Below, piece after piece: positions 1-64,000 of a stretch of 64,000 nucleotides of DNA (position 1 is its first letter; each line of letters begins with the position of its first letter). The translations under genes and the position numbers were made by a program. The notes beneath the pieces were generated by a model. It saw only the letters and a program-made list of their open reading frames with translations. It did not search any database and was not told the origin of the DNA. The stretch is from Desulfovibrio mangrovi (GTDB lineage Bacteria > Desulfobacterota > Desulfovibrionia > Desulfovibrionales > Desulfovibrionaceae): the NCBI RefSeq assembly GCF_026230175.1, contig NZ_CP104208.1:2542001-2606000 (forward strand). The letters are read 5' to 3'.

Positions 1-639
1 CGCGCCAGGGGTGTATTTGGCCTTGTAATCAAAGAAGCCCGCACCGCTCTCCGGCATGATGAGCACCGGAGGCAATGCCCTGTCGCCGAGCACGCCGCAG
101 GTCACTTCCACGCCGGGGACCGAGGGTTCGATGATCACCTCGTCGCCGGTCTCAAAGATGGCCTTGAGGGCAGCATGCAGCGTTTCCTGCGAATCCACGC
201 GAGAAAGACCGAGGCTGGAGCCCCCCGTATTGGACTTGGCGAAAAGCGGATAGGGAAGCGATGGCTGCCAGTCTTCCGCAGGCAGCTCGGCCAGAAATAC
301 CCATGGGGGAGTGGGCAGCCCGTGACGCACGAAGACCTGCTTGGCTACCGCCTTGTTCAAGGCAAGGAAGGAACCGGCCGGACCTGACCCCTGATAGGGA
401 CAACCGGCGTTTTCCAGCATGGCCTGAACCAGGCCATCCTCACCGGGGGAGCCGTGCAGGTTGATGAAGGCGAAATCGTGGGAGGATGCAGCTTCGAGCA
501 ACCCGTCCATGGAGGTTGCGGGGTCGAACCGCGTAACATCATGACCAAGCGCCAGAAGCGCTTTTTCTATACCGCGGGCACCGGAAAGCGAAACCTCACG
601 TTCGCTGGACCATCCGCCCGCTATCAAGAGAATACGCAT
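1..639 (-). CDS. ddl: D-alanine--D-alanine ligase, N-terminal part (cut by window edge)
   Basis: The protein joins two D-alanines with ATP to make the dipeptide that ends the peptidoglycan stem peptide; it acts in the cytoplasm. Reading leftwards from ATG at 637-639, an open frame runs through the window edge for 213 codons. It begins MRILLIAGGWSSEREVSLSG, the usual Ddl start, followed by the HGSPGEDG loop, the SLPYPLFAKSNTGGSSLG part of the ATP-grasp fold, and a late FFDYKAKY motif. The C-terminal third, with the metal-binding residues, lies outside the window. The start lies 44 nt inside the end of the upstream HD-domain gene, so the two are probably co-transcribed and translationally coupled. 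Confidence 0.95.
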   Translation of the reverse strand, partial: MRILLIAGGWSSEREVSLSGARGIEKALLALGHDVTRFDPATSMDGLLEAASSHDFAFINLHGSPGEDGLVQAMLENAGCPYQGSGPAGSFLALNKAVAKQVFVRHGLPTPPWVFLAELPAEDWQPSLPYPLFAKSNTGGSSLGLSRVDSQETLHAALKAIFETGDEVIIEPSVPGVEVTCGVLGDRALPPVLIMPESGAGFFDYKAKYTPGA

Positions 640-1240
640 TGAGAGGAATTCCCATCCTTCTGCTGAAAGCTGTTTCTATGGCCACCGCCTGCAGATAGGA
701 TTCATGTATCCGCTGGCGGATCCGTTCTGTCTTGCCGTAACGCACGTACAGGTCGTCGAAGCGCTCATCCAGCGTTACCACGCTGTCATGCATGACGCGT
801 TTGTCCGCATAGATGATGGACAGCGGCAGAAACCACGCATCCACGTCAATGTGCCACGGCCAGTGCACGTGGTGCAGCACACCCTGCGCAATGTGCGGGT
901 TGCCGCACACTTCCATGACGATGCTGGCACCGAGCTGGGAATGATTGCCCCCGTGCACAATGGTGTAGGACTTGGCAATATCGTGCAGCAAAGCGCTGGC
1001 TGTCACGCAGGGTACATCCACGGTCATGCCGGTCTGCGCTGCGGTTTCGGCTATGAAACCGGCAACAAGCGCCACATGCTCGCTATGTTCGCGGATATGC
1101 TCAGGCATGCCGTATTTATCCCATTGCCTGCGGCACATGGCCGCATCCGGCACCTGCCACTGCGGGTTGTTGGCAAACTGCAAGGGCGGCGTAGACTCTT
1201 GATGCAACGAGGATTTCTGCTGTACGGGCTGGCCTGTCAT
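596..1240 (-). CDS. HD-domain phosphohydrolase-like protein
   Basis: A 214-residue protein of the HD superfamily of metal-dependent phosphohydrolases; its substrate is unknown. The metal ligands are visible: the first His in HSEHVALVAGFIAE, then the LLHDIAK His-Asp pair, then HGGNHSQLGA. I place the start at ATG 1238-1240, with AGGA six bases upstream; an in-frame GTG seven codons earlier (1261) is possible but lacks a good ribosome site. The 3' end overlaps the start of ddl by 44 nt, so the pair forms an operon, although nothing links this protein to cell-wall synthesis. Related proteins act on nucleotides or tRNA ends, so no specific function is claimed. Confidence 0.85.
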   Translation of the reverse strand: MTGQPVQQKSSLHQESTPPLQFANNPQWQVPDAAMCRRQWDKYGMPEHIREHSEHVALVAGFIAETAAQTGMTVDVPCVTASALLHDIAKSYTIVHGGNHSQLGASIVMEVCGNPHIAQGVLHHVHWPWHIDVDAWFLPLSIIYADKRVMHDSVVTLDERFDDLYVRYGKTERIRQRIHESYLQAVAIETAFSRRMGIPLNAYSLDSGRMVQRT

Positions 1241-1459
1241 GAATGATCCTGTACGGTTCACGGTTCTGTGGGGGAAGAGTAGCCCCGCCCTTTGCCTTTA
1301 GCAAGTACGTATGCAAAATGCAAAGTTGTTTGACAATTCAAAGAATCGTTGCCCCGTTGACAGGGTGACGGCTGGCGCGTAGCACAATGAAACGGTCAAA
1401 TGGGAGCGGTACCCGTCTGACTGCCTGCCGCAACCCCAATCTCGCAAGGAAGGGCCATA

Positions 1460-2545
1460 GTGAACGTAGCTGAATCCTTCAGAGACCCCGCGCTTTGCAA
1501 GGGGCTTCTCGAACGCCTCCACTCCGAACTGGACCAGCCCCTCAGATTCATGGAGGTATGCGGAACGCATACCGTAGCAATTTTCCAGAGCGGCCTTCGC
1601 CCGCTTCTGCCCGAAGGTATCACCCATCTTTCCGGCCCCGGATGTCCCGTATGCGTCACGCACGAAAGCGAAGTGGCCGCGTTCCTCGATCTCGCAGGCC
1701 GCGACGACGTCATCCTCGCAACCTTCGGCGACCTGATGCGCGTCCCCGGCCCCAAGGGACGCAACCTCAAGTTGGCCAAGGCGGAAGGCGCCCGCATTGA
1801 GATAGTGTATTCTCCGATCGACGCGCTGCAACTGGCGATCAAGAATCCCGGCGACACCGTCGTGTTTCTCGGCGTGGGCTTCGAAACCACCGCCCCCACC
1901 ATCGCTGGCACCGTGCTCATGGCCAAGCAGCAGGGACTGAACAATTTCAAGGTGCTTTCCTTCCATAAACTGGTGCCGCCGGCGCTCAAGGTACTGTTGG
2001 ACGACCCCGAATGCGCCATCGACAGCTTCCTGCTGCCCGGACACGTCTCCACCATTCTCGGGTTGGAGCCTTACCAATTTGTGGCGCAGAATTACAAAAC
2101 CCCCGGCGTCATCACCGGTTTCGATCCCGTGGATATTCTGGAATCGCTGCTCATCATGGTGGAACAGCGCAAGAAGGAAGACTACAGCATCGTCAACCAG
2201 TACAAGCGCGCCGTATCCGACTCCGGCAACGCACGCGCCCGCGAGGTCATGTTCTCCGTCTTCGAGACTGCGGATGCCCTGTGGCGAGGCGTGGGCTGCA
2301 TTCCCGAGAGTGGCCTTGTCTTCAGGGACGAGTTCTCCAACTTCGATGCTCTCAAGGCCCTCGACATCACCGTGACTGAAGCGCCCCCCACCCCCGGCTG
2401 CAAATGCGGCGAGGTGCTCAAGGGCAAGATGCAACCCGGCGACTGTCCCCTTTTCGGCAAGGGATGCACCCCTGCCAAGCCCGTCGGCCCCTGCATGGTT
2501 TCCACGGAAGGCAGCTGCGCTGCCTACTACAAATACTCGGTTTAA
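1460..2545 (+). CDS. hypD: Hydrogenase maturation protein HypD
   Basis: HypD is the [4Fe-4S] scaffold that, with HypC, holds the iron atom while CN and CO ligands are added to build the active site of [NiFe]-hydrogenases. The 361-residue length is typical. Key sites are visible: Cys34 in MEVCGTHT, the GPGCPVCV loop (Cys62, Cys65), GFETTAPT, and the C-terminal cysteine set in PGCKCGE and GKGCTPAKPVGPC. The start is GTG at 1460 with AAGGA about nine bases upstream. hypE follows after 18 nt, so the two are one operon. hypA, B, C and F are not in the window. Two TTGACA hexamers lie upstream (1330 and 1357) but no convincing -10 goes with either. Confidence 0.97.
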   Translation: MNVAESFRDPALCKGLLERLHSELDQPLRFMEVCGTHTVAIFQSGLRPLLPEGITHLSGPGCPVCVTHESEVAAFLDLAGRDDVILATFGDLMRVPGPKGRNLKLAKAEGARIEIVYSPIDALQLAIKNPGDTVVFLGVGFETTAPTIAGTVLMAKQQGLNNFKVLSFHKLVPPALKVLLDDPECAIDSFLLPGHVSTILGLEPYQFVAQNYKTPGVITGFDPVDILESLLIMVEQRKKEDYSIVNQYKRAVSDSGNARAREVMFSVFETADALWRGVGCIPESGLVFRDEFSNFDALKALDITVTEAPPTPGCKCGEVLKGKMQPGDCPLFGKGCTPAKPVGPCMVSTEGSCAAYYKYSV

Positions 2546-2563
2546 CGCCAGCAACGGACGATC

Positions 2564-3601
2564 ATGAGCAAAGCAACTCTCGCAGAACAGACGCTACTTC
2601 TGGACCACGGCAGCGGCGGGCAGGCATCCAACCGGCTCATCGGCAGCCTGTTCTTCAAATATTTCGACAACCCGATCCTGAACGCCATGAACGATGCGGC
2701 ACGGCTTGAGATTGTCGGCCCCCTCTCCATGAGCACGGACAGCTACACCGTTGACCCCATATTCTTCCCGGGCGGCGACATCGGCACCCTTGCCGTGCAC
2801 GGCACCGTGAACGACGTGGCCATGATGGGCGCACGCCCCAAGTACCTCTCCTGCGGCTTCATCCTTGAAGAAGGCCTGCCCATGGAGACGCTGGAGCGCA
2901 TTGTGGCCTCCATGGCCAACGCTGCCAACGAAGCGGGCGTGACCATCGTCACCGGCGACACCAAGGTCGTACCCCGTGGCGCCGTGGACAAGGTGTTCAT
3001 CAACACCACCGGCATCGGCGAGATATTCGCCAGCCCCGCGCCCACCGGCAGCAGTGCGCAGCCCGGCGACGCAGTGCTCGTTTCCGGCACCATGGGCGAT
3101 CACGGACTTACCGTACTTTCCGGTCGCGAAGGCCTGAACTTCGCCACGGACATCAAGAGCGACTCCGCGCCGCTCAACCACATGGTGGAAGCCCTGATCT
3201 CGCAGATCGGCGATATCCACGTACTGCGCGACCCTACCCGCGGAGGACTCGCCACCACCCTGAACGAAATCGCGGGACAGTCCGGCGTATGCATCAACCT
3301 GCGCGAAGGCGATGTGCCCGTACGCGAATCCGTACGCAACGGCTGCTCCTTCCTCGGCCTTGACCCGCTCTACCTTGCCAACGAAGGCAAGCTCATCTGC
3401 ATTCTGCCGCAGGAAAAAGCACAAGCAGCGCTGGAACTGATGCGCTCCATGCCCTACGGTGCAGACGCCGCTCAGGTCGGCACCGTACGCAATGGTGACG
3501 ACGGCCCCGGCAAGGCCGGACAGGTCGTGCTGGAAACGCCCCTCGGCGGCCACCGCCTGCTTGCCATGCTGGAAGGCGAACAGCTGCCGCGCATCTGCTA
3601 G
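2564..3601 (+). CDS. hypE: Hydrogenase maturation protein HypE
   Basis: HypE dehydrates a carbamoyl group placed on its last cysteine by HypF, using ATP, to give the thiocyanate that becomes the CN ligand of the hydrogenase iron. The 345-residue protein has the PurM/AIR-synthase fold: LDHGSGGQASNRLI at the start, STDSYTVDPIFFPGGDIG, VHGTVNDVAMMGA, then DPTRGGLATTLNEIA. It ends with the diagnostic PRIC, so the modified Cys345 is the very last residue. It is the second gene after hypD, and a strong terminator follows 22 nt after the stop, closing a two-gene operon. Confidence 0.97.
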   Translation: MSKATLAEQTLLLDHGSGGQASNRLIGSLFFKYFDNPILNAMNDAARLEIVGPLSMSTDSYTVDPIFFPGGDIGTLAVHGTVNDVAMMGARPKYLSCGFILEEGLPMETLERIVASMANAANEAGVTIVTGDTKVVPRGAVDKVFINTTGIGEIFASPAPTGSSAQPGDAVLVSGTMGDHGLTVLSGREGLNFATDIKSDSAPLNHMVEALISQIGDIHVLRDPTRGGLATTLNEIAGQSGVCINLREGDVPVRESVRNGCSFLGLDPLYLANEGKLICILPQEKAQAALELMRSMPYGADAAQVGTVRNGDDGPGKAGQVVLETPLGGHRLLAMLEGEQLPRIC

Positions 3602-3622
3602 CCTGACGCATTCCTAAAAACG

Positions 3623-3655
3623 AAGCTCCGCCGGACCATCCGGCGGAGCTTTTTT
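3623..3655 (+). terminator. Rho-independent terminator of hypDE
   Basis: A perfect 12-bp stem (AAGCTCCGCCGG with its complement) encloses a 5-nt loop and is followed by a run of six T. It lies 22 nt after the hypE stop. Confidence 0.95.
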
Positions 3656-3836
3656 GTATGTCGAGGGAAGGAGATGCAGGCAAATCAAACTTCACACGTC
3701 CCGCTTTCGTTTTGTACCGAAAGGCTGAAGGGTTGCACTCACCCCATCATCTGATATGCTCCGCCCGATACTGAAAATCGACTGTGCGATCACTACGACA
3801 ACACGCTTATCTCCACGACAACTGCACGGAGCACAC

Positions 3837-4514
3837 ATGCCTGAATTCATACTGGTGAGCGATTTCGACGGCACCATCACCGCCCATGACTTTGACGCCC
3901 TTGCACTGGAAAGCGGGTTCATCACCGATGCTGTCACCCCTTGGGAAGAACACCGCGCCGGCAGGCTCTCCCACTTTGATGCCCTGCAGACAACATTTTT
4001 CCAGATCAGGGTGCCGGAACATGAGCTACGAGCTCTGATCGACAAGGCAGAGCCGGACCCGCAGCTGGCGACGTGCATAAGAAAGCTGCGCGACGCCGGA
4101 TGGCGTGTGGTGGTGGCATCCGCAGGCTGTGATTGGTACATACGACCCATTCTGGGCAAGGCTGGTGTCACGATCGGTCCGGACGGCGATCTGGAGCTGC
4201 ACACCAACGGCGGAGAATACAGTCCGGCCACCGGCCTCAGAATGATCCCCCCGAAGGATTCACCGTTCTATGCCCCCGACAACGGCGTGGACAAGGCGGC
4301 CATCGTCCGCTTCCATCAGCAGCGCGGAGCCACAGTAGCCTACGCCGGTGACGGGAACACCGACCTGCCCGCCGCCCTCTGCGTGCCATCGCACCTGCGT
4401 TTCGCACGCGGCCAGCTCATGCAAGCGCTGAAGGAACGCGGCGAAATCGCCCGCCCCTTCTCCCGCTGGGCCGACATTGCCGAAGCTCTGCTTAAGGAGC
4501 AGGCAGGCTCATAA
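3837..4514 (+). CDS. HAD-family phosphatase, MtnX/phosphoserine-phosphatase-like
   Basis: A 225-residue cytoplasmic hydrolase of the haloacid dehalogenase superfamily. Motif I is DFDGTIT (nucleophile Asp9, acid Asp11); motif II is the VVASAG stretch; motif III/IV is the GDGNTDLPAA loop that binds magnesium. The cap insertion resembles the subgroup containing phosphoserine phosphatase and MtnX, so a small phosphorylated metabolite is the likely substrate. No methionine-salvage or serine genes are adjacent, so the substrate is not assigned. I choose ATG 3837 because GGAG lies five bases upstream and the protein then begins right at the first strand; the frame extends 27 codons upstream without a ribosome site. 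It is a single-gene unit. Confidence 0.85.
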   Translation: MPEFILVSDFDGTITAHDFDALALESGFITDAVTPWEEHRAGRLSHFDALQTTFFQIRVPEHELRALIDKAEPDPQLATCIRKLRDAGWRVVVASAGCDWYIRPILGKAGVTIGPDGDLELHTNGGEYSPATGLRMIPPKDSPFYAPDNGVDKAAIVRFHQQRGATVAYAGDGNTDLPAALCVPSHLRFARGQLMQALKERGEIARPFSRWADIAEALLKEQAGS

Positions 4515-4535
4515 CCACCTTTTGAGACCAATAAA

Positions 4536-4565
4536 AAAAGCCGGAAGCTGCTGCTTCCGGCTTTT
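4536..4565. terminator. Bidirectional terminator between the HAD gene and queH
   Basis: A 13-bp stem (AAAAGCCGGAAGC with its complement) with loop TGCT has A-run and T-run flanks, so it can end transcripts of both converging genes. Confidence 0.9.
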
Positions 4566-4649
4566 ACCGTCTGAAAACGTTGCGGCGTTACAGCCCCCTT
4601 CCCAACCACCATCGTATTTGATGGCAAGCGGGGCCAGACGTCACAACAC

Positions 4650-5207
4650 CTACTTCTTATTCAAATCCCGCAGATCGCGGGCATACCGCTCATTCTCGCT
4701 GTAGAGGCATCCGCAGTACTGCTGGCGGTAGATACCCCATTCCTGCGAGGTCTCTATGCCTTCCTCCCATCCGGTGCGGAAATCGCGATAGAGAAACGAG
4801 ACAGGGCCGTCCTTGGTCATGTCCTCTCCAAGCTGGCGCAGCATGTCATGCTTCTGCTTTCTGGAATACAGGACAGTGGTGGAGACGAAATCGAACTTTC
4901 CACGCGTGGCGATGGCAAGAGCGCGTTCCAGCCGCAACGCATAACAATGGAAGCAACGGTTTTCCTCCCGGTAGCTCACGGCACGAAACCAGACCTTGGG
5001 GTCGTATTCGTTGTCCTTGAATATGACGGGAATGCCCAGCCGCTCGGCCACCTCGGCAGCCGCCTGCCGCCGCCGCATGTATTCCTGCAGCGGATGGATA
5101 TTGGGGTTCCAGAAGAACCCCGTCACTTCAAAACCTTCTTCCTGCAGGCGGCGCACCGGCACGATGGCGCAGGGGCCGCAGCAGATATGGAGCAACACGC
5201 GAGCCAT
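4650..5207 (-). CDS. queH: Epoxyqueuosine reductase QueH
   Basis: QueH reduces epoxyqueuosine to queuosine in the anticodon wobble base of tRNAs, replacing the cobalamin enzyme QueG in many anaerobes. The 185-residue length matches the family (formerly DUF208). Conserved cysteines are present in the expected groups: Cys9-Cys10 in HICCGPC, Cys85 and Cys88 in RCFHC, and Cys165 and Cys167 in YCGC; these bind a [4Fe-4S] cluster and a nearby metal. The start has AGGA six bases upstream. The gene begins two bases after the RNase E/G gene ends, so they share a transcript with a radical-SAM gene further upstream, giving an RNA-processing and modification flavour. Confidence 0.93.
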   Translation of the reverse strand: MARVLLHICCGPCAIVPVRRLQEEGFEVTGFFWNPNIHPLQEYMRRRQAAAEVAERLGIPVIFKDNEYDPKVWFRAVSYREENRCFHCYALRLERALAIATRGKFDFVSTTVLYSRKQKHDMLRQLGEDMTKDGPVSFLYRDFRTGWEEGIETSQEWGIYRQQYCGCLYSENERYARDLRDLNKK

Positions 5208-5209
5208 GG

Positions 5210-6679
5210 CTAATCCTTCTTGGGAGTAACCTCGATGCGCAGATCAAACTTCTGCTCCATCTCGAAAAGGCGTTCGCGCTTGTGGTTCAGCAGGTACAGG
5301 GCCAGTTCGCCGTTGCATTCATAGCGCATGGAACCGTTGTGCTTGCCGTGGGTAATCTTCTGCAAAATATCCTTGAGGGCCTGAAGGGCCTGCCATTCCA
5401 TGTTGCGACGCGTGCCGGAGCCGCCGCAGCAGGGACACAGTTCGGAACTGATGGACAGAGCCGAGGAACCAAGGCGCTGGCGCACCACCTGCAGCAGGCC
5501 GAAGCGGCTCATCTTGCCCACATCATGACGGGCTCGGTCGTTCTTCATGGCCTGACGCAGGGTCTTTTCCACCTCGCGCCAGTGGTTGCGATCGCGCATT
5601 TCGATGAAGTCGATGACCACCTGCCCGCCGATATCGCGCAGCTTGAGTTGCTGGGCGATGGTCATGGCGGCTTCGGTGTTGGTCTTCAGGGCCATGGATT
5701 CGAAATTGGTCTTGCCCGCGATCTTGCCGGAGTTGATGTCGATGGCCATGAGCGCTTCAGTCTGGTCGAAGACCAGTCTGCCGCCCGAAGGCATGGTCAC
5801 TTCGCGGGAATAGATCTGCTCTATCTGCTTCTGCAGGTTGAAGCGTTCCCACAGCGAGGTTTCCGGTGCGGTGTGCAGGCGCACCTGCAGGCCGCGACGC
5901 GGGAACACGAGGCTGGCGAATTCTTCAACGGACTTGGCGGTGTTCTCGTCATCCACCCACACTTCCGTCACGTCGTCGGTAAGATAGTCGCGGATGGAAC
6001 GGGTGGCGAGGTCGCGTTCCTGATAGATCAGGCTGGGAGAAGGCTCGGTGGTGGCCTTCTTGCGCACGTCTTTCCACAAACGCTTCAGGAAGCTCAAGTC
6101 GCGCTGCATGGCGGTCTTGGGCTGATCCACGCTCACGGTGCGTACGATAACGCCGAGGTTCTCGCCGGGGTCAAGGCCTTCCAGAAGCTTTTTCAGGCGC
6201 TGACGTTCCTTGTCGTCCTCCACCTTGCGGGAGACGCCTATCTGGTCGCGGCCGGGAGTAAGGACGAGAAAACGTCCGGGAAGAGAAAGATAGGAGGTCA
6301 GGAACGCGCCCTTGGTGCCGGTGGGTTCCTTCACCACCTGCACGAGCACTTCCATGCCTGCCTTGAGCACTTTCTGGATAAGGGGGTACTTGCGTCCCTT
6401 GTTCGGATCGTGCGGTGCGGAATAGTATTCCGGATGCACTTCATCTATCTGCAGAAAGCCGTTCTTTTCCGCGCCGTAGCTGACAAAGGCGGCCTGCAGG
6501 TTCGTATCGATGTTGTTGATGGTACCTTTATAGATATTACCCTTGGTCTTCGCCTGGTGGACCATTTCCACATAGTATTCCTGTACGGAACCCTCTTCGG
6601 CGAGAGACACCTCTACCTGCTCACCAGGCAGCACACTGATAAACAGTTTGCGTCTGCCCTTTTTCTGGGAGCTGCTCAT
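5210..6679 (-). CDS. rng: RNase E/G family endoribonuclease
   Basis: A 489-residue 5'-end-sensing single-strand endoribonuclease used in rRNA maturation and mRNA decay. The order is the family's: an S1 RNA-binding domain near residues 37-120, a 5'-sensor region, then the DNase I-like catalytic domain with EALMAIDINSGK, GGQVVIDFIEM and the zinc-link CPCCGGSG. It has RNase G length and lacks the long scaffold tail of E. coli RNase E, so it may serve both roles here. The start has GAGGAAA just upstream. It sits between a radical-SAM gene and queH on one strand. Confidence 0.93.
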   Translation of the reverse strand: MSSSQKKGRRKLFISVLPGEQVEVSLAEEGSVQEYYVEMVHQAKTKGNIYKGTINNIDTNLQAAFVSYGAEKNGFLQIDEVHPEYYSAPHDPNKGRKYPLIQKVLKAGMEVLVQVVKEPTGTKGAFLTSYLSLPGRFLVLTPGRDQIGVSRKVEDDKERQRLKKLLEGLDPGENLGVIVRTVSVDQPKTAMQRDLSFLKRLWKDVRKKATTEPSPSLIYQERDLATRSIRDYLTDDVTEVWVDDENTAKSVEEFASLVFPRRGLQVRLHTAPETSLWERFNLQKQIEQIYSREVTMPSGGRLVFDQTEALMAIDINSGKIAGKTNFESMALKTNTEAAMTIAQQLKLRDIGGQVVIDFIEMRDRNHWREVEKTLRQAMKNDRARHDVGKMSRFGLLQVVRQRLGSSALSISSELCPCCGGSGTRRNMEWQALQALKDILQKITHGKHNGSMRYECNGELALYLLNHKRERLFEMEQKFDLRIEVTPKKD

Positions 6680-6726
6680 ATGTTTCCTCGTAAAAAGTTC
6701 CCCGCACCGTTGCGGTCGGCACGGCG

Positions 6727-7710
6727 CTACCGGCAGGCGTAAAACGGTCCTTTTGCTCCGGCAAGTCCTGCCGCATCGGCATCCACCGCATGGATGACGC
6801 CCTGATGCTGCAGTATGGCAAGAGCCGATTCCACCTTCTCAAGCGGCAGAGACAGGGACAGCGCAAGCTGATCCGGTGTCTGCGGCCGCCGTTGCAGGGA
6901 ACGCGCGATCATTTCCGTCACAGCCTTCTGGTCTCGTTCCACAAGGTCTGCACGCTGCCCCGTGCGCAGAAAGACGGTTCCTGGTGTTTCGGGCGCCAGG
7001 GCGCAGGCTTCGGAAAGCTCGCTGCACCAACGCCTGCGCACATCAGGCGGAACCGCCTTGGCAACCGGATAGGCTCCGGGGCGGGAAAGAGTCGTCACGT
7101 CCACCCTGTCGGGTGAAAGCCGTTTCACATAGTCCTTGAGCAGGGCAAAATTCTCTTCGGAATCGTTGATGCCCTGCGCCAGCAGTATTTCAAGAAAGAT
7201 TCTGCCTTTGAACATGGCCCTGAACCGCAGCAGCGATTCCGCAATGTCAGAGGCGCTAAGCCCCCCGCAGGGGCGATTCAGCTTGATAAATTCTTCCTCC
7301 ACCAACGAGTCCAGCGAGGGCAGAACAACATCTGCCTGCGCCATTTCCTCACAGACAGATGCATCCGTCAGCAGCGAGGTGTTGGTGAGGACGGCCACGG
7401 GAACATCCGGCATGATGCGACGGCAGCCAGCAATGATGGCTCCCATTTCGCTATTCAGGCTTGGCTCGCCTGCTCCGCCGAGTGTCACGTAGTCCGGTAA
7501 AATTTCATTTTGCGCCCGCCACTGCTCCAGTTCCGCCAGAATCACGTCTGCCGGAACGTAGGGGGCACGGCGCAGGGTCAACTCATCGGTTCTGCCCACT
7601 TCGCAGTACAGGCAGTCCATGGAGCACACACGCCGTCCAAGCAGATCCAGTCCGAGTGAACGGCCGAGCCTGCTGGAAGTAACGGGACCAAATATATAGG
7701 TAAACGTCAT
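6727..7710 (-). CDS. Radical SAM protein with C-terminal winged-helix-like region
   Basis: A 327-residue radical SAM enzyme of the COG0731 type (relatives of the wyosine-synthesis enzyme Tyw1, but short). The cluster-binding cysteines are Cys29, Cys33 and Cys36 in CSMDCLYC, followed by GGAGEPSLN, which contacts SAM. About 65 residues at the C-terminus (from roughly residue 255) resemble a small winged-helix domain of leucine-rich helices. The substrate is unknown. It is the first gene of a three-gene strand run with RNase E/G and queH, and its start (AGGA 11 bases upstream) has only moderate support. Confidence 0.88.
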   Translation of the reverse strand: MTFTYIFGPVTSSRLGRSLGLDLLGRRVCSMDCLYCEVGRTDELTLRRAPYVPADVILAELEQWRAQNEILPDYVTLGGAGEPSLNSEMGAIIAGCRRIMPDVPVAVLTNTSLLTDASVCEEMAQADVVLPSLDSLVEEEFIKLNRPCGGLSASDIAESLLRFRAMFKGRIFLEILLAQGINDSEENFALLKDYVKRLSPDRVDVTTLSRPGAYPVAKAVPPDVRRRWCSELSEACALAPETPGTVFLRTGQRADLVERDQKAVTEMIARSLQRRPQTPDQLALSLSLPLEKVESALAILQHQGVIHAVDADAAGLAGAKGPFYACR

Positions 7711-7974
7711 TGCGTTTATCTGTCCTTGTCTCGGTGATTTTTCTGAGTATAGCGCGCCGCCGTAAAAAACAACACGATTATTTCACCGAAGAAGCATGAA
7801 AGCGGGTTTTCCGCGAAAAAGCAAGTAATCATCCCGGCCGGGTACGCAAGAGCCTGCCGCACGGGAGCTCCGTAGGTGCTTCAGGAACGCTGGCGCACAA
7901 CGCATCCGCACGACTATCCTTGACAGTCGCGGCAGAGCACAGTACGGCGTTGCACCAACCACGGAGGAATTACA

Positions 7975-8907
7975 ATGCCAAAGCAAGGTGAACTGGTACT
8001 GCTCATCAGCCCCCGAGGCAAGAGATATATGAAGCGCGTGGAGCCGGAAAACGACATCCACGGCACCGACGGTCTGCTCAAGATGACCGACATCATGGAA
8101 GCGGGCTACGGCAGCATCGTGTACACGCACAAGGGCAAGCCCTACCGTGTGCAGCGCCCCGCCCTGCACGACCTTGTCACCGGCGTGAAGCGCCAGACGC
8201 AGGTCATCTATCCCAAGGACATCGGCTACATCTGCATGAAGCTGGGCGTAGGCAACGGCACCAAGGTGATCGAAGCCGGTTCCGGCTCCGGCAGCCTGAC
8301 CATGGCCCTGAGCTGGTTCGCCGGTGAACGCGGTGAAATTCACACCCATGAAGCCCGTCTGGAATTCATGAACCTGTGCCGCCGCAACCTCGACTGGGCA
8401 GGCGTGGGCCAAAACGTCACCCTGTACAACCACGATATCGCCAACGGTTTCCTCATCAACGATGCGGACGCCCTGTTCCTCGACGTGCGCGACCCGTGGG
8501 AATACGTTCGCCACATTCCCTCCGCCGTCAAGCCCGGCGCCATGTGCGGTTTCCTCGTCCCCACCATCGATCAGGTTTCCAGCCTGCTGGTGGAACTAGA
8601 AAAGGGTCCCTTCGACGAAGTGGAAGTTTCCGAACTGCTGCTGCGCAAGTGGAAGCCCGTACCCGACCGCATGCGTCCTGCCGACCGCATGGTCGCCCAC
8701 ACCGGTTTCCTCATCTTCTGCCGTCATCAGGAAGGTCTTGAGGAAATCAATGCCCAGAAGTCTCTCGGCACCCGCGAACGCAAGCAGGAGGCCGCCCGTC
8801 TGGAACGTCTCGGCCTGAGCTCCATCCCCGAAGACGCACTGTGTGGCGGAGTCGGCCCCGTTGACGGCGACGAAGCCGACGACGAAGGCGGTCTGTGCGA
8901 GGATTAG
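7975..8907 (+). CDS. trmI: tRNA (adenine-N1)-methyltransferase, TrmI type
   Basis: A 310-residue class I SAM methyltransferase that makes m1A58 in the tRNA T-loop. The N-terminal beta-rich domain (residues 1-75) is followed by YPKDIGYI, then the SAM loop VIEAGSGSGSLTMAL, the acidic residue in THEARLEF, and the catalytic-site LFLDVRDPWEY. The C-terminal 40 residues, after the fold ends, are acidic and look disordered; they are longer than in Thermus TrmI. GGAGG stands seven bases before ATG. It is a single-gene unit. A TTGACA lies at 7920 but its -10 partner is poor. Confidence 0.93.
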   Translation: MPKQGELVLLISPRGKRYMKRVEPENDIHGTDGLLKMTDIMEAGYGSIVYTHKGKPYRVQRPALHDLVTGVKRQTQVIYPKDIGYICMKLGVGNGTKVIEAGSGSGSLTMALSWFAGERGEIHTHEARLEFMNLCRRNLDWAGVGQNVTLYNHDIANGFLINDADALFLDVRDPWEYVRHIPSAVKPGAMCGFLVPTIDQVSSLLVELEKGPFDEVEVSELLLRKWKPVPDRMRPADRMVAHTGFLIFCRHQEGLEEINAQKSLGTRERKQEAARLERLGLSSIPEDALCGGVGPVDGDEADDEGGLCED

Positions 8908-8935
8908 TTTCCCGCTTCCGCCTATTACGATAATG

Positions 8936-8965
8936 AAGGCCGCCCCTTGGGGCGGCCTTTTTTTT
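8936..8965 (+). terminator. Rho-independent terminator of trmI
   Basis: Stem AAGGCCGCCCC with its complement, two-base loop, then a run of eight T, 28 nt after the stop codon. Confidence 0.95.
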
Positions 8966-9030
8966 ATTGCCCGCAACCGCAGTTATCCCAAGAGGTTCTC
9001 CCACCCTCCAGGCCCATTCTTTCGGTAGCC

Positions 9031-9067
9031 CAAAAAGAAAAAGCCGGAAGCTTAACGCTTCCGGCTT
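9031..9067 (-). terminator. Minus-strand terminator of the 9092-9592 gene
   Basis: Perfect 11-bp stem AAGCCGGAAGC with loop TTAAC. The A-rich flank at 9031-9042 becomes the U-run on the minus strand. Confidence 0.88.
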
Positions 9068-9091
9068 CTATTCTCTGAATCAGACTCTGAA

Positions 9092-9592
9092 CTACTGCTC
9101 GAGGCCGCTGTCAGGCTGGGAAGAACGGGTCATGGCATCACGAAGCTGCTCGATATGCTCACGCACCTTGTCGGACTTCTTCCACTCGGCATAGAGATTC
9201 TTCCAGGTGTTGAAATCAAGAAAGCCCTTGTCGAGCTGCTCTTCGTGGGACTGTACCCAGGTGCCGAAGAGATGCATTTCGAACTGGAAGGTCTGGCTGT
9301 CGAACACACGACCGCCCATACCGGCCTTCACCACACTGCCTTCGATTTCGCTGGAAACGAAATTACACACGGCCATGCGGGAGGTTTCAGGAGTGATCTC
9401 CTTGTCGTTCATATCTTCAACCAGCGCGAACAGCGCGGGGTGATTTTCGCGAATACGCATCTGCCCCTGCTCGGGCACGCGGATGAAGAGCTTCTCGCCT
9501 TCTTCAGCAATGAAATAGAAACGCAGCCAATTTTCAAACATCAGCACTTCGCTGATAGCTTCAACGGCTTTTCCGAATTCAGTAGCGGCCAT
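9092..9592 (-). CDS. Conserved-looking hypothetical protein, 166 residues
   Basis: I do not recognise the family. The protein is soluble, with no signal peptide or membrane segment. It has mixed alpha/beta composition with aromatic-rich stretches (MFENWLRFYFI, FQFEMHLFGTW) and a polar helical C-terminus rich in Lys, Glu and Gln. The start is ATG at 9590-9592 because AAGGAGG stands six bases upstream; the open frame continues 29 codons further but with Arg-rich, unlikely protein. It is a single gene with its own terminator. The AEEGEKLFIRVPEQGQM and MNDKEITPET segments show no catalytic signature. The start and coding nature are well supported; the role is unknown. Confidence 0.8.
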   Translation of the reverse strand: MAATEFGKAVEAISEVLMFENWLRFYFIAEEGEKLFIRVPEQGQMRIRENHPALFALVEDMNDKEITPETSRMAVCNFVSSEIEGSVVKAGMGGRVFDSQTFQFEMHLFGTWVQSHEEQLDKGFLDFNTWKNLYAEWKKSDKVREHIEQLRDAMTRSSQPDSGLEQ

Positions 9593-9714
9593 GCGGGGCC
9601 TCCTTGTATTCCTGTATTGCCGGAACCACGCCCGACGGGGGTAAATATGGACACAGGAAAGGAGTGCGTCAAGTACCAAATTTCACAATCTGGCCGGAAC
9701 ACCCGCAATAAGGG

Positions 9715-10728
9715 CTATTTCTTGTACAGATGGCAGCTCACCCGATGGCCTGCTTCCTGTTCTCTCCATTCGGGAGAAACACTGCGGCATATGTCCATGG
9801 CCTCGGGGCAACGGGGGTGGAAGGGACAGCCGGAAGGCGGCGCAAGGGGACTGGGCAAATCGCCATGCAGGGCATGCCGCTGCCTGTGCGCATCCGGCCC
9901 CGGCACGGGAACAGCCTGCAGAAGCGCACGTGTATAGGGATGCAGGGGGTTGGCGAACAGAGCGTGGGCATCCGCCTCTTCCACAATGCGGCCAAGATAC
10001 ATGACAGCAATACGGTCACTGATATGGCCGATAACGGAAAGATCGTGTGAAATGAAGAGGTAGGCGAGATTGAATCGCTGCTGTAGTTCCCCCAGCAGAT
10101 TCAGCACCTGCGCCTGCACAGACACGTCGAGCGACGAGACAGGTTCATCACACACCACCAGTTCGGGATGCATGATCAGCGCACGGGCCACGGCCACACG
10201 CTGCCGCTGTCCGCCGGAGAACTCGTGGGGATAGCGGGAATAATGTTCGGCGCGCAACCCCACCAGCGAGAGCATTTCCTCCACAGCGGCACGGCGCTCT
10301 GCACGGCTGCCGACATTGTGGATATCCAACGCCTCCTGAATGGATTTGCCCACGCTGCGACGCGGATTCAGCGAGGAAACGGGATCCTGAAACACCATCT
10401 GCATACGCCCCGGCAGGGTCTTCAGAAAGGCATCGTCTCCGTGAAATACGGACTGCCCTTCAAGCAGAATGTCTCCAGCCGTCGGCTCCAGCAGGCGCAC
10501 CACCATGCGGGCCAGGGTCGACTTGCCGCAACCGCTCTCGCCCACCAGCCCGAGGGTCTGCCCCCGTTCAAGGGTGAGGCTCACATTGTCCACGGCGCGC
10601 AATGTCTGCGCCTCGGCGGCAAACAACTGCCTGCGCAGCCTGAATACGCGGGAAACCTGACGGATTTCGAGAAATGGCGTGGTAATAACGAATCCCCTTT
10701 TCACTGTCGCTTGCATGGGCGCAATCAT
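9715..10728 (-). CDS. Peptide ABC transporter ATPase, DppF/OppF type (orphan)
   Basis: A 337-residue ATPase that would energise uptake of oligopeptides, dipeptides or nickel. It has Walker [11 protein letters not shown]-loop [12 protein letters not shown], signature [15 protein letters not shown], Walker B LVVCDEP, and switch His in LFISHD. The C-terminal oligopeptide/dipeptide extension HPYTRALL...CPFHPRCP is also present, which identifies the DppF/OppF class. Normally it sits beside a DppD-type ATPase, two permeases and a binding protein; none is in the window, as the next gene upstream is a divergent small protein. It may pair with permeases elsewhere. The start is uncertain: no good ribosome site precedes ATG 10728, and an AAGGGG lies further in. 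Confidence 0.92.
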
Positions 10729-10987
10729 CGCAGTTCATGACGTCCGATGCGCCGGAATGGCGGCAGACTAGCAGATGCCTCAGCGTTGCGCCAGTGCCGC
10801 ATAGTGCCACAGTTTCAGCGGGGCAACAGAAGCAGCTTCCAACGACCCGTCATCTTAACCGCCTCCCGCTACACCTGACAGGCAGCATGGGCAGCGTAAC
10901 AGTCCCCGACAGCCCCTCATTATCAGGCAAACATTGACAGGCGCGGCCATACGGGGCAAAGCAGGGCAAACACGAATCAGGAAAACC

Positions 10988-11293
10988 ATGGCAAAACCAC
11001 GTCCCAGAAAGCCCCGTCCTCCGCTGCCCGCTCCGCGCTGGTCCTTGATGCTTTACGCGAAGATTGAGCCCAAATACATCGGCATGTTCCGTTTCCTGCT
11101 GGAAGCGGAAGACAACCTCGGTTACGCCAGTGTGGTGGATAAGTATGCAGCCGTGCTGAAGATCATCTTCTCGCCGCATCAGGAACGGGAAATGCGCGCT
11201 TTCCTCGCCGGCATGCAGCAGACCATCCCCTTCGAACTGATGGAACGCCCCACGACCACCGCGCCCATATCCGCCGGAAAACCGGTCCGCTAA
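10988..11293 (+). CDS. Small DUF4911-like protein
   Basis: A 101-residue protein with a basic, proline-rich N-terminus (about 17 residues) followed by one compact alpha/beta domain: SLMLYAKIEPKYIGMFRFLL, EAEDNLG, VDKYAAVLKIIFSP and EMRAFLAGM. This pattern (strand, helix starting with a Tyr/Phe-rich turn, strand ending in P, helix) fits DUF4911, a domain common in deltaproteobacteria with no known function; the match is from memory. ATG 10988 is chosen over an in-frame ATG 18 codons earlier because AGGA precedes it. The gene converges on the photolyase gene and the two stops overlap by four bases. Confidence 0.75.
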   Translation: MAKPRPRKPRPPLPAPRWSLMLYAKIEPKYIGMFRFLLEAEDNLGYASVVDKYAAVLKIIFSPHQEREMRAFLAGMQQTIPFELMERPTTTAPISAGKPVR

Positions 11294-12720
11294 ACCGCCC
11301 CCGCATCCCGCATGCGGCTCTCCAGCGCTTCCATGCGGGCCGCATACAGATTCACGTCGAACTTCCGGCGCGCCCCTGCATAGTTCATGTAGCGTATGGT
11401 CCCGAAAACGGGCCGTTCCTGCCACGGCCTGTCGTGCACGCCGCCCATGGACCATGCCACGCCCGTGTATCCGTTCGAATCCCGCCCGTCGATGAAATAC
11501 CGATCGTTCAGATAGACGGCATGCCGCATGGCCTCTTCCGGTGAGGCGCTCCACTCCAGAATCTTCTTGGCCCAGTACATGCGCAGATACCCGTGCATGT
11601 AGCCTGTCAGACGCATCTCCTTCTGTGCGGCGTTCCACAGCGGATCATGCGTATCGCCCGACTCCAGCGTCTCAAGGGAATACAGATAGTCGCGGTTGTC
11701 CGCACGATGCTTGTCCAGCGTACGTTGCGCCCAATCGGGAAAAGCGTTCCAGCCGTCATATTCCGGCGTATGCAGGCAGAAGTTATCGGAAAGTTCCCGA
11801 CGGACAACCAGCTCCTCAAGGAAGGATTCACGGGCTTCGGCAGGCACGGCAAGTCCCTTGCCTCCTCTGCGGGCCAAGGTTTCCAGCACCACGCGCTGCG
11901 CGGAAATCATGCCGAAATGCAGATAGGGCGACAGGCCGGATACCGCAGGCGCGTTGGGATCATTGCGCTGTTCATACAGAGGCATGCGTTCCGAAAGATG
12001 GCTCACAAGCATGGCCCGGGCAGCATCTTCCCCAGCTTCCGGCCCGAAAGGAACCGACACTTCCGGCACGGTACGGTCCACGCCCAGCCCTGCCCGCAGC
12101 ATCTCCCAGTCAACAGGGGGCACCTGCCATCGCCATGGGGCAACAAGCGGCGGAACAGCGGGAAAATCATCCAGATATTCATCCAGCAAACGGTGAATCT
12201 TCGGTCGGATTGTACGAGCGGCATACTCTCTCTTGTCCGAGGCGACGCGACAGGGCACCACATTGCGCGAATCCACCTCAACCACGGCGCAAGGGGCCGC
12301 ATCACATACAGCCTGAATCCATTGGCGCTTCAATCGGAGCGGGTCAAAGTCGGTCACGATGAGCGAAGCGCCAACGGAACGTGCCAGTTCCGGAATGGCT
12401 TCGTCAGGGGATTGGCGAACAAGGATAAAGGGAACACCCACTGTGGCAAGCTCGGCAGCAGTTCGCTCCAGCCCGCCCAGCAAAAAGCCGAACTGCCGGA
12501 TGCAGGCACCGAGAAAGGCAGGTGCCAGCCCGTAAGCCACAGCACAGGACACGCCACAGCGTGCGGCCTCTTCCAGAGCATGAATGAGTGCCCAGTTGTC
12601 GCGGCAGCGATGCTCCCTGTGCATCCAGTAAAGCACAGGACCATCGCCCCCTTCTGAATGATTAGCAGAAAAAAGGGAGTGTATGCGTCCGGGATGGACT
12701 AGCCCGCTGCTTCCTGACAT
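11290..12720 (-). CDS. phr: Class II deoxyribodipyrimidine photolyase
   Basis: Repairs cyclobutane pyrimidine dimers in DNA using blue light and FADH2. The class II hallmarks are clear over 476 residues: VLYWMHREHRCRDNWAL at the start of the photolyase domain, SPYLHFGMIS and the FAD-domain segments, then GYTGVAWSMGGVHDRPW and the closing VFGTIRYMN motif. About 30 weakly conserved residues precede the domain. The gene starts 22 nt inside the 3' end of the upstream dual-receiver gene, suggesting co-transcription; no strong ribosome site stands before this ATG, so the start is tentative. A light-driven repair enzyme in an anaerobe suggests exposure to surface habitats. Confidence 0.95.
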   Translation of the reverse strand: MSGSSGLVHPGRIHSLFSANHSEGGDGPVLYWMHREHRCRDNWALIHALEEAARCGVSCAVAYGLAPAFLGACIRQFGFLLGGLERTAAELATVGVPFILVRQSPDEAIPELARSVGASLIVTDFDPLRLKRQWIQAVCDAAPCAVVEVDSRNVVPCRVASDKREYAARTIRPKIHRLLDEYLDDFPAVPPLVAPWRWQVPPVDWEMLRAGLGVDRTVPEVSVPFGPEAGEDAARAMLVSHLSERMPLYEQRNDPNAPAVSGLSPYLHFGMISAQRVVLETLARRGGKGLAVPAEARESFLEELVVRRELSDNFCLHTPEYDGWNAFPDWAQRTLDKHRADNRDYLYSLETLESGDTHDPLWNAAQKEMRLTGYMHGYLRMYWAKKILEWSASPEEAMRHAVYLNDRYFIDGRDSNGYTGVAWSMGGVHDRPWQERPVFGTIRYMNYAGARRKFDVNLYAARMEALESRMRDAGAV

Positions 12721-13511
12721 GCGCTCAGGCTGGCCATGATATCCAGCATTTCCATGGTCTGGTTCACGCGCCAGTAGAACTCTTCCGCCTCAAAAGGCTT
12801 GGTGATGAAATCGTTGGCGCCGTTCTTGAGGAATTGCGCAGAGAGTGCGCCGGAACCGGCAGCGGAAACGCCGATAACGGCCATGCGATGGGCCTTGTGA
12901 CGGGAGCGGACATTCCGGACAAGTTCGAATCCGTCCATCTCAGGCATGTTGTAGTCGGTGATAATGAGGCTGACTTCCGGGTGCTGCTCCAAGACTGACA
13001 ACGCCTGCACGCCGTCTTCAGCCTCCAGCACCTGAAAACGCTGCACCTCGAGCAAATGACGCATATGCGCCAGCGCCATACGGGAATCATCCACAATGAG
13101 CACTGTGGCAAACTGGTTCTTGAACACCCGCTCCAGACTGTACATGAGCGGGTCCATGTCCTGAATGGTCCCTTTGAAAAAGTAGTCCGACACATTCCGT
13201 TCCAGAAAACGCTTACGGATATTCTCGTTGAACGTGGCAGTCAGCACGACTGAGGGCACGCCGTGTTCAAGACACAGATCAACGGCCTCGCCGTCCGGAG
13301 CATCGGGAAGATTCAGGTCAATGACCGCGATGAAAAGGTGTTCACGCGCAGTCTCAAGAAGGTGGCGAGCCTCTTCCATGGTGTTGGCGATAACAGTTTC
13401 AAACTGGGTAAGCGCCGTGATCTGCTTGGAGATGATCTTGGACTGCACATGAGAGTCCTCAATGATCAACACGGTTCTGGGTGCATCGGCCATGGTATAC
13501 GTTTCGCTCAT
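12699..13511 (-). CDS. Response regulator with two receiver domains and no output domain
   Basis: A 270-residue cytoplasmic protein made of two tandem receiver domains. The first (residues about 13-128) has the acidic pair Glu18-Asp19 and phospho-acceptor Asp65 in VIDLNLPD, but ends with FKG instead of the usual KP. The second (about 136-255) is complete: Asp141-Asp142, Asp186 in TDYNMPEMDG, and Lys238 in ITKPF. No DNA-binding, GGDEF or enzyme domain follows, so it probably works through protein contacts. A clear sigma-70-like promoter lies about 60 nt upstream. The photolyase gene overlaps its 3' end. Confidence 0.9.
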   Translation of the reverse strand: MSETYTMADAPRTVLIIEDSHVQSKIISKQITALTQFETVIANTMEEARHLLETAREHLFIAVIDLNLPDAPDGEAVDLCLEHGVPSVVLTATFNENIRKRFLERNVSDYFFKGTIQDMDPLMYSLERVFKNQFATVLIVDDSRMALAHMRHLLEVQRFQVLEAEDGVQALSVLEQHPEVSLIITDYNMPEMDGFELVRNVRSRHKAHRMAVIGVSAAGSGALSAQFLKNGANDFITKPFEAEEFYWRVNQTMEMLDIMASLSACQEAAG

Positions 13512-13569
13512 GCGGGACCTATAGGGAGTCTTGCTCGTTCAGCACAGTGAATACTCAGCCACCTTATCT

Positions 13570-13598
13570 ACTATACACTTGGCAGATTTTAGAGGCAA
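13570..13598 (-). promoter_or_regulatory. Predicted sigma-70 promoter of the dual-receiver gene
   Basis: On the minus strand, -35 TTGCCT is followed after 17 nt by -10 TATAGT (five of six). Transcription would start near 13563, about 50 nt before the ATG at 13511. The rest of the gap up to the holB stop (13796) holds no recognisable gene or terminator. Confidence 0.55.
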
Positions 13599-13795
13599 TA
13601 CAATTCAGGAACCCACCACGTCGAGACAGTGGTGCTCTTCATGATTGGAGCAACCATGACTCATGTATGATCACGGAGGCAATCCATACACGCCTCACTG
13701 CCCGCCGAAGGACACAGTAAGTCATCGGCGGTACGAGACATGTACAATACCGGGGCCGTTCAATCAGGTGACTGAGGGGAACGAGATCAGGAGTA

Positions 13796-14734
13796 TCAGG
13801 AACGTCTGGCGCTGCACAGCAAGGCCACGCGGGTGGCCAGCCAGTCCATGACGATGGCGGGATTCACGTTGTAGACAAGGCTTTCCTGACACTCGGCCAG
13901 CACCTCGTCGATCCTGCGGTGCACAAGGCTGTCCACACCGGCATACAGGCGGGCCAAGTCGGATTGCGATCTGCCGGTAATGGCTGCGGCAAGCTCGCGC
14001 TGGCAATACACCACCACACGCTGCGCCACGCCGTTATCCAGCGAGCCCTTTGATGCGGTGCGCTGGAACCAGCCGGAACCCGTGCGGGCAAACTCGGCCA
14101 GTGCGTCACCCCACTCTCCGGCTTCAACTTCCTGCGGACCTGCGGCAGCGCCCTCGGTCGCACCGGATTCAGGCCACGCCAACGTCAGCACCCAGCTGCG
14201 GGAAACAAGCGTGGGCAGCAGGCGTTCCCGCTGCGGAGCCAGAAGCACAAAGCTGGTGCCGGGACGAGGCTCTTCCAGAGACTTGAGCAGCGCGTTAGCG
14301 GCCTCCACCCCCAGAGACTGGGCCTCGCACAGAATGACCATACGCTGGCCGTTGTCGCGAGGCGGCTCACCCAGCACGCCGCGCACGGCACGCACATCGT
14401 CTATCTTGATGGATTCTTCGCGACCGTCCAGAAAGAACATGTCACGGTGGTGACGGGCAATCATCTGCGCGCAGGCGGAGCACGCAAGACAGGGACGCTC
14501 CCCTTGCGAAGCATCCAGCGTGCAGTTGAGCAGGGCTGCCCAATAAAGGCTCATGGCGGCGCGCTCTTCAACTGTGCCGCCCTCCATGAGAATAACCTGC
14601 GGCGGATTGGCCGCAAGACGATGCAAAAAGCCCCTAACCCTGGCGTGACGAGACGCCAGGGCAGGGGCCATGATCTGTTCGAGTTCCAATGCGGAACGTG
14701 CCGCTGTGTCGTCCACGGATGCGTGCGAAGACAT
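13796..14734 (-). CDS. holB: DNA polymerase III subunit delta' (HolB)
   Basis: A 312-residue clamp-loader subunit that helps load the beta clamp during replication. The zinc site CLACSAC and the later ANALLKSLEEP sensor-type helix with SFVLLAP identify it. The P-loop is replaced by EGGTVEERAAMS, so it should not bind ATP, which is normal for delta' but makes the family assignment depend on the zinc site and the LLKSLEEP region. The usual SRC arginine-finger motif reads SRS. It begins 16 nt after the purA stop, forming a purA-holB operon on the minus strand. Confidence 0.9.
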   Translation of the reverse strand: MSSHASVDDTAARSALELEQIMAPALASRHARVRGFLHRLAANPPQVILMEGGTVEERAAMSLYWAALLNCTLDASQGERPCLACSACAQMIARHHRDMFFLDGREESIKIDDVRAVRGVLGEPPRDNGQRMVILCEAQSLGVEAANALLKSLEEPRPGTSFVLLAPQRERLLPTLVSRSWVLTLAWPESGATEGAAAGPQEVEAGEWGDALAEFARTGSGWFQRTASKGSLDNGVAQRVVVYCQRELAAAITGRSQSDLARLYAGVDSLVHRRIDEVLAECQESLVYNVNPAIVMDWLATRVALLCSARRS

Positions 14735-14750
14735 GCGCGCAGTCTCTCCG

Positions 14751-16386
<1,636 letters not shown>

Positions 16387-17826
16387 ATGACAATTCGAAT
16401 CAAGGTCCGCTGGAGTGAACGGCTTACCATAGCCATGCTCATCTGCCTGCAGGCCGCCATTCTCGTATGGGGCACGCGCATGCCTACGCATGTGGGTGGC
16501 AAGCCCATACTGCGGGTCGCCGCCCCCAAGACGGAGCGCGTATCCGCATCCATCTCGCCCTACGGGCCGGGATTCGAGCAGGAACTGCTCACCATGTTCG
16601 CCAGCGAACAAGGCTATCATATTGAAATTACAGAAGTAGACACTCCGAGACAGGCATGGCAGGCCCTCAATGAAGGCCGTGTGCAACTGGTCGTGGGCGT
16701 AGGCGGCACCGCTCCGGCGTCGCTTGAAAGCCCCTTCGTAGCCGGACCGGCATACGCCACCTCGCGCCCCGTCCTCATCCACAGCTCCAAGCGCTACGCC
16801 CTGCGGGACGAAGACGAACTCTGCCAGAACCCCATTCTGACCACCCAGCAACGCTATCTTTCGGAAACTCTCACAGAGGAAGCCGAAAACGCCAACTGCG
16901 TGGCATGGACCAGCAAAGTGAACGGCGTTCGCGTCACCCCCATTCTGGACACCCTGAATGAAGACCGCGCACGCTTCGCCCTTGTGGACGACTGGACCTA
17001 CAGCCTTTGGCAACCCTTCTTTCTCGGCGTGAAACCCACCAAGACCATGGACCGCGAGATCACCTACCGCTGGTTCTGGAGTTCGGAAAGCGAAGCCCTG
17101 CACACGGCTCTCAGCTCGTTCTGGAAGGGACGCGAAGAGGACGGACAGATCGCGGCCCTGCACGAGCGCTACTTCGGCTTTCTTCCCGAAGAGGCGGACT
17201 ATTACGACATCGTTGGCCTGTCAGACTCCGTGAAGAAGCACCTGCCGCGCTACAGCGACACCATCCTGAAATACAGCAAGCTCAACGGGATAGACCCACT
17301 GCTGCTCACTGCCGTAATCTATCAGGAATCCCGCTTCGACGCGGACGCCACCAGCAAGACCGGCGTGCGCGGGCTCATGCAGATCACCCAGAACACGGCC
17401 CGCGTTCTGGGCGTGGACAGAACCAATCCTCAACAGTCCATCAAGGGCGGTGCAAAGTATCTGAAGATGCTGTGGGATGCATTCGAGTCCATGGAGCTGG
17501 ACCCGTGGGATCGCTGGTTCTTTACGCTGGCAAGCTACAACCAGGGGCTCGGACACGTACAGGACGCCATAGCCCTGTCCCGCACCATGGGTGGCACCGG
17601 CCGTACGTGGCACGACCTGAAAAAGGTGCTGCCGCTACTGGCCTGGGAAAAGTATTATTCCCAGACCAAATACGGCTACACCCGAGGGTATGAAGCAGTC
17701 CACTATGTGGAAAACATCCGTTATTACTACTACATCCTGCACGGACTAGTCGGTCTCGCGCGGCCGGAAGCTGAGCACCTTGGCACGCTTCTTAGCGCCA
17801 TCCCCGACACCTGGCCCGTCCTCTGA
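16387..17826 (+). CDS. mltF: MltF-like membrane-bound lytic transglycosylase
   Basis: A 479-residue periplasmic peptidoglycan lyase, anchored by an N-terminal hydrophobic segment (LTIAMLICLQAAILVWG, residues about 12-28). Residues about 45-280 form a bacterial solute-binding domain type 3, with ISPYGPGFEQELL and a two-lobed pattern. The C-terminal half is an SLT transglycosylase domain with catalytic Glu in YQESRFDADA, then SKTGVRGLMQI and ASYNQGLGH. This two-domain order is that of MltF. AAGGAAG lies nine bases before ATG 16387. The 3' end overlaps a convergent gene by 81 nt. Confidence 0.92.
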   Translation: MTIRIKVRWSERLTIAMLICLQAAILVWGTRMPTHVGGKPILRVAAPKTERVSASISPYGPGFEQELLTMFASEQGYHIEITEVDTPRQAWQALNEGRVQLVVGVGGTAPASLESPFVAGPAYATSRPVLIHSSKRYALRDEDELCQNPILTTQQRYLSETLTEEAENANCVAWTSKVNGVRVTPILDTLNEDRARFALVDDWTYSLWQPFFLGVKPTKTMDREITYRWFWSSESEALHTALSSFWKGREEDGQIAALHERYFGFLPEEADYYDIVGLSDSVKKHLPRYSDTILKYSKLNGIDPLLLTAVIYQESRFDADATSKTGVRGLMQITQNTARVLGVDRTNPQQSIKGGAKYLKMLWDAFESMELDPWDRWFFTLASYNQGLGHVQDAIALSRTMGGTGRTWHDLKKVLPLLAWEKYYSQTKYGYTRGYEAVHYVENIRYYYYILHGLVGLARPEAEHLGTLLSAIPDTWPVL

Positions 17827-18138
17827 TGCCTGACCTGCCGGAGATTCTGAAGCGGCTTGCGCTCCGCCCGGAGACGGCACATCTTCCAGCAGCATGAAGG
17901 AAGACTGCGGCGGCAGGCCCATGCCCTCAGGCCGTGAGGTCTGCGCCCAGTGATGGTTGAAAAGCTGGTTCTTCCAGCGCACCGCCTGAATGAAGGAAAA
18001 GATGAGAGCGGATTCCTCCCACCGCTTGGTGGGCTCGAACTGCTCCACCTCTCTGGCGAAGCGCTCCCACAGGTTCATCAGGGACGCCTCGTCATAGGCG
18101 TTCAGCTGGGCTGCCAGCTTGCGTAATGCACGTTCCAT
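17746..18138 (-). CDS. Hypothetical protein, 130 residues, antisense to the mltF tail
   Basis: I do not recognise the family. Residues 1-70 are helical and amphipathic (MERALRKLAAQLNAYDEASL, WERFAREVEQFEP, SALIFSFIQAVRWKNQLFNH), while residues 75-130 are rich in Pro, Gly, Ser and Ala, look disordered, and end in a basic tail. The N-terminal composition is that of a real protein rather than an antisense shadow. Its last 81 nt overlap the 3' end of the mltF-like gene on the other strand. The rightward terminator at 18157 lies just before its start codon. Confidence 0.7.
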   Translation of the reverse strand: MERALRKLAAQLNAYDEASLMNLWERFAREVEQFEPTKRWEESALIFSFIQAVRWKNQLFNHHWAQTSRPEGMGLPPQSSFMLLEDVPSPGGAQAASESPAGQASEDGPGVGDGAKKRAKVLSFRPRETD

Positions 18139-18156
18139 TCTACGACCTCATATATC

Positions 18157-18179
18157 AGCCCCCGCAAGGGGGCTTTTTT
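18157..18179 (+). terminator. Rightward terminator downstream of mltF
   Basis: Stem AGCCCCC with complement, stable GCAA tetraloop, then six T. It lies 330 nt beyond the mltF stop, so a transcript ending here would be antisense to all of the 17746-18138 gene. Confidence 0.85.
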
Positions 18180-18457
18180 ACGACTAAGCGTTACGAGATT
18201 CCGCCTCCGCCGGACAGGGAGATTTCTCCCCCAACAGCCCGCGCAAGCGATCTATCCTTTCTCATTACTCCGGGCTCCGGCTCTGCCAGAGCACATTCTC
18301 ACAAAAAAACAATGTACGAGGGCTACAGACGCCCATGCGATGCCGTCGCAAACAGCTAAATCTCGCGGCATTTCGCTGCACTAAAGAGCAGTTCCGCACA
18401 GCGCCGCCCATCATTCCTGCAAGGCTACGTCAATCCGCGAAGGGCTTCAAATGAAAA

Positions 18458-18486
18458 TTGCCCGTCGGCGAGGTGTGTGCTATTTT
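18458..18486 (+). promoter_or_regulatory. Candidate promoter of the purH-domain gene
   Basis: -35 TTGCCC, 17-nt spacer, -10 TATTTT. Transcription would begin near 18493, inside a short hairpin, giving a leader of about 60 nt. Confidence 0.5.
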
Positions 18487-18554
18487 CTTGCGCCTCGCGC
18501 AAGAGTGACGTGGATTTTTTACAATATCGGGACAATTACGGGAGTCGAGACCAG

Positions 18555-19829
18555 ATGAGCGACCTTAAGAACATGTACAAGACGATCCTCGGGGATCCGT
18601 TTCCGGCAGAGATGACCGTTCGCCTCGGCGACAAGGAGCTTGTGTACCGCAAGCGCACCTGGACGCTGGAAGGTGAAGAGAAGGGGCTGCGCTACGGCGA
18701 AAACCCCGACCAGCCTGCCGCCCTGTACGAACTGGCAGAGGGCTCCCTTACCCTTGGTGGTGTAACCTTCCGCGGCCCGGGCAAGGGCCTCGTTTCCGCC
18801 CTCACTGAAGAACACATGATTCAGGCAGGCAAGCACCCCGGCAAGACCAACCTCACGGACGTGGACAACGGCATCAACATGCTGCAGTACCTTACTGCCA
18901 AGCCCGCTGCCCTCATCCTCAAGCATAACAACCCCTGCGGCGCCGCATGGTCCGACAAGGGCATTGCCGACGCGCTGGATAAGGCCTTCTGGAGCGACCG
19001 CATCGCTGCATTCGGCGGCGCGGTGGTGGTGAACCGCCCCATGGACAAGGCCGCAGCCGAACTGGTGAACAGCGCCTATTTCGAAGTGGTGGCAGCACCC
19101 GACTTTGAAGAAGGTGTTGTGGATATCCTGAAGAAGCGCAAGAACCTGCGCATTCTGCACATCCCCGGCATGGCCCGCCTTGAGGAACTGGTCAACGAAC
19201 CCTTCCTCGACTTCAAGTGCCTTGCCGACGGCGGCATCATCATCCAGCAGTCCTTCCGCAACCGCATTCTCTCCGTGGACGACTTCATCCCCGCCACCGC
19301 CGAAAAGAACGGCGTGCAGGTGGCGGCACGTAAGCCCACTGCGCAGGAAGCCGAAGACCTGCTCTTCGCATGGGCCATCGAATCCGGCGTGACCTCCAAC
19401 TCCATCATCTTCGCCCGCAGCGGTGCCACCGTGTCCATCGGCACCGGCGAACAGGACCGCGTGGGCTGCGTGGAACTGACCGTGCACAAGGCCTACACCA
19501 AGTTCGCAGACATGCTCGCCTTCAAGGAACAGAACATGTCCCTGTACGAACTCAAGCTCAAGGCACAGAAGGACCCCGCACTGGCCGAAGTTCTCAGCGA
19601 CATCGAAGCACGCACCCGCGCCGAGAAGGGCGGCCTGATGGGAACCGCCATGGTTTCCGACGGTTTCTTCCCCTTCCGCGACGGCGTGGATGCGGCACTG
19701 GCACACGGCGTGGCAGCCATTGCGCAGCCCGGCGGCTCCGTACGCGACCACGAAGTGATTCAGGCCGTCAACGAAGCCAGCCCGCAGGTAGCCATGGTGT
19801 TCACGGGCCAACGTTCGTTCAAGCACTAA
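18555..19829 (+). CDS. purH: AICAR transformylase domain protein (PurH without cyclohydrolase domain)
   Basis: Transfers a formyl group from 10-formyl-tetrahydrofolate to AICAR in purine synthesis. The 424 residues cover only the transformylase half of PurH: RYGENPDQPAALYE, LILKHNNPCGAA (catalytic Lys-His region), DRIAAFGGAVV, MARLEEL, SNSIIFARSGATVSIGTGEQDRV, and the end VFTGQRSFKH. The N-terminal IMP cyclohydrolase (MGS-like) domain is missing, so a separate cyclohydrolase must exist elsewhere. ATG 18555 is chosen because GGGAG lies about 10 bases upstream and the sequence before it is not protein-like. It is a single gene. Confidence 0.93.
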   Translation: MSDLKNMYKTILGDPFPAEMTVRLGDKELVYRKRTWTLEGEEKGLRYGENPDQPAALYELAEGSLTLGGVTFRGPGKGLVSALTEEHMIQAGKHPGKTNLTDVDNGINMLQYLTAKPAALILKHNNPCGAAWSDKGIADALDKAFWSDRIAAFGGAVVVNRPMDKAAAELVNSAYFEVVAAPDFEEGVVDILKKRKNLRILHIPGMARLEELVNEPFLDFKCLADGGIIIQQSFRNRILSVDDFIPATAEKNGVQVAARKPTAQEAEDLLFAWAIESGVTSNSIIFARSGATVSIGTGEQDRVGCVELTVHKAYTKFADMLAFKEQNMSLYELKLKAQKDPALAEVLSDIEARTRAEKGGLMGTAMVSDGFFPFRDGVDAALAHGVAAIAQPGGSVRDHEVIQAVNEASPQVAMVFTGQRSFKH

Positions 19830-19954
19830 GAAGCAAAGACGGCTTCTTGTCTTCGATGAGCAGGGGAATTACTCCCTTGCACACCGCGACTGCGCATCTG
19901 CCCTGTGCATGATGTGCTTCGCGGTCTGATCGCAGATTGATGTGTTTTCACGAT

Positions 19955-19980
19955 GGGGAGGAACCGGACGGTTCCTCCCC
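19955..19980. repeat. Perfect inverted repeat (possible purH terminator stem)
   Basis: GGGGAGGAACCG and its complement are separated by only two bases. There is no T-run on either strand, so it could be a stem acting with Rho or an mRNA-stabilising hairpin. Confidence 0.6.
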
Positions 19981-20052
19981 ACGATACAAAAAAACATTTT
20001 CCATTGGTCTCAAAGGCAGGGAATTCCCACCGGCCAAGTTCCGCTATCGGGG

Positions 20053-20105
20053 CTTCCCAAGGGGATCATCCCCCTTGGCCGGGTTCGGGGCAACGCCCCG
20101 ACTCC
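20053..20105 (-). repeat. Dispersed GC-rich intergenic element, copy 1
   Basis: On the minus strand it reads AGGGGGATGATCCCC followed a few bases later by GCCCCGATAGCGG. A second copy at 48266-48305 on the plus strand shares AGGGGGATGATCCCC and then ACCCCGCATAAGCG. Both lie in gaps. It also contains the hairpin TCGGGGCAACGCCCCGA. Confidence 0.5.
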
Positions 20106-20178
20106 CCCAACAATAACGTCGTTCACCAACAGGCCGCCCGCACTTGCAACAACAGCGGCAGCACATAAAGCAGGCAGT

Positions 20179-22254
20179 ATGACATCTTCTCTGGTCCGGT
20201 TTCCGGGCCCCGGCTGCGTCGTGGAATTCATGCACGGCAACAAGGCGCAGGTGGCGTGGGTTCTTGAAGAACAATCCGGCAAGCTCCGGCTGCTCACCAT
20301 GAGCAAACGCGAGATGAAACTCGCATCTGCGCGCATTCTTCCGTGGGCCGGGCCCACGTATTCCGGCGAACGTTCGCGCCAGCAGATTGCAGACATCCTT
20401 GAAGAGCATCATGCGCGCCGCGACTCCCGCGAAGCGGAAATCAACCCGCTGGAACTCTGGGACCTCGCACAGGGCGAAGTGGAAAAAGCTTCCATCGAAT
20501 GGTTTGCCGAACTCCTCTTCTCCAACCCCGACGTGGACGACATCGCCGCGCTCGGTCATGCCATGATCGCCTGCAAGACACACTTCCGCTTCTCTCCACC
20601 GGACTTCGAAATCTACCCGGCCGAACGGGTGGAAGCACGCAAGATCGAAGAGCAGAAACGCGAAGAACGTGAACTGCTGGTCACACAGGGGCAGGACTTC
20701 TTCCTCGCCCTGTGGGACAACGTGACCAAAGGCAAAGCCCTCGGCAAGGAACCGGAAGGCGAACTGCGCGAGCGCCTCAAGCACGTTATTCTGGGCCGCA
20801 TGGCCGATCCGGACAATCACGAGATCGAGCAGGTCTGGAAGCTGCTCGCCAAGGGGCTGCCCGAAGACCAGCACATGGCGCTGAAGCTGGCACAGGCCTG
20901 GAAACTGGTGCCCCCGCATCACAACTTCTGGCTCGACCGCGCCGGCTACGACACCTCGGACAACTGGGCTGCCCCCTTTGCAACGGACATTGCCACTCTG
21001 CAGGAACGCGTGACCGCCCTTGGCAGAGAGCCGGAAGCGAACAACTATATTTCCATAGACTCCGCCACTACGCGGGACATTGACGACGCTTTCCATGTCA
21101 GCCGCGCCGATGACGGCAATTATGACCTGCGCATCGCCATAGCCTGCCCCGCGCTGGAATGGCCCTTCGGCAGCGCCTTCGACAAGGAAGTGATGCGCCG
21201 CGCCACCAGCGTGTATCTGCCGGAAGGCAACGGCAACATGATGCCGGAAGAACTCGGCACGGACTTCTACAGCCTCAAGGCTGAAGAACTCCGACCCTCC
21301 ATGGTGCTGCGCGTATCTGTTGCCCCGGACGGCGAGCTCCTCGCCTGCGAGCCGGAAATCACGTGGGTGCGCCTTGCCGCCAATCTCACTTACATCGACT
21401 GCGAAGCCGTGATCGAAGGCGGTGGCGACAACACGCCCGCAGCCGCCTACAAAGATCAGATCCTGCTGGGACTGGAACTGGCGGACATCCTCATCGCCCG
21501 CCGCGTCAAGCGCGGTGCCGTGATCATCGACCGAGACGACCCCAAGGTCGTTCTTTCCGGTGAAGGTGCGGACGTGAAGGTGGACATCAAGGACCCCGAT
21601 CCCGTTCCGCGCTCCATGCTGCTGGTAAGCGAGATGATGATTCTGGCCAACTCCGCCGTTTCGCTCTGGGCGCGCCAGCGCGAGGTGGCGCTGCTGCACC
21701 GCACGCAGGACGTGGCCGTGCCCAAGGAATACGCGGGCATCTGGAGCGAGCCGCACGACATTGCCCGCGTGGTGAAGTCGCTGTCTTCCGCCCTGCTTGA
21801 GCCCCTGCCCAAGCCGCACCGCGGCATCGGCGTGGACGGCTACAGCCCCATCACTTCGCCGCTTCGCCGCTATCCCGACCTCGTGAACGTGGCACAGGTG
21901 CTGCACATGCTGCACAACGGCACTCCGCGGTGGACAAAGGACGAATTGATTGCCATGTTGCCGTTGCTGAGTTCACGTCTGGATGCCGTAGGCCAGATTC
22001 AACGCTTCCGGCCGCGATACTGGAAACTGCTGCACTTCAAACAGCAAGGCGACAAGGTCTGGTGGGATGCCGTGGTCACCGAAGACAACGACCTGTTCGT
22101 CACCGTGTCCCTGCCGCGGGAACAGATCTTCGTACGCGGACGACGCAAGTCTTTCGGCGACAAGGTGTACCCCGGTCAGCACCTGCAGGTGCGCATCGGC
22201 AAAGTACATCCGCTGGAGAACGAAATCCAGATTCTGGATGTGATGGAAGAGTAA
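20179..22254 (+). CDS. RNase II/R-family 3'-5' exoribonuclease (RNB domain)
   Basis: Degrades RNA processively from the 3' end. The RNB domain occupies about residues 285-610; its acidic catalytic cluster is in SIDSATTRDIDDAF, closely matching E. coli RNase II, with VYLPEGNGNMMPE and the closing YSPITSPLRRYPDL motif. The first 280 residues lack clear cold-shock domains and instead hold an SH3-like start (FPGPGCVVEF) and a long charged helical region, while a short S1-like segment ends the protein. This layout resembles the RNase II-like proteins of cyanobacteria and plastids more than RNase R. ATG 20179 is chosen because the 79 codons before it are not protein-like. Confidence 0.92.
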   Translation: MTSSLVRFPGPGCVVEFMHGNKAQVAWVLEEQSGKLRLLTMSKREMKLASARILPWAGPTYSGERSRQQIADILEEHHARRDSREAEINPLELWDLAQGEVEKASIEWFAELLFSNPDVDDIAALGHAMIACKTHFRFSPPDFEIYPAERVEARKIEEQKREERELLVTQGQDFFLALWDNVTKGKALGKEPEGELRERLKHVILGRMADPDNHEIEQVWKLLAKGLPEDQHMALKLAQAWKLVPPHHNFWLDRAGYDTSDNWAAPFATDIATLQERVTALGREPEANNYISIDSATTRDIDDAFHVSRADDGNYDLRIAIACPALEWPFGSAFDKEVMRRATSVYLPEGNGNMMPEELGTDFYSLKAEELRPSMVLRVSVAPDGELLACEPEITWVRLAANLTYIDCEAVIEGGGDNTPAAAYKDQILLGLELADILIARRVKRGAVIIDRDDPKVVLSGEGADVKVDIKDPDPVPRSMLLVSEMMILANSAVSLWARQREVALLHRTQDVAVPKEYAGIWSEPHDIARVVKSLSSALLEPLPKPHRGIGVDGYSPITSPLRRYPDLVNVAQVLHMLHNGTPRWTKDELIAMLPLLSSRLDAVGQIQRFRPRYWKLLHFKQQGDKVWWDAVVTEDNDLFVTVSLPREQIFVRGRRKSFGDKVYPGQHLQVRIGKVHPLENEIQILDVMEE

Positions 22255-22279
22255 ACGTTTTCTTTCCGGATTTTTTTCA

Positions 22280-22312
22280 CCTCCGGCGGTGCGTTAAGCG
22301 AGCCTCCGGCGG
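22280..22312 (+). repeat. Two CCTCCGGCGG direct repeats
   Basis: Copies at 22280-22289 and 22303-22312, followed by a GCGCAACCGCGC-type imperfect hairpin. An inverted copy, CCGCCGGAGG, sits at 22528-22537. This resembles the GC-rich trailers common after Desulfovibrio genes. Confidence 0.5.
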
Positions 22313-22407
22313 CCAAGGGCGCAACCGCGCCTTTGGAAACCAGTTTACGTACAAACGCGCCATCCGCGTTACGATGAAACGCTGTACGCCCCCCCGCCCC
22401 TATACAT

Positions 22408-22413
22408 TATAAT
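22408..22413 (+). promoter_or_regulatory. Candidate -10 of the plsY-thrC promoter
   Basis: A perfect TATAAT, but no good -35 at the right distance. A transcript from here would have a leader of about 170 nt. Confidence 0.35.
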
Positions 22414-22448
22414 GGGTGAAGACGTGCAGTTCATCAAACAATAGCTGT

Positions 22449-22537
22449 ACCTCGCTGAGCGAGGTGCAGGGGACCAGTGAAACGTATCTGTTGATCACCT
22501 CCTGCCGGATGTCGGGCAAAGCCTGACCCGCCGGAGG
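22449..22537 (+). promoter_or_regulatory. Candidate structured 5' leader of plsY-thrC
   Basis: Hairpin 1: ACCTCGC-TGA-GCGAGGT (22449-22465). Hairpin 2: inner stem GTCGGGC/GCCTGAC (22511-22527) inside an imperfect outer stem CCTCC/GGAGG (22498-22537). Between them, CACCTCCT (22496-22503) could pair either with hairpin 2 or with the plsY ribosome site AGGAG (22583-22587). It matches no riboswitch class I know. Confidence 0.35.
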
Positions 22538-22592
22538 CGAGCCACTCGACAAGTAAAAAAACAATTTCTTCATTCGCTGAATAGGAGAGAAC

Positions 22593-23198
22593 ATGCTGGG
22601 TATAATTCTGTGGTTGCTCATTGCGTACATGGTTGGTTCCATTCCCTTCGGCCTGCTCATCGCCAAGTCCGCCTGCGGCATTGACCCGCGTTCCGGCGGC
22701 AGCCGCAACGTAGGCGCAACCAACGTGGCCCGTCTGTGCGGCACCCGCTGGGGCATTGCAACGCTGACCTGCGACCTGCTGAAAGGCGCCCTGCCCGTAT
22801 GGATCGGCATGGTGGTGAGCGATCATCCCCTGTTCCTTTCCTGCGTCGCGCTGGCGGCTCTGGGCGGCCATGTGTATTCCATGTTCCTCGACTTCAAGGG
22901 CGGCAAGGCCGTTGCCACCACCATCGGCATCTTCATTCCGCTGGCGTTCAAGAGCATTCTCCTTGCGGCCATCGCCTGTGCGCTGGTCATCTGGCGTTCC
23001 GGCTACGTTTCCCTTGGTTCCCTTACGCTGGTAACCGTCATGCCGCTGCTGCTCTTCCTTGGCGGCAGCTGGTCCTATATTCCGCTGTCACTGGTGGTGA
23101 TGGCCTTTGTGTACTGGACGCACCGTGAAAACATCGGGCGTCTGGCACGTGGTGAAGAAAAGGCTTGGCAGAAAAAGAAACACGAGGAGCAGGCATAA
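22593..23198 (+). CDS. plsY: Glycerol-3-phosphate acyltransferase PlsY
   Basis: An inner-membrane enzyme that transfers acyl groups from acyl phosphate to glycerol-3-phosphate, the first step of phospholipid synthesis. The 201 residues form about five membrane segments and carry the three family motifs: GSIPFGLL, then [11 protein letters not shown], then [18 protein letters not shown], with HRENIGRL near the end. The C-terminus is a charged tail rich in Lys and Glu. AGGAG is six bases before ATG. The stop codon overlaps the thrC start (TAATG), coupling the two although their pathways are unrelated. Confidence 0.96.
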
Positions 23199-24649
23199 TG
23201 CGAAACGCAGACGTGTTCCCCCGATACAGGGGAAATATGGAGTATTTCTGCCTTGGCTGCGGAGAACGCCACGGCGTGGATGAATTGCTGTACACCTGCC
23301 CGAGCTGCGGCGGCGTGTTCATGCTGGACAACCTTGCCTTCGACAAGCTGGCGGAGACCTCCGGCGACGAATGGCGCGAAGTTTTCGATGAGCGCGCAAG
23401 CTCGCGCAACACCGCCCTGCGCGGCATCTTCCGTTTTTATGAGCTGATGGCACCCGTGATGGAAGAGGAAGACATCGTCTACCTCGGCGAGGGCAATACC
23501 CCCATTGTGGAAGCCAGCAAGCATCTGGTCGCCAAGACCGGGGTGCAGTTCGCCTACAAGAACGACGGCCAGAATCCCAGCGCCTCCTTCAAGGACCGCG
23601 GCATGGCCTGCGCGTTTTCGTACCTCAAGGCGCTGGTACGCAAGCACGGCTGGGACGAAGTGCTTACCGTATGCGCATCCACCGGAGACACCTCGGCCGC
23701 TGCGGCGCTATACGCCTCCTACGTCGGCAAGCCGCTCAAGTCCGTTGTGCTGCTGCCCCACGGCAAGGTGACCCCCCAGCAGCTTTCCCAGCCGCTCGGC
23801 TCCGGCGCCACCGTGCTGGAAGTACCCGGCGTGTTCGACGACTGCATGAAGGTGGTTGAGCATCTGGCGGAAAACTACCGTGTGGCCCTGCTCAACTCCA
23901 AGAACAGCTGGCGCATTCTGGGTCAGGAATCCTACGCCTTTGAAATCGCCCAGTGGTACAACTGGGACGTGGCCGACAAGTGCGTGTTCGTACCCATCGG
24001 CAACGCCGGCAACATCACCGCCGTCATGGGTGGCTTCCTCAAGATGTTCCGCCTCGGCATCATCACTGCCCTGCCGCGCGTGTTCGGCGTGCAGTCGCAC
24101 CATGCCGACCCCGTCTACCGCTACTACAGCGTGGAAGATCCCAAGGAACGCGAGTACAAGCCGGTGAAGGTAACCCCTTCCGTGGCGCAGGCCGCCATGA
24201 TCGGCAACCCCGTTTCCTTCCCCCGCGTGAAGCATTTTGCGGAACAGTTCGAAGCCATCGGCGGCCGCGACGCGTTTCAGGTGCTTCAGGTGACCGAGCA
24301 GCAGATCATGGATTCCATGATCGAAGCAAACATGCACGGCCACATTGCCTGCACGCAGGGCGGCGAATGCTTCGCGGGCCTCAAGCGCGCCATCGAACTC
24401 GGCCTGATCAAGGAAGGCCAGAGCGCCGTGCTGGACGCCACCGCCCATGCGCTGAAGTTCTCCGGCTTTCAGGACATGTACTTCAGCAACACGTTCCCGC
24501 CGGAATACGGCGTAACGCCGGACATGTCGCTGTCCAACGCGCCCGAGCTGCTGGTGGATACGGAAGCGAAGGAAAAGCTCTCGCCTGAAGAGTTCACCCT
24601 CACCGCCGCCAAGGCCATCGCAGACAGACTGGGACTGGCAAGCAAGTAG
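23198..24649 (+). CDS. thrC: Threonine synthase
   Basis: A pyridoxal-phosphate enzyme converting O-phosphohomoserine to threonine. It has 483 residues. A zinc-ribbon-like start (CLGCGERH...CPSCGG) precedes the PLP fold. The PLP lysine is Lys132 in NPSASFKDRGM, followed by STGDTSAAAALYA and PIGNAGNITAVMGG, which hold the cofactor phosphate. The sequence continues with a threonine-synthase C-terminal region. The start at 23198 shares its first base with the plsY stop, and a GAGGAGC ribosome site lies inside plsY. A terminator follows 27 nt after the stop. Confidence 0.95.
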   Translation: MRNADVFPRYRGNMEYFCLGCGERHGVDELLYTCPSCGGVFMLDNLAFDKLAETSGDEWREVFDERASSRNTALRGIFRFYELMAPVMEEEDIVYLGEGNTPIVEASKHLVAKTGVQFAYKNDGQNPSASFKDRGMACAFSYLKALVRKHGWDEVLTVCASTGDTSAAAALYASYVGKPLKSVVLLPHGKVTPQQLSQPLGSGATVLEVPGVFDDCMKVVEHLAENYRVALLNSKNSWRILGQESYAFEIAQWYNWDVADKCVFVPIGNAGNITAVMGGFLKMFRLGIITALPRVFGVQSHHADPVYRYYSVEDPKEREYKPVKVTPSVAQAAMIGNPVSFPRVKHFAEQFEAIGGRDAFQVLQVTEQQIMDSMIEANMHGHIACTQGGECFAGLKRAIELGLIKEGQSAVLDATAHALKFSGFQDMYFSNTFPPEYGVTPDMSLSNAPELLVDTEAKEKLSPEEFTLTAAKAIADRLGLASK

Positions 24650-24676
24650 CCGCCCCCCCGCAAACGACAAAGAATG

Positions 24677-24710
24677 AATCCCCCGATGCTCACGGCAGCG
24701 GGGGATTTTT
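24677..24710 (+). terminator. Rho-independent terminator of plsY-thrC
   Basis: Nine-base stem AATCCCCCG with its complement, an inner small TGC/GCA stem, and a T-run. It marks the edge of the GC-rich core region; the sequence after it is AT-rich. Confidence 0.9.
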
Positions 24711-24740
24711 CATTTTATTTCACGCAATAAAATCATTAAA

Positions 24741-24857
24741 ACAAGTTATAGCTTTCTTATTAAGCATAAAAAAGAAAGTTAAAACTTTCTTTTAAATTTT
24801 AATATTACAAGTTATAGCTTGTTTACAAACGACACAATTACAAGCTATAACTTGTAA
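24741..24857. promoter_or_regulatory. Array of four palindromic operators, 33 bp apart
   Basis: Four sites share the core AAGYTAWARCTT: 24741-24756 (ACAAGTTATAGCTTTC), 24772-24791 (AAGAAAGTTAAAACTTTCTT, nine-base perfect arms), 24807-24822 (ACAAGTTATAGCTTGT) and 24840-24855 (ACAAGCTATAACTTGT). Their centres are at 24748.5, 24781.5, 24814.5 and 24847.5, exactly 33 bp apart, about three helical turns, so bound dimers would lie on nearly the same face of the DNA. The likely binder is the Xre-type protein encoded next. Confidence 0.75.
24822..24851 (+). promoter_or_regulatory. Promoter of the Xre/Fic operon inside the operators
   Basis: -35 TTTACA (five of six), 18-nt spacer, -10 TATAAC (five of six). 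The -35 starts at the last base of the third operator and the -10 is the centre of the fourth, so binding there should block RNA polymerase. Confidence 0.6.
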
Positions 24858-24892
24858 AATATTATGAACAGGTTTTCTCTGTGGATCAGGAT

Positions 24893-25348
24893 ATGAGCTA
24901 TAACACACTGAAAATACGCCAAATTGATACAACTCTCGCGCTCTGGCGCAAGGCTGCACTCCCTCCGCGTCCCGGCAAAGGATGGATTCATGCCATACGA
25001 ACTGCGCTCAGCATGAGTTCCGCCGCCCTCGGTGCACGTCTCGGCATGACTGGTGCCGGTGTTCTGAGCCTTGAGGCGGCGGAAGCTACAGACTCAATCA
25101 CCCTTGGCACCCTCCGCAAAATTGCCACAGCTCTGGATTGCGAGCTGCAATACGCACTGGTGCCCAAACATGGCATTGCAGAAACACTGCAGAAGCGAGC
25201 CAAGGAAGTGGCGCGCGAACGAGTACTGCGGGTGAGCCACACCATGGCACTGGAAGAACAGGCTGTTGATAGCGAACTTACCCGTAGCCAGATTGAAGAA
25301 CTGGCAGAGACCCTGCTGCGCAAACGGACAAAGGAACTGTGGCGATGA
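24893..25348 (+). CDS. Xre-type regulator/antitoxin, 'mobile mystery protein A' family
   Basis: A 151-residue cytoplasmic protein. Residues about 34-90 are a Cro/C1-type helix-turn-helix (SMSSAALGARLGMTGAGVLS, then TLRKIATALDCELQYALVP). The rest is a charged helical tail with the family's most recognisable segment, RVSHTMALEEQAV. That segment fits the Fic inhibitory motif [S/T]xxxE (Thr117, Glu121), though Glu replaces the usual Gly/Asn after it. From memory this is the TIGR02612 family, almost always found beside a Fic protein on mobile DNA. The start may be ATG 24893 or GTG 24881 (AGG eight bases upstream of the GTG). The stop overlaps the next start (ATGA). Confidence 0.85.
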   Translation: MSYNTLKIRQIDTTLALWRKAALPPRPGKGWIHAIRTALSMSSAALGARLGMTGAGVLSLEAAEATDSITLGTLRKIATALDCELQYALVPKHGIAETLQKRAKEVARERVLRVSHTMALEEQAVDSELTRSQIEELAETLLRKRTKELWR

Positions 25349-25926
25349 AGTATACATATCCTCCCGGCGCGACTCCGCTGAACGCGGATGAAGCATCCGG
25401 CCTGATTCCCGACCACATCACCACACAGGATGCCCTCAACGAATGGGAACAGCAGAACATTCTTGATGGGTTGAACTGGGCACTGAAGCAACACAAGCGC
25501 GAATTGCTCGACGACCTCTTTGTGCGGGATCTTCATAAAAAGATGTTCGACAAAACTTGGAAGTGGGCTGGCACCTACCGCAGGAGCAACAAGAACATCG
25601 GGATAGAATGGCAGACGATTCCCGTTGAACTCAGGAATCTCTTTGCCGATGTGTCCTTCCAGATAGAACACAAGTCCTTTCCTCCTGACGAACTCGCAAC
25701 CCGTTTTCACCACCGGCTTGTGGCAATACATCCTTTCCCTAACGGTAATGGACGGCATGCCCGTATGATGGCGGACTTGCTGATACAACGCCTCGGCGGC
25801 GAACCGTTCAGCTGGGGCGGACGCTCTCTTGTGCAGCACGGGGACGAGCGGGAGAGATATATTGCCGCGCTGCAGGCAGCAGACAAGGAGGACTACACCT
25901 CCCTCATGGAGTTTGTCCGGAGCTAA
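25345..25926 (+). CDS. Fic/DOC-family protein, 'mobile mystery protein B' type (putative AMPylating toxin)
   Basis: A 193-residue protein of the Fic superfamily, which usually transfers AMP or another nucleotide part onto target proteins. The active-site loop HPFPNGNGR is at residues 129-137, with catalytic His129 and the phosphate-binding GNGR complete; the metal-binding position is Asn133 where canonical Fic proteins have Asp or Glu. The family's N-terminal WKWAGTYR segment (residues 72-79) is present. AAGGAAC lies eight bases before ATG 25345. Translation is coupled to the upstream regulator through an ATGA overlap, the usual layout of antitoxin followed by toxin. The target is unknown. 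Confidence 0.88.
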   Translation: MKYTYPPGATPLNADEASGLIPDHITTQDALNEWEQQNILDGLNWALKQHKRELLDDLFVRDLHKKMFDKTWKWAGTYRRSNKNIGIEWQTIPVELRNLFADVSFQIEHKSFPPDELATRFHHRLVAIHPFPNGNGRHARMMADLLIQRLGGEPFSWGGRSLVQHGDERERYIAALQAADKEDYTSLMEFVRS

Positions 25927-26015
25927 GCCGGTACACCGCGAGACAAAATACACATGTCTTGTGCCGAGAATATTGCAAGGACAGGCAAGCTTGCCCCTGC
26001 ACTGACAAAGCAAGA

Positions 26016-26053
26016 CAAAACCCCCGCTGTTCATTGGGCAGCGGGGGTTTTTT
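26016..26053. terminator. Bidirectional terminator after the Fic gene
   Basis: Eleven-base stem AACCCCCGCTG with its complement, nine-base loop, T-run on the right and A-run on the left. It separates the Fic gene from the converging flavoprotein gene. Confidence 0.9.
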
Positions 26054-26058
26054 ATATG

Positions 26059-26715
26059 TTAACCGGCAAGCGGACGAGCCATGCGAGAACCAAGCTCATA
26101 GGCGCGCTGACAGTCCTGCGGAAAGACCTCTTCGCGGCGCTTCCCCTTTGCGTTGCCATCAAACTTTGCCGACTCGTACTTGCCGTAATCGGAATACTGC
26201 AGGGTATCCGTACAGAGCATCACCTCACAGGGGCCGAAATGGGCCGACAACATTCGCTGCATAAAGGCAAAGTGAGGGCGGTAGCCGTAGCTGTCGATCA
26301 TCTCTTCCGGAACATTCATGGTATAGAGCAAAGCCGTGGGAATAACCCTGCCAAACTCGCAATGCCCGTCGACCGCATAGGGATTGTACGGGAAACACAG
26401 GCGTTCAAAACAGGCGCGCATAGCTGCCGTTTCGGTTCCGTAATAAATGGGAGAGCCAAGAATCAGCGCGTCTGCCTTCGCAATGCGCTCAAGTACCGGG
26501 GTAAGGTCATCCTTTACCGCACAGACACCGCGCACCTTCCGGTCCACGCGCTTGCAGGCGAAACAACTGATGCAGCCGGAGAATTGCAGGTCATACAGGT
26601 TAACCAGTTCCGTTTCCGCACCTTGAGAGGCCGCACCGGCCAGTGCATGCTCCAGCAGTGATACGGTATTCCAGTTCTTCTTACGCGGGCTGCCGTTCAG
26701 GGCTATAACGTTCAT
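26059..26715 (-). CDS. Flavodoxin-family (iron-sulfur flavoprotein-like) FMN oxidoreductase
   Basis: A 218-residue cytoplasmic flavoprotein. It opens with NVIALNGSPRKKNWNT, the FMN-phosphate loop of the NADPH-dependent FMN reductase fold, followed by a cysteine cluster FSGCISCFACKR...GVC that resembles the ligands of archaeal and clostridial iron-sulfur flavoproteins, and by ILGSPIYYGTETAAMRACFERL. It probably moves electrons in redox balance or xenobiotic reduction; donor and acceptor are unknown. The second ATG (26715) is chosen because GGAG lies seven bases before it but is too close to the first ATG (26721). It is a single gene. Confidence 0.85.
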   Translation of the reverse strand: MNVIALNGSPRKKNWNTVSLLEHALAGAASQGAETELVNLYDLQFSGCISCFACKRVDRKVRGVCAVKDDLTPVLERIAKADALILGSPIYYGTETAAMRACFERLCFPYNPYAVDGHCEFGRVIPTALLYTMNVPEEMIDSYGYRPHFAFMQRMLSAHFGPCEVMLCTDTLQYSDYGKYESAKFDGNAKGKRREEVFPQDCQRAYELGSRMARPLAG

Positions 26716-26825
26716 TTGCATTCTCCGTCGGGTTGGATTGAATAAGGTGGCCCATAGTAGCCCATGGAAACTTTTTTACAAGTACCCACTATATTGTGCC
26801 GTAGGTACCGATTATATACTATTGG

Positions 26826-26864
26826 TAAAAACAAAGGCCGGAGCGTTACCGCTCCGGCCTTTGT
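26826..26864 (-). terminator. Minus-strand terminator of prfC
   Basis: Fifteen-base perfect stem (ACAAAGGCCGGAGCG with complement), loop TTAC, and on the minus strand a T-run. It lies 24 nt beyond the prfC stop. Confidence 0.92.
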
Positions 26865-26887
26865 CATTCTTCTATTTTACTCAGCGT

Positions 26888-28474
26888 CTAGCTGATTTCT
26901 CGCGTAGTGCTGAACACGATCTTGGGGAATCGCTCAATGGCGGATTCCAGCTTCCACGGGTTCGGCGCGAGGTAGGCGAGACAACCTTCAGCGTCGATGG
27001 CGAGGTCGCTGCGATAGTAATCGGTGAAGTCGTCCAGCGCACGCTTGTCATCGCTGTGAATCCAGCGGGCGGTGGTGACAGAGACCGGCTCGTACAGGGC
27101 GTTCACGGCATATTCGTTCAGCAGGCGATGCACGATCACGTCGAACTGCAGCATACCGACCGCACCCAGGATGTAATCGCTGTTGGCAATGGGACGGAAC
27201 AGCTGCACTGCGCCTTCTTCAGCCAACTGCTCAAGGCCCTTCTGCAGCTGCTTGCGCTTCATGGGGTCCCTGAGCTGCACGCGGCGGAAGTGTTCCGGCG
27301 AGAAGCTGGGAATGCCCACGAACTTGAGCGGTTCCTTGTCGGTGAAGGTGTCACCGATCTTGATGGTGCCGTGGTTGTGAATACCGATGATGTCGCCGGG
27401 GTAGGCTTCTTCAACACCGGTACGGTCCTGCGCCATGAAGATAGTGGCGTTGGCGATGGTAAAGTCCTTGCCCACGCGGTGGTGCTTAACTTTCATGCCG
27501 CGCGTGAACTTGCCGGAGCATATACGCATGAACGCGATACGGTCGCGGTGGTTCTTGTCCATGTTCGCCTGAATCTTGAACACCACGCCGGAAAATTCCT
27601 CTTCGTAGGGAGAAACTTCGCGGGTCGTGGTCGGACGCGGCTGGGGCGGAGGCGCAAGCTCCACGAAGGAATCCAGCATTTCCTGCACACCGAAGTTGTT
27701 CACGGCGGAACCGAAGAACACGGGGGTCTGCTCGCCCTTACGGTAGCGCTCCAGATCAAAGGGGTTACCCGCACCCTGCAGCAGCTCAAGCTCCTCACGC
27801 AGCTGGTGCACCTGATCGCCCAGAATCTCGTCCAGACGCGGATCGTTCAGATCCTTGAACACCTCGCCCTGCTGGCGCTTGCCGCCGTGCACGGCGGAGA
27901 ACAGATGCAGTTCGTTCTTGTAGAGGTTCCACGTCCCCTTGAAGGTGCTGCCCATGCCAATGGGCCACGTAAGCGGCGCGCATTCGATCTTCAGACGCTC
28001 TTCAATGTCCGCCATGACGGCGAAAGGATCAAGACCGTCGCGGTCCAGCTTGTTGATGAAGGTCAGAATGGGCGTATTGCGCAGGCGGCACACGTCCATC
28101 AGCTTCAACGTCTGGGTTTCTACGCCCTTGGCCACGTCGATGACCAGCAGGCCGGAGTCCACGGCGGTGAGCACGCGGTAGGTGTCTTCGGAGAAGTCCT
28201 GGTGACCGGGAGTGTCCAGCAGGTTGATTTCATACCCGTTGTACTCGAACTTCATCACCGAGGAGGTGACGGAAATGCCGCGCTCCTGCTCCATGGCCAT
28301 CCAGTCGGACGTGGCATGGCGCGCCGCCTTGCGCGACTTGACCGAACCCGCCATCTGGATTGCGCCACCGTACAGCAGCAGCTTTTCCGTCAGGGTGGTC
28401 TTACCCGCGTCAGGGTGGCTGATAATGCCGAACGTGCGGCGTTTGTCTACTTCGCGCTTCAATTCCTTGCTCAT
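26888..28474 (-). CDS. prfC: Peptide chain release factor 3
   Basis: A GTPase that releases RF1 or RF2 from the ribosome after translation stops. It has 528 residues, the normal size. The G domain has G1 [13 protein letters not shown], the switch region [11 protein letters not shown]3 [12 protein letters not shown] and G4 NKLDR; after it come the [20 protein letters not shown] and domain II/III regions characteristic of RF3 rather than EF-G. The gene stands alone on the minus strand, bounded by a strong terminator downstream. Confidence 0.96.
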
Positions 28475-28607
28475 GATCCCGATCCTCGAAAAATTTCTCC
28501 CGCACGTGAATGCTGTTCCACGCGCAAAGGCCCCCGTTTATGCCTCAAGCTTAAAGCGGGGTCAACTCCAACGCCATGCGGCGCGGGACGGGAGTTGCGA
28601 GAGGAGC

Positions 28608-28940
28608 CTAGAACCCGAAGTACCGTCCGGCAGCCACGCAGGCCATGCCAACGGCCACGGTGCCGAAGAAACTCTCGGTGCGCCACGCCACAAGGAAGGT
28701 GGGCACGGCGGCGAGCAGCGGCAGGTTGTTCATGTTCAGGGCGATGTTGCCGTCCTGCACGAGCAACGCAGGCGCCAGCAGGGCACTGAGAATGGCGGCG
28801 GGCACATAGCTGAGCCAGCGGATGACCACGGGCGGCAGTTCGCGGGACGAGAGCGCCCATACGGGCAGAAGGCGCGGCAGATACGTGACGGCGGCCATGC
28901 CGAGGATGATGGTGAAAACGAGGGTATCGGAAGTTATCAT
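28608..28940 (-). CDS. azlD: Branched-chain amino-acid exporter small subunit AzlD
   Basis: A 110-residue membrane protein with about four hydrophobic segments (TLVFTIILGMAAVTYL, AAILSALLAPALL, LAAVPTFLVAW and TVAVGMACVAAG). With AzlC it forms the LIV-E type exporter for branched-chain amino acids. RYLPRLLP-like motif TYLPRLLP near residue 20 is typical. Its ATG overlaps the azlC stop by four bases and GGAG lies just upstream, so it is the second gene of azlCD. Confidence 0.9.
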   Translation of the reverse strand: MITSDTLVFTIILGMAAVTYLPRLLPVWALSSRELPPVVIRWLSYVPAAILSALLAPALLVQDGNIALNMNNLPLLAAVPTFLVAWRTESFFGTVAVGMACVAAGRYFGF

Positions 28941-29734
28941 GACCGGCTCCTGTCAGCGCTCGGGGTGCTTTGATCCGAGGCATTCCGAAAGGACAGCACG
29001 GTGCCCGCGGTTGCCCCGCATATGGTTGCGAGAATCACGTTCCACTGCCCCGCTCCGGCCAGCATGAACGTGACGGACATGACGGCGGAAAGCACGGCCA
29101 CCACCACATGCATGTTGGTGCGCACCTGCCCCACGAGAAGGGCGATGAACATGGCGGACAGCGCGTAATCAAGCCCCAGCGGTTTCACGTCTCCTATGAG
29201 ATTGCTTCCGAATATGCCGAGCGCACTCCCCGCCACCCACGAGAGCTGGGCGGTGGCGTTCAGGGCGTAGGTCTCAGCCGCGCCGGTGCGTCCTTCAGGA
29301 AAACGACGGGCGTGCAGCGCGAACGATTCGTCGGTCAGTTCGAACGTGAACAGGGCCTGCTGCAGGCGCGTCCAGTTGCGCAGATATGGGGCCAGCGCAG
29401 CAGACATGAGCAGATGCCGCAGGTTGACCACAAAGGTGGTCAGCACGATGGAAACCGGCGATGCCGCTGCAGCCAGCAGGCTCACCGCAATGAACTGTGC
29501 CGAACCGGCATACACCAGCACGGACATGAGCACGGTGTTCCATTCCGAAATCCCCACCTTGCGCGCCAGAACGCCGTAGGCGAACCCCACGGGCAGATAG
29601 CCCATCACGATGGGCAGCGCCTGCCGCACCCCTTCCCATATGCCGGAAGCGGATGTCCGGCGTTGCGTCTCTGTAATCACCTGTTCCACGTTGCTCTCCG
29701 TGATCGCCACAGCGTTTCCGTACCGATATGTCAT
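28937..29734 (-). CDS. azlC: Branched-chain amino-acid exporter large subunit AzlC
   Basis: A 265-residue inner-membrane permease with about seven hydrophobic segments. The family signature is complete: ALPIVMGYLPVGFAYG, GISEWNTVLMSVLVYAGSAQF, FVVNLRHLLMSAAL and FELTDESFA. I start it at ATG 29734 (AAGGG eight bases upstream); the frame stays open for 45 more codons but those run into the likely operators and are not protein-like. The divergent MocR-type gene starts 170 nt away, and three direct repeats lie between them, pointing to control by that regulator. Confidence 0.9.
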   Translation of the reverse strand: MTYRYGNAVAITESNVEQVITETQRRTSASGIWEGVRQALPIVMGYLPVGFAYGVLARKVGISEWNTVLMSVLVYAGSAQFIAVSLLAAAASPVSIVLTTFVVNLRHLLMSAALAPYLRNWTRLQQALFTFELTDESFALHARRFPEGRTGAAETYALNATAQLSWVAGSALGIFGSNLIGDVKPLGLDYALSAMFIALLVGQVRTNMHVVVAVLSAVMSVTFMLAGAGQWNVILATICGATAGTVLSFRNASDQSTPSADRSRS

Positions 29735-29818
29735 GCGGAATGCCCTTGCATACTTCGCCAGAATGGATCGGAGAAACATCTGTCCCTGCGGGCAGCATCG
29801 TCCGTCCGCTTGCAGAGA

Positions 29819-29874
29819 ACCATAAAAGCTGTCACCATAACAGACACAGTTTTTACAAAAATCGACCATAACAG
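29819..29874. promoter_or_regulatory. Three direct repeats, likely MocR operator
   Basis: ACCATAAAAG (29819-29828), ACCATAACAG (29834-29843) and ACCATAACAG (29865-29874) lie in the azlC/mocR gap, with start-to-start distances of 15 and 31 bp. MocR-type regulators are known to bind direct repeats, so these are the best candidate sites for the neighbouring protein. Confidence 0.6.
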
Positions 29875-29903
29875 ATTTCCCTGACCAGCATTACGAGACC
29901 GCC

Positions 29904-31373
29904 ATGCACCGCCAAGCCCCCCCCGTTTCTTCCGACGACACGCCCCAGACAGCCTCTCACGAAACGTTCCGCTATCACCATGTGGAGCAGCAGATTCTGG
30001 GCATGATCGAGTCAGGCCGCTTCAAATCCGGAGACAGACTGCCTTCGCTGCGCTCGCTGTGCACCAGCATGGGCGTGAGCCTTGCGACCGTGAATCACGC
30101 CTATATGGAACTGGAGCGCAAGGGCATCATCGAGGCCCGCCCGCGCTCGGGCTACTTTGTACGCAAGCCAAGCGCACCGCTGCCGCTGCCGGTCACGGAG
30201 AAAAGTACGCCTGAGATCGGGGAGGAAAACCGCACCAACCTCATCCAGACCGTACTTGAGGCAGTGGGCAACAAGAACCTCATCTCCTTCGGCTGCGTCA
30301 CACCGGACCCCGCCCTGCTTCCGGGCAAGGCGCTTGCGCGCATCATGCAGGACGTGACGCGCCTTTCCACCTACGACTCGCTCTCTTATGAAGTCATTCA
30401 GGGCAATCCGGAACTGCGCAAGCAGATCGCATGGCGGGCGCAGGAACTGGGGCTCGGCATACAGTCCGATGACGTGCTCATCACGGCTGGCACCATGGAA
30501 GCGCTGCACATTGCCCTGCGCGCCATCACCCGCCCCGGCGACAGCGTGGTCATCCAATCCCCCACCTATTTCTGTCTCGTGCAGTTGCTGGAGAATCTGG
30601 GCCTGCGCGCCATCGAGGTGCCTTCCAGCCCCGAACACGGCATATCCCCCGACGCACTGCATGAGGCCATCACCAAGTTCGACGTGGCAGCCTGCATCCT
30701 TTCGCCCAACTTCAACAATCCTGACGGTTCGCTGATGCCGGACGAGGCCAAGCGGGAAATTGTGGAAATGCTGGCCAGCCGTGGAATCCCTCTGGTGGAG
30801 GACGACGTGGCCGGCGACGAGCATTTCGGCCCGAACCGCCCCGCTCCGCTCAAGGCCTTCGACAGAAAAGGCGGGGTGACGTTGTGCTCCTCGTTCTCAA
30901 AGACCATTGCGCCGGGCTATCGCTGCGGCTGGATGCTGCCGGGCAAGATCATGCGCAAAGCGCTGGAGATAAAGGCGACCACGAATGTGTGCTGCGCCAG
31001 CCCGACCCAGATGGTGGTGGCGGAATTTCTGCGGCAGGGGTTGTATGAGCGCCACCTGAAACGGCTGCGCGTGGCTACGGAACGGCAGATGCAGACCATT
31101 CAGCATCATCTGGCCATGCATTTTCCGGAAGGAACGGGCGTAACGCGCCCCAAGGGAGGCGGGTTTCTGTGGGTCTCGCTGCCGGAGAAGGTGGACAGCG
31201 TGCAGTTGTTCAAGGAGGCCAAGGCGCAGGGCATTCTCATCTCCCCCGGCCCCATCTTCACTACCCGCGACCAGTTCCGCAACTACATCCGCCTCTCCTG
31301 CTGCGGCGTGTGGCACGAACGCATGGAACAGGGACTCAAAACCCTCGGAGAGCTTGCCGGAAAACTGGCGTAG
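29904..31373 (+). CDS. MocR-type regulator: GntR helix-turn-helix fused to an aminotransferase domain
   Basis: A 489-residue PLP-dependent transcription regulator. Residues about 20-95 are the GntR winged helix (IESGRFKSGDRLPSLRSLC, LATVNHAYMELERKGIIEAR). The rest is a class I aminotransferase fold with the cofactor lysine at Lys333 in SFSKTIAPGYRCGW, and the PNFNNPDG loop. In known MocR proteins the aminotransferase part senses an amino acid or vitamin. The divergent azlCD exporter and the shared direct-repeat sites suggest that it controls export of a branched-chain amino acid or related amine. The gene stands alone on the plus strand. Confidence 0.92.
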   Translation: MHRQAPPVSSDDTPQTASHETFRYHHVEQQILGMIESGRFKSGDRLPSLRSLCTSMGVSLATVNHAYMELERKGIIEARPRSGYFVRKPSAPLPLPVTEKSTPEIGEENRTNLIQTVLEAVGNKNLISFGCVTPDPALLPGKALARIMQDVTRLSTYDSLSYEVIQGNPELRKQIAWRAQELGLGIQSDDVLITAGTMEALHIALRAITRPGDSVVIQSPTYFCLVQLLENLGLRAIEVPSSPEHGISPDALHEAITKFDVAACILSPNFNNPDGSLMPDEAKREIVEMLASRGIPLVEDDVAGDEHFGPNRPAPLKAFDRKGGVTLCSSFSKTIAPGYRCGWMLPGKIMRKALEIKATTNVCCASPTQMVVAEFLRQGLYERHLKRLRVATERQMQTIQHHLAMHFPEGTGVTRPKGGGFLWVSLPEKVDSVQLFKEAKAQGILISPGPIFTTRDQFRNYIRLSCCGVWHERMEQGLKTLGELAGKLA

Positions 31374-31537
31374 CTTGCACTAACTCTTTTCTTTTTCCCC
31401 AAAGCCTTCATGCCAATCGCATACGCTTGTCATGCTGGCGGGACGGACCAGAGCACACCCGCGCCCTCTCTCCCGACATGCCGCGCCGATTGGAAGCGCT
31501 TCGCTTCCACGGCAGAACGGCACCATCGGCCAGCTAA

Positions 31538-32782
31538 CTACCCACTACACCCCGCACACCGCCCTCTCCCCACGCTGCCCTTGCGGCCTGCGTAGGCCCG
31601 CGCAAGCCCTCCGGTAGACGTTTCGCGGTACAGACTGGGCAGATCATGCCCCGTGGTCGCCATGACGGAAACCACCTCGTCAAAGGGGATGCGATGGGTG
31701 CCATCGGAAAGAATGGCCATCTGTGCGCCTGAAACCGCACGGGTGGCGGCGCAGGCGTTACGCTCAATGCAGGGAATCTGTACGAGTCCGTCCACCGGAT
31801 CGCAGGTCAGCCCGAGATGGTGCTCCAACCCCATCTCGGCAGCATATTCTATCTGCCGGAGCGATCCGCCCATAAGCTGAGTGGCGGCGGCACAAGCCAT
31901 GGAACAGGCGGCCCCCACTTCACCCTGACAGCCCACTTCCGCACCGGAGATGGACCCGTTATGCTTGATCACGTTGCCGAACAGAGCGGCTGTGGCAAGG
32001 GCGCGCAGCATGTCGCGTTCGCCCAGATGCTGGGTCTCCATGAGATAACGCAATACGGCGGGCATCACGCCGCTGGCCCCGCAGGTGGGGGCGGTGACGA
32101 CCACGCCACCGGCGGCGTTCTCTTCGGAAACGGCCATGGCGTAGGCAGTAATCAGTCCGGTCTGCTGCATATCCTGCGAAGCAAGGCGGGTTCGGCGGTA
32201 GTAGCTCCACGCATGGCGGCGCAGGCCGATGGAACCGGGCAATACCCCCTGCGTGTCCAGCCCGCGTGCTACGGCATCCTGCATGGTCTGCCAGACTTCA
32301 CGCAGAAAGTCCCAGATTTCCGGCCCTTCACAGGTCTGCACGTACTCCCAGTAGGCGATGCCCTTTTCCTCGCAATGGGCCATAATGCTGGCCATGTCCG
32401 GCAGGGCATAGACACGGCGGCGCTCCGAGGCAGACTCTCCGGCCACGCGGATGGCACCGCCGCCCACGCTGTACACCGTGGAGCTTTCCGTAACAGTGCC
32501 TTGCGCGTCGAGCGCTTCGAAAACCATTCCGTTGGGATGCTCGGGCAGTTTGTCCGAAGGCCGCCAGACAACCTCCGTCCTCTCCGCGCCCAGCACATCA
32601 AGCACTGCGGCATCGGTAAGGTGCCCCTTGCCGGTTGCGCCAAGGCTCTCAAACAGATGCACCCGATACCGTATGGCATCGGGCGTGCGGGAAAGGAATT
32701 GCAGCGCCGCATTGCGCGGCCCCATGGTATGGCTGGAAGAAGGGCCTACCCCGATCCGGTACAGTTCTCTGATGCTTTCCAT
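31538..32782 (-). CDS. sdaA: L-serine ammonia-lyase (iron-sulfur serine dehydratase)
   Basis: Converts L-serine to pyruvate and ammonia with an oxygen-sensitive [4Fe-4S] cluster. The 414-residue, single-chain form has the beta domain first ([20 protein letters not shown], near residue 1) and the alpha domain after it, with [49 protein letters not shown]. The cysteines in these three motifs hold the cluster. The C-terminus extends about 18 residues beyond the usual RETSxGGLA end with a Gly/Arg/Cys-rich tail. ATG 32782 is chosen because AAGGAG lies five bases upstream. Confidence 0.93.
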
Positions 32783-32895
32783 ATGCGCTCCTTGACTCGG
32801 AATACGCATAACCACCGGGAATTGCAATATCAATCAGATTGAATGAAAACAAATGCGGCTCAGCAATATTTCCATCACTGAAACACGCCGAACAA

Positions 32896-34017
32896 TCAGC
32901 CCATCGGCACCTGCACGTAGAAGACCGTACCATCTACGGGAGAGGACTCAAACGAGACGCTGCCTCCAAGATAGTTGGTCACGAACATGCGGGCACTATA
33001 GGTACCCAGTCCGCGCCCCCTGCCCTTGGTAGAAAAGGTCCGCTGGAACATCTGAGCCTGCACATGCTTGGGAATGAACGGCCTGCTGCGGATGTAGAAA
33101 TGAATGTACTTTCCGCTCCGCAGAAAACCCATTTTCACCTCATCGTCCTGCGCAGAGGCTTCCAACGCATTCTTCAACAGATTCTCCAGAGACCTTTGCA
33201 GCAGGGTTCTGTCGGTAACGAAGACGATATCTCCCCCGGAATCGTCAACAACAATATGCTTACCGTGTGCACACCCCATCAGCTCACCTAGCAGTTTCAT
33301 ATCCTGCATAAGCTGGCTGGCCTGCACCGGCTCCTGCATCACCGTCAGTTCACCCTGTTCGGCAGAAAATACACTCTGTAAAAACCCTACCTCATGAATA
33401 AGCTGCTCGGCACGCTCCGCCGCCGCGTGAGCTAGCTCCATATGCGCGCTGTCCACCTGCTCACCCATGATACGCACGGCCCCCAGAATACCGCCCAGGG
33501 CGTTCAGGGAATCATGCAGGAACAGGCTCTCCAACACTTCCTTATACTTTTCCCTCGAAATGTCAGTAAGATACATAAGCGCAAAACAATCTGATCCAAT
33601 CTCGATCCTGAACGCCTGCACGCGAAGGTTAAGTGCATTGATACGCCCCTGACGTTCCGTCAGCACTCTGCTTTCCTCGGACCGGGCGCCGGTTTCACGA
33701 GCGCCGATAACAGCCTTCACGTTGCCGCAGAACTCACAGGCCCCGGAATTACCGCACCCCGCCGTGTTCACGGAATGAACACACGAAACCAACTCACCCG
33801 GACGTTTACCCAACAGTTCCTCAAAAGAATCCACCGCAAACAGGGAGATGGCGGCCGTATTGGCAAACACGACCTCGCGGTCCGTATTCAAGACAATAAA
33901 GGGCATGGGCACTGTCTCGGCCAGTGCTCCCTGCAAGCGCGTTGCAACCAGCGCATACTGCCGCCGCACCTCGGGTGTAGCCCTCGTGTTACCTGTTTCC
34001 GTCGTATCGGTTTTCAT
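32896..34017 (-). CDS. Cytoplasmic PAS-domain histidine kinase with a cysteine cluster
   Basis: A 373-residue soluble sensor kinase. A PAS domain (about residues 28-150) carries Cys79, Cys88, Cys94 and Cys97 in the pattern C-x8-C-x5-C-x2-C, a cluster seen in other PAS sensors of anaerobes that could bind a metal or iron-sulfur centre. The kinase part has a variant H-box, FLHDSLNALGG, then N-box LENLLKNALEAS and the late G-box GRGLGTYSARMF, so it should bind ATP. No receiver follows. The start is M at 34017 with a GGGGGTG ribosome site; 21 codons upstream are unlikely. The partner regulator is not obvious. Confidence 0.88.
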   Translation of the reverse strand: MKTDTTETGNTRATPEVRRQYALVATRLQGALAETVPMPFIVLNTDREVVFANTAAISLFAVDSFEELLGKRPGELVSCVHSVNTAGCGNSGACEFCGNVKAVIGARETGARSEESRVLTERQGRINALNLRVQAFRIEIGSDCFALMYLTDISREKYKEVLESLFLHDSLNALGGILGAVRIMGEQVDSAHMELAHAAAERAEQLIHEVGFLQSVFSAEQGELTVMQEPVQASQLMQDMKLLGELMGCAHGKHIVVDDSGGDIVFVTDRTLLQRSLENLLKNALEASAQDDEVKMGFLRSGKYIHFYIRSRPFIPKHVQAQMFQRTFSTKGRGRGLGTYSARMFVTNYLGGSVSFESSPVDGTVFYVQVPMG

Positions 34018-34098
34018 GCCCACCCCCTTTCTTCCCACAAACCTTACAAAAACCATCGCCTGAAACGAGAGTGCAGGCAAGAATATTTGTACGCATAC

Positions 34099-36585
34099 TT
34101 ACTCTTTCAACCTGTTCCACCCACGCTGAATCGCCAGATGCCATGCAGTACCGAGAGCCGCAAAAAGCTCACCCTTGTTCACGGGCTTGCCCACAAAAGC
34201 ATCCATGCCCCCCCGTAAAAAGCGTTCCCTGTCACCGGACATGGCGTGAGCGGTAAGAGCCACTATGGGAATGTTTCTGCAAGGCAAATGCGAAGCCCGC
34301 ACCCGCTGGGTGGCTTCAAGGCCACTGACCACAGGCATCTGCACGTCCATGAGCACAATGTCCGGAGTGCCTTGCATAATATGGTTCAGGGCCTCTTCCC
34401 CGTTGGCAGCCTGCAACACCACGTGCCCGTGGTCTTCAAGAAAATACGCAAGAAATTCCCTGTTCAGTTCATTGTCTTCAGCGAGCAGTATATGCAGCGG
34501 AGGAAGAGCATCGGACGATTCTTCAGAACAGTCCTCACTAACGACCTCCGGTTCCGGCGCAACAAGGCGCATGCCAAGGGTGAAATAAAAACGGCTGCCC
34601 TTGCCGAACACGCTTTCCACGCGAAGCTGCCCCCCCATGATCTCAACCAGTTGCTTGCAAATTGCCAGCCCCAGACCGCTGCCTCCATGCTGGCGGGAAA
34701 GCGAACCGTCCAACTGCGAAAAACTGTCGAACAAATCCTGAATCCGGTCTTCCGGAATGCCTATGCCCGTATCCGAAACGGAAAAAGCCACTTCCTGCCG
34801 ATCGCCATCCCGCATCCGCAAGAGGACACTGAGGAGCACGCGCCCGCCCGAGTCGGTGAACTTGATGGCATTATCGAGCAGATTGACCAGTACCTGGCGC
34901 AGACGGCCCGCATCCCCCTCCACTCCTTTCTCGACATCATGCGAGACTTCCAGAGAAAGATGCACACCTTTGGCCCCGGCCTTGAGACGCATGGGCTCCA
35001 CAATGTCTTCAAGCACCTCGACCAGATCATACGGACGCGAGACCAGCGTCATCTTGCCCGCCTCAATACGGGAGAAGTCCAGAACATCGTTGATGACGGC
35101 CAGCAGCCCGTCGGAAACATTCTTGATGATGGCGAAATAACGCTGCCACTTCTGCGGAGGTTCCTCGTTCAGCGCCACTTCCGTAATACCCATGATCCCG
35201 CTGATGGGGGTTCGGAGTTCGTGGCTGATGTTGGCCACAAACTGCCCTTTCAGCTCGTTGGCATACTCGGCCGCATCCTTGGCGGAACGAAGGGCCGTTT
35301 CGTATTCCTCGCGAATGGTGATATCCGACAAAACGGCCATAACGGATTCCACCCGCCCTCTGTCATCCGCAAGGGGCTGCGCATGCGCCTGATACACCCG
35401 CCCCCCCACCGTCAACGTAAACGAAGTGCACGTGCCTCCAAACACGACGTTCCGATGCGCAACGATAAGCGACGCCACATCATGCGGAAGAACATCTTCC
35501 GGCAGTCTGCCTTCCAGCTCGGCCCTGTTCCATCCGGCTGCCTCAAGCGCTTGCCCGGCAGCAATCAGTATCCGACCGGAACGATCAAAGAGCACAATGA
35601 TGCCTGAGGGATAGTTTTCGGCAAGTGTCCGGTAATCCTTTTCCCGTCTTGCCACGGCCTCGCGGGCATTCATCAGCAGACGGTTCTGCCTGTAGGCTGC
35701 GTAGGTTCCCCACCCTCCCAGAATACCGAAAATAACGAACAGGGCCGCCTGCCAGTTTCTGCGGGCAAGCCATTCTGACAACACGCCTTCCATGGAAACC
35801 GAGAGAACAAACTTGAGCGGATACCGGACAGCGGCATAGACCAGCGTGTAGCTATCCCCATCCGTCAACGATGCCTTTCTCCCGGGAACCACCACTTTTT
35901 CCATGGCAGGCACCCTGAAGTCCGTATTCCTATGCTGCAACGATGCTGGCCATGTGGCGAGCGTTTCGCCTTCTCCCGTCAGCAGCAGGACATAGTCCAC
36001 CCCTTCACGGCTGCGGGTTCTCTGGTCGTAGTATGAAGAAGGGGCCACCGTGGCAAAGAGCATGCCGCTGCATTTGTCCCCCACGCCACCCAAGCGGCGG
36101 CTGAAAATGAGCATCCCCGGGGCATAGCCGTCCGGCAGTTGCGTGCTGAAGGACACGCGCTCAAGCTTGTTGCGATTCGCCTCAAACAGGGAAGCAACAT
36201 CTGCCCCGCTGAACTGCGAATCACCATGCAGCGTAAAACGCACCTCCCCGGAGGCATCAAGAACCATGAAATTACTCAGAGCCGGCAGATAAACCAGCGC
36301 CCGCGATGCAGCCAAACGCACCTGTTCTTCCGTCATGGATTCAAGGCGGCCCTTTTCCAGCTCAAGGCCAAGCTGCAGAAAGGTACTGTCTATGGCGTCG
36401 AAGAGGCGTTCGGTCTGCTCCTGCAACAGCCAGACGTGGTCTTCAAGGCGAAGCGAGGCGGTTCTGACTATCTGCCGTCTGTCTTCAATCAGGGAACGAT
36501 AGCCCAGATACCCCGATATCAGCAGCAGGCTGAACAGCATGACCAGAACCAGCAGAGGATTCCCCTTCAAAAGCTCCCGATGCAC
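34099..36585 (-). CDS. Membrane hybrid histidine kinase (periplasmic sensor-PAS-HisKA-HATPase-REC)
   Basis: An 828-residue inner-membrane sensor. Membrane segment 1 is residues about 10-29 and segment 2 about 280-300, enclosing a Cache-like periplasmic domain of 250 residues. Then come PAS (about 315-430), HisKA with phospho-His455 in [12 protein letters not shown], HATPase with [11 protein letters not shown] and GGSGLGLAI, and a receiver with Asp747 in LMDVQMP and the final GKPVNKGEL. The start codon is GTG 36585; the ribosome site GGGGAG overlaps the last codons of hemW, which ends only two bases upstream, so the two share a transcript. The ligand is unknown. Confidence 0.93.
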
Positions 36586-36587
36586 GC

Positions 36588-37832
36588 CTACAGCTCCCCG
36601 ACATCGTCGTTCCCGTTGCCTGTGGCCGGGGATTCCGTAGGCAATGCACTGCTCCTGCCGGACGAGAGTTCGTCAGCCTGCCCCCCCGCAAGAACAGCCT
36701 CCATCTCACCGAAAAAGCGCTCCAAGATGGAATTGGATACCAGAAGCCCGTTGCGCGTAAGGCTGAGATACCCGTTGCGGATGCGCACAAGCTGGTTGCG
36801 GTGCAGGGCATGTATGAGCGACTTGTTGTCCTTGATGAAGTCCCGCCCCGTCAGTTCGCGGTAGGCCTTCACCCGCAGGCCGCGCGTGGTCCGCAGGCGC
36901 AGCATCACCAGCTCCTGCACCCGTTCGACAAGGGTGAGGATGTCCGCATCGTGCCCTATCGTGCCGCCGTCCACGGTTGCCGCATACTCCTCCAGCGAAG
37001 AGGGATTGGTCCAGCGCCTGCCCTGCAGGGTGGATACGGCCGCAGGCCCGAGTCCCAGATAGTCCGCCCCCTCCCAGTAACCGAGGTTATGACGGCACTG
37101 AAACCCCATACGCGCGAAGTTGGAAATCTCGTATTGCAGGTATCCCTGCGACTCAAGGTACTCAGCCCCGTAGATGAACATCTTCCCCTGCTCGCTGTCG
37201 TCCGGGAGATTGAGCCTGCCCTTGTACAGCGCCAGCTCAAGCGGGGTTCCCTCTTCAATGGTCAGCCCGTAGCAGGAAAGGTGGTCCGGCCCCAGCCTGA
37301 CTATGGAACGCAGGTCGTCCAGCCAGAGCTTGAGCCGTTGATCCGGCAGGCCCCATATGAAGTCGAGGTTGATATTGGCAAACCCCATGGTACGGGCCAG
37401 CTCAAAAGTGCGTATGGCATCACGGACAGAGTGCGGACGCTCCAGCAGACGAAGCGAGGCGGGATTCATGCTCTGAAATCCCATGCTCAGGCGGTTGATG
37501 CCCGCATCCAGCAGGGTCTGCATATAATCCATGTTCGCCACGGATTCGGGATTAGCCTCAAAGCTCACTTCCGCTGTGCGGGCCACGGAAAATGCCTTGC
37601 GCACACGATCCATGATAGCGGCCACCGCCCGTGCAGGCAGCATGGAGGGCGTTCCCCCGCCGAAGAACACCGTTTCCACGGGCACCCTGCCCAAACGGTC
37701 CCCCCACAGCGCCACCTCGCGCAGCAAGGCATCCACGTAGCGCTGCATGGCATCGCCCCGCGGCACTTCAGAGTAGAACGCGCAATAACCGCACTTGCTG
37801 CGGCAAAAGGGAACATGGATATAGAGAAGCAT
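36588..37832 (-). CDS. hemW: HemW-like radical SAM protein (haem chaperone)
   Basis: A 414-residue radical SAM protein of the HemN-like group. The cluster cysteines are Cys10, Cys14 and Cys17 in FCRSKCGYC; a fourth cysteine of the HemN type (CxxxCxxCxC) is absent, replaced by AF, which points to HemW rather than coproporphyrinogen oxidase. Also present are FFGGGTPS, GINRLSMGFQS and NINLDFIWGLP. HemW inserts haem into respiratory enzymes. The start is set at the motif's usual distance (M at 37832); no strong ribosome site is seen. The hybrid kinase gene follows directly. Confidence 0.9.
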   Translation of the reverse strand: MLLYIHVPFCRSKCGYCAFYSEVPRGDAMQRYVDALLREVALWGDRLGRVPVETVFFGGGTPSMLPARAVAAIMDRVRKAFSVARTAEVSFEANPESVANMDYMQTLLDAGINRLSMGFQSMNPASLRLLERPHSVRDAIRTFELARTMGFANINLDFIWGLPDQRLKLWLDDLRSIVRLGPDHLSCYGLTIEEGTPLELALYKGRLNLPDDSEQGKMFIYGAEYLESQGYLQYEISNFARMGFQCRHNLGYWEGADYLGLGPAAVSTLQGRRWTNPSSLEEYAATVDGGTIGHDADILTLVERVQELVMLRLRTTRGLRVKAYRELTGRDFIKDNKSLIHALHRNQLVRIRNGYLSLTRNGLLVSNSILERFFGEMEAVLAGGQADELSSGRSSALPTESPATGNGNDDVGEL

Positions 37833-37979
37833 GGCGTCGACATTAGAAGGCCGCGGGCGGGGCGTCAAGCAAGGGCAGCTCACCATCCCGGCACTATGTA
37901 CCGAGCTGTCCTCATTTCACCTCTTGCCCCTGCCGGTCATGACGGCCCTGCAGACACAGCAATTCATCACGCCTCTGGC

Positions 37980-38007
37980 TTACAGACCGCTCTTGCAGTA
38001 GTATATC
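37980..38007 (+). promoter_or_regulatory. Candidate promoter of the glycosyltransferase gene
   Basis: -35 TTACAG, 16-nt spacer, -10 TATATC. It lies 123 nt before the start codon. Nothing else is recognisable in the 298-nt divergent gap with hemW. Confidence 0.35.
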
Positions 38008-38130
38008 CTCTTTCAGGAAGCACCGGCAGATGCAGACCTAAGCCTCTGGCCGGTATCAACCGATACAACATATACAACCCCGCAGGGGCCGAAACACTTT
38101 CTCCGGCAATCCCCTTACAGGAACACAACC

Positions 38131-39798
38131 ATGCACGATTCCGCCTTTTCATTCTATCTCCGCAACCACCGCGTCAACGGGTACACGGAACCGGGTCTGG
38201 CCACGTTCTACGCCGAGCAACTGCTGAAAGGACTTGAAGGCCTGCCGCCGGAAACCGGACAAAAACGCATTGCACTGGCCGTGGGGCTGCTACGGCAGGC
38301 CTTGTTGCTCAATCCCTTTGACAAGCAATTGCGCGGGTTGGTGAACCAGCTTGCCAATCCGGCACCGGCCTCGGAGATATTCACGGCATGGCTTGGGGCC
38401 TGCAACAAGGTGCTGGACGACACGGACGAAATCTCCATAAGCAATGCGATGGAACAGGCCGAAGCGTGGAAGCATGATGAACTGCGCCTGCGCGATACGG
38501 CCCTTAATCACCATTCGCTCTGCCTGCGCCACGTCTGTCTCATCAAACTGTGGGAGCTGGGCAACCTGCCCTATTTCACGGATGCCGCCTGCGCAGTCGC
38601 CTCTTCCGAGGCTGGCCCGCTCATCTGCGGCCTCTACGCCTTTGCCGCCCACTCCGCCGGCGATGCCGCCCTGTGCGAAGGCTTGCTCTCCCGTGCGCTC
38701 ATCAACCCCCTCACCCTGAACCTGAAGGCCGAGCGTGCCGCAGCGGCAGGGGATACGGAAACAGCCCGCGGCCTGCTTCTGCGCTCACTGGACGCCCTGC
38801 CCGTACAGATTCATCTGCTGCTGCGCCTGCACGAACTGCTGAGCCCGCCGCAGCCTCCCACGCTTTCTTCCTTGAATAACGACGCGCGCGTCAGCGTACT
38901 GCTCTATACATGGAACAAGCTGGACGTGACCATGGACACCCTGCGCAGCCTGCTGGATTCGGATATCGGCGATGCCCACGTGACCCTGCTCAACAACGGC
39001 TCCACGGCTTTCACGCCGGAGGACTTTGCCGCCGCAGTGGGCAATGTAGCCCAGGGACGGCAAGTGGAAGTGATTCAACTACCCGTGAACATCGGTGCTC
39101 CCGCGGCCCGCAACTGGCTGTGGCAACTGGAATCAAGCCTCAAGGCCGATTACGTGGCGTTTCTTGATGACGACGTATTTCTGCCCAGCAACTGGTTGCG
39201 CTGCTTCCTGCAGGATGCCGCAGAATACCCCGAGGCCACGGTCATCGGCTCCCGCGTGATGAGCCCCGGCGATATACCCACCATCCAGTACGCTGCGCGT
39301 TTCTTCTCGCAGACTGCGACCAACCACATCCGCTTCACCAGTACCGCCCCGCTGTTCATGGACATGCAGCAATACACCTACCGCCGCCCCAGCCTTTCCG
39401 TCATGGGTTGCTGCCACCTGTTCAACCGCAAGGCCTGCGAACGCCTGAACGTGCCGGGGTTCGACGTGCGATTCACCCCCTCGCAGATTGACGACATTGA
39501 ACACGATATTCAGGTTTGGCTTTCGGGCGGCACAGTACTCTATGACGGCAGGGTATGCGTGGTGCACAGGCAGAATGCGGGTGGTGCTCCCCTCAGGACA
39601 GAGGCAAACAGCGGCCATGAGTGGGGTAATCACATGAAGATGGAGATGAAGTTGTCCGGCGATCAACTCGACAGCGTGGACCGTCAGGTACAGGCCCGTG
39701 ATGAGGCCCATCTCAAATGCTGCGTACGCAAAGCATTGCCTGAACTCTCGCAGCGAACGAAAACTTTTTTCGCACAGTGCGGCCTGCTGGACGGGTAA
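38131..39798 (+). CDS. Family 2 glycosyltransferase with an N-terminal helical domain
   Basis: A 555-residue protein. Residues about 1-245 are helical, with TPR-like spacing (AVGLLRQALLLNPFDKQLRGL; ALINPLTLNLKAERAAAAGD). Residues about 250-480 are a GT-A fold: VSVLLYTWNKLDVTMDTLRS at the start, LPVNIGAPAARNWL, and the metal-binding FLDDDVFLPSNW. It probably transfers a sugar to a cell-surface or flagellar acceptor. The helical part may bind the target protein. AGGA lies eight bases before ATG. It is a single gene with a terminator after it. The donor sugar and acceptor are unknown. Confidence 0.85.
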   Translation: MHDSAFSFYLRNHRVNGYTEPGLATFYAEQLLKGLEGLPPETGQKRIALAVGLLRQALLLNPFDKQLRGLVNQLANPAPASEIFTAWLGACNKVLDDTDEISISNAMEQAEAWKHDELRLRDTALNHHSLCLRHVCLIKLWELGNLPYFTDAACAVASSEAGPLICGLYAFAAHSAGDAALCEGLLSRALINPLTLNLKAERAAAAGDTETARGLLLRSLDALPVQIHLLLRLHELLSPPQPPTLSSLNNDARVSVLLYTWNKLDVTMDTLRSLLDSDIGDAHVTLLNNGSTAFTPEDFAAAVGNVAQGRQVEVIQLPVNIGAPAARNWLWQLESSLKADYVAFLDDDVFLPSNWLRCFLQDAAEYPEATVIGSRVMSPGDIPTIQYAARFFSQTATNHIRFTSTAPLFMDMQQYTYRRPSLSVMGCCHLFNRKACERLNVPGFDVRFTPSQIDDIEHDIQVWLSGGTVLYDGRVCVVHRQNAGGAPLRTEANSGHEWGNHMKMEMKLSGDQLDSVDRQVQARDEAHLKCCVRKALPELSQRTKTFFAQCGLLDG

Positions 39799-39820
39799 TC
39801 CACAGCCTGTCAAAAAAACA

Positions 39821-39850
39821 AAAGGCCGACGCCCCTGCGCGTCGGCCTTT
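39821..39850. terminator. Bidirectional terminator between glycosyltransferase and chemoreceptor genes
   Basis: Twelve-base stem AAAGGCCGACGC with its complement and a six-base loop, A-run on the left and T-rich on the right. It serves both converging genes. Confidence 0.88.
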
Positions 39851-39871
39851 CTCAGGTACGGAACCCCCTCA

Positions 39872-41518
39872 TCAGTTCCGCAACTGGTGCATTAATTTCT
39901 TCAGATCATCTGCCATATCCGCCAGACGGCGCACCGTACCGCTCGATACCTGCATCCCGCCGGCGGTGGTCTCAGCTACACTGCTGACCTCTTCCACCGC
40001 ACGCGCTATCTGGCTTGCCGCCACAGACTGCTGTTCCGTTGCCGCGGCAATGGCCCGCACCCGTTCGGCAGATTCTTCGGCAAGGTTGAGAATGGCTGCC
40101 AGCGCGTCGCCGCTGTGCGCTGAAAGCCCGTTGGCAGATTCCACCGCCTTCATGGCCTCATCCATACCCAGCATGTTCCGGTTGGAAGACGCCTGAATGG
40201 CCGCAATGCGCTCTTCCACTTCGCGGGTCGCCTGCATGGTCTTCTCCGCCAGCTTACGCACTTCGTCGGCCACTACGGCAAATCCGCGTCCGGCATCGCC
40301 CGCTCTTGCGGCCTCAATAGCTGCGTTCAGCGCCAGCAGGTTGGTCTGGTCGGCAATCTCGTTGATGACCGTAATCACATCGCCCACAGCCCGGGCATCC
40401 GTACCTAGCGCCTGCATGTCCAGACGCAGGCGGGAGGTGATCTCGTGCACGGCGTTCATTGAGGCACTGGCTTTTTTCACCACCTCGGCGCCATTTCGAG
40501 CCCGATCGGACGTCCCCTGCGTTGCTTCGGAAGCATTTCCCGCACTACGGGTTATTTCACAGACTGAGGCATTCAACTGCGATACGGCTGCGGCTGTTTC
40601 CGCAAGCCTGTCACGCTGCACTCCGGCTCCCTTTGCGGTCTGTCCGACCTGCGAGGAAAGATCGGACGAAGCCCTGGCGAGATCGTCAGCCACACCACGC
40701 GCATCGGTAGCCACGGCCAGAATCCGGTCCAGAAGCACACGTACGCGCTCAGCACTGACATCCGCCTCGGCCTTTGCAGCCTGTGCCTCTTCGGCCATGC
40801 GCCGCGCATCCTGCTCACTCCGGCTAGCCGCCTCCATTCGCTCCACAATGCAACCGACCATCGCGCTGACATCTCTGCCCAACAGCGCAAATTCACCCTG
40901 CAAACCAGACGGGGGACGCGTATCCAGCCTGCCTGCCGCTATGCCGGACGAGTATTCCTGCAATACCCGCATAGAGCGGGTAAGGTCGCGTATGATGAAC
41001 ACCGTGACCAACGCCGTCAGCAGCGCCAAACCGATTTCTGTCCCGGCGATGAGCCAGTTTATCCTGACGCCGAGCTCATGGTACTTTGCGATCGCAATGG
41101 CGCGAAACTCGGTTACCTGCGGTTCAAGAGCACGTCCGGCCTCGATAAGAGCTTCGGTTTCATGACGCGTGACCGCGTCAATCTCCCTGAATGCCACATA
41201 ATATCTATCTATTTTGCGAAGCAGAGCCTCGCCGGAGGTCTTCTTCTCGGGAAACAGGTCTGTCAGGCTGACAACACTCACCCGCGCGGCCTCCAGATGC
41301 CTAGCCACCTGCCGGCTATATGTCTCGCCACCCCGCATGACGTAGTTCTTTTCCTGCCTGCGGGCCTGAAGCACCTCGGCATGGGCCTGCGAGGCCAGCT
41401 CCTCCATCTGCACAAGGCGGATTTTGGCCCTTTCTCCGAACCATCCGGCAGCGAAAATGCCTACATATCCCGCAAGACACACACCTAGAAGCAAATACAG
41501 TTTACGCTTCATCGTCAT
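39872..41518 (-). CDS. Methyl-accepting chemotaxis protein
   Basis: A 548-residue chemoreceptor. Membrane segment 1 (residues about 7-26) and segment 2 (about 154-175) enclose a short helical periplasmic sensor with an alpha-helical bundle character ([15 protein letters not shown] is a typical CHASE3/HBM-like sensor stretch). Then come HAMP (about 176-230), a long coiled coil, and the signalling hairpin with [19 protein letters not shown] and [14 protein letters not shown]. It signals to CheA and CheW, which are not in the window. The ligand is unknown. The gene is monocistronic. Confidence 0.93.
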
Positions 41519-41627
41519 GACAGCGGCCCTCCCTTGTTACAGACCTGCTTCCCCCAAAGCATACATCATGCCGAGAAAGCGCACTTATTCAATATTCTAC
41601 AACAGGCTGAAATCACGGTTCTTTTAA

Positions 41628-41668
41628 ATAAAAACAAAAAAGGCCGTTCCGCCAGAGGCGAAACGGCC
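41628..41668 (-). terminator. Minus-strand terminator of the GGDEF/EAL gene
   Basis: Eleven-base stem GGCCGTTCCGC/GCGAAACGGCC with one mismatch and an A-rich flank that becomes the U-run on the minus strand. Confidence 0.85.
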
Positions 41669-41711
41669 ATGTTCAGTTCTTTTACGATCCGTTAATTCTG
41701 CGAACGGTTGC

Positions 41712-43865
41712 CTACCACCCGTTGATCTTACGAACGTAGATTTCAAAGTCCGATGCTGGCACAGGACGGGAGAAATAGAAGCCCTGCACCTCGGGACAGC
41801 CGTATTCACGGATAAGATCAAGCTGTTCCTTCGTTTCCACACCTTCCGCAACCACCTGCAGCGAAAGGTTCTTGGCCATGCTGATGACGGTGGAAACAAT
41901 GTTTGCGTCGTTCTCGTCATTCAGAATATCGCGAACGAACGAACGGTCGATCTTCAGCGTATTGATATGGAACGTCTTGAGGTAGTACAGGGATGAATGG
42001 CCCGTTCCGAAGTCGTCAATGGCTGTCAAAATGCCCTTGCCGGCGAGTTGCTCAAGCAGGGAAACGGTCTGCCCGAGATCGCTCATCATGGTGGACTCGG
42101 TAATTTCCAGTTCCAGCAACGATGGCTCAATACCGGATTCATCCAGCGCACTGAACACCATGTCCACGAGATTCGCCCTGAACTGATGTGCAGAGATGTT
42201 CACGGAAACTCGCAGGTCGGCCATGCCCGACTCATGCCACAGGCGGGTCTGGCGGCAGGCCTCACGCAGGATGCGTTCGCCCAGCTGCACGATAAGGCCC
42301 GTTTCTTCGGCAACCGGAATGAACTCGCCGGGATTGCCCACGGTGCCGTCGGCCCTGTGCCAACGCACCAGCGCTTCCATACCCACAACCTTGCCCGTGC
42401 GGATATCCACGCGCGGCTGATAGTAGGGCAGGAATTCATTGTTCTCCAAGCCCTTGCGAATATCCTTTTCAATGGCCAGACGCTTGGTGACCTGTTCCAC
42501 CATGGCCAGATCGAAACGCTGCCAGCTGGAACGTTCACGCGCCTTGGCGCGGTACATGGCAATATCCGCATTCTTGATAAGCGTATCAGGGTCTGCTCCA
42601 TCATTGGGATAGCAGGTCACCCCGATACTGGTACTCATATAGAGTTCATGCTCGTCGATGATGAAAGGATGACGGAAGGCGTTCAGCACGGTTTCCGCCC
42701 ACTTGGCGGCCTCTTCCTCATCAAGGATTCTGGGCAGCAGCACCACGTATTCGTCACCGCCAAGCCGTGCAACCATGCCGCGTTCGCCCACGAGGGCCAG
42801 CAGACGTTCTGCCGTATCCGTAAGCAGCCTGTCCCCTATTCTATGGCCAAGGCTGTCGTTGACGGTCTTGAAGTTGTCGAGGTCAAGGAAAAGCACGGCA
42901 AACCGCCAGTTCGTCTCTGCATACCGGCTGATAAGCGCCGCGATTTCCTGTTTGATCTTGAGACGGTTAGGCAGCCCTGTCAGTTCGTCATGATGGGCCT
43001 GATACGTTATCTGTGCTTCCTTGCGCTTCAGTTCGGTAATATCGTGGAAAGTGCCCACCTCACCGGAACGGTTGCCGTCACGGTCGTAGAAAAAGCTCTT
43101 GTACAGCACAAAATGATGCAGACCGCCGTTGGGGGAGACAAGCTCCATGAAGCAGTTGGTCATCATGCCGTTCGCCCCTGCGGTATCGGGGATACGGCAG
43201 GCAACCTCATCCGGCAGCAGCCGGTGGGAAGACTGGCCCATGATATCTTCCTGCCGCAGGCCGAGCATGTCGCTGAAAACCTTGTTGCATCCGAGATACA
43301 TTCCGCCGAGATCCTTGTAGAAAATCGGGTTCGGAATGGATTCGATGAGGGTTTCGAGAAATTGATTCTTTTCCTGCAGCAGAGCCTGCACTTCCAGCAG
43401 GCGGGCGTTGGCGTTGCGCAATTCACTGGTGCGCATGGAAACTTCCTGCTCCAGACGTTCCTGATACCGGTTGCGTTCTTCCAGCAGACGGGCTCGTTCC
43501 AGAGCCTTGCCTACGGCATGCTCCAGCACCATCATATCCGTGATCGGCTTGGTGACAAAGTCCCAGGCGCCAATACGCAGAGCTTCCACGGCCTCTTCAA
43601 GCACACCCACGCCGGAAACAACAATCACCGGTACTGCGGGGGCTTCCGCCTTCATGCAGCGGACAACCTCCATACCGTCCATCACAGGCATACGCAGGTC
43701 CACGAGCACAAGGTCAGGGTGCTCCGCACGGAACACTTCCAGACCAAGTGCGCCGTTCTCAGCCTGATAGACCTCAAAGCCGCTGTCTTCCAGATAGGCG
43801 ACAATATTCTCACGCACCGTCAGGTCGTCATCAATCGTCAAGATTCGTGCGGGCATATCCTGCAT
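41712..43865 (-). CDS. Response regulator with PAS, GGDEF and EAL domains
   Basis: A 717-residue cytoplasmic regulator of cyclic-di-GMP. The receiver (1-125) has Asp12-14, phospho-acceptor Asp56 in LVDLRMP and Lys106. A coiled coil (125-165) leads to PAS (about 165-285), then GGDEF (about 295-450; motif reads GGDEY, acceptable for activity) and EAL (about 470-710; GMEALVRW, EITES, DDFGTGHSS and EGVET all present). No RxxD inhibitory site precedes GGDEY. It may act as a synthase, a phosphodiesterase or both. The cognate kinase is not adjacent. Confidence 0.95.
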   Translation of the reverse strand: MQDMPARILTIDDDLTVRENIVAYLEDSGFEVYQAENGALGLEVFRAEHPDLVLVDLRMPVMDGMEVVRCMKAEAPAVPVIVVSGVGVLEEAVEALRIGAWDFVTKPITDMMVLEHAVGKALERARLLEERNRYQERLEQEVSMRTSELRNANARLLEVQALLQEKNQFLETLIESIPNPIFYKDLGGMYLGCNKVFSDMLGLRQEDIMGQSSHRLLPDEVACRIPDTAGANGMMTNCFMELVSPNGGLHHFVLYKSFFYDRDGNRSGEVGTFHDITELKRKEAQITYQAHHDELTGLPNRLKIKQEIAALISRYAETNWRFAVLFLDLDNFKTVNDSLGHRIGDRLLTDTAERLLALVGERGMVARLGGDEYVVLLPRILDEEEAAKWAETVLNAFRHPFIIDEHELYMSTSIGVTCYPNDGADPDTLIKNADIAMYRAKARERSSWQRFDLAMVEQVTKRLAIEKDIRKGLENNEFLPYYQPRVDIRTGKVVGMEALVRWHRADGTVGNPGEFIPVAEETGLIVQLGERILREACRQTRLWHESGMADLRVSVNISAHQFRANLVDMVFSALDESGIEPSLLELEITESTMMSDLGQTVSLLEQLAGKGILTAIDDFGTGHSSLYYLKTFHINTLKIDRSFVRDILNDENDANIVSTVISMAKNLSLQVVAEGVETKEQLDLIREYGCPEVQGFYFSRPVPASDFEIYVRKINGW

Positions 43866-44026
43866 CTAAGTCCTGTCCTCTTGTTTGGCCTGTCTTACCA
43901 CCCGGTCCACCACTCTCCGAGCATGCCAAGAGATCAACCTTTTTTCCAGTAAAATATTGAAATACCCACGCAAGACTTCTGGACGTGATCCCTCAAGGCA
44001 ATATATGCTACAATTTCCATGCATCG

Positions 44027-44032
44027 TATAAT
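44027..44032 (+). promoter_or_regulatory. Candidate -10 for the DUF47/Pit operon
   Basis: A perfect TATAAT, 43 nt before the start codon, preceded by a near-match TACAAT at 44009. No convincing -35 or Pho box was found. Confidence 0.35.
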
Positions 44033-44075
44033 CTCAACACTACCATAATCTTTAACAGCACATCAGGATAGCTTC

Positions 44076-44726
44076 ATGGCATTCGGGATTCTCAAAAAGC
44101 AGTTGGGACTGCAGAAGCAATTGGACGAATTTCTCAATCAGGTCAGCGAAGCCTCGCTGCTCCTTCGTCAGGGTGTGGACCTGTTTCTCTCGGAGCGCGA
44201 AAGCGCCTTTGACGAGAAGCTTGAACAGATCACCCAGATAGAACACCGCGGCGACGACATGCGCCGTGCGATTGAAAAGAAACTCTACATCAAAACGCTT
44301 ATTCCCGAATCCCGGGGCGACGTGCTGCAACTGCTGGAACGTTTGGACTCGCTGCTGGACAGCTGCAAGGCCATGCTCTGGCAATTCAAGATTGAACTCC
44401 CGGACTTCCCTGAAGAGGTCCACGGGGAACTGCGCGACCTGACCTCGCACTCCGTGGAGTCCGTGGAAGCAATCGTCCGCTCCACCCGGGCCTTCCTCAG
44501 GACAAGCCCCGAGTTTGCAGATCACATCCACAAAGTTTCATATTGGGAAACCGAATCCGACAAGGTTTCCACCCGCATGATGATGGCCCTGTTCCGCCGC
44601 GAAGACCTCAGCCTGTGCCACAAGGCCCAGCTCAAGGACTTCATCCGCCGCATCTCAAGGATCGCCGACAAAGCCGAAGACGTTGCCGACCGCCTGAGCA
44701 TATACGCCATCAAGCGCATGCTGTAA
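44076..44726 (+). CDS. DUF47/PhoU-like regulator of phosphate transport
   Basis: A 216-residue all-helical protein of the DUF47 (TIGR00153) family, distantly related to PhoU. The charged helix ITQIEHRGDDMRRAIEKKLY and the C-terminal RRISRIADKAEDVADRL carry the acidic metal-binding E/D-xxx-D patterns. It probably controls or tunes the Pit permease encoded 12 nt downstream; the two are a common pair across bacteria. AGGA lies seven bases before ATG. Whether it answers phosphate levels directly is not shown by the sequence. Confidence 0.92.
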   Translation: MAFGILKKQLGLQKQLDEFLNQVSEASLLLRQGVDLFLSERESAFDEKLEQITQIEHRGDDMRRAIEKKLYIKTLIPESRGDVLQLLERLDSLLDSCKAMLWQFKIELPDFPEEVHGELRDLTSHSVESVEAIVRSTRAFLRTSPEFADHIHKVSYWETESDKVSTRMMMALFRREDLSLCHKAQLKDFIRRISRIADKAEDVADRLSIYAIKRML

Positions 44727-44738
44727 CCGGAGCCTGAC

Positions 44739-46220
44739 ATGCTGCCTGTATTTCTTTCCAGCGGCCTGTTTCTGGGCTGGTCTCTCGGAGCCAACGACGC
44801 TTCCAACGTGTTCGGTACGGCCGTTGCCTCGCGCATGGTCAAATTCAGAACCGCCGCAATCATCTGTTCGGTGTTCGTCATCATCGGCGCGGTGGCAGGC
44901 GGTTCGGGCGCATCGCACACCCTTGGCAAACTGGGCGCGGTAAACGCGCTGGCCGGGGCCTTCATGGTCGCCCTGTCCGCCGCTCTCACGGTCTACCTCA
45001 TGACAGTGGCCCGCTATCCCGTTTCCACGTCGCAGGCAATCGTCGGGGCCATTGTCGGGTGGAACCTGTTCACAGGCTCCATCACCGACCCCGCCTCACT
45101 CTCGAAAATCATGATGACATGGGTGGCCTGCCCAGCTCTCTCGGCCATCTTTGCCGTGTCCATGTACATCCCCATCGCCTACGCCATTAAACGGCTGTCC
45201 CTGCACATTCTCACGCTGGACACCATGACCCGCTGGGGACTCATCCTGGCCGGGGCTTTCGGTTCCTACGCGCTGGGGGCCAACAACATCGCCAACGTCA
45301 TGGGCGTTTTCGTCCCCGTGGCACCGTTTCATGACATAACATTCTTCGATACCATTACCCTTTCCCCCGAACAGCAATTATTCTTTCTCGGCGGCCTTGC
45401 CATCGCCACCGGAGTATTCACCTATTCCAGACAGGTCATGATGACCGTAGGGGCGGGTATCGTCCGCCTCAGCCCCATTGCGGCCTTCATCGTGGTCACC
45501 GCACATTCGCTGGTACTGTTCGTATTCTCCTCGCAGGAGCTTTCCAACTTCCTGCACAGCGTCGGCCTGCCCCGCATTCCTCTCGTACCTGTTTCCAGCT
45601 CGCAGGCCATTGTGGGCGCGGTCATCGGCGTAGGGTTGCTCAAGGGGGGCGGCGGCATACGTTGGCGCACGCTGGGTGGCATCGCCTCCAGTTGGGTTAC
45701 CACGCCCATCATGGCTTCGGTGGTTTGTTTTGTCTCCCTGTTCTTCCTGCAGAACGTGTTCAACCAGCAGACATACAGACCCGTGGAGTACGAATTGACC
45801 CCCATGGTCTGGGAGCGCATCGCCACACTACCGGGAGCCAGCGAAGCCACGCATGAGGCGCTGGACGACATGTGGATAGAACGCTACCCCAACGCGCAGG
45901 AATTCAAGACCGCTCTGGAAAACCGCCTTGGCGAAACGTCCCCGCTTGTCCCGCTGATCATGGAATATGCCGAGCTGGACGCCTTCCGCATCACGACAAA
46001 GGCCGTCAACAAGATTGACCGCAACTACCTTACGGATGAGGAAATGGACATCGTGGAGACTCTGGTGGGCCAGGCGTTCACCCACCGCTGGCGCTTTGTG
46101 GAAGTGCTGGAGGAATCCTCCGAGGCCTGGCGTCCCAAAAAAGGCGACGACGAGTTCAACAAGGAACGCAAGCGCAAGCTCAAATACCTGTTTGACACCT
46201 TGCGCGCCGCCTCAGAGTAA
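44739..46220 (+). CDS. pit: Low-affinity inorganic phosphate transporter, Pit family
   Basis: A 493-residue inner-membrane carrier that imports phosphate, likely as a metal-phosphate complex with protons. The two inverted repeat signatures are GANDASNVFGTAV near the N-terminus and GANNIANVMGVFVPV in the second half, along with PVSTSQAIVGAIVG and VPVSSSQAIVGAVIG. About ten membrane segments end near residue 345. The remaining 145 residues are a soluble, charged extension (PNAQEFKTALENRL...KKGDDEFNKERKRK) that most Pit proteins lack. It follows the DUF47 gene with GGAG before ATG. Confidence 0.93.
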   Translation: MLPVFLSSGLFLGWSLGANDASNVFGTAVASRMVKFRTAAIICSVFVIIGAVAGGSGASHTLGKLGAVNALAGAFMVALSAALTVYLMTVARYPVSTSQAIVGAIVGWNLFTGSITDPASLSKIMMTWVACPALSAIFAVSMYIPIAYAIKRLSLHILTLDTMTRWGLILAGAFGSYALGANNIANVMGVFVPVAPFHDITFFDTITLSPEQQLFFLGGLAIATGVFTYSRQVMMTVGAGIVRLSPIAAFIVVTAHSLVLFVFSSQELSNFLHSVGLPRIPLVPVSSSQAIVGAVIGVGLLKGGGGIRWRTLGGIASSWVTTPIMASVVCFVSLFFLQNVFNQQTYRPVEYELTPMVWERIATLPGASEATHEALDDMWIERYPNAQEFKTALENRLGETSPLVPLIMEYAELDAFRITTKAVNKIDRNYLTDEEMDIVETLVGQAFTHRWRFVEVLEESSEAWRPKKGDDEFNKERKRKLKYLFDTLRAASE

Positions 46221-46270
46221 TCTCCCGCCTGAAAGGCATGCCCCAAGAGGCACGCATGGCAGAACAAGAT

Positions 46271-46305
46271 GGCCGGACAGGCATGCAACCTGTCCGGCCT
46301 TTTTT
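46271..46305 (+). terminator. Rho-independent terminator of the DUF47/Pit operon
   Basis: Eleven-base stem GGCCGGACAGG with its complement, seven-base loop, and a run of six T, 50 nt after the pit stop. Confidence 0.95.
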
Positions 46306-46516
46306 CATGCATGCGGAACCGCCCCCCCACAGCCTATGCCGCTCCACGTAACCGGCTCCCGCACAGAGAAAGCGACTGCGAAAACGTCTGCGGAAGAAGA
46401 CATTCTTTCTTCTCACCCCGTTGAGGTAGGCACTCAACATGTGCTATGCTTTAGCCAATCAGCAGAAACATGAAAAAATAATCTGCAACTACTGCATATT
46501 ACATACGGAGACTGCC

Positions 46517-48181
46517 ATGACCGCAGAACAGAAGAACGAATCGGCCTCCCGCGAGTGGCTTATCCCTGAGGAAGGCCAGAAGCATCTCAAGGACATTTTC
46601 AAAGGCCTGAAGGGCGATGTCCGGCTTGTGGTATTCACATCCGGGGACCCCAAAAACGAATTCGACGCGTACCTGCGCAGATTTGCCGAAGAACTCTCGT
46701 TGCTCTCGGACAAGATCAGCGCCGAATTCCATACAGTGAAGGACAAAGCGGCCACCGAGCACAAGGTAACGCTCACACCCACCCTGCTGGTGAATCCTGA
46801 CAAGTACCGCATACGGTTCACCGGCGCGCCGATGGGCGAAGAGGCCCGGGCGCTCATTGAAACGATATTCCTTGTATCCATGGGAGCCAGCGGCCTTTCT
46901 CCCGCCTCCAAACAATTGCTGGAGGAACTGAAGGAGGAACGCAATCCGCGTGTCTTCACCTCGCCGGGCTGCCCCTATTGCCCGGGGCAGTTCATGAACG
47001 CCGTGAAATGCGTCATTGCAAAACCCGACCTCGTGGCGGCGGAATGCATCGACTCCGACGAGTTTCCCGACCTGTCGTCGAAATACCGTGTCGGCTCCGT
47101 GCCGCACACTCAGTACAGCGAAACATTCTCCGGCGTCGGCATGATGCCTGAAGAACGGTTCGTACTGGAAATGGTGGCCCTGAAGGATGCCGAAGCCGCC
47201 CTGCGGGAGCGCGGCATGCAGCCGCAGGCAGCACACGGACACGAGGTTGAAGCCGAAAAATACGACGTGATCATTCTCGGCGCAGGCCCTGCCGGCCTTA
47301 CGGCGGGCATCTATGCCGAGCGTTCCGGCTTGAAGAGCATCGTGATCGACAAGTCCATCATCGGCGGCCAGGTTGCCACCACCCCCAACGTGGAGAACTA
47401 CCCCGGCTTCAAGAACGTGGGGGGCATGAACCTTGTGGAGATTCTCACGGCACACACCCGTGAATACTCCAACGTGCGCGAAAACGAACCGGTGGAAGAG
47501 ATCAAGATCGGCAAACGCATTGAGGTGTACACCGCCAAAGGAGTATACCTTTCCAAGGCCCTCATCCTTGCCACAGGCTCCCAGTGGCGCAGCCTGGGCA
47601 TTCCGGGCGAAAAGCAGTTCTTCGGCAACGGCGTTTCCCATTGCGCTTCGTGCGATGGCTATACATTCAAAGGCAAGAAGGTGCTCATGGTAGGCGGCGG
47701 CAACAGCGCCCTCACCGATGCCCTGCACCTCAAGAACCTTGGCGTGCATGTGACCATCGTGCACCGCCGCGACGCCTTCCGCGCGGAAAAAGCCCTGCAG
47801 GACGCGCTGAAACGCGAAGGCATCAAGGTGATCTGGGACAGCGCCGTGGAAGAAATCTACGGCGATGCCGAGCGGGTAAAGGGCGTCAAACTACGCAACC
47901 TGAATACCGGTGAAGATTCCCTGCAGGAATGCGACGGTGTGTTCATATCCATCGGCCATATCGCCAACACCGAACTGGCATCCGACATCGGCGTGCACCT
48001 CAACGATGACGGCACCATCAAGGTGGACCGAGGCATGCGCACCAATATCCCGCGTGTCTACGCGGCGGGCGACGTCACCGGCGGGGTACGGCAGATCGTC
48101 ACCGCCGTGGGCGAAGGAGCCACCGCAGCCCTTTCGGCTTTTGAGGATATTCAGAATCCATACTGGAAGAAGAAAGCCTAG
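46517..48181 (+). CDS. Thioredoxin reductase with fused glutaredoxin-like domain (AhpF-like layout)
   Basis: A 554-residue NAD(P)H-dependent disulfide reductase. The N-terminal 230 residues hold two thioredoxin-fold parts, as in PDO and AhpF, with active-site CPYC at residues 152-155. The reductase follows: FAD loop ILGAGPAGLTAGIYAER, redox CASC at 376-379, NADPH loop VGGGNSALTDALHL and the closing GDVTGGVRQIVTA. Electrons should flow from NAD(P)H through FAD and CASC to CPYC, and then perhaps to a peroxiredoxin, though none is adjacent. ATG 46517 has ACGGAG six bases upstream; 26 codons of the open frame before it are not translated. Confidence 0.92.
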   Translation: MTAEQKNESASREWLIPEEGQKHLKDIFKGLKGDVRLVVFTSGDPKNEFDAYLRRFAEELSLLSDKISAEFHTVKDKAATEHKVTLTPTLLVNPDKYRIRFTGAPMGEEARALIETIFLVSMGASGLSPASKQLLEELKEERNPRVFTSPGCPYCPGQFMNAVKCVIAKPDLVAAECIDSDEFPDLSSKYRVGSVPHTQYSETFSGVGMMPEERFVLEMVALKDAEAALRERGMQPQAAHGHEVEAEKYDVIILGAGPAGLTAGIYAERSGLKSIVIDKSIIGGQVATTPNVENYPGFKNVGGMNLVEILTAHTREYSNVRENEPVEEIKIGKRIEVYTAKGVYLSKALILATGSQWRSLGIPGEKQFFGNGVSHCASCDGYTFKGKKVLMVGGGNSALTDALHLKNLGVHVTIVHRRDAFRAEKALQDALKREGIKVIWDSAVEEIYGDAERVKGVKLRNLNTGEDSLQECDGVFISIGHIANTELASDIGVHLNDDGTIKVDRGMRTNIPRVYAAGDVTGGVRQIVTAVGEGATAALSAFEDIQNPYWKKKA

Positions 48182-48203
48182 CCGAAACGTCGTGCACAAA
48201 TTA

Positions 48204-48229
48204 CAGAGGGGGCCTGCAGGCCCCCTCTG
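48204..48229 (+). terminator. Perfect palindrome after the thioredoxin reductase gene
   Basis: CAGAGGGGGCCTG and its complement meet without a spacer, making a very stable hairpin 22 nt after the stop. The U-run is missing directly after it; CTTTTT follows 14 nt later, so termination is likely but not typical. Confidence 0.65.
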
Positions 48230-48265
48230 ATTGCTGACAAGGTCTTTTTGAGTATTTCTTGTCTC

Positions 48266-48305
48266 GGACTGGCAGGGGGATGATCCCCCGACACCCCGCA
48301 TAAGC
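48266..48305 (+). repeat. Dispersed GC-rich intergenic element, copy 2
   Basis: Reads AGGGGGATGATCCCC followed by ACCCCGCATAAGCG, matching the element at 20053-20105 on the other strand. It lies between two converging genes in a 249-nt gap with no other feature. Confidence 0.5.
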
Positions 48306-48430
48306 GATGAAAAAATACGGTTTGGCTTCCGTTCCGGCTTGGCAAGAACGCGATGTTTGCGGACACCCGAGGATGTCATTAACCTGAGGCCGCCCGCGCC
48401 CCGCCTGTTTGGACAGGCACCAGACAGCCG

Positions 48431-49495
48431 CTACAGCCACTTGTTCTTCTTGAAATAATACACCATCATCCCGCCCATAAATACCATGAGGCACATGACG
48501 CCGAGGTACCCGTACCGCCAGCCCAGCTCCGGCATGTACTCGAAGTTCATGCCGTATATGCCCACAACGAACGTCAGCGGAATGAAGACAGTGGCGATAA
48601 CCGTAAGAAACTTCATCACCTTGTTCATGCGCATGCCCGCAAGAGATATCTGCAAATCAAGCATGCCGGAGAGCAGATCGTGCAGAGCCTGCACGGATTC
48701 CACCACCTGATCGGCGTGCCCCTTCACATCGGCAAAAAATGGTTCCACGGCCTCGTCTATTTCCACCTCGCCGTTCCTGTGCAGCCCCCCCAGCGCCTGC
48801 TGGGCAGGAATCAGGGCATTACGCAGGGCAACCACGATGCGTTTCAACGCATAGATGCGCATGAGCGCATTTTCGTCCGCGCCGTCTTCGCCAAGTTCCT
48901 CCTCCAGCGCCTCCACATCGGCGCTGATGGCGCTGATGGCGCTGAAATAGCCATCCACCAAGGCATCCAACAGGGCAATGGTCAGGTACATGGAGCCAAG
49001 CTTTCTGATACGCCCCTTGCCCTTGCGAAGGCGGTTCAGCACACCGTCCCATATGCCGTCCTGCTCTTCATGAAAGCCGATGACCACACCCTCGCGGCAG
49101 AGCAGCGCCACATGATGTTCCCTGAGCCGCAGGGCTTCGCGGTCATACTCGATATGCCGCAGGGCAATGACCACGTGGTCGTCATATTCATCCATGCTGG
49201 GCCTGTGTCCCGTGTTCAGAACATCTTCCACAGCCAGAGGATGCATGCCGTATTGCTCAGCCAAGGCCAGCACCTGCTCGGCCTCATGCAGGCCGGTCAG
49301 AAGCAGCAAACGGCTCATCCCCACTTCCTGCGTGGGCAGAGAAAAAGGAAACGGAACAACCTGCTCGGTCATGGCGTCCAGGGAATAATCCACACAGAGC
49401 AGCCAGGGGTCAAAGCCCTTGGCTGTTCCGGAATACACGGCCGTACCGGGAGACTCGTCCCGCTTTCTGGAGTGATGGCGCAAGGCGTCAAACAT
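48431..49495 (-). CDS. corA: CorA-family magnesium/divalent cation transporter
   Basis: A 354-residue channel-forming transporter for Mg2+ (or Co2+/Ni2+). The N-terminal 290 residues form the cytoplasmic funnel with the long helix ending in NKVMKFLTVIATVFIPLTF, and the pore signature YGMNFEYMPEL is intact, followed by a second membrane segment and the basic tail FKKNKW. The start is ATG 49495 (GGAG seven bases upstream), and the first codons overlap by eight bases the stop of the large receiver/ATP-grasp gene, so the two are co-transcribed. The open frame upstream of this ATG is only the antisense of that gene. Confidence 0.93.
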   Translation of the reverse strand: MFDALRHHSRKRDESPGTAVYSGTAKGFDPWLLCVDYSLDAMTEQVVPFPFSLPTQEVGMSRLLLLTGLHEAEQVLALAEQYGMHPLAVEDVLNTGHRPSMDEYDDHVVIALRHIEYDREALRLREHHVALLCREGVVIGFHEEQDGIWDGVLNRLRKGKGRIRKLGSMYLTIALLDALVDGYFSAISAISADVEALEEELGEDGADENALMRIYALKRIVVALRNALIPAQQALGGLHRNGEVEIDEAVEPFFADVKGHADQVVESVQALHDLLSGMLDLQISLAGMRMNKVMKFLTVIATVFIPLTFVVGIYGMNFEYMPELGWRYGYLGVMCLMVFMGGMMVYYFKKNKWL

Positions 49496-52400
49496 TCTTG
49501 ATCTCCCTCTTGCAAGTCTTGGCTGCATGCTCAGGCCCGTCCGGAGCGACGTTATCCGTCTCACTCCCGACCATGATGACACACTGTGACGTACGCCCGT
49601 CCACCTTGAGATGCAACGGCGTATCCAGCTGTACACGGGAAATGTATTTCTCCCTGTGGACCTCGGGCAGACCTGCCAGCCAGTCCCAGTCAATACGCTC
49701 TTCTCCCTTTTCGCCCACCATGATGTAGTTGATGCCCAACGTCGTGATGTTGTGGAAGAAATGCGATCCCTGCGAGGGCTCCACCTTGAGAGTTCCCGTG
49801 GAAGTCTCGATCATGGCGGCCACGCCGCAGATATCCTGCCAGCCCACGGGAATACCCAGCCAGCGATCCGCAGAGCCCCAGCGCCCGAAGCCGATAAGCA
49901 GATAAGGTCGTCCCTCGTCCATCAACGTCCGGTTCATCTGCCCGATCTCTCTGGCAATCTCCTGCGTATAGGCCACGTCAAAAGAATCGGGGCGGACGAA
50001 AACAACATCGCGTATATCATGCCGCTCCGCATTGCCCAGAGCGTTGCAGGAATAACAGAAGGCCCGTTTGCGGTCAGCTTCGGTCACGGTCACCTTGCGC
50101 ACCTCCGCCTTGGCACTCATGGGGCGTAGCTGCAGCAATGCAAAGCGCCCCTTGGGGTGCCCCGCCTCTTTCAGGGCCGCACGCTGGGCCTCGGTCACCG
50201 GCATATCCACCGCAAATTCAACCTCCACAGGCCCGCCCATGGCTTGCGAGGCGATATCAAGCACATCCTTCACTATCTCGGGCAGAGGAAAGGAGTTGTG
50301 CCGCAGCACCTGCGAAAAGAGCAGCACCTTCGCCCCCGGACCGGAAACCGTATCCCGCAGCACGCCTTCACGCGGGTCATAGGTGCTGGCCACCAGCGTA
50401 ACAGGCCCGTCAGGTTCGGCATCATACACCTCGCGCAGCACCACGCGGTCCGGTGAGGCAAAGGACGTAACGCCCGATGCGCGACCTTCTCCCGCACTGT
50501 CTGCGTCCGTACCGGACACGGGTTGCGGCGGCACATCTACCGGTTCCCACGAAGCGGACACGCCCCCCATGTAGAGACTGTAAAAACTGGTCTGCGAGTT
50601 GCGCATCATGTCAGATTCCGTTGCGAACTGAGGCAGCAGTTGCGGATGCGCAGGCGAGAATCGCAGGGTCTGCCCGCCATCCATGACCATCTTGCCCAGC
50701 CCCATGGCAATGGAAGCCACCCCTTCCTCGGTATCCATGCGCCCGAAGGGATAATAGTTATGCGACTGCGCCACCCCGGAAATGACAGGATAAAAATATT
50801 CGCCGTATTGCTGTCCCACCACCTCCTGAATGACCACCCCCATCTTTTCCTCGTCCGTCCGCAGCTTCACGCGGCGGGAGAAGGCCTTGGGGGCCTGATA
50901 ATACGTAGAGGCAAACACCAGCTTGATGGCCTGCAGAGCCTGACGCAGCCGTTCCTGCGGGTCCGGATGGTTGTTGGGAAGCATGAACGTGGCGTAAAGC
51001 CCGGCATATGCCTGATACTGCGCGTCTTCCAGCAAGCTTGAGGAGCGAATGGTGATGGGATAGTCCACCTCGCGCAGATAGATGCGCACATGATGCTCCA
51101 GCCAGCCCGGCATCTTGCCCGCAAGAAAGAGACGGGCGATCTCCGCATCCGGCACGTCAGCCTTGGCGAGGTACTTGAGGTTGTTATTGCGCACAAAGGC
51201 GTCAAACCCGTCCACGCTGACGGCCAGCGTTCGCGGCGGCGCTATATGCACATCCGGAAACTTCTCCTGCAGCCAGCGGTTCTGCGAAAGAAGACGGAAG
51301 AGGAATGCCAACCCGCGGGATTTGCCGCCGAGCGAGCCCTTGCCCGTCTTGAGAAAGTCCGTTGTGGGGTCGAAATCCCCTGCATGAAAGGTGACCACCA
51401 CTCCCCGTTGCCGGTCACGGATACGGTCACGGATCAGCGTAAGCAGAAAATCCCGTTGTGTCAGCGGACCACTGAAATCTGCATTGGTCAGGGGCCGCAT
51501 GACGCAGGCCAACTCGAACTCGTTGCGCGCAAAAAACCAGCGCGAGAAATCGTTGCGGCTGCAGTGGGCCAGAAAAACATCGTCGGGAATGGTCCTGAGC
51601 ATCTTTTCCACGCCGTGCATGCTGGAGGCGCGCCCAATCTCCCCCCCCTCGGCATCACGGAAGACAAAGTCGCCGAATCCCAGCTGCTCGGAAACAAAGC
51701 GGCGCACCTCCGCCAGCAGAAAGGGCGAATTCTTGTCCACGAAGAACGCGGGCACCTCTTCCGCCCGCGCCGCGTTGACGGATTCCGAGCTTGTCAGCAG
51801 CAGGGGAATATCCGCCCGCTCGTGCCGTATTTCCTTGAGCAACGTCACGCCCGCATCGGCAATAAGCTTGCCGCCCATGGGGTAGCGCACGTCGGAAATG
51901 ACTCCCAGCACGTAATGCTCATACTGCCTGAAATATTCCACAGCCCGCTCGTAGGTTTCCGCCACCAGAATCTTGGGACGCGCACGCATGGCCAGCAGGC
52001 GGTGTTCCTGATTCAGCCCCTCGTGAATGACCTGCTGCGCCTGCAGCACCAGTTCCCTGTAAAGAATGGGGAGCAGCGAAGAGATGTAGACCGGGGAATC
52101 TTCCACCATGATGATGACGCGCACGCCCGCGAACTGGGTATCGTGCTCCACGTTGCGACGGTCTTCCGAAAGCTTGACGATGGCAAGCAGCAGATCGGCA
52201 TTGCCCGTCCAGACAAAAAAGCGGTCCACGCCGAGAGCGCGGTACTCTTCAGGATGCTCGATGCGCTGGTGGGTGAGCATGACCACGGGCAGGTCAGGGT
52301 ACCGCTCCTTGACCGAAGACTTCAGGGAAAGCAGATCCTCTTCCGTGTAGTTGGACATGAGAATGAGCAGGTCGCAGGCATGTGCTTCCAACTGCTCCGG

Positions 52401-52628
52401 CACTTCCGCAAAGGAAGATACCCACGTCAGGCTCGGCGGCTGGCTCAGGTTGAGCCCGCGATACTCGCTAACAAGACGCTCGGAAAGCTTGCAGTCCTCC
52501 TCCATGACCCACGCATCATACGGGGTGGAGACGAGCAGAATATTCCGCACCTTGCTCGCCATGAGTTCCTTGTACTGGGCGAACCTGCTTTCGGTACCAG
52601 TCCGGTGGACATAACAGAACTGCTGCAT
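49488..52628 (-). CDS. Receiver-like domains fused to a PEP/pyruvate-binding ATP-grasp domain
   Basis: A 1,046-residue soluble protein with an unusual layout. Residues about 27-155 look like a degenerate receiver domain. Residues about 168-315 form a fuller one (Asp177, Asp246, Lys299). Residues about 405-840 match the nucleotide-binding domain of PEP synthase and pyruvate phosphate dikinase (GKGSLGGKSRGLAFL; ITIRSSSLLEDAQYQAYAG; VEVEFAVDM). The phospho-histidine and PEP-binding barrel domains of those enzymes are absent. The C-terminus (about 875-975) carries GRWGSADRWLGIPV and PSQGSHFFHN, seen from memory in PEP-binding-domain proteins of Bacteroidetes. GGAAGGG precedes ATG. Its function is unknown; corA is the next gene. 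Confidence 0.85.
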   Translation of the reverse strand: MQQFCYVHRTGTESRFAQYKELMASKVRNILLVSTPYDAWVMEEDCKLSERLVSEYRGLNLSQPPSLTWVSSFAEVPEQLEAHACDLLILMSNYTEEDLLSLKSSVKERYPDLPVVMLTHQRIEHPEEYRALGVDRFFVWTGNADLLLAIVKLSEDRRNVEHDTQFAGVRVIIMVEDSPVYISSLLPILYRELVLQAQQVIHEGLNQEHRLLAMRARPKILVAETYERAVEYFRQYEHYVLGVISDVRYPMGGKLIADAGVTLLKEIRHERADIPLLLTSSESVNAARAEEVPAFFVDKNSPFLLAEVRRFVSEQLGFGDFVFRDAEGGEIGRASSMHGVEKMLRTIPDDVFLAHCSRNDFSRWFFARNEFELACVMRPLTNADFSGPLTQRDFLLTLIRDRIRDRQRGVVVTFHAGDFDPTTDFLKTGKGSLGGKSRGLAFLFRLLSQNRWLQEKFPDVHIAPPRTLAVSVDGFDAFVRNNNLKYLAKADVPDAEIARLFLAGKMPGWLEHHVRIYLREVDYPITIRSSSLLEDAQYQAYAGLYATFMLPNNHPDPQERLRQALQAIKLVFASTYYQAPKAFSRRVKLRTDEEKMGVVIQEVVGQQYGEYFYPVISGVAQSHNYYPFGRMDTEEGVASIAMGLGKMVMDGGQTLRFSPAHPQLLPQFATESDMMRNSQTSFYSLYMGGVSASWEPVDVPPQPVSGTDADSAGEGRASGVTSFASPDRVVLREVYDAEPDGPVTLVASTYDPREGVLRDTVSGPGAKVLLFSQVLRHNSFPLPEIVKDVLDIASQAMGGPVEVEFAVDMPVTEAQRAALKEAGHPKGRFALLQLRPMSAKAEVRKVTVTEADRKRAFCYSCNALGNAERHDIRDVVFVRPDSFDVAYTQEIAREIGQMNRTLMDEGRPYLLIGFGRWGSADRWLGIPVGWQDICGVAAMIETSTGTLKVEPSQGSHFFHNITTLGINYIMVGEKGEERIDWDWLAGLPEVHREKYISRVQLDTPLHLKVDGRTSQCVIMVGSETDNVAPDGPEHAAKTCKREIKNV

Positions 52629-52741
52629 GGTATCCCTTCCTTCCTCCCTGTGGAGGTTCAGCTTTCCCGACAGTCTGCCGGTACCGTGAAATCAGGAACC
52701 ACAAGAATCCATGAACCGAAACGACAGACGCTTTCGCTGGG

Positions 52742-54193
52742 CTAGTCCCCTATTCTGCACTCAAGCGTCTGCTCCCGCTTGGCGTCATACATGGCCTTGT
52801 CAGCCCGCAGATAGGCCGTATCCAACGAGTCTGAGGGCAGAACCGTTGTCAGGCCGCAGCTCATCCGAATGCAGAGGGACTCGCCGTTCACTTCCACCAA
52901 CGGCGTTTGCGCGAGCCGCTCATTAAACCTGTGCACCACATTATTGGCGCTGGCCGCACCGCCCATGACGAGCAGCATGAACTCATCGCCGCCCCAACGG
53001 GCGAGCATGTCCGTCTTCCTGAGGATTTCTCCTGACAGCCTGCCCAGTTCCTGCAAAATGCGGTCGCCCACAATATGCCCGTATGTATCATTAATGACTT
53101 TGAAATCATTCAGGTCCAGCACAGCCAGAGAGAACACCTCCCCGCCCCTGCTCAACAGAGAATACTGCATGTTGAATCGCTGCTCTAAGGCACGCCGGTT
53201 GGGCAGCCCGGTCAGGGAATCCACAAGCGTTACGGATTCCAAACGTCTCTGATACCGGTTCACGGTCATGACACTCACCAGCAGAACCGCCAGCGTCACC
53301 ACAGCACCCGCCGCAACTGTGCGGATGAAATTGTCCCGCGCCGAGGCCATGACGTCAAACTCCGCCTGCTGCACAACAATGTACCAGTCGATCTCCGGAA
53401 TATAGCGCGAGGTAAGGTAAACGCCGCCATCCTTTCCCTTGAACTCGAAATCGGCCGGTGTATCCTTGGCTGCCAGCACTCCCGCCGATACTTCCGGCGA
53501 GGCCATGCTCGCAAGTGAGGTGCCTCTGACAAGCGACACATCGGGATGCACCTGTACGGTACCCTTGCCATCCACCATGAAAACGGTCTTGCCATGCAGC
53601 CGCTTGTAGTCACTGAACAGTCTGGCAAGGGTGGCCATGCGCAGCCCCACGCCTGTCACCCCGATAGTGCGGGATGCAGTATCGCGCACCCTGTAATTGA
53701 TAAACACCGTCAGCTCGTTGCCGGCAGCTTCGTTGGTGTCCACATCCAGCCGCATCGTCAGACCGGAGGCCAGAAAGTCGTAGAACCAGACGTCATGGGC
53801 ATCATCTGGATGTACATCCTTGAGCACGTTCTCGAAGTGATAGTACCGGCTGGAAGCCGTTGACACAAAAAACGAGGAAAAAAAACCATACTCCTCGTGA
53901 ATGCGCTGCAGGTATCGGATGACTCTGGTCGAATCCTTTTCCCCTTCCAGCACCCAATCACGCAGGAAGGTATCGTTTGCCATGACCGATGCGACATGAA
54001 TGGGCTGCATGAGGTCAGCATGAATTTCGGAGTAAATGGTGTCGCGCAGCAGAGGCAGGGAAGAATTAACCAACTCATCGCGTATATAACGCTGAGAGAC
54101 ATTATAATTCACCACACCAAGGAGAATGAAACCCGTAAGCATGATGCCGCAAAGAGCTGCGACAAGCTTTATTCTGTCGGAAGCAAGGGACAT
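52742..54193 (-). CDS. Membrane diguanylate cyclase with Cache sensor
   Basis: A 483-residue inner-membrane enzyme that makes cyclic-di-GMP. Membrane segments at residues about 9-28 and 291-310 enclose a double-Cache periplasmic sensor (GVTGVGLRMATL and VHPDVSLVRGTS are typical). The GGDEF domain begins near residue 322 (DSLTGLPNRRALEQRF) with the intact active motif GGDEF at 401-405 and the product-inhibition site RKTD at 392-395. ATG 54193 is chosen for its AGGTGGT ribosome site; 34 upstream codons are not needed. The signal is unknown but Cache domains often bind small organic molecules or amino acids. Confidence 0.94.
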   Translation of the reverse strand: MSLASDRIKLVAALCGIMLTGFILLGVVNYNVSQRYIRDELVNSSLPLLRDTIYSEIHADLMQPIHVASVMANDTFLRDWVLEGEKDSTRVIRYLQRIHEEYGFFSSFFVSTASSRYYHFENVLKDVHPDDAHDVWFYDFLASGLTMRLDVDTNEAAGNELTVFINYRVRDTASRTIGVTGVGLRMATLARLFSDYKRLHGKTVFMVDGKGTVQVHPDVSLVRGTSLASMASPEVSAGVLAAKDTPADFEFKGKDGGVYLTSRYIPEIDWYIVVQQAEFDVMASARDNFIRTVAAGAVVTLAVLLVSVMTVNRYQRRLESVTLVDSLTGLPNRRALEQRFNMQYSLLSRGGEVFSLAVLDLNDFKVINDTYGHIVGDRILQELGRLSGEILRKTDMLARWGGDEFMLLVMGGAASANNVVHRFNERLAQTPLVEVNGESLCIRMSCGLTTVLPSDSLDTAYLRADKAMYDAKREQTLECRIGD

Positions 54194-54348
54194 TATGACC
54201 ACCTGAAAAAAATGCAATATCACTTTCGGCATAGTACACAAAGCCGATGCATAAACCAAGCCCCGCTGAGCCCTCTTTTTCGAAGACATGCGCAAGATTT
54301 CCTTGAAAAAATGCGGCTTTCATCATGCTGAGTGAGCAGTCAGTCCGG

Positions 54349-54377
54349 TTGCCAACCCGAACAAAAGTCACTATACA
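54349..54377 (+). promoter_or_regulatory. Candidate promoter of the lactate dehydrogenase gene
   Basis: -35 TTGCCA (five of six), 17-nt spacer, -10 TATACA. Transcription would start near 54384, about 30 nt before the ATG. Confidence 0.5.
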
Positions 54378-54415
54378 TCAGGGTTCTCTTTTCTGTAACA
54401 CTGGGAGTATGGAAA

Positions 54416-57400
54416 ATGCCGCACAAAGGTCCACACATATCAATTAGTTCCGAATCGTTGGTGAACCGGGTGCTGCGTATCGATCTGGACGAGTTTGAGG
54501 ACTGGCCGGAAGCCGTCCGGGAAACGGCCATCGCGCTGGCCGAAGAACTGTTCCTCGTCCGCTACAACCCATTCATTGACGCCGAAACCGTCCGCCAGAG
54601 CGTTCAGGCCCGATTCGATCAGGCCGTACCCGGTCTGGCTCATCACTATGCCACCACGCTCCGCGAAGGCCTGACCATGTTCTGGAGTTCCTTCGACTCC
54701 GACATGGCCTTCCGTGACGATCTCATCAAGCGCATCGGGCAGGTGGTTCCCAAAGACCGCATAGATACCCGTCCCGGTTCGCTGGTGGAATGTTCCACGG
54801 ACGCCACGGACCTGCGCATGGAACTTCCCCTGCTGGTGGTCGCGCCCGCCAGCGCCGAGGAAGTGAGCGCCGTGGTGCGCCTTGCCAACGAGATGAAGTT
54901 CGCGCTCATCCCGCGCGGCGGAGCCTCCGGCTGTACCGGCGGTGCCATTCCCGCACGCAAACGCACCGTGGTCATGACCCTGCAGAAACTCAGCAGGATC
55001 AAGGACGTGGACACCAAGGCCATGACGCTGACCGTTGAGGCGGGCGTCATCACCGCCACCGCCATCAAGGCGGCTGCGGACAAGGACCTGCTGTTCACCG
55101 TGGACCCCGCTTCCAAAACGGCGTCCACCATCGGCGGCAACATTGCAGAAAACTCCGGCGGCCCGTTTGCCTTTGAATACGGCACCACGCTGGACAACAT
55201 TCTTTCCTACCGCATGGTTACGCCCACCGGAGAAATAGTGGACGTGGAGCGTGTGAACCACCCGCGCCACAAGATCATGGAAGGCGAAACCGCAGTCTTC
55301 GAGGTGAAGGACGTCTCCGGCGGCGTGCGCACGGTCATAACCCTGAAAGGTGATGAAATCCGCAAGCCCGGCCTCGGCAAGGACGTGACCAACAAATTCC
55401 TCGGCGGCTTGCCCGGCGTGCAGAAGGAAGGCACGGACGGCATCATTGTGGAAGCCTGCTTTGTGTGCCATCCGCCGCAAAAGCACTTCCGCGTGGTGGT
55501 GCTGGAATTCTTCGGCCGTTCCATGCACAACGCCATGCTGGTCATCAAGCAAGTCGTGGCCCTTCGCGACACCATCCGCACGCAGGGCGACCTGGTGAAG
55601 ATTTCCGCGCTTGAGGAATTCGGCATCAAGTACGTTGAGGCCATCGAGTATCAGAAGAAATCCACCCAGTATGAGGGCAAGCCCATCTCGGTGCTTATTT
55701 TGCAGCTCGACTCCAACGATGAAGACGCGTTGGAACAGAGTGTGCGGGACATCGTGGATATCTGCGCCCCCTACGATCAGGTGGATGCCTTTGTGGCCAA
55801 GGATGCCGCGCAGGCCGAGCACTACTGGGAAGACCGGCACAAGCTCTCGGCCATTGCCCGCCGCACCTCCGGCTTCAAGATCAACGAAGACATCGTTATT
55901 CCCATCGACGTCATTCCCGACTTCTCGGACTTCATCGAAGCACTGAACCAGAAGTGCATGGGCAAGGCCTACCGCGCCGCGTTGCAGGACGTGGGCCGCG
56001 TGCACGGCATGCCGCTGGAAGACAAGTCCATGAACAGGGAGTTCACCTACGCCTCCAAGGTGGCGCAGGGCAAAATTCCCACATCCGAACTCTCCGATCA
56101 GGAAATGCTGGACCGCGCCACGGCCTACTTCAACGAGCTGGCCGAAGCGCACCCCGGCCTCAAGCGGCATTTCCAGAAAATCCATGAACACATGCTGGCC
56201 ACCCGCATCATCATCGCCAACCACATGCATGCGGGCGACGGCAACTGCCATGTGAACATTCCCGTGAACTCCAACGATCCCGTCATGCTGCACAACGCCG
56301 AAGAAGTGGCCGAAGAGGTCATGGCCAAGGCGCAGGAGATGCATGGCGAGGTCACAGGCGAACACGGCATCGGCATCACCAAGATCAAGTTCCTGTCCGA
56401 AGAGAAGATGCAGGCGCTCAAGACCTTCAAGAGCCGGGTGGACCCTCATTCCATCATGAACCCTGCAAAGCTGACCCAGCGCGAAACGCCGGTGAAGCCG
56501 TTCACCTTCTCCTTCAACAGGCTCATCAAGGATATTCAGGCATCCGGTCTGGCGGACAAGGACCGTCTCATCGGCCTGCTCACGAACATCCAGGTCTGCA
56601 CCCGCTGCGGCAAATGCAAGCAGGTGTGCCCCATGTTCTTCCCTGAAAAATCGCTGCAGTTCCACCCGCGAAACAAGAACCTGAGCCTCGGCGCCCTGCT
56701 TGAGGCCGTGTATTACTCGCAGGTGAACAAGGGCAAGCCTGACGAAAGCCTGCTCGCCCAGTTGCGAAAGATGATGGAACATTGCACCGGCTGCGGCAAG
56801 TGCACCGCCGTGTGCCCCGTGAAGATCAACTCCTCCAGCGTGGCGCTGGAGCTGCGCGCCTTTGTGGATGAAGAAGGCGCAGGCGGCCATCCCATCAAGT
56901 CCAAGGTACTGGATTTCCTTTCTAAAGACATCCAGTCCCGTGTGCCCCGTGCAGCCAAGATGGCGGCCATGGGCCAGAGGATGCAGAACAAGGCGCTCAG
57001 GCTCGTTCCTGCCTCGTGGCGCTCCGGCCTTGAGAACCCGCTGTTCGCAGGCCCCGGCCCCGAGATCGGCTACCGCAGCCTTGCGGAAGCCATCAAGCTG
57101 GAAAAGGGCTCCCTCTTCGTGCCCAAGTCCCATGCCGGCTCCAAGCCCATTGAGGCAGTGTTCTACTTCCCCGGCTGCGGCGGATCGCTCTTCTACAGAA
57201 ACATCGGCCTTGCCGGTCTGATGCTCCTGCTCAAGGCCGGTTACGCCGTGGTCATGCCCGATGAACACCAGTGCTGCGGCTATCCGCTGCTGGCAGCGGG
57301 CAAGGACACGCTCTACAAGCAGAACCGCGAACGCAACGTCGCCTCCATGAAGGCGATGTTCGACAAAGCCGCCGCACAAGGCCTGCACATCAGCCACGTG

Positions 57401-64000: not shown

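What the first reader, a model, noticed from the sequence alone, without database searches (positions are those of the whole stretch)
24893..25926. Xre-type regulator plus Fic protein: a probable toxin-antitoxin module of the 'mobile mystery' pair
Seen: a 151-residue helix-turn-helix protein and a 193-residue Fic protein with intact HPFxxGNGR overlap by four bases (ATGA) in an AT-rich patch framed by terminators in a GC-rich chromosome. Known: families TIGR02612 and TIGR02613 travel together on mobile DNA, and many Fic proteins are toxins silenced by a partner helix bearing [S/T]xxxE[G/N]. Inference: the TMALEE stretch (Thr117, Glu121) of the regulator could be that silencing helix, so one protein would both repress transcription and block the Fic active site. 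Asn133 at the metal position of the Fic loop hints at altered chemistry.
Basis: partly seen in the sequence, partly recalled or inferred. Interest (0 to 1): 0.75.

Follow-up and report, generated by a model that had tools for sequence, protein, structure and literature searches.

The report
Self-repressing Fic toxin-antitoxin pair
Two overlapping bacterial genes most likely form a toxin and its keeper, in which one protein may both switch the genes off at a row of evenly spaced DNA sites and plug the toxin's active site.

Summary
24893-25348 (mmyA, 151 aa) and 25345-25926 (mmyB, 193 aa) overlap by ATGA and pass the curated cut-offs of TIGR02612 and TIGR02613: a known family with no function described in the papers I could search.

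Three things go beyond the name. (1) In 83 of 83 distinct loci the proposed silencing stretch keeps Met118, Glu121 and Gln123; [S/T]xxxE is kept in 71, the full Fic-inhibition motif [S/T]xxxE[G/N] in only 15, not in the window. (2) mmyA is preceded by four 16-nt palindromes at an exact 33-nt period; such spacing recurs in 49 of 80 relatives against 6 of 992 AT-rich control stretches. (3) No intact MmyB with its upstream DNA at hand lacks MmyA.

So: probably a Fic toxin whose Xre-type antitoxin represses its own operon and plugs the active site. The plugging is inferred: two AlphaFold read-through fusions (pTM 0.53, 0.52) did not show it. 'Asn133 hints at altered chemistry' is weakened: CccR has the same Asn and AMPylates FtsZ (PMC9755527). 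The expected partner of Glu121 is Arg140, not Arg137.

The parts
24677..24707 (+). terminator-like inverted repeat after thrC, followed by TTTTT; upstream border
   Evidence: inverted repeat I5; not called by the scanner
24741..24756 (.). operator box 1, ACAAGTTATAGCTTTC
   Evidence: present in sister genome G006 with other end bases
24774..24789 (.). operator box 2, GAAAGTTAAAACTTTC
   Evidence: in G006 GAAAGCTAAAGCTTTC, two changes that keep the palindrome
24807..24822 (.). operator box 3, ACAAGTTATAGCTTGT
24840..24855 (.). operator box 4, ACAAGCTATAACTTGT; overlaps the first promoter-like hexamer and fills most of the spacer; identical in G006
24837..24865 (+). sigma-70-like promoter (ATTACA - 17 nt - TATTAT), 9 of 12 matches; no more than chance by itself
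   Evidence: 2 found, 1.1 expected from shuffles
24893..25348 (+). mmyA, TIGR02612, Xre-type repressor and predicted antitoxin, 151 aa
24986..25153 (+). helix-turn-helix domain, residues 32-87 (PF01381)
25238..25261 (+). residues 116-123 HTMALEEQ, proposed Fic-silencing segment; Met118, Glu121, Gln123 invariant
25345..25926 (+). mmyB, TIGR02613, Fic-domain protein and predicted toxin, 193 aa
25729..25764 (+). Fic motif HPFPNGNGRHAR, residues 129-140 (His129, Asn133, Arg137 = R1, Arg140 = R2)
26017..26051 (+). intrinsic terminator downstream of mmyB

Best explanation
mmyAB is a two-gene module that works like a class I Fic toxin-antitoxin system with a DNA-binding antitoxin. MmyB is a small Fic nucleotidyltransferase (probably AMPylation of a housekeeping protein; target unknown). 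MmyA binds MmyB through its C-terminal part; the end of its long helix, with Thr117, Glu121 and Gln123, reaches the ATP site, Glu121 pairing with Arg140 of the Fic motif. MmyA dimers, alone or bridged by MmyB, bind the 33-nt phased palindromes over the promoter and shut the operon; loss of MmyA both frees the toxin and opens the promoter. Shown here: gene pair, family, conservation, operator array, linkage, purifying selection. Inferred: toxicity, binding, autorepression, the contact of Glu121.
For: Families over cut-off. MmyA directly upstream of MmyB in 87 of 91 fetched loci, 85 of 89 after removal of two loci fetched twice; three of the other four are cut by a contig end and the fourth (L038) has a truncated MmyB. 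Evolutionary distances of the two proteins correlate (Mantel r 0.887, 82 distinct loci, 0 of 999 permutations). Met118, Glu121, Gln123 and Trp150 are invariant in 83 of 83 distinct loci, [S/T]xxxE in 71 of 83. MmyB carries no [S/T]xxxE[G/N] before its first core helix (except one row, at residue 3) or after the last; 19 other matches lie at 156-163, between core helices. Predicted helix of MmyA ends one residue before the Glu in both fusion models. The Fic part is closest to class I toxins VbhT, Fic-1, EcFicT and to FICD (Z 11.5-13.7 for their best chains). Operator array: four palindromes at 33 nt; score of at least 23 at lag 32/33 in 49 of 80 distinct relatives against 6 of 992 AT-rich control windows of the same loci; 31 of 44 clusters have a passing member, other lag pairs average 2.0 of 82. 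In G006 box 2 changes on both sides and stays palindromic. Decayed copies fit: L039 lost the MmyA HTH and MmyB has Leu for the catalytic His; L068 has a stop inside mmyB with mmyA intact.
Against: Position 122 is Glu, not G/N; the strict motif is met in 15 of 83 loci; position 117 is not S/T in 12 of 83, nor in L134 and L135, where it is His. Neither fusion model docks the segment in the active site; in the L074 model 16 of 50 listed structures align from MmyA residue 107-116 on, near the N-terminal side of the Fic core but not in register with their inhibitory Glu. MmyA C-terminal profile finds no Fic antitoxin among solved structures. A covariation screen (Neff 53) does not single out the segment. 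31 of 80 upstream regions do not pass the array cut, nor do any of 3 loci fetched later. One of 83 loci has Tyr for the catalytic His129 beside an intact MmyA. No toxicity data.
Confidence: 0.6

Rival explanations
1. A toxin-antitoxin module in which MmyA neutralises MmyB in another way, as Phd does with Doc (an antitoxin tail that folds onto the Fic-fold toxin), and Met118-Gln123 serve dimerisation or another contact.
For: Strict inhibition motif missing in 68 of 83 loci; no sequence link to known Fic antitoxins found; fusion models do not dock the segment in the active site. Phd is a DNA-binding antitoxin whose C-terminus folds onto a Fic-fold toxin (PMC4803016, passages).
Against: Invariance of exactly the Glu of the motif, and of S/T in 71 of 83, is what the inhibition helix predicts; MmyB has the GNGRxxR ATP-site residues that such a Glu would face.
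Confidence: 0.22
2. A regulator-enzyme pair that is not a toxin-antitoxin system: MmyB modifies a specific protein (perhaps MmyA itself, tuning repression), useful to plasmids.
For: No toxicity of this family is shown in the passages that I read; 262 of 72,556 plasmid records hold MmyB; in L068 mmyA is intact beside a broken mmyB.
Against: MmyA missing beside no intact MmyB with its upstream DNA at hand, and the catalytic His lost where MmyA lost its HTH, fit a poisonous enzyme better.
Confidence: 0.12
3. A defence module: the pair arrests the cell on phage infection. MmyB's best PADLOC match is candidate defence protein PDC-S04.
For: 82.2 bits to PDC-S04 over residues 24-192; a class Fic/Doc (COG3654, TIGR02613), 7 elements, stands in the table of defence systems of Tn7-like transposons (PMC8649781, passage); nearly absent from phages (1 of 50,697 records at 26% identity; no confirmed relative in the IMG/VR scan).
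Against: No MmyA counterpart among the defence models beyond a generic HTH (20.2 bits); PDC-S04 is itself only a candidate; the neighbours here are housekeeping genes plus an FMN reductase gene. It would add a trigger and not replace the mechanism above.
Confidence: 0.15

Closest known systems
[quoted passage not shown]
   Same: Both proteins over the curated cut-offs, paired, same order.
   Different: Nothing; this is a member. The model descriptions shown give no function; the array and the invariant Glu/Gln are family traits found here.
Class I Fic toxin-antitoxin pairs: VbhTA, EcFicTA, Fic-1-AntF
   Same: Small Fic protein without its own inhibition helix, antitoxin gene directly upstream, Glu with S/T four residues before it at a predicted helix end, Fic fold.
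   Different: MmyA has an Xre-type DNA-binding domain in front; Fic motif has Asn for D/E; residue after Glu is not G/N here; no sequence similarity of the antitoxins found.
CccR of Yersinia pseudotuberculosis (Fic + HTH in one chain)
   Same: Fic motif with Asn at the metal position (HPFGNGNGRTVR), HTH autorepressor acting on palindromes, inhibition helix (passages).
   Different: One chain, class II, HTH at the C-terminus, secreted effector; MmyAB are two proteins with the proposed inhibitor on the repressor.
Phd-Doc
   Same: DNA-binding antitoxin for a Fic-fold toxin; toxin can bridge antitoxin dimers on the operator (passages).
   Different: Different DNA-binding fold; Doc phosphorylates EF-Tu and has another motif (recalled).

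Membership tests
TIGR02612 mob_myst_A | score over 122.6 bits | tested here: met
   145.5 bits, residues 6-150
TIGR02613 mob_myst_B | score over 124.4 bits | tested here: met
   256.9 bits, residues 9-192
mobile mystery pair | A directly upstream of B | tested here: met
   ATGA overlap; 85 of 89 distinct loci
[quoted passage not shown]
   Asn133 in place of D/E here and in 83 of 83 loci; the other fixed positions are kept here
Class I Fic toxin-antitoxin | partner protein with strict [S/T]xxxE[G/N] | tested here: not met
   TMALEE: S/T and Glu kept, residue 122 is Glu; strict motif in 15 of 83 loci
Class I Fic toxin-antitoxin | Fic protein has no inhibition helix of its own | tested here: met
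   in 83 loci the motif occurs only at 156-163 (19 matches) and at residue 3 (1)
Class I Fic toxin-antitoxin | inhibitory Glu pairs with the last Arg (R2) of the Fic motif in the complex | tested here: inconclusive
   two fusion models, pTM 0.53 and 0.52
Type II toxin-antitoxin system | toxin arrests growth, antitoxin neutralises it | not testable with these tools
   needs an experiment
Type II toxin-antitoxin system | autoregulation through an operator | tested here: inconclusive
   palindrome array over the promoter-like site; binding not testable
PDC-S04 (PADLOC candidate defence) | profile match | tested here: inconclusive
   82.2 bits; the library gives no cut-off and no described activity

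The most novel reading that the evidence does not exclude
MmyA is a repressor-inhibitor that is also half of an enzyme: bound to MmyB its Glu121 turns the AMPylase into a deAMPylase, as reported for Fic-1-AntF, while the toxin bridges MmyA dimers along a 33-nt phased array, so that operon activity reads out the state of the Fic active site. A widespread family would thus couple reversible protein AMPylation to transcription through one residue.
Probability: 0.15. Interest if true: 0.78.

Novelty: new variant of a known kind. Interest (0 to 1): 0.52.

Why it matters
The mobile mystery pair occurs in many bacterial phyla and in 262 of 72,556 plasmid records, yet in the three papers whose passages I read it is only named or put in a category; two more I saw only in the listing. 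The invariant Glu/Gln and the operator array give it a concrete, testable mechanism and, if right, a type of Fic antitoxin that carries its own Xre-type repressor domain.

Tried and rejected
Complex modelling. The tool folds single chains, so I used two loci in which mmyA and mmyB lie in one frame and read the stops between them as Gly (L067, 1 stop; L074, 3 stops). The first 150-row alignment put MmyA rows on the Fic part and was dropped; 94 rows (2 fusions, 74 MmyA, 18 MmyB) worked. Both models fold each part well but not their placement (pTM 0.53, 0.52). L067: of the 50 rows shown by VIA-align, 49 cover only the Fic part and 1 (HigA2) only the HTH; Foldseek stretched many FICD alignments over both parts, but at about 25 A rmsd. 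L074: 16 of 50 rows (FICD, C. elegans Fic-1, C. difficile Fic, SoFic, and 4rgl, whose class I did not check) start at MmyA 107-116, opposite residues 5-14 past the inhibitory Glu where its number is known to me or the titles. I take neither as support.

Covariation between the proteins: 85 rows, two of them repeats, Neff 53; top pairs spread over all of MmyA; rejected as underpowered. Met117 goes with Leu130 of MmyB in 8 of 9 rows, but that may be one clade.

VbhA-type antitoxin (PF18495) in 297 genomes of the phylum: 3 weak matches, none over the cut-off, so no local yardstick. MmyA C-terminal profile (38 of 76 loci given) against solved structures: two weak matches, GCN4 and EibD constructs. 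Viral contigs: 95 pattern stretches, none a relative. Natural MmyA-MmyB fusions: none in 91 loci. L134's 305-residue open frame is upstream read-through and not a fusion.

Operator statistic: the cut of 23 was set after seeing shuffles (99th percentile 21). One search used another measure (31 of 82 with 3 or more copies; shuffles about 0.3). In the own genome, three sites are within 2 mismatches of the box, all in the array; the reversed control pattern has 7 chance matches on each strand, so the number alone means little, the clustering does. The promoter call is no better than chance.

Rows dropped before the motif counts: L038, L039, L068 (decayed), L047, L084, L088 (contig ends), the low-scoring second Fic genes in L061, L096, L103, L105, and one each of two loci fetched twice (L032 = L096, L033 = L060); 91 - 6 - 2 = 83. 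Dropped before the 80 upstream regions: also L048, L072, L086 (too little upstream DNA). Searches were run before the repeats were seen; one search recounts the main figures (before: E121 in 86 of 86 rows, 50 of 82, 6 of 1045, Mantel 0.890).

Full report
What is there. Two genes of 151 and 193 codons overlap by ATGA at 24893-25926. They score over the curated cut-offs of TIGR02612 and TIGR02613; Pfam sees an HTH_3 domain at residues 32-87 of the first and a Fic domain at 59-146 of the second. The genome is one contig of 3.95 Mb with one mmyB. Upstream lie a plsY-like gene and a PLP-enzyme gene that I read as thrC, downstream on the other strand an FMN reductase gene and an RF3 gene (prfC).

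Distribution. In the genus, 2 of 10 genomes have MmyA over the cut-off: the window's and G006, at the same place, 91% identical over 3.6 kb. In G003, whose ThrC is 93% identical, thrC and its terminator are followed directly by prfC, so mmyAB and the FMN reductase gene (about 2.2 kb) are extra here or lost there. MmyB is over the cut-off in 5 of 119 genomes of the family and 8 of 395 of the phylum; MmyA in 3 of 99 relatives, the own genome counted each time. A scan of species genomes confirmed 209 relatives and kept the best 80, from proteobacterial groups, Planctomycetes, Bacteroidetes, Spirochaetes, Chloroflexi (Anaerolineales), Cyanobacteria, Gemmatimonadetes and others by record title. Plasmids: 262 of 72,556 records hold MmyB, 238 hold MmyA. 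Phages: 1 of 50,697, at 26% identity; IMG/VR: no confirmed relative among 95 pattern stretches. So it is found on plasmids and chromosomes, hardly in phages.

Pairing. Two loci were fetched twice (L032 = L096, L033 = L060), so the count of distinct loci is 85 of 89. Decay is telling: in L039 MmyA has lost its HTH and MmyB's motif reads LPFANGNGR, the catalytic His gone; L068 has a stop inside mmyB and an intact mmyA. Against this, one of 83 intact pairs has Tyr for His129. The distance matrices of the two proteins agree (Mantel r 0.887, 82 loci). mmyB evolves under strong constraint (dN/dS 0.035).

The silencing segment. In 83 distinct loci MmyA residues Gly30, Trp31, Arg36, Glu61, Glu64, Met118, Glu121, Gln123 and Trp150 never change. 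Residue 117 is T or S in 71 of 83 and Glu121 is always there, but G/N at 122 occurs with them in 15 of 83 and not in the window (per-residue table, segment list). The published motif is [S/T]xxxE[G/N], its Glu pairing with R2, the last Arg of the Fic motif (PMC5033356, PMC3667792, passages). By that rule the partner of Glu121 is Arg140. In L134 and L135, fetched later and not counted, residue 117 is His while Met118, Glu121 and Gln123 are kept. In both AlphaFold models the long helix of MmyA (residues 96-121 and 97-122 of the fusions) ends one residue before this Glu, a place that would suit a Glu at a helix end.

MmyB. The Fic motif is HPFPNGNGRHAR; Asn133, GNGR and Arg140 are invariant in 83 of 83 loci, residue 130 is Pro in 51, Leu in 20, Ala in 10. 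MmyB has no inhibition motif before or after its core, apart from one row at residue 3. Structure comparison of the models' Fic parts gives Z 11.5-13.7 for the best chains of FICD, VbhT, Fic-1 and EcFicT. Asn at the metal position does not forbid AMPylation: CccR, motif HPFGNGNGRTVR, AMPylates FtsZ at Thr8 (PMC9755527, passages).

The operator array. The stretch 24716-24892 is 24% GC; only 0.03% of windows of its size here are as low. It holds four 16-nt palindromes starting at 24741, 24774, 24807 and 24840, exactly 33 nt apart. The fourth overlaps a promoter-like site. In G006 all four are kept; box 2 differs by two changes that keep it a palindrome. Upstream of mmyA in 80 distinct relatives (window included), 26 have a 12-of-14 match at lag 33 and 18 at lag 66; in the first run over 82, shuffles gave 0.2 and 0.0. 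With palindromes added, 49 of 80 pass a cut of 23 at lag 32/33 against 6 of 992 AT-rich windows of the same loci; 31 of 44 clusters at 70% identity have a passing member. The box letters differ between lineages, the spacing hardly does. In three loci looked at later none passes at lag 32/33 (best 22), though L134 and L135 reach 24 and 25 at lag 65. 33 nt is about three helix turns, so repressors would sit on nearly one face (inference).

Mechanism. I infer that MmyA dimers shut the promoter from these boxes and that the C-terminal half of MmyA holds MmyB silent, Glu121 blocking the ATP site. Phd-Doc shows that a DNA-binding antitoxin can hold a Fic-fold toxin and be bridged by it on the operator (PMC4803016, passages). 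Fic-1-AntF shows that such a complex can remove AMP from the target, needing the antitoxin's Glu (PMC13327609, passages). Either could apply here; neither is shown.

What failed. Two fusion models did not resolve the complex (pTM 0.53 and 0.52); in one, MmyA lies near the N-terminal side of the Fic core but out of register with known inhibition helices. Profile search, covariation and a VbhA search added nothing.

What is known. 'Mobile mystery' appears in four papers of the library; I read the passages of two (PMC4750851: MmyB named under regulators of cell division and wall; PMC4725956: listed among mobile elements) and saw only the listing of two (PMC3989490, PMC4886054). TIGR02613 is also in a table of defence systems of Tn7-like transposons (PMC8649781, passage). 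Makarova et al. 2009 list Fic/Doc next to xre 22 times (PMC2701414, passages), so the general idea of Fic-Xre pairs as toxin-antitoxin systems is old. My searches listed no paper whose title or abstract start speaks of the inhibition residue or the operator array of this family; subscription papers are not held, among them Engel et al. 2012 (recalled), who surveyed upstream antitoxins and may have included MmyA.

Verdict. A member of a known but unexplained family that works like a class I Fic toxin-antitoxin pair; two defining positions of class I fail by the letter (Asn133; residue 122), so I do not file it as canonical class I. The family-wide 33-nt array and the invariant Glu/Gln are the new points.

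Noticed in passing
window 24677-24707 and 26017-26051: The terminators on the two sides of mmyAB resemble each other; the stretch 24673-24710 matches the second terminator of G006 at 89% over 38 nt. Possibly a trace of how the module came in.
   Followed up: partly
window 26059-26721 (-): An FMN reductase gene that, like mmyAB, is missing between thrC and prfC in G003.
   Followed up: partly
MmyB residue 130, family-wide: HPF is HLF in 20 of 83 loci; Leu130 goes with Met117 in MmyA in 8 of 9 rows.
   Followed up: partly
L096:1641-2690 and L061, L103, L105: A second, more distant Fic gene lies within a few kb of mmyAB in 4 of 91 loci; that of L096 is a longer protein with STRIEG near its N-terminus, like a class II Fic.
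   Followed up: no
L039: Second mmyAB copy of genome G452: HTH of MmyA replaced by unrelated sequence, MmyB catalytic His is Leu.
   Followed up: yes
L094 upstream of mmyA: A locus titled Gemmatimonadetes carries almost the same palindrome (CAAGTTATAACTTG, up to 2 mismatches) four times at 33-34 nt as the window.
   Followed up: partly
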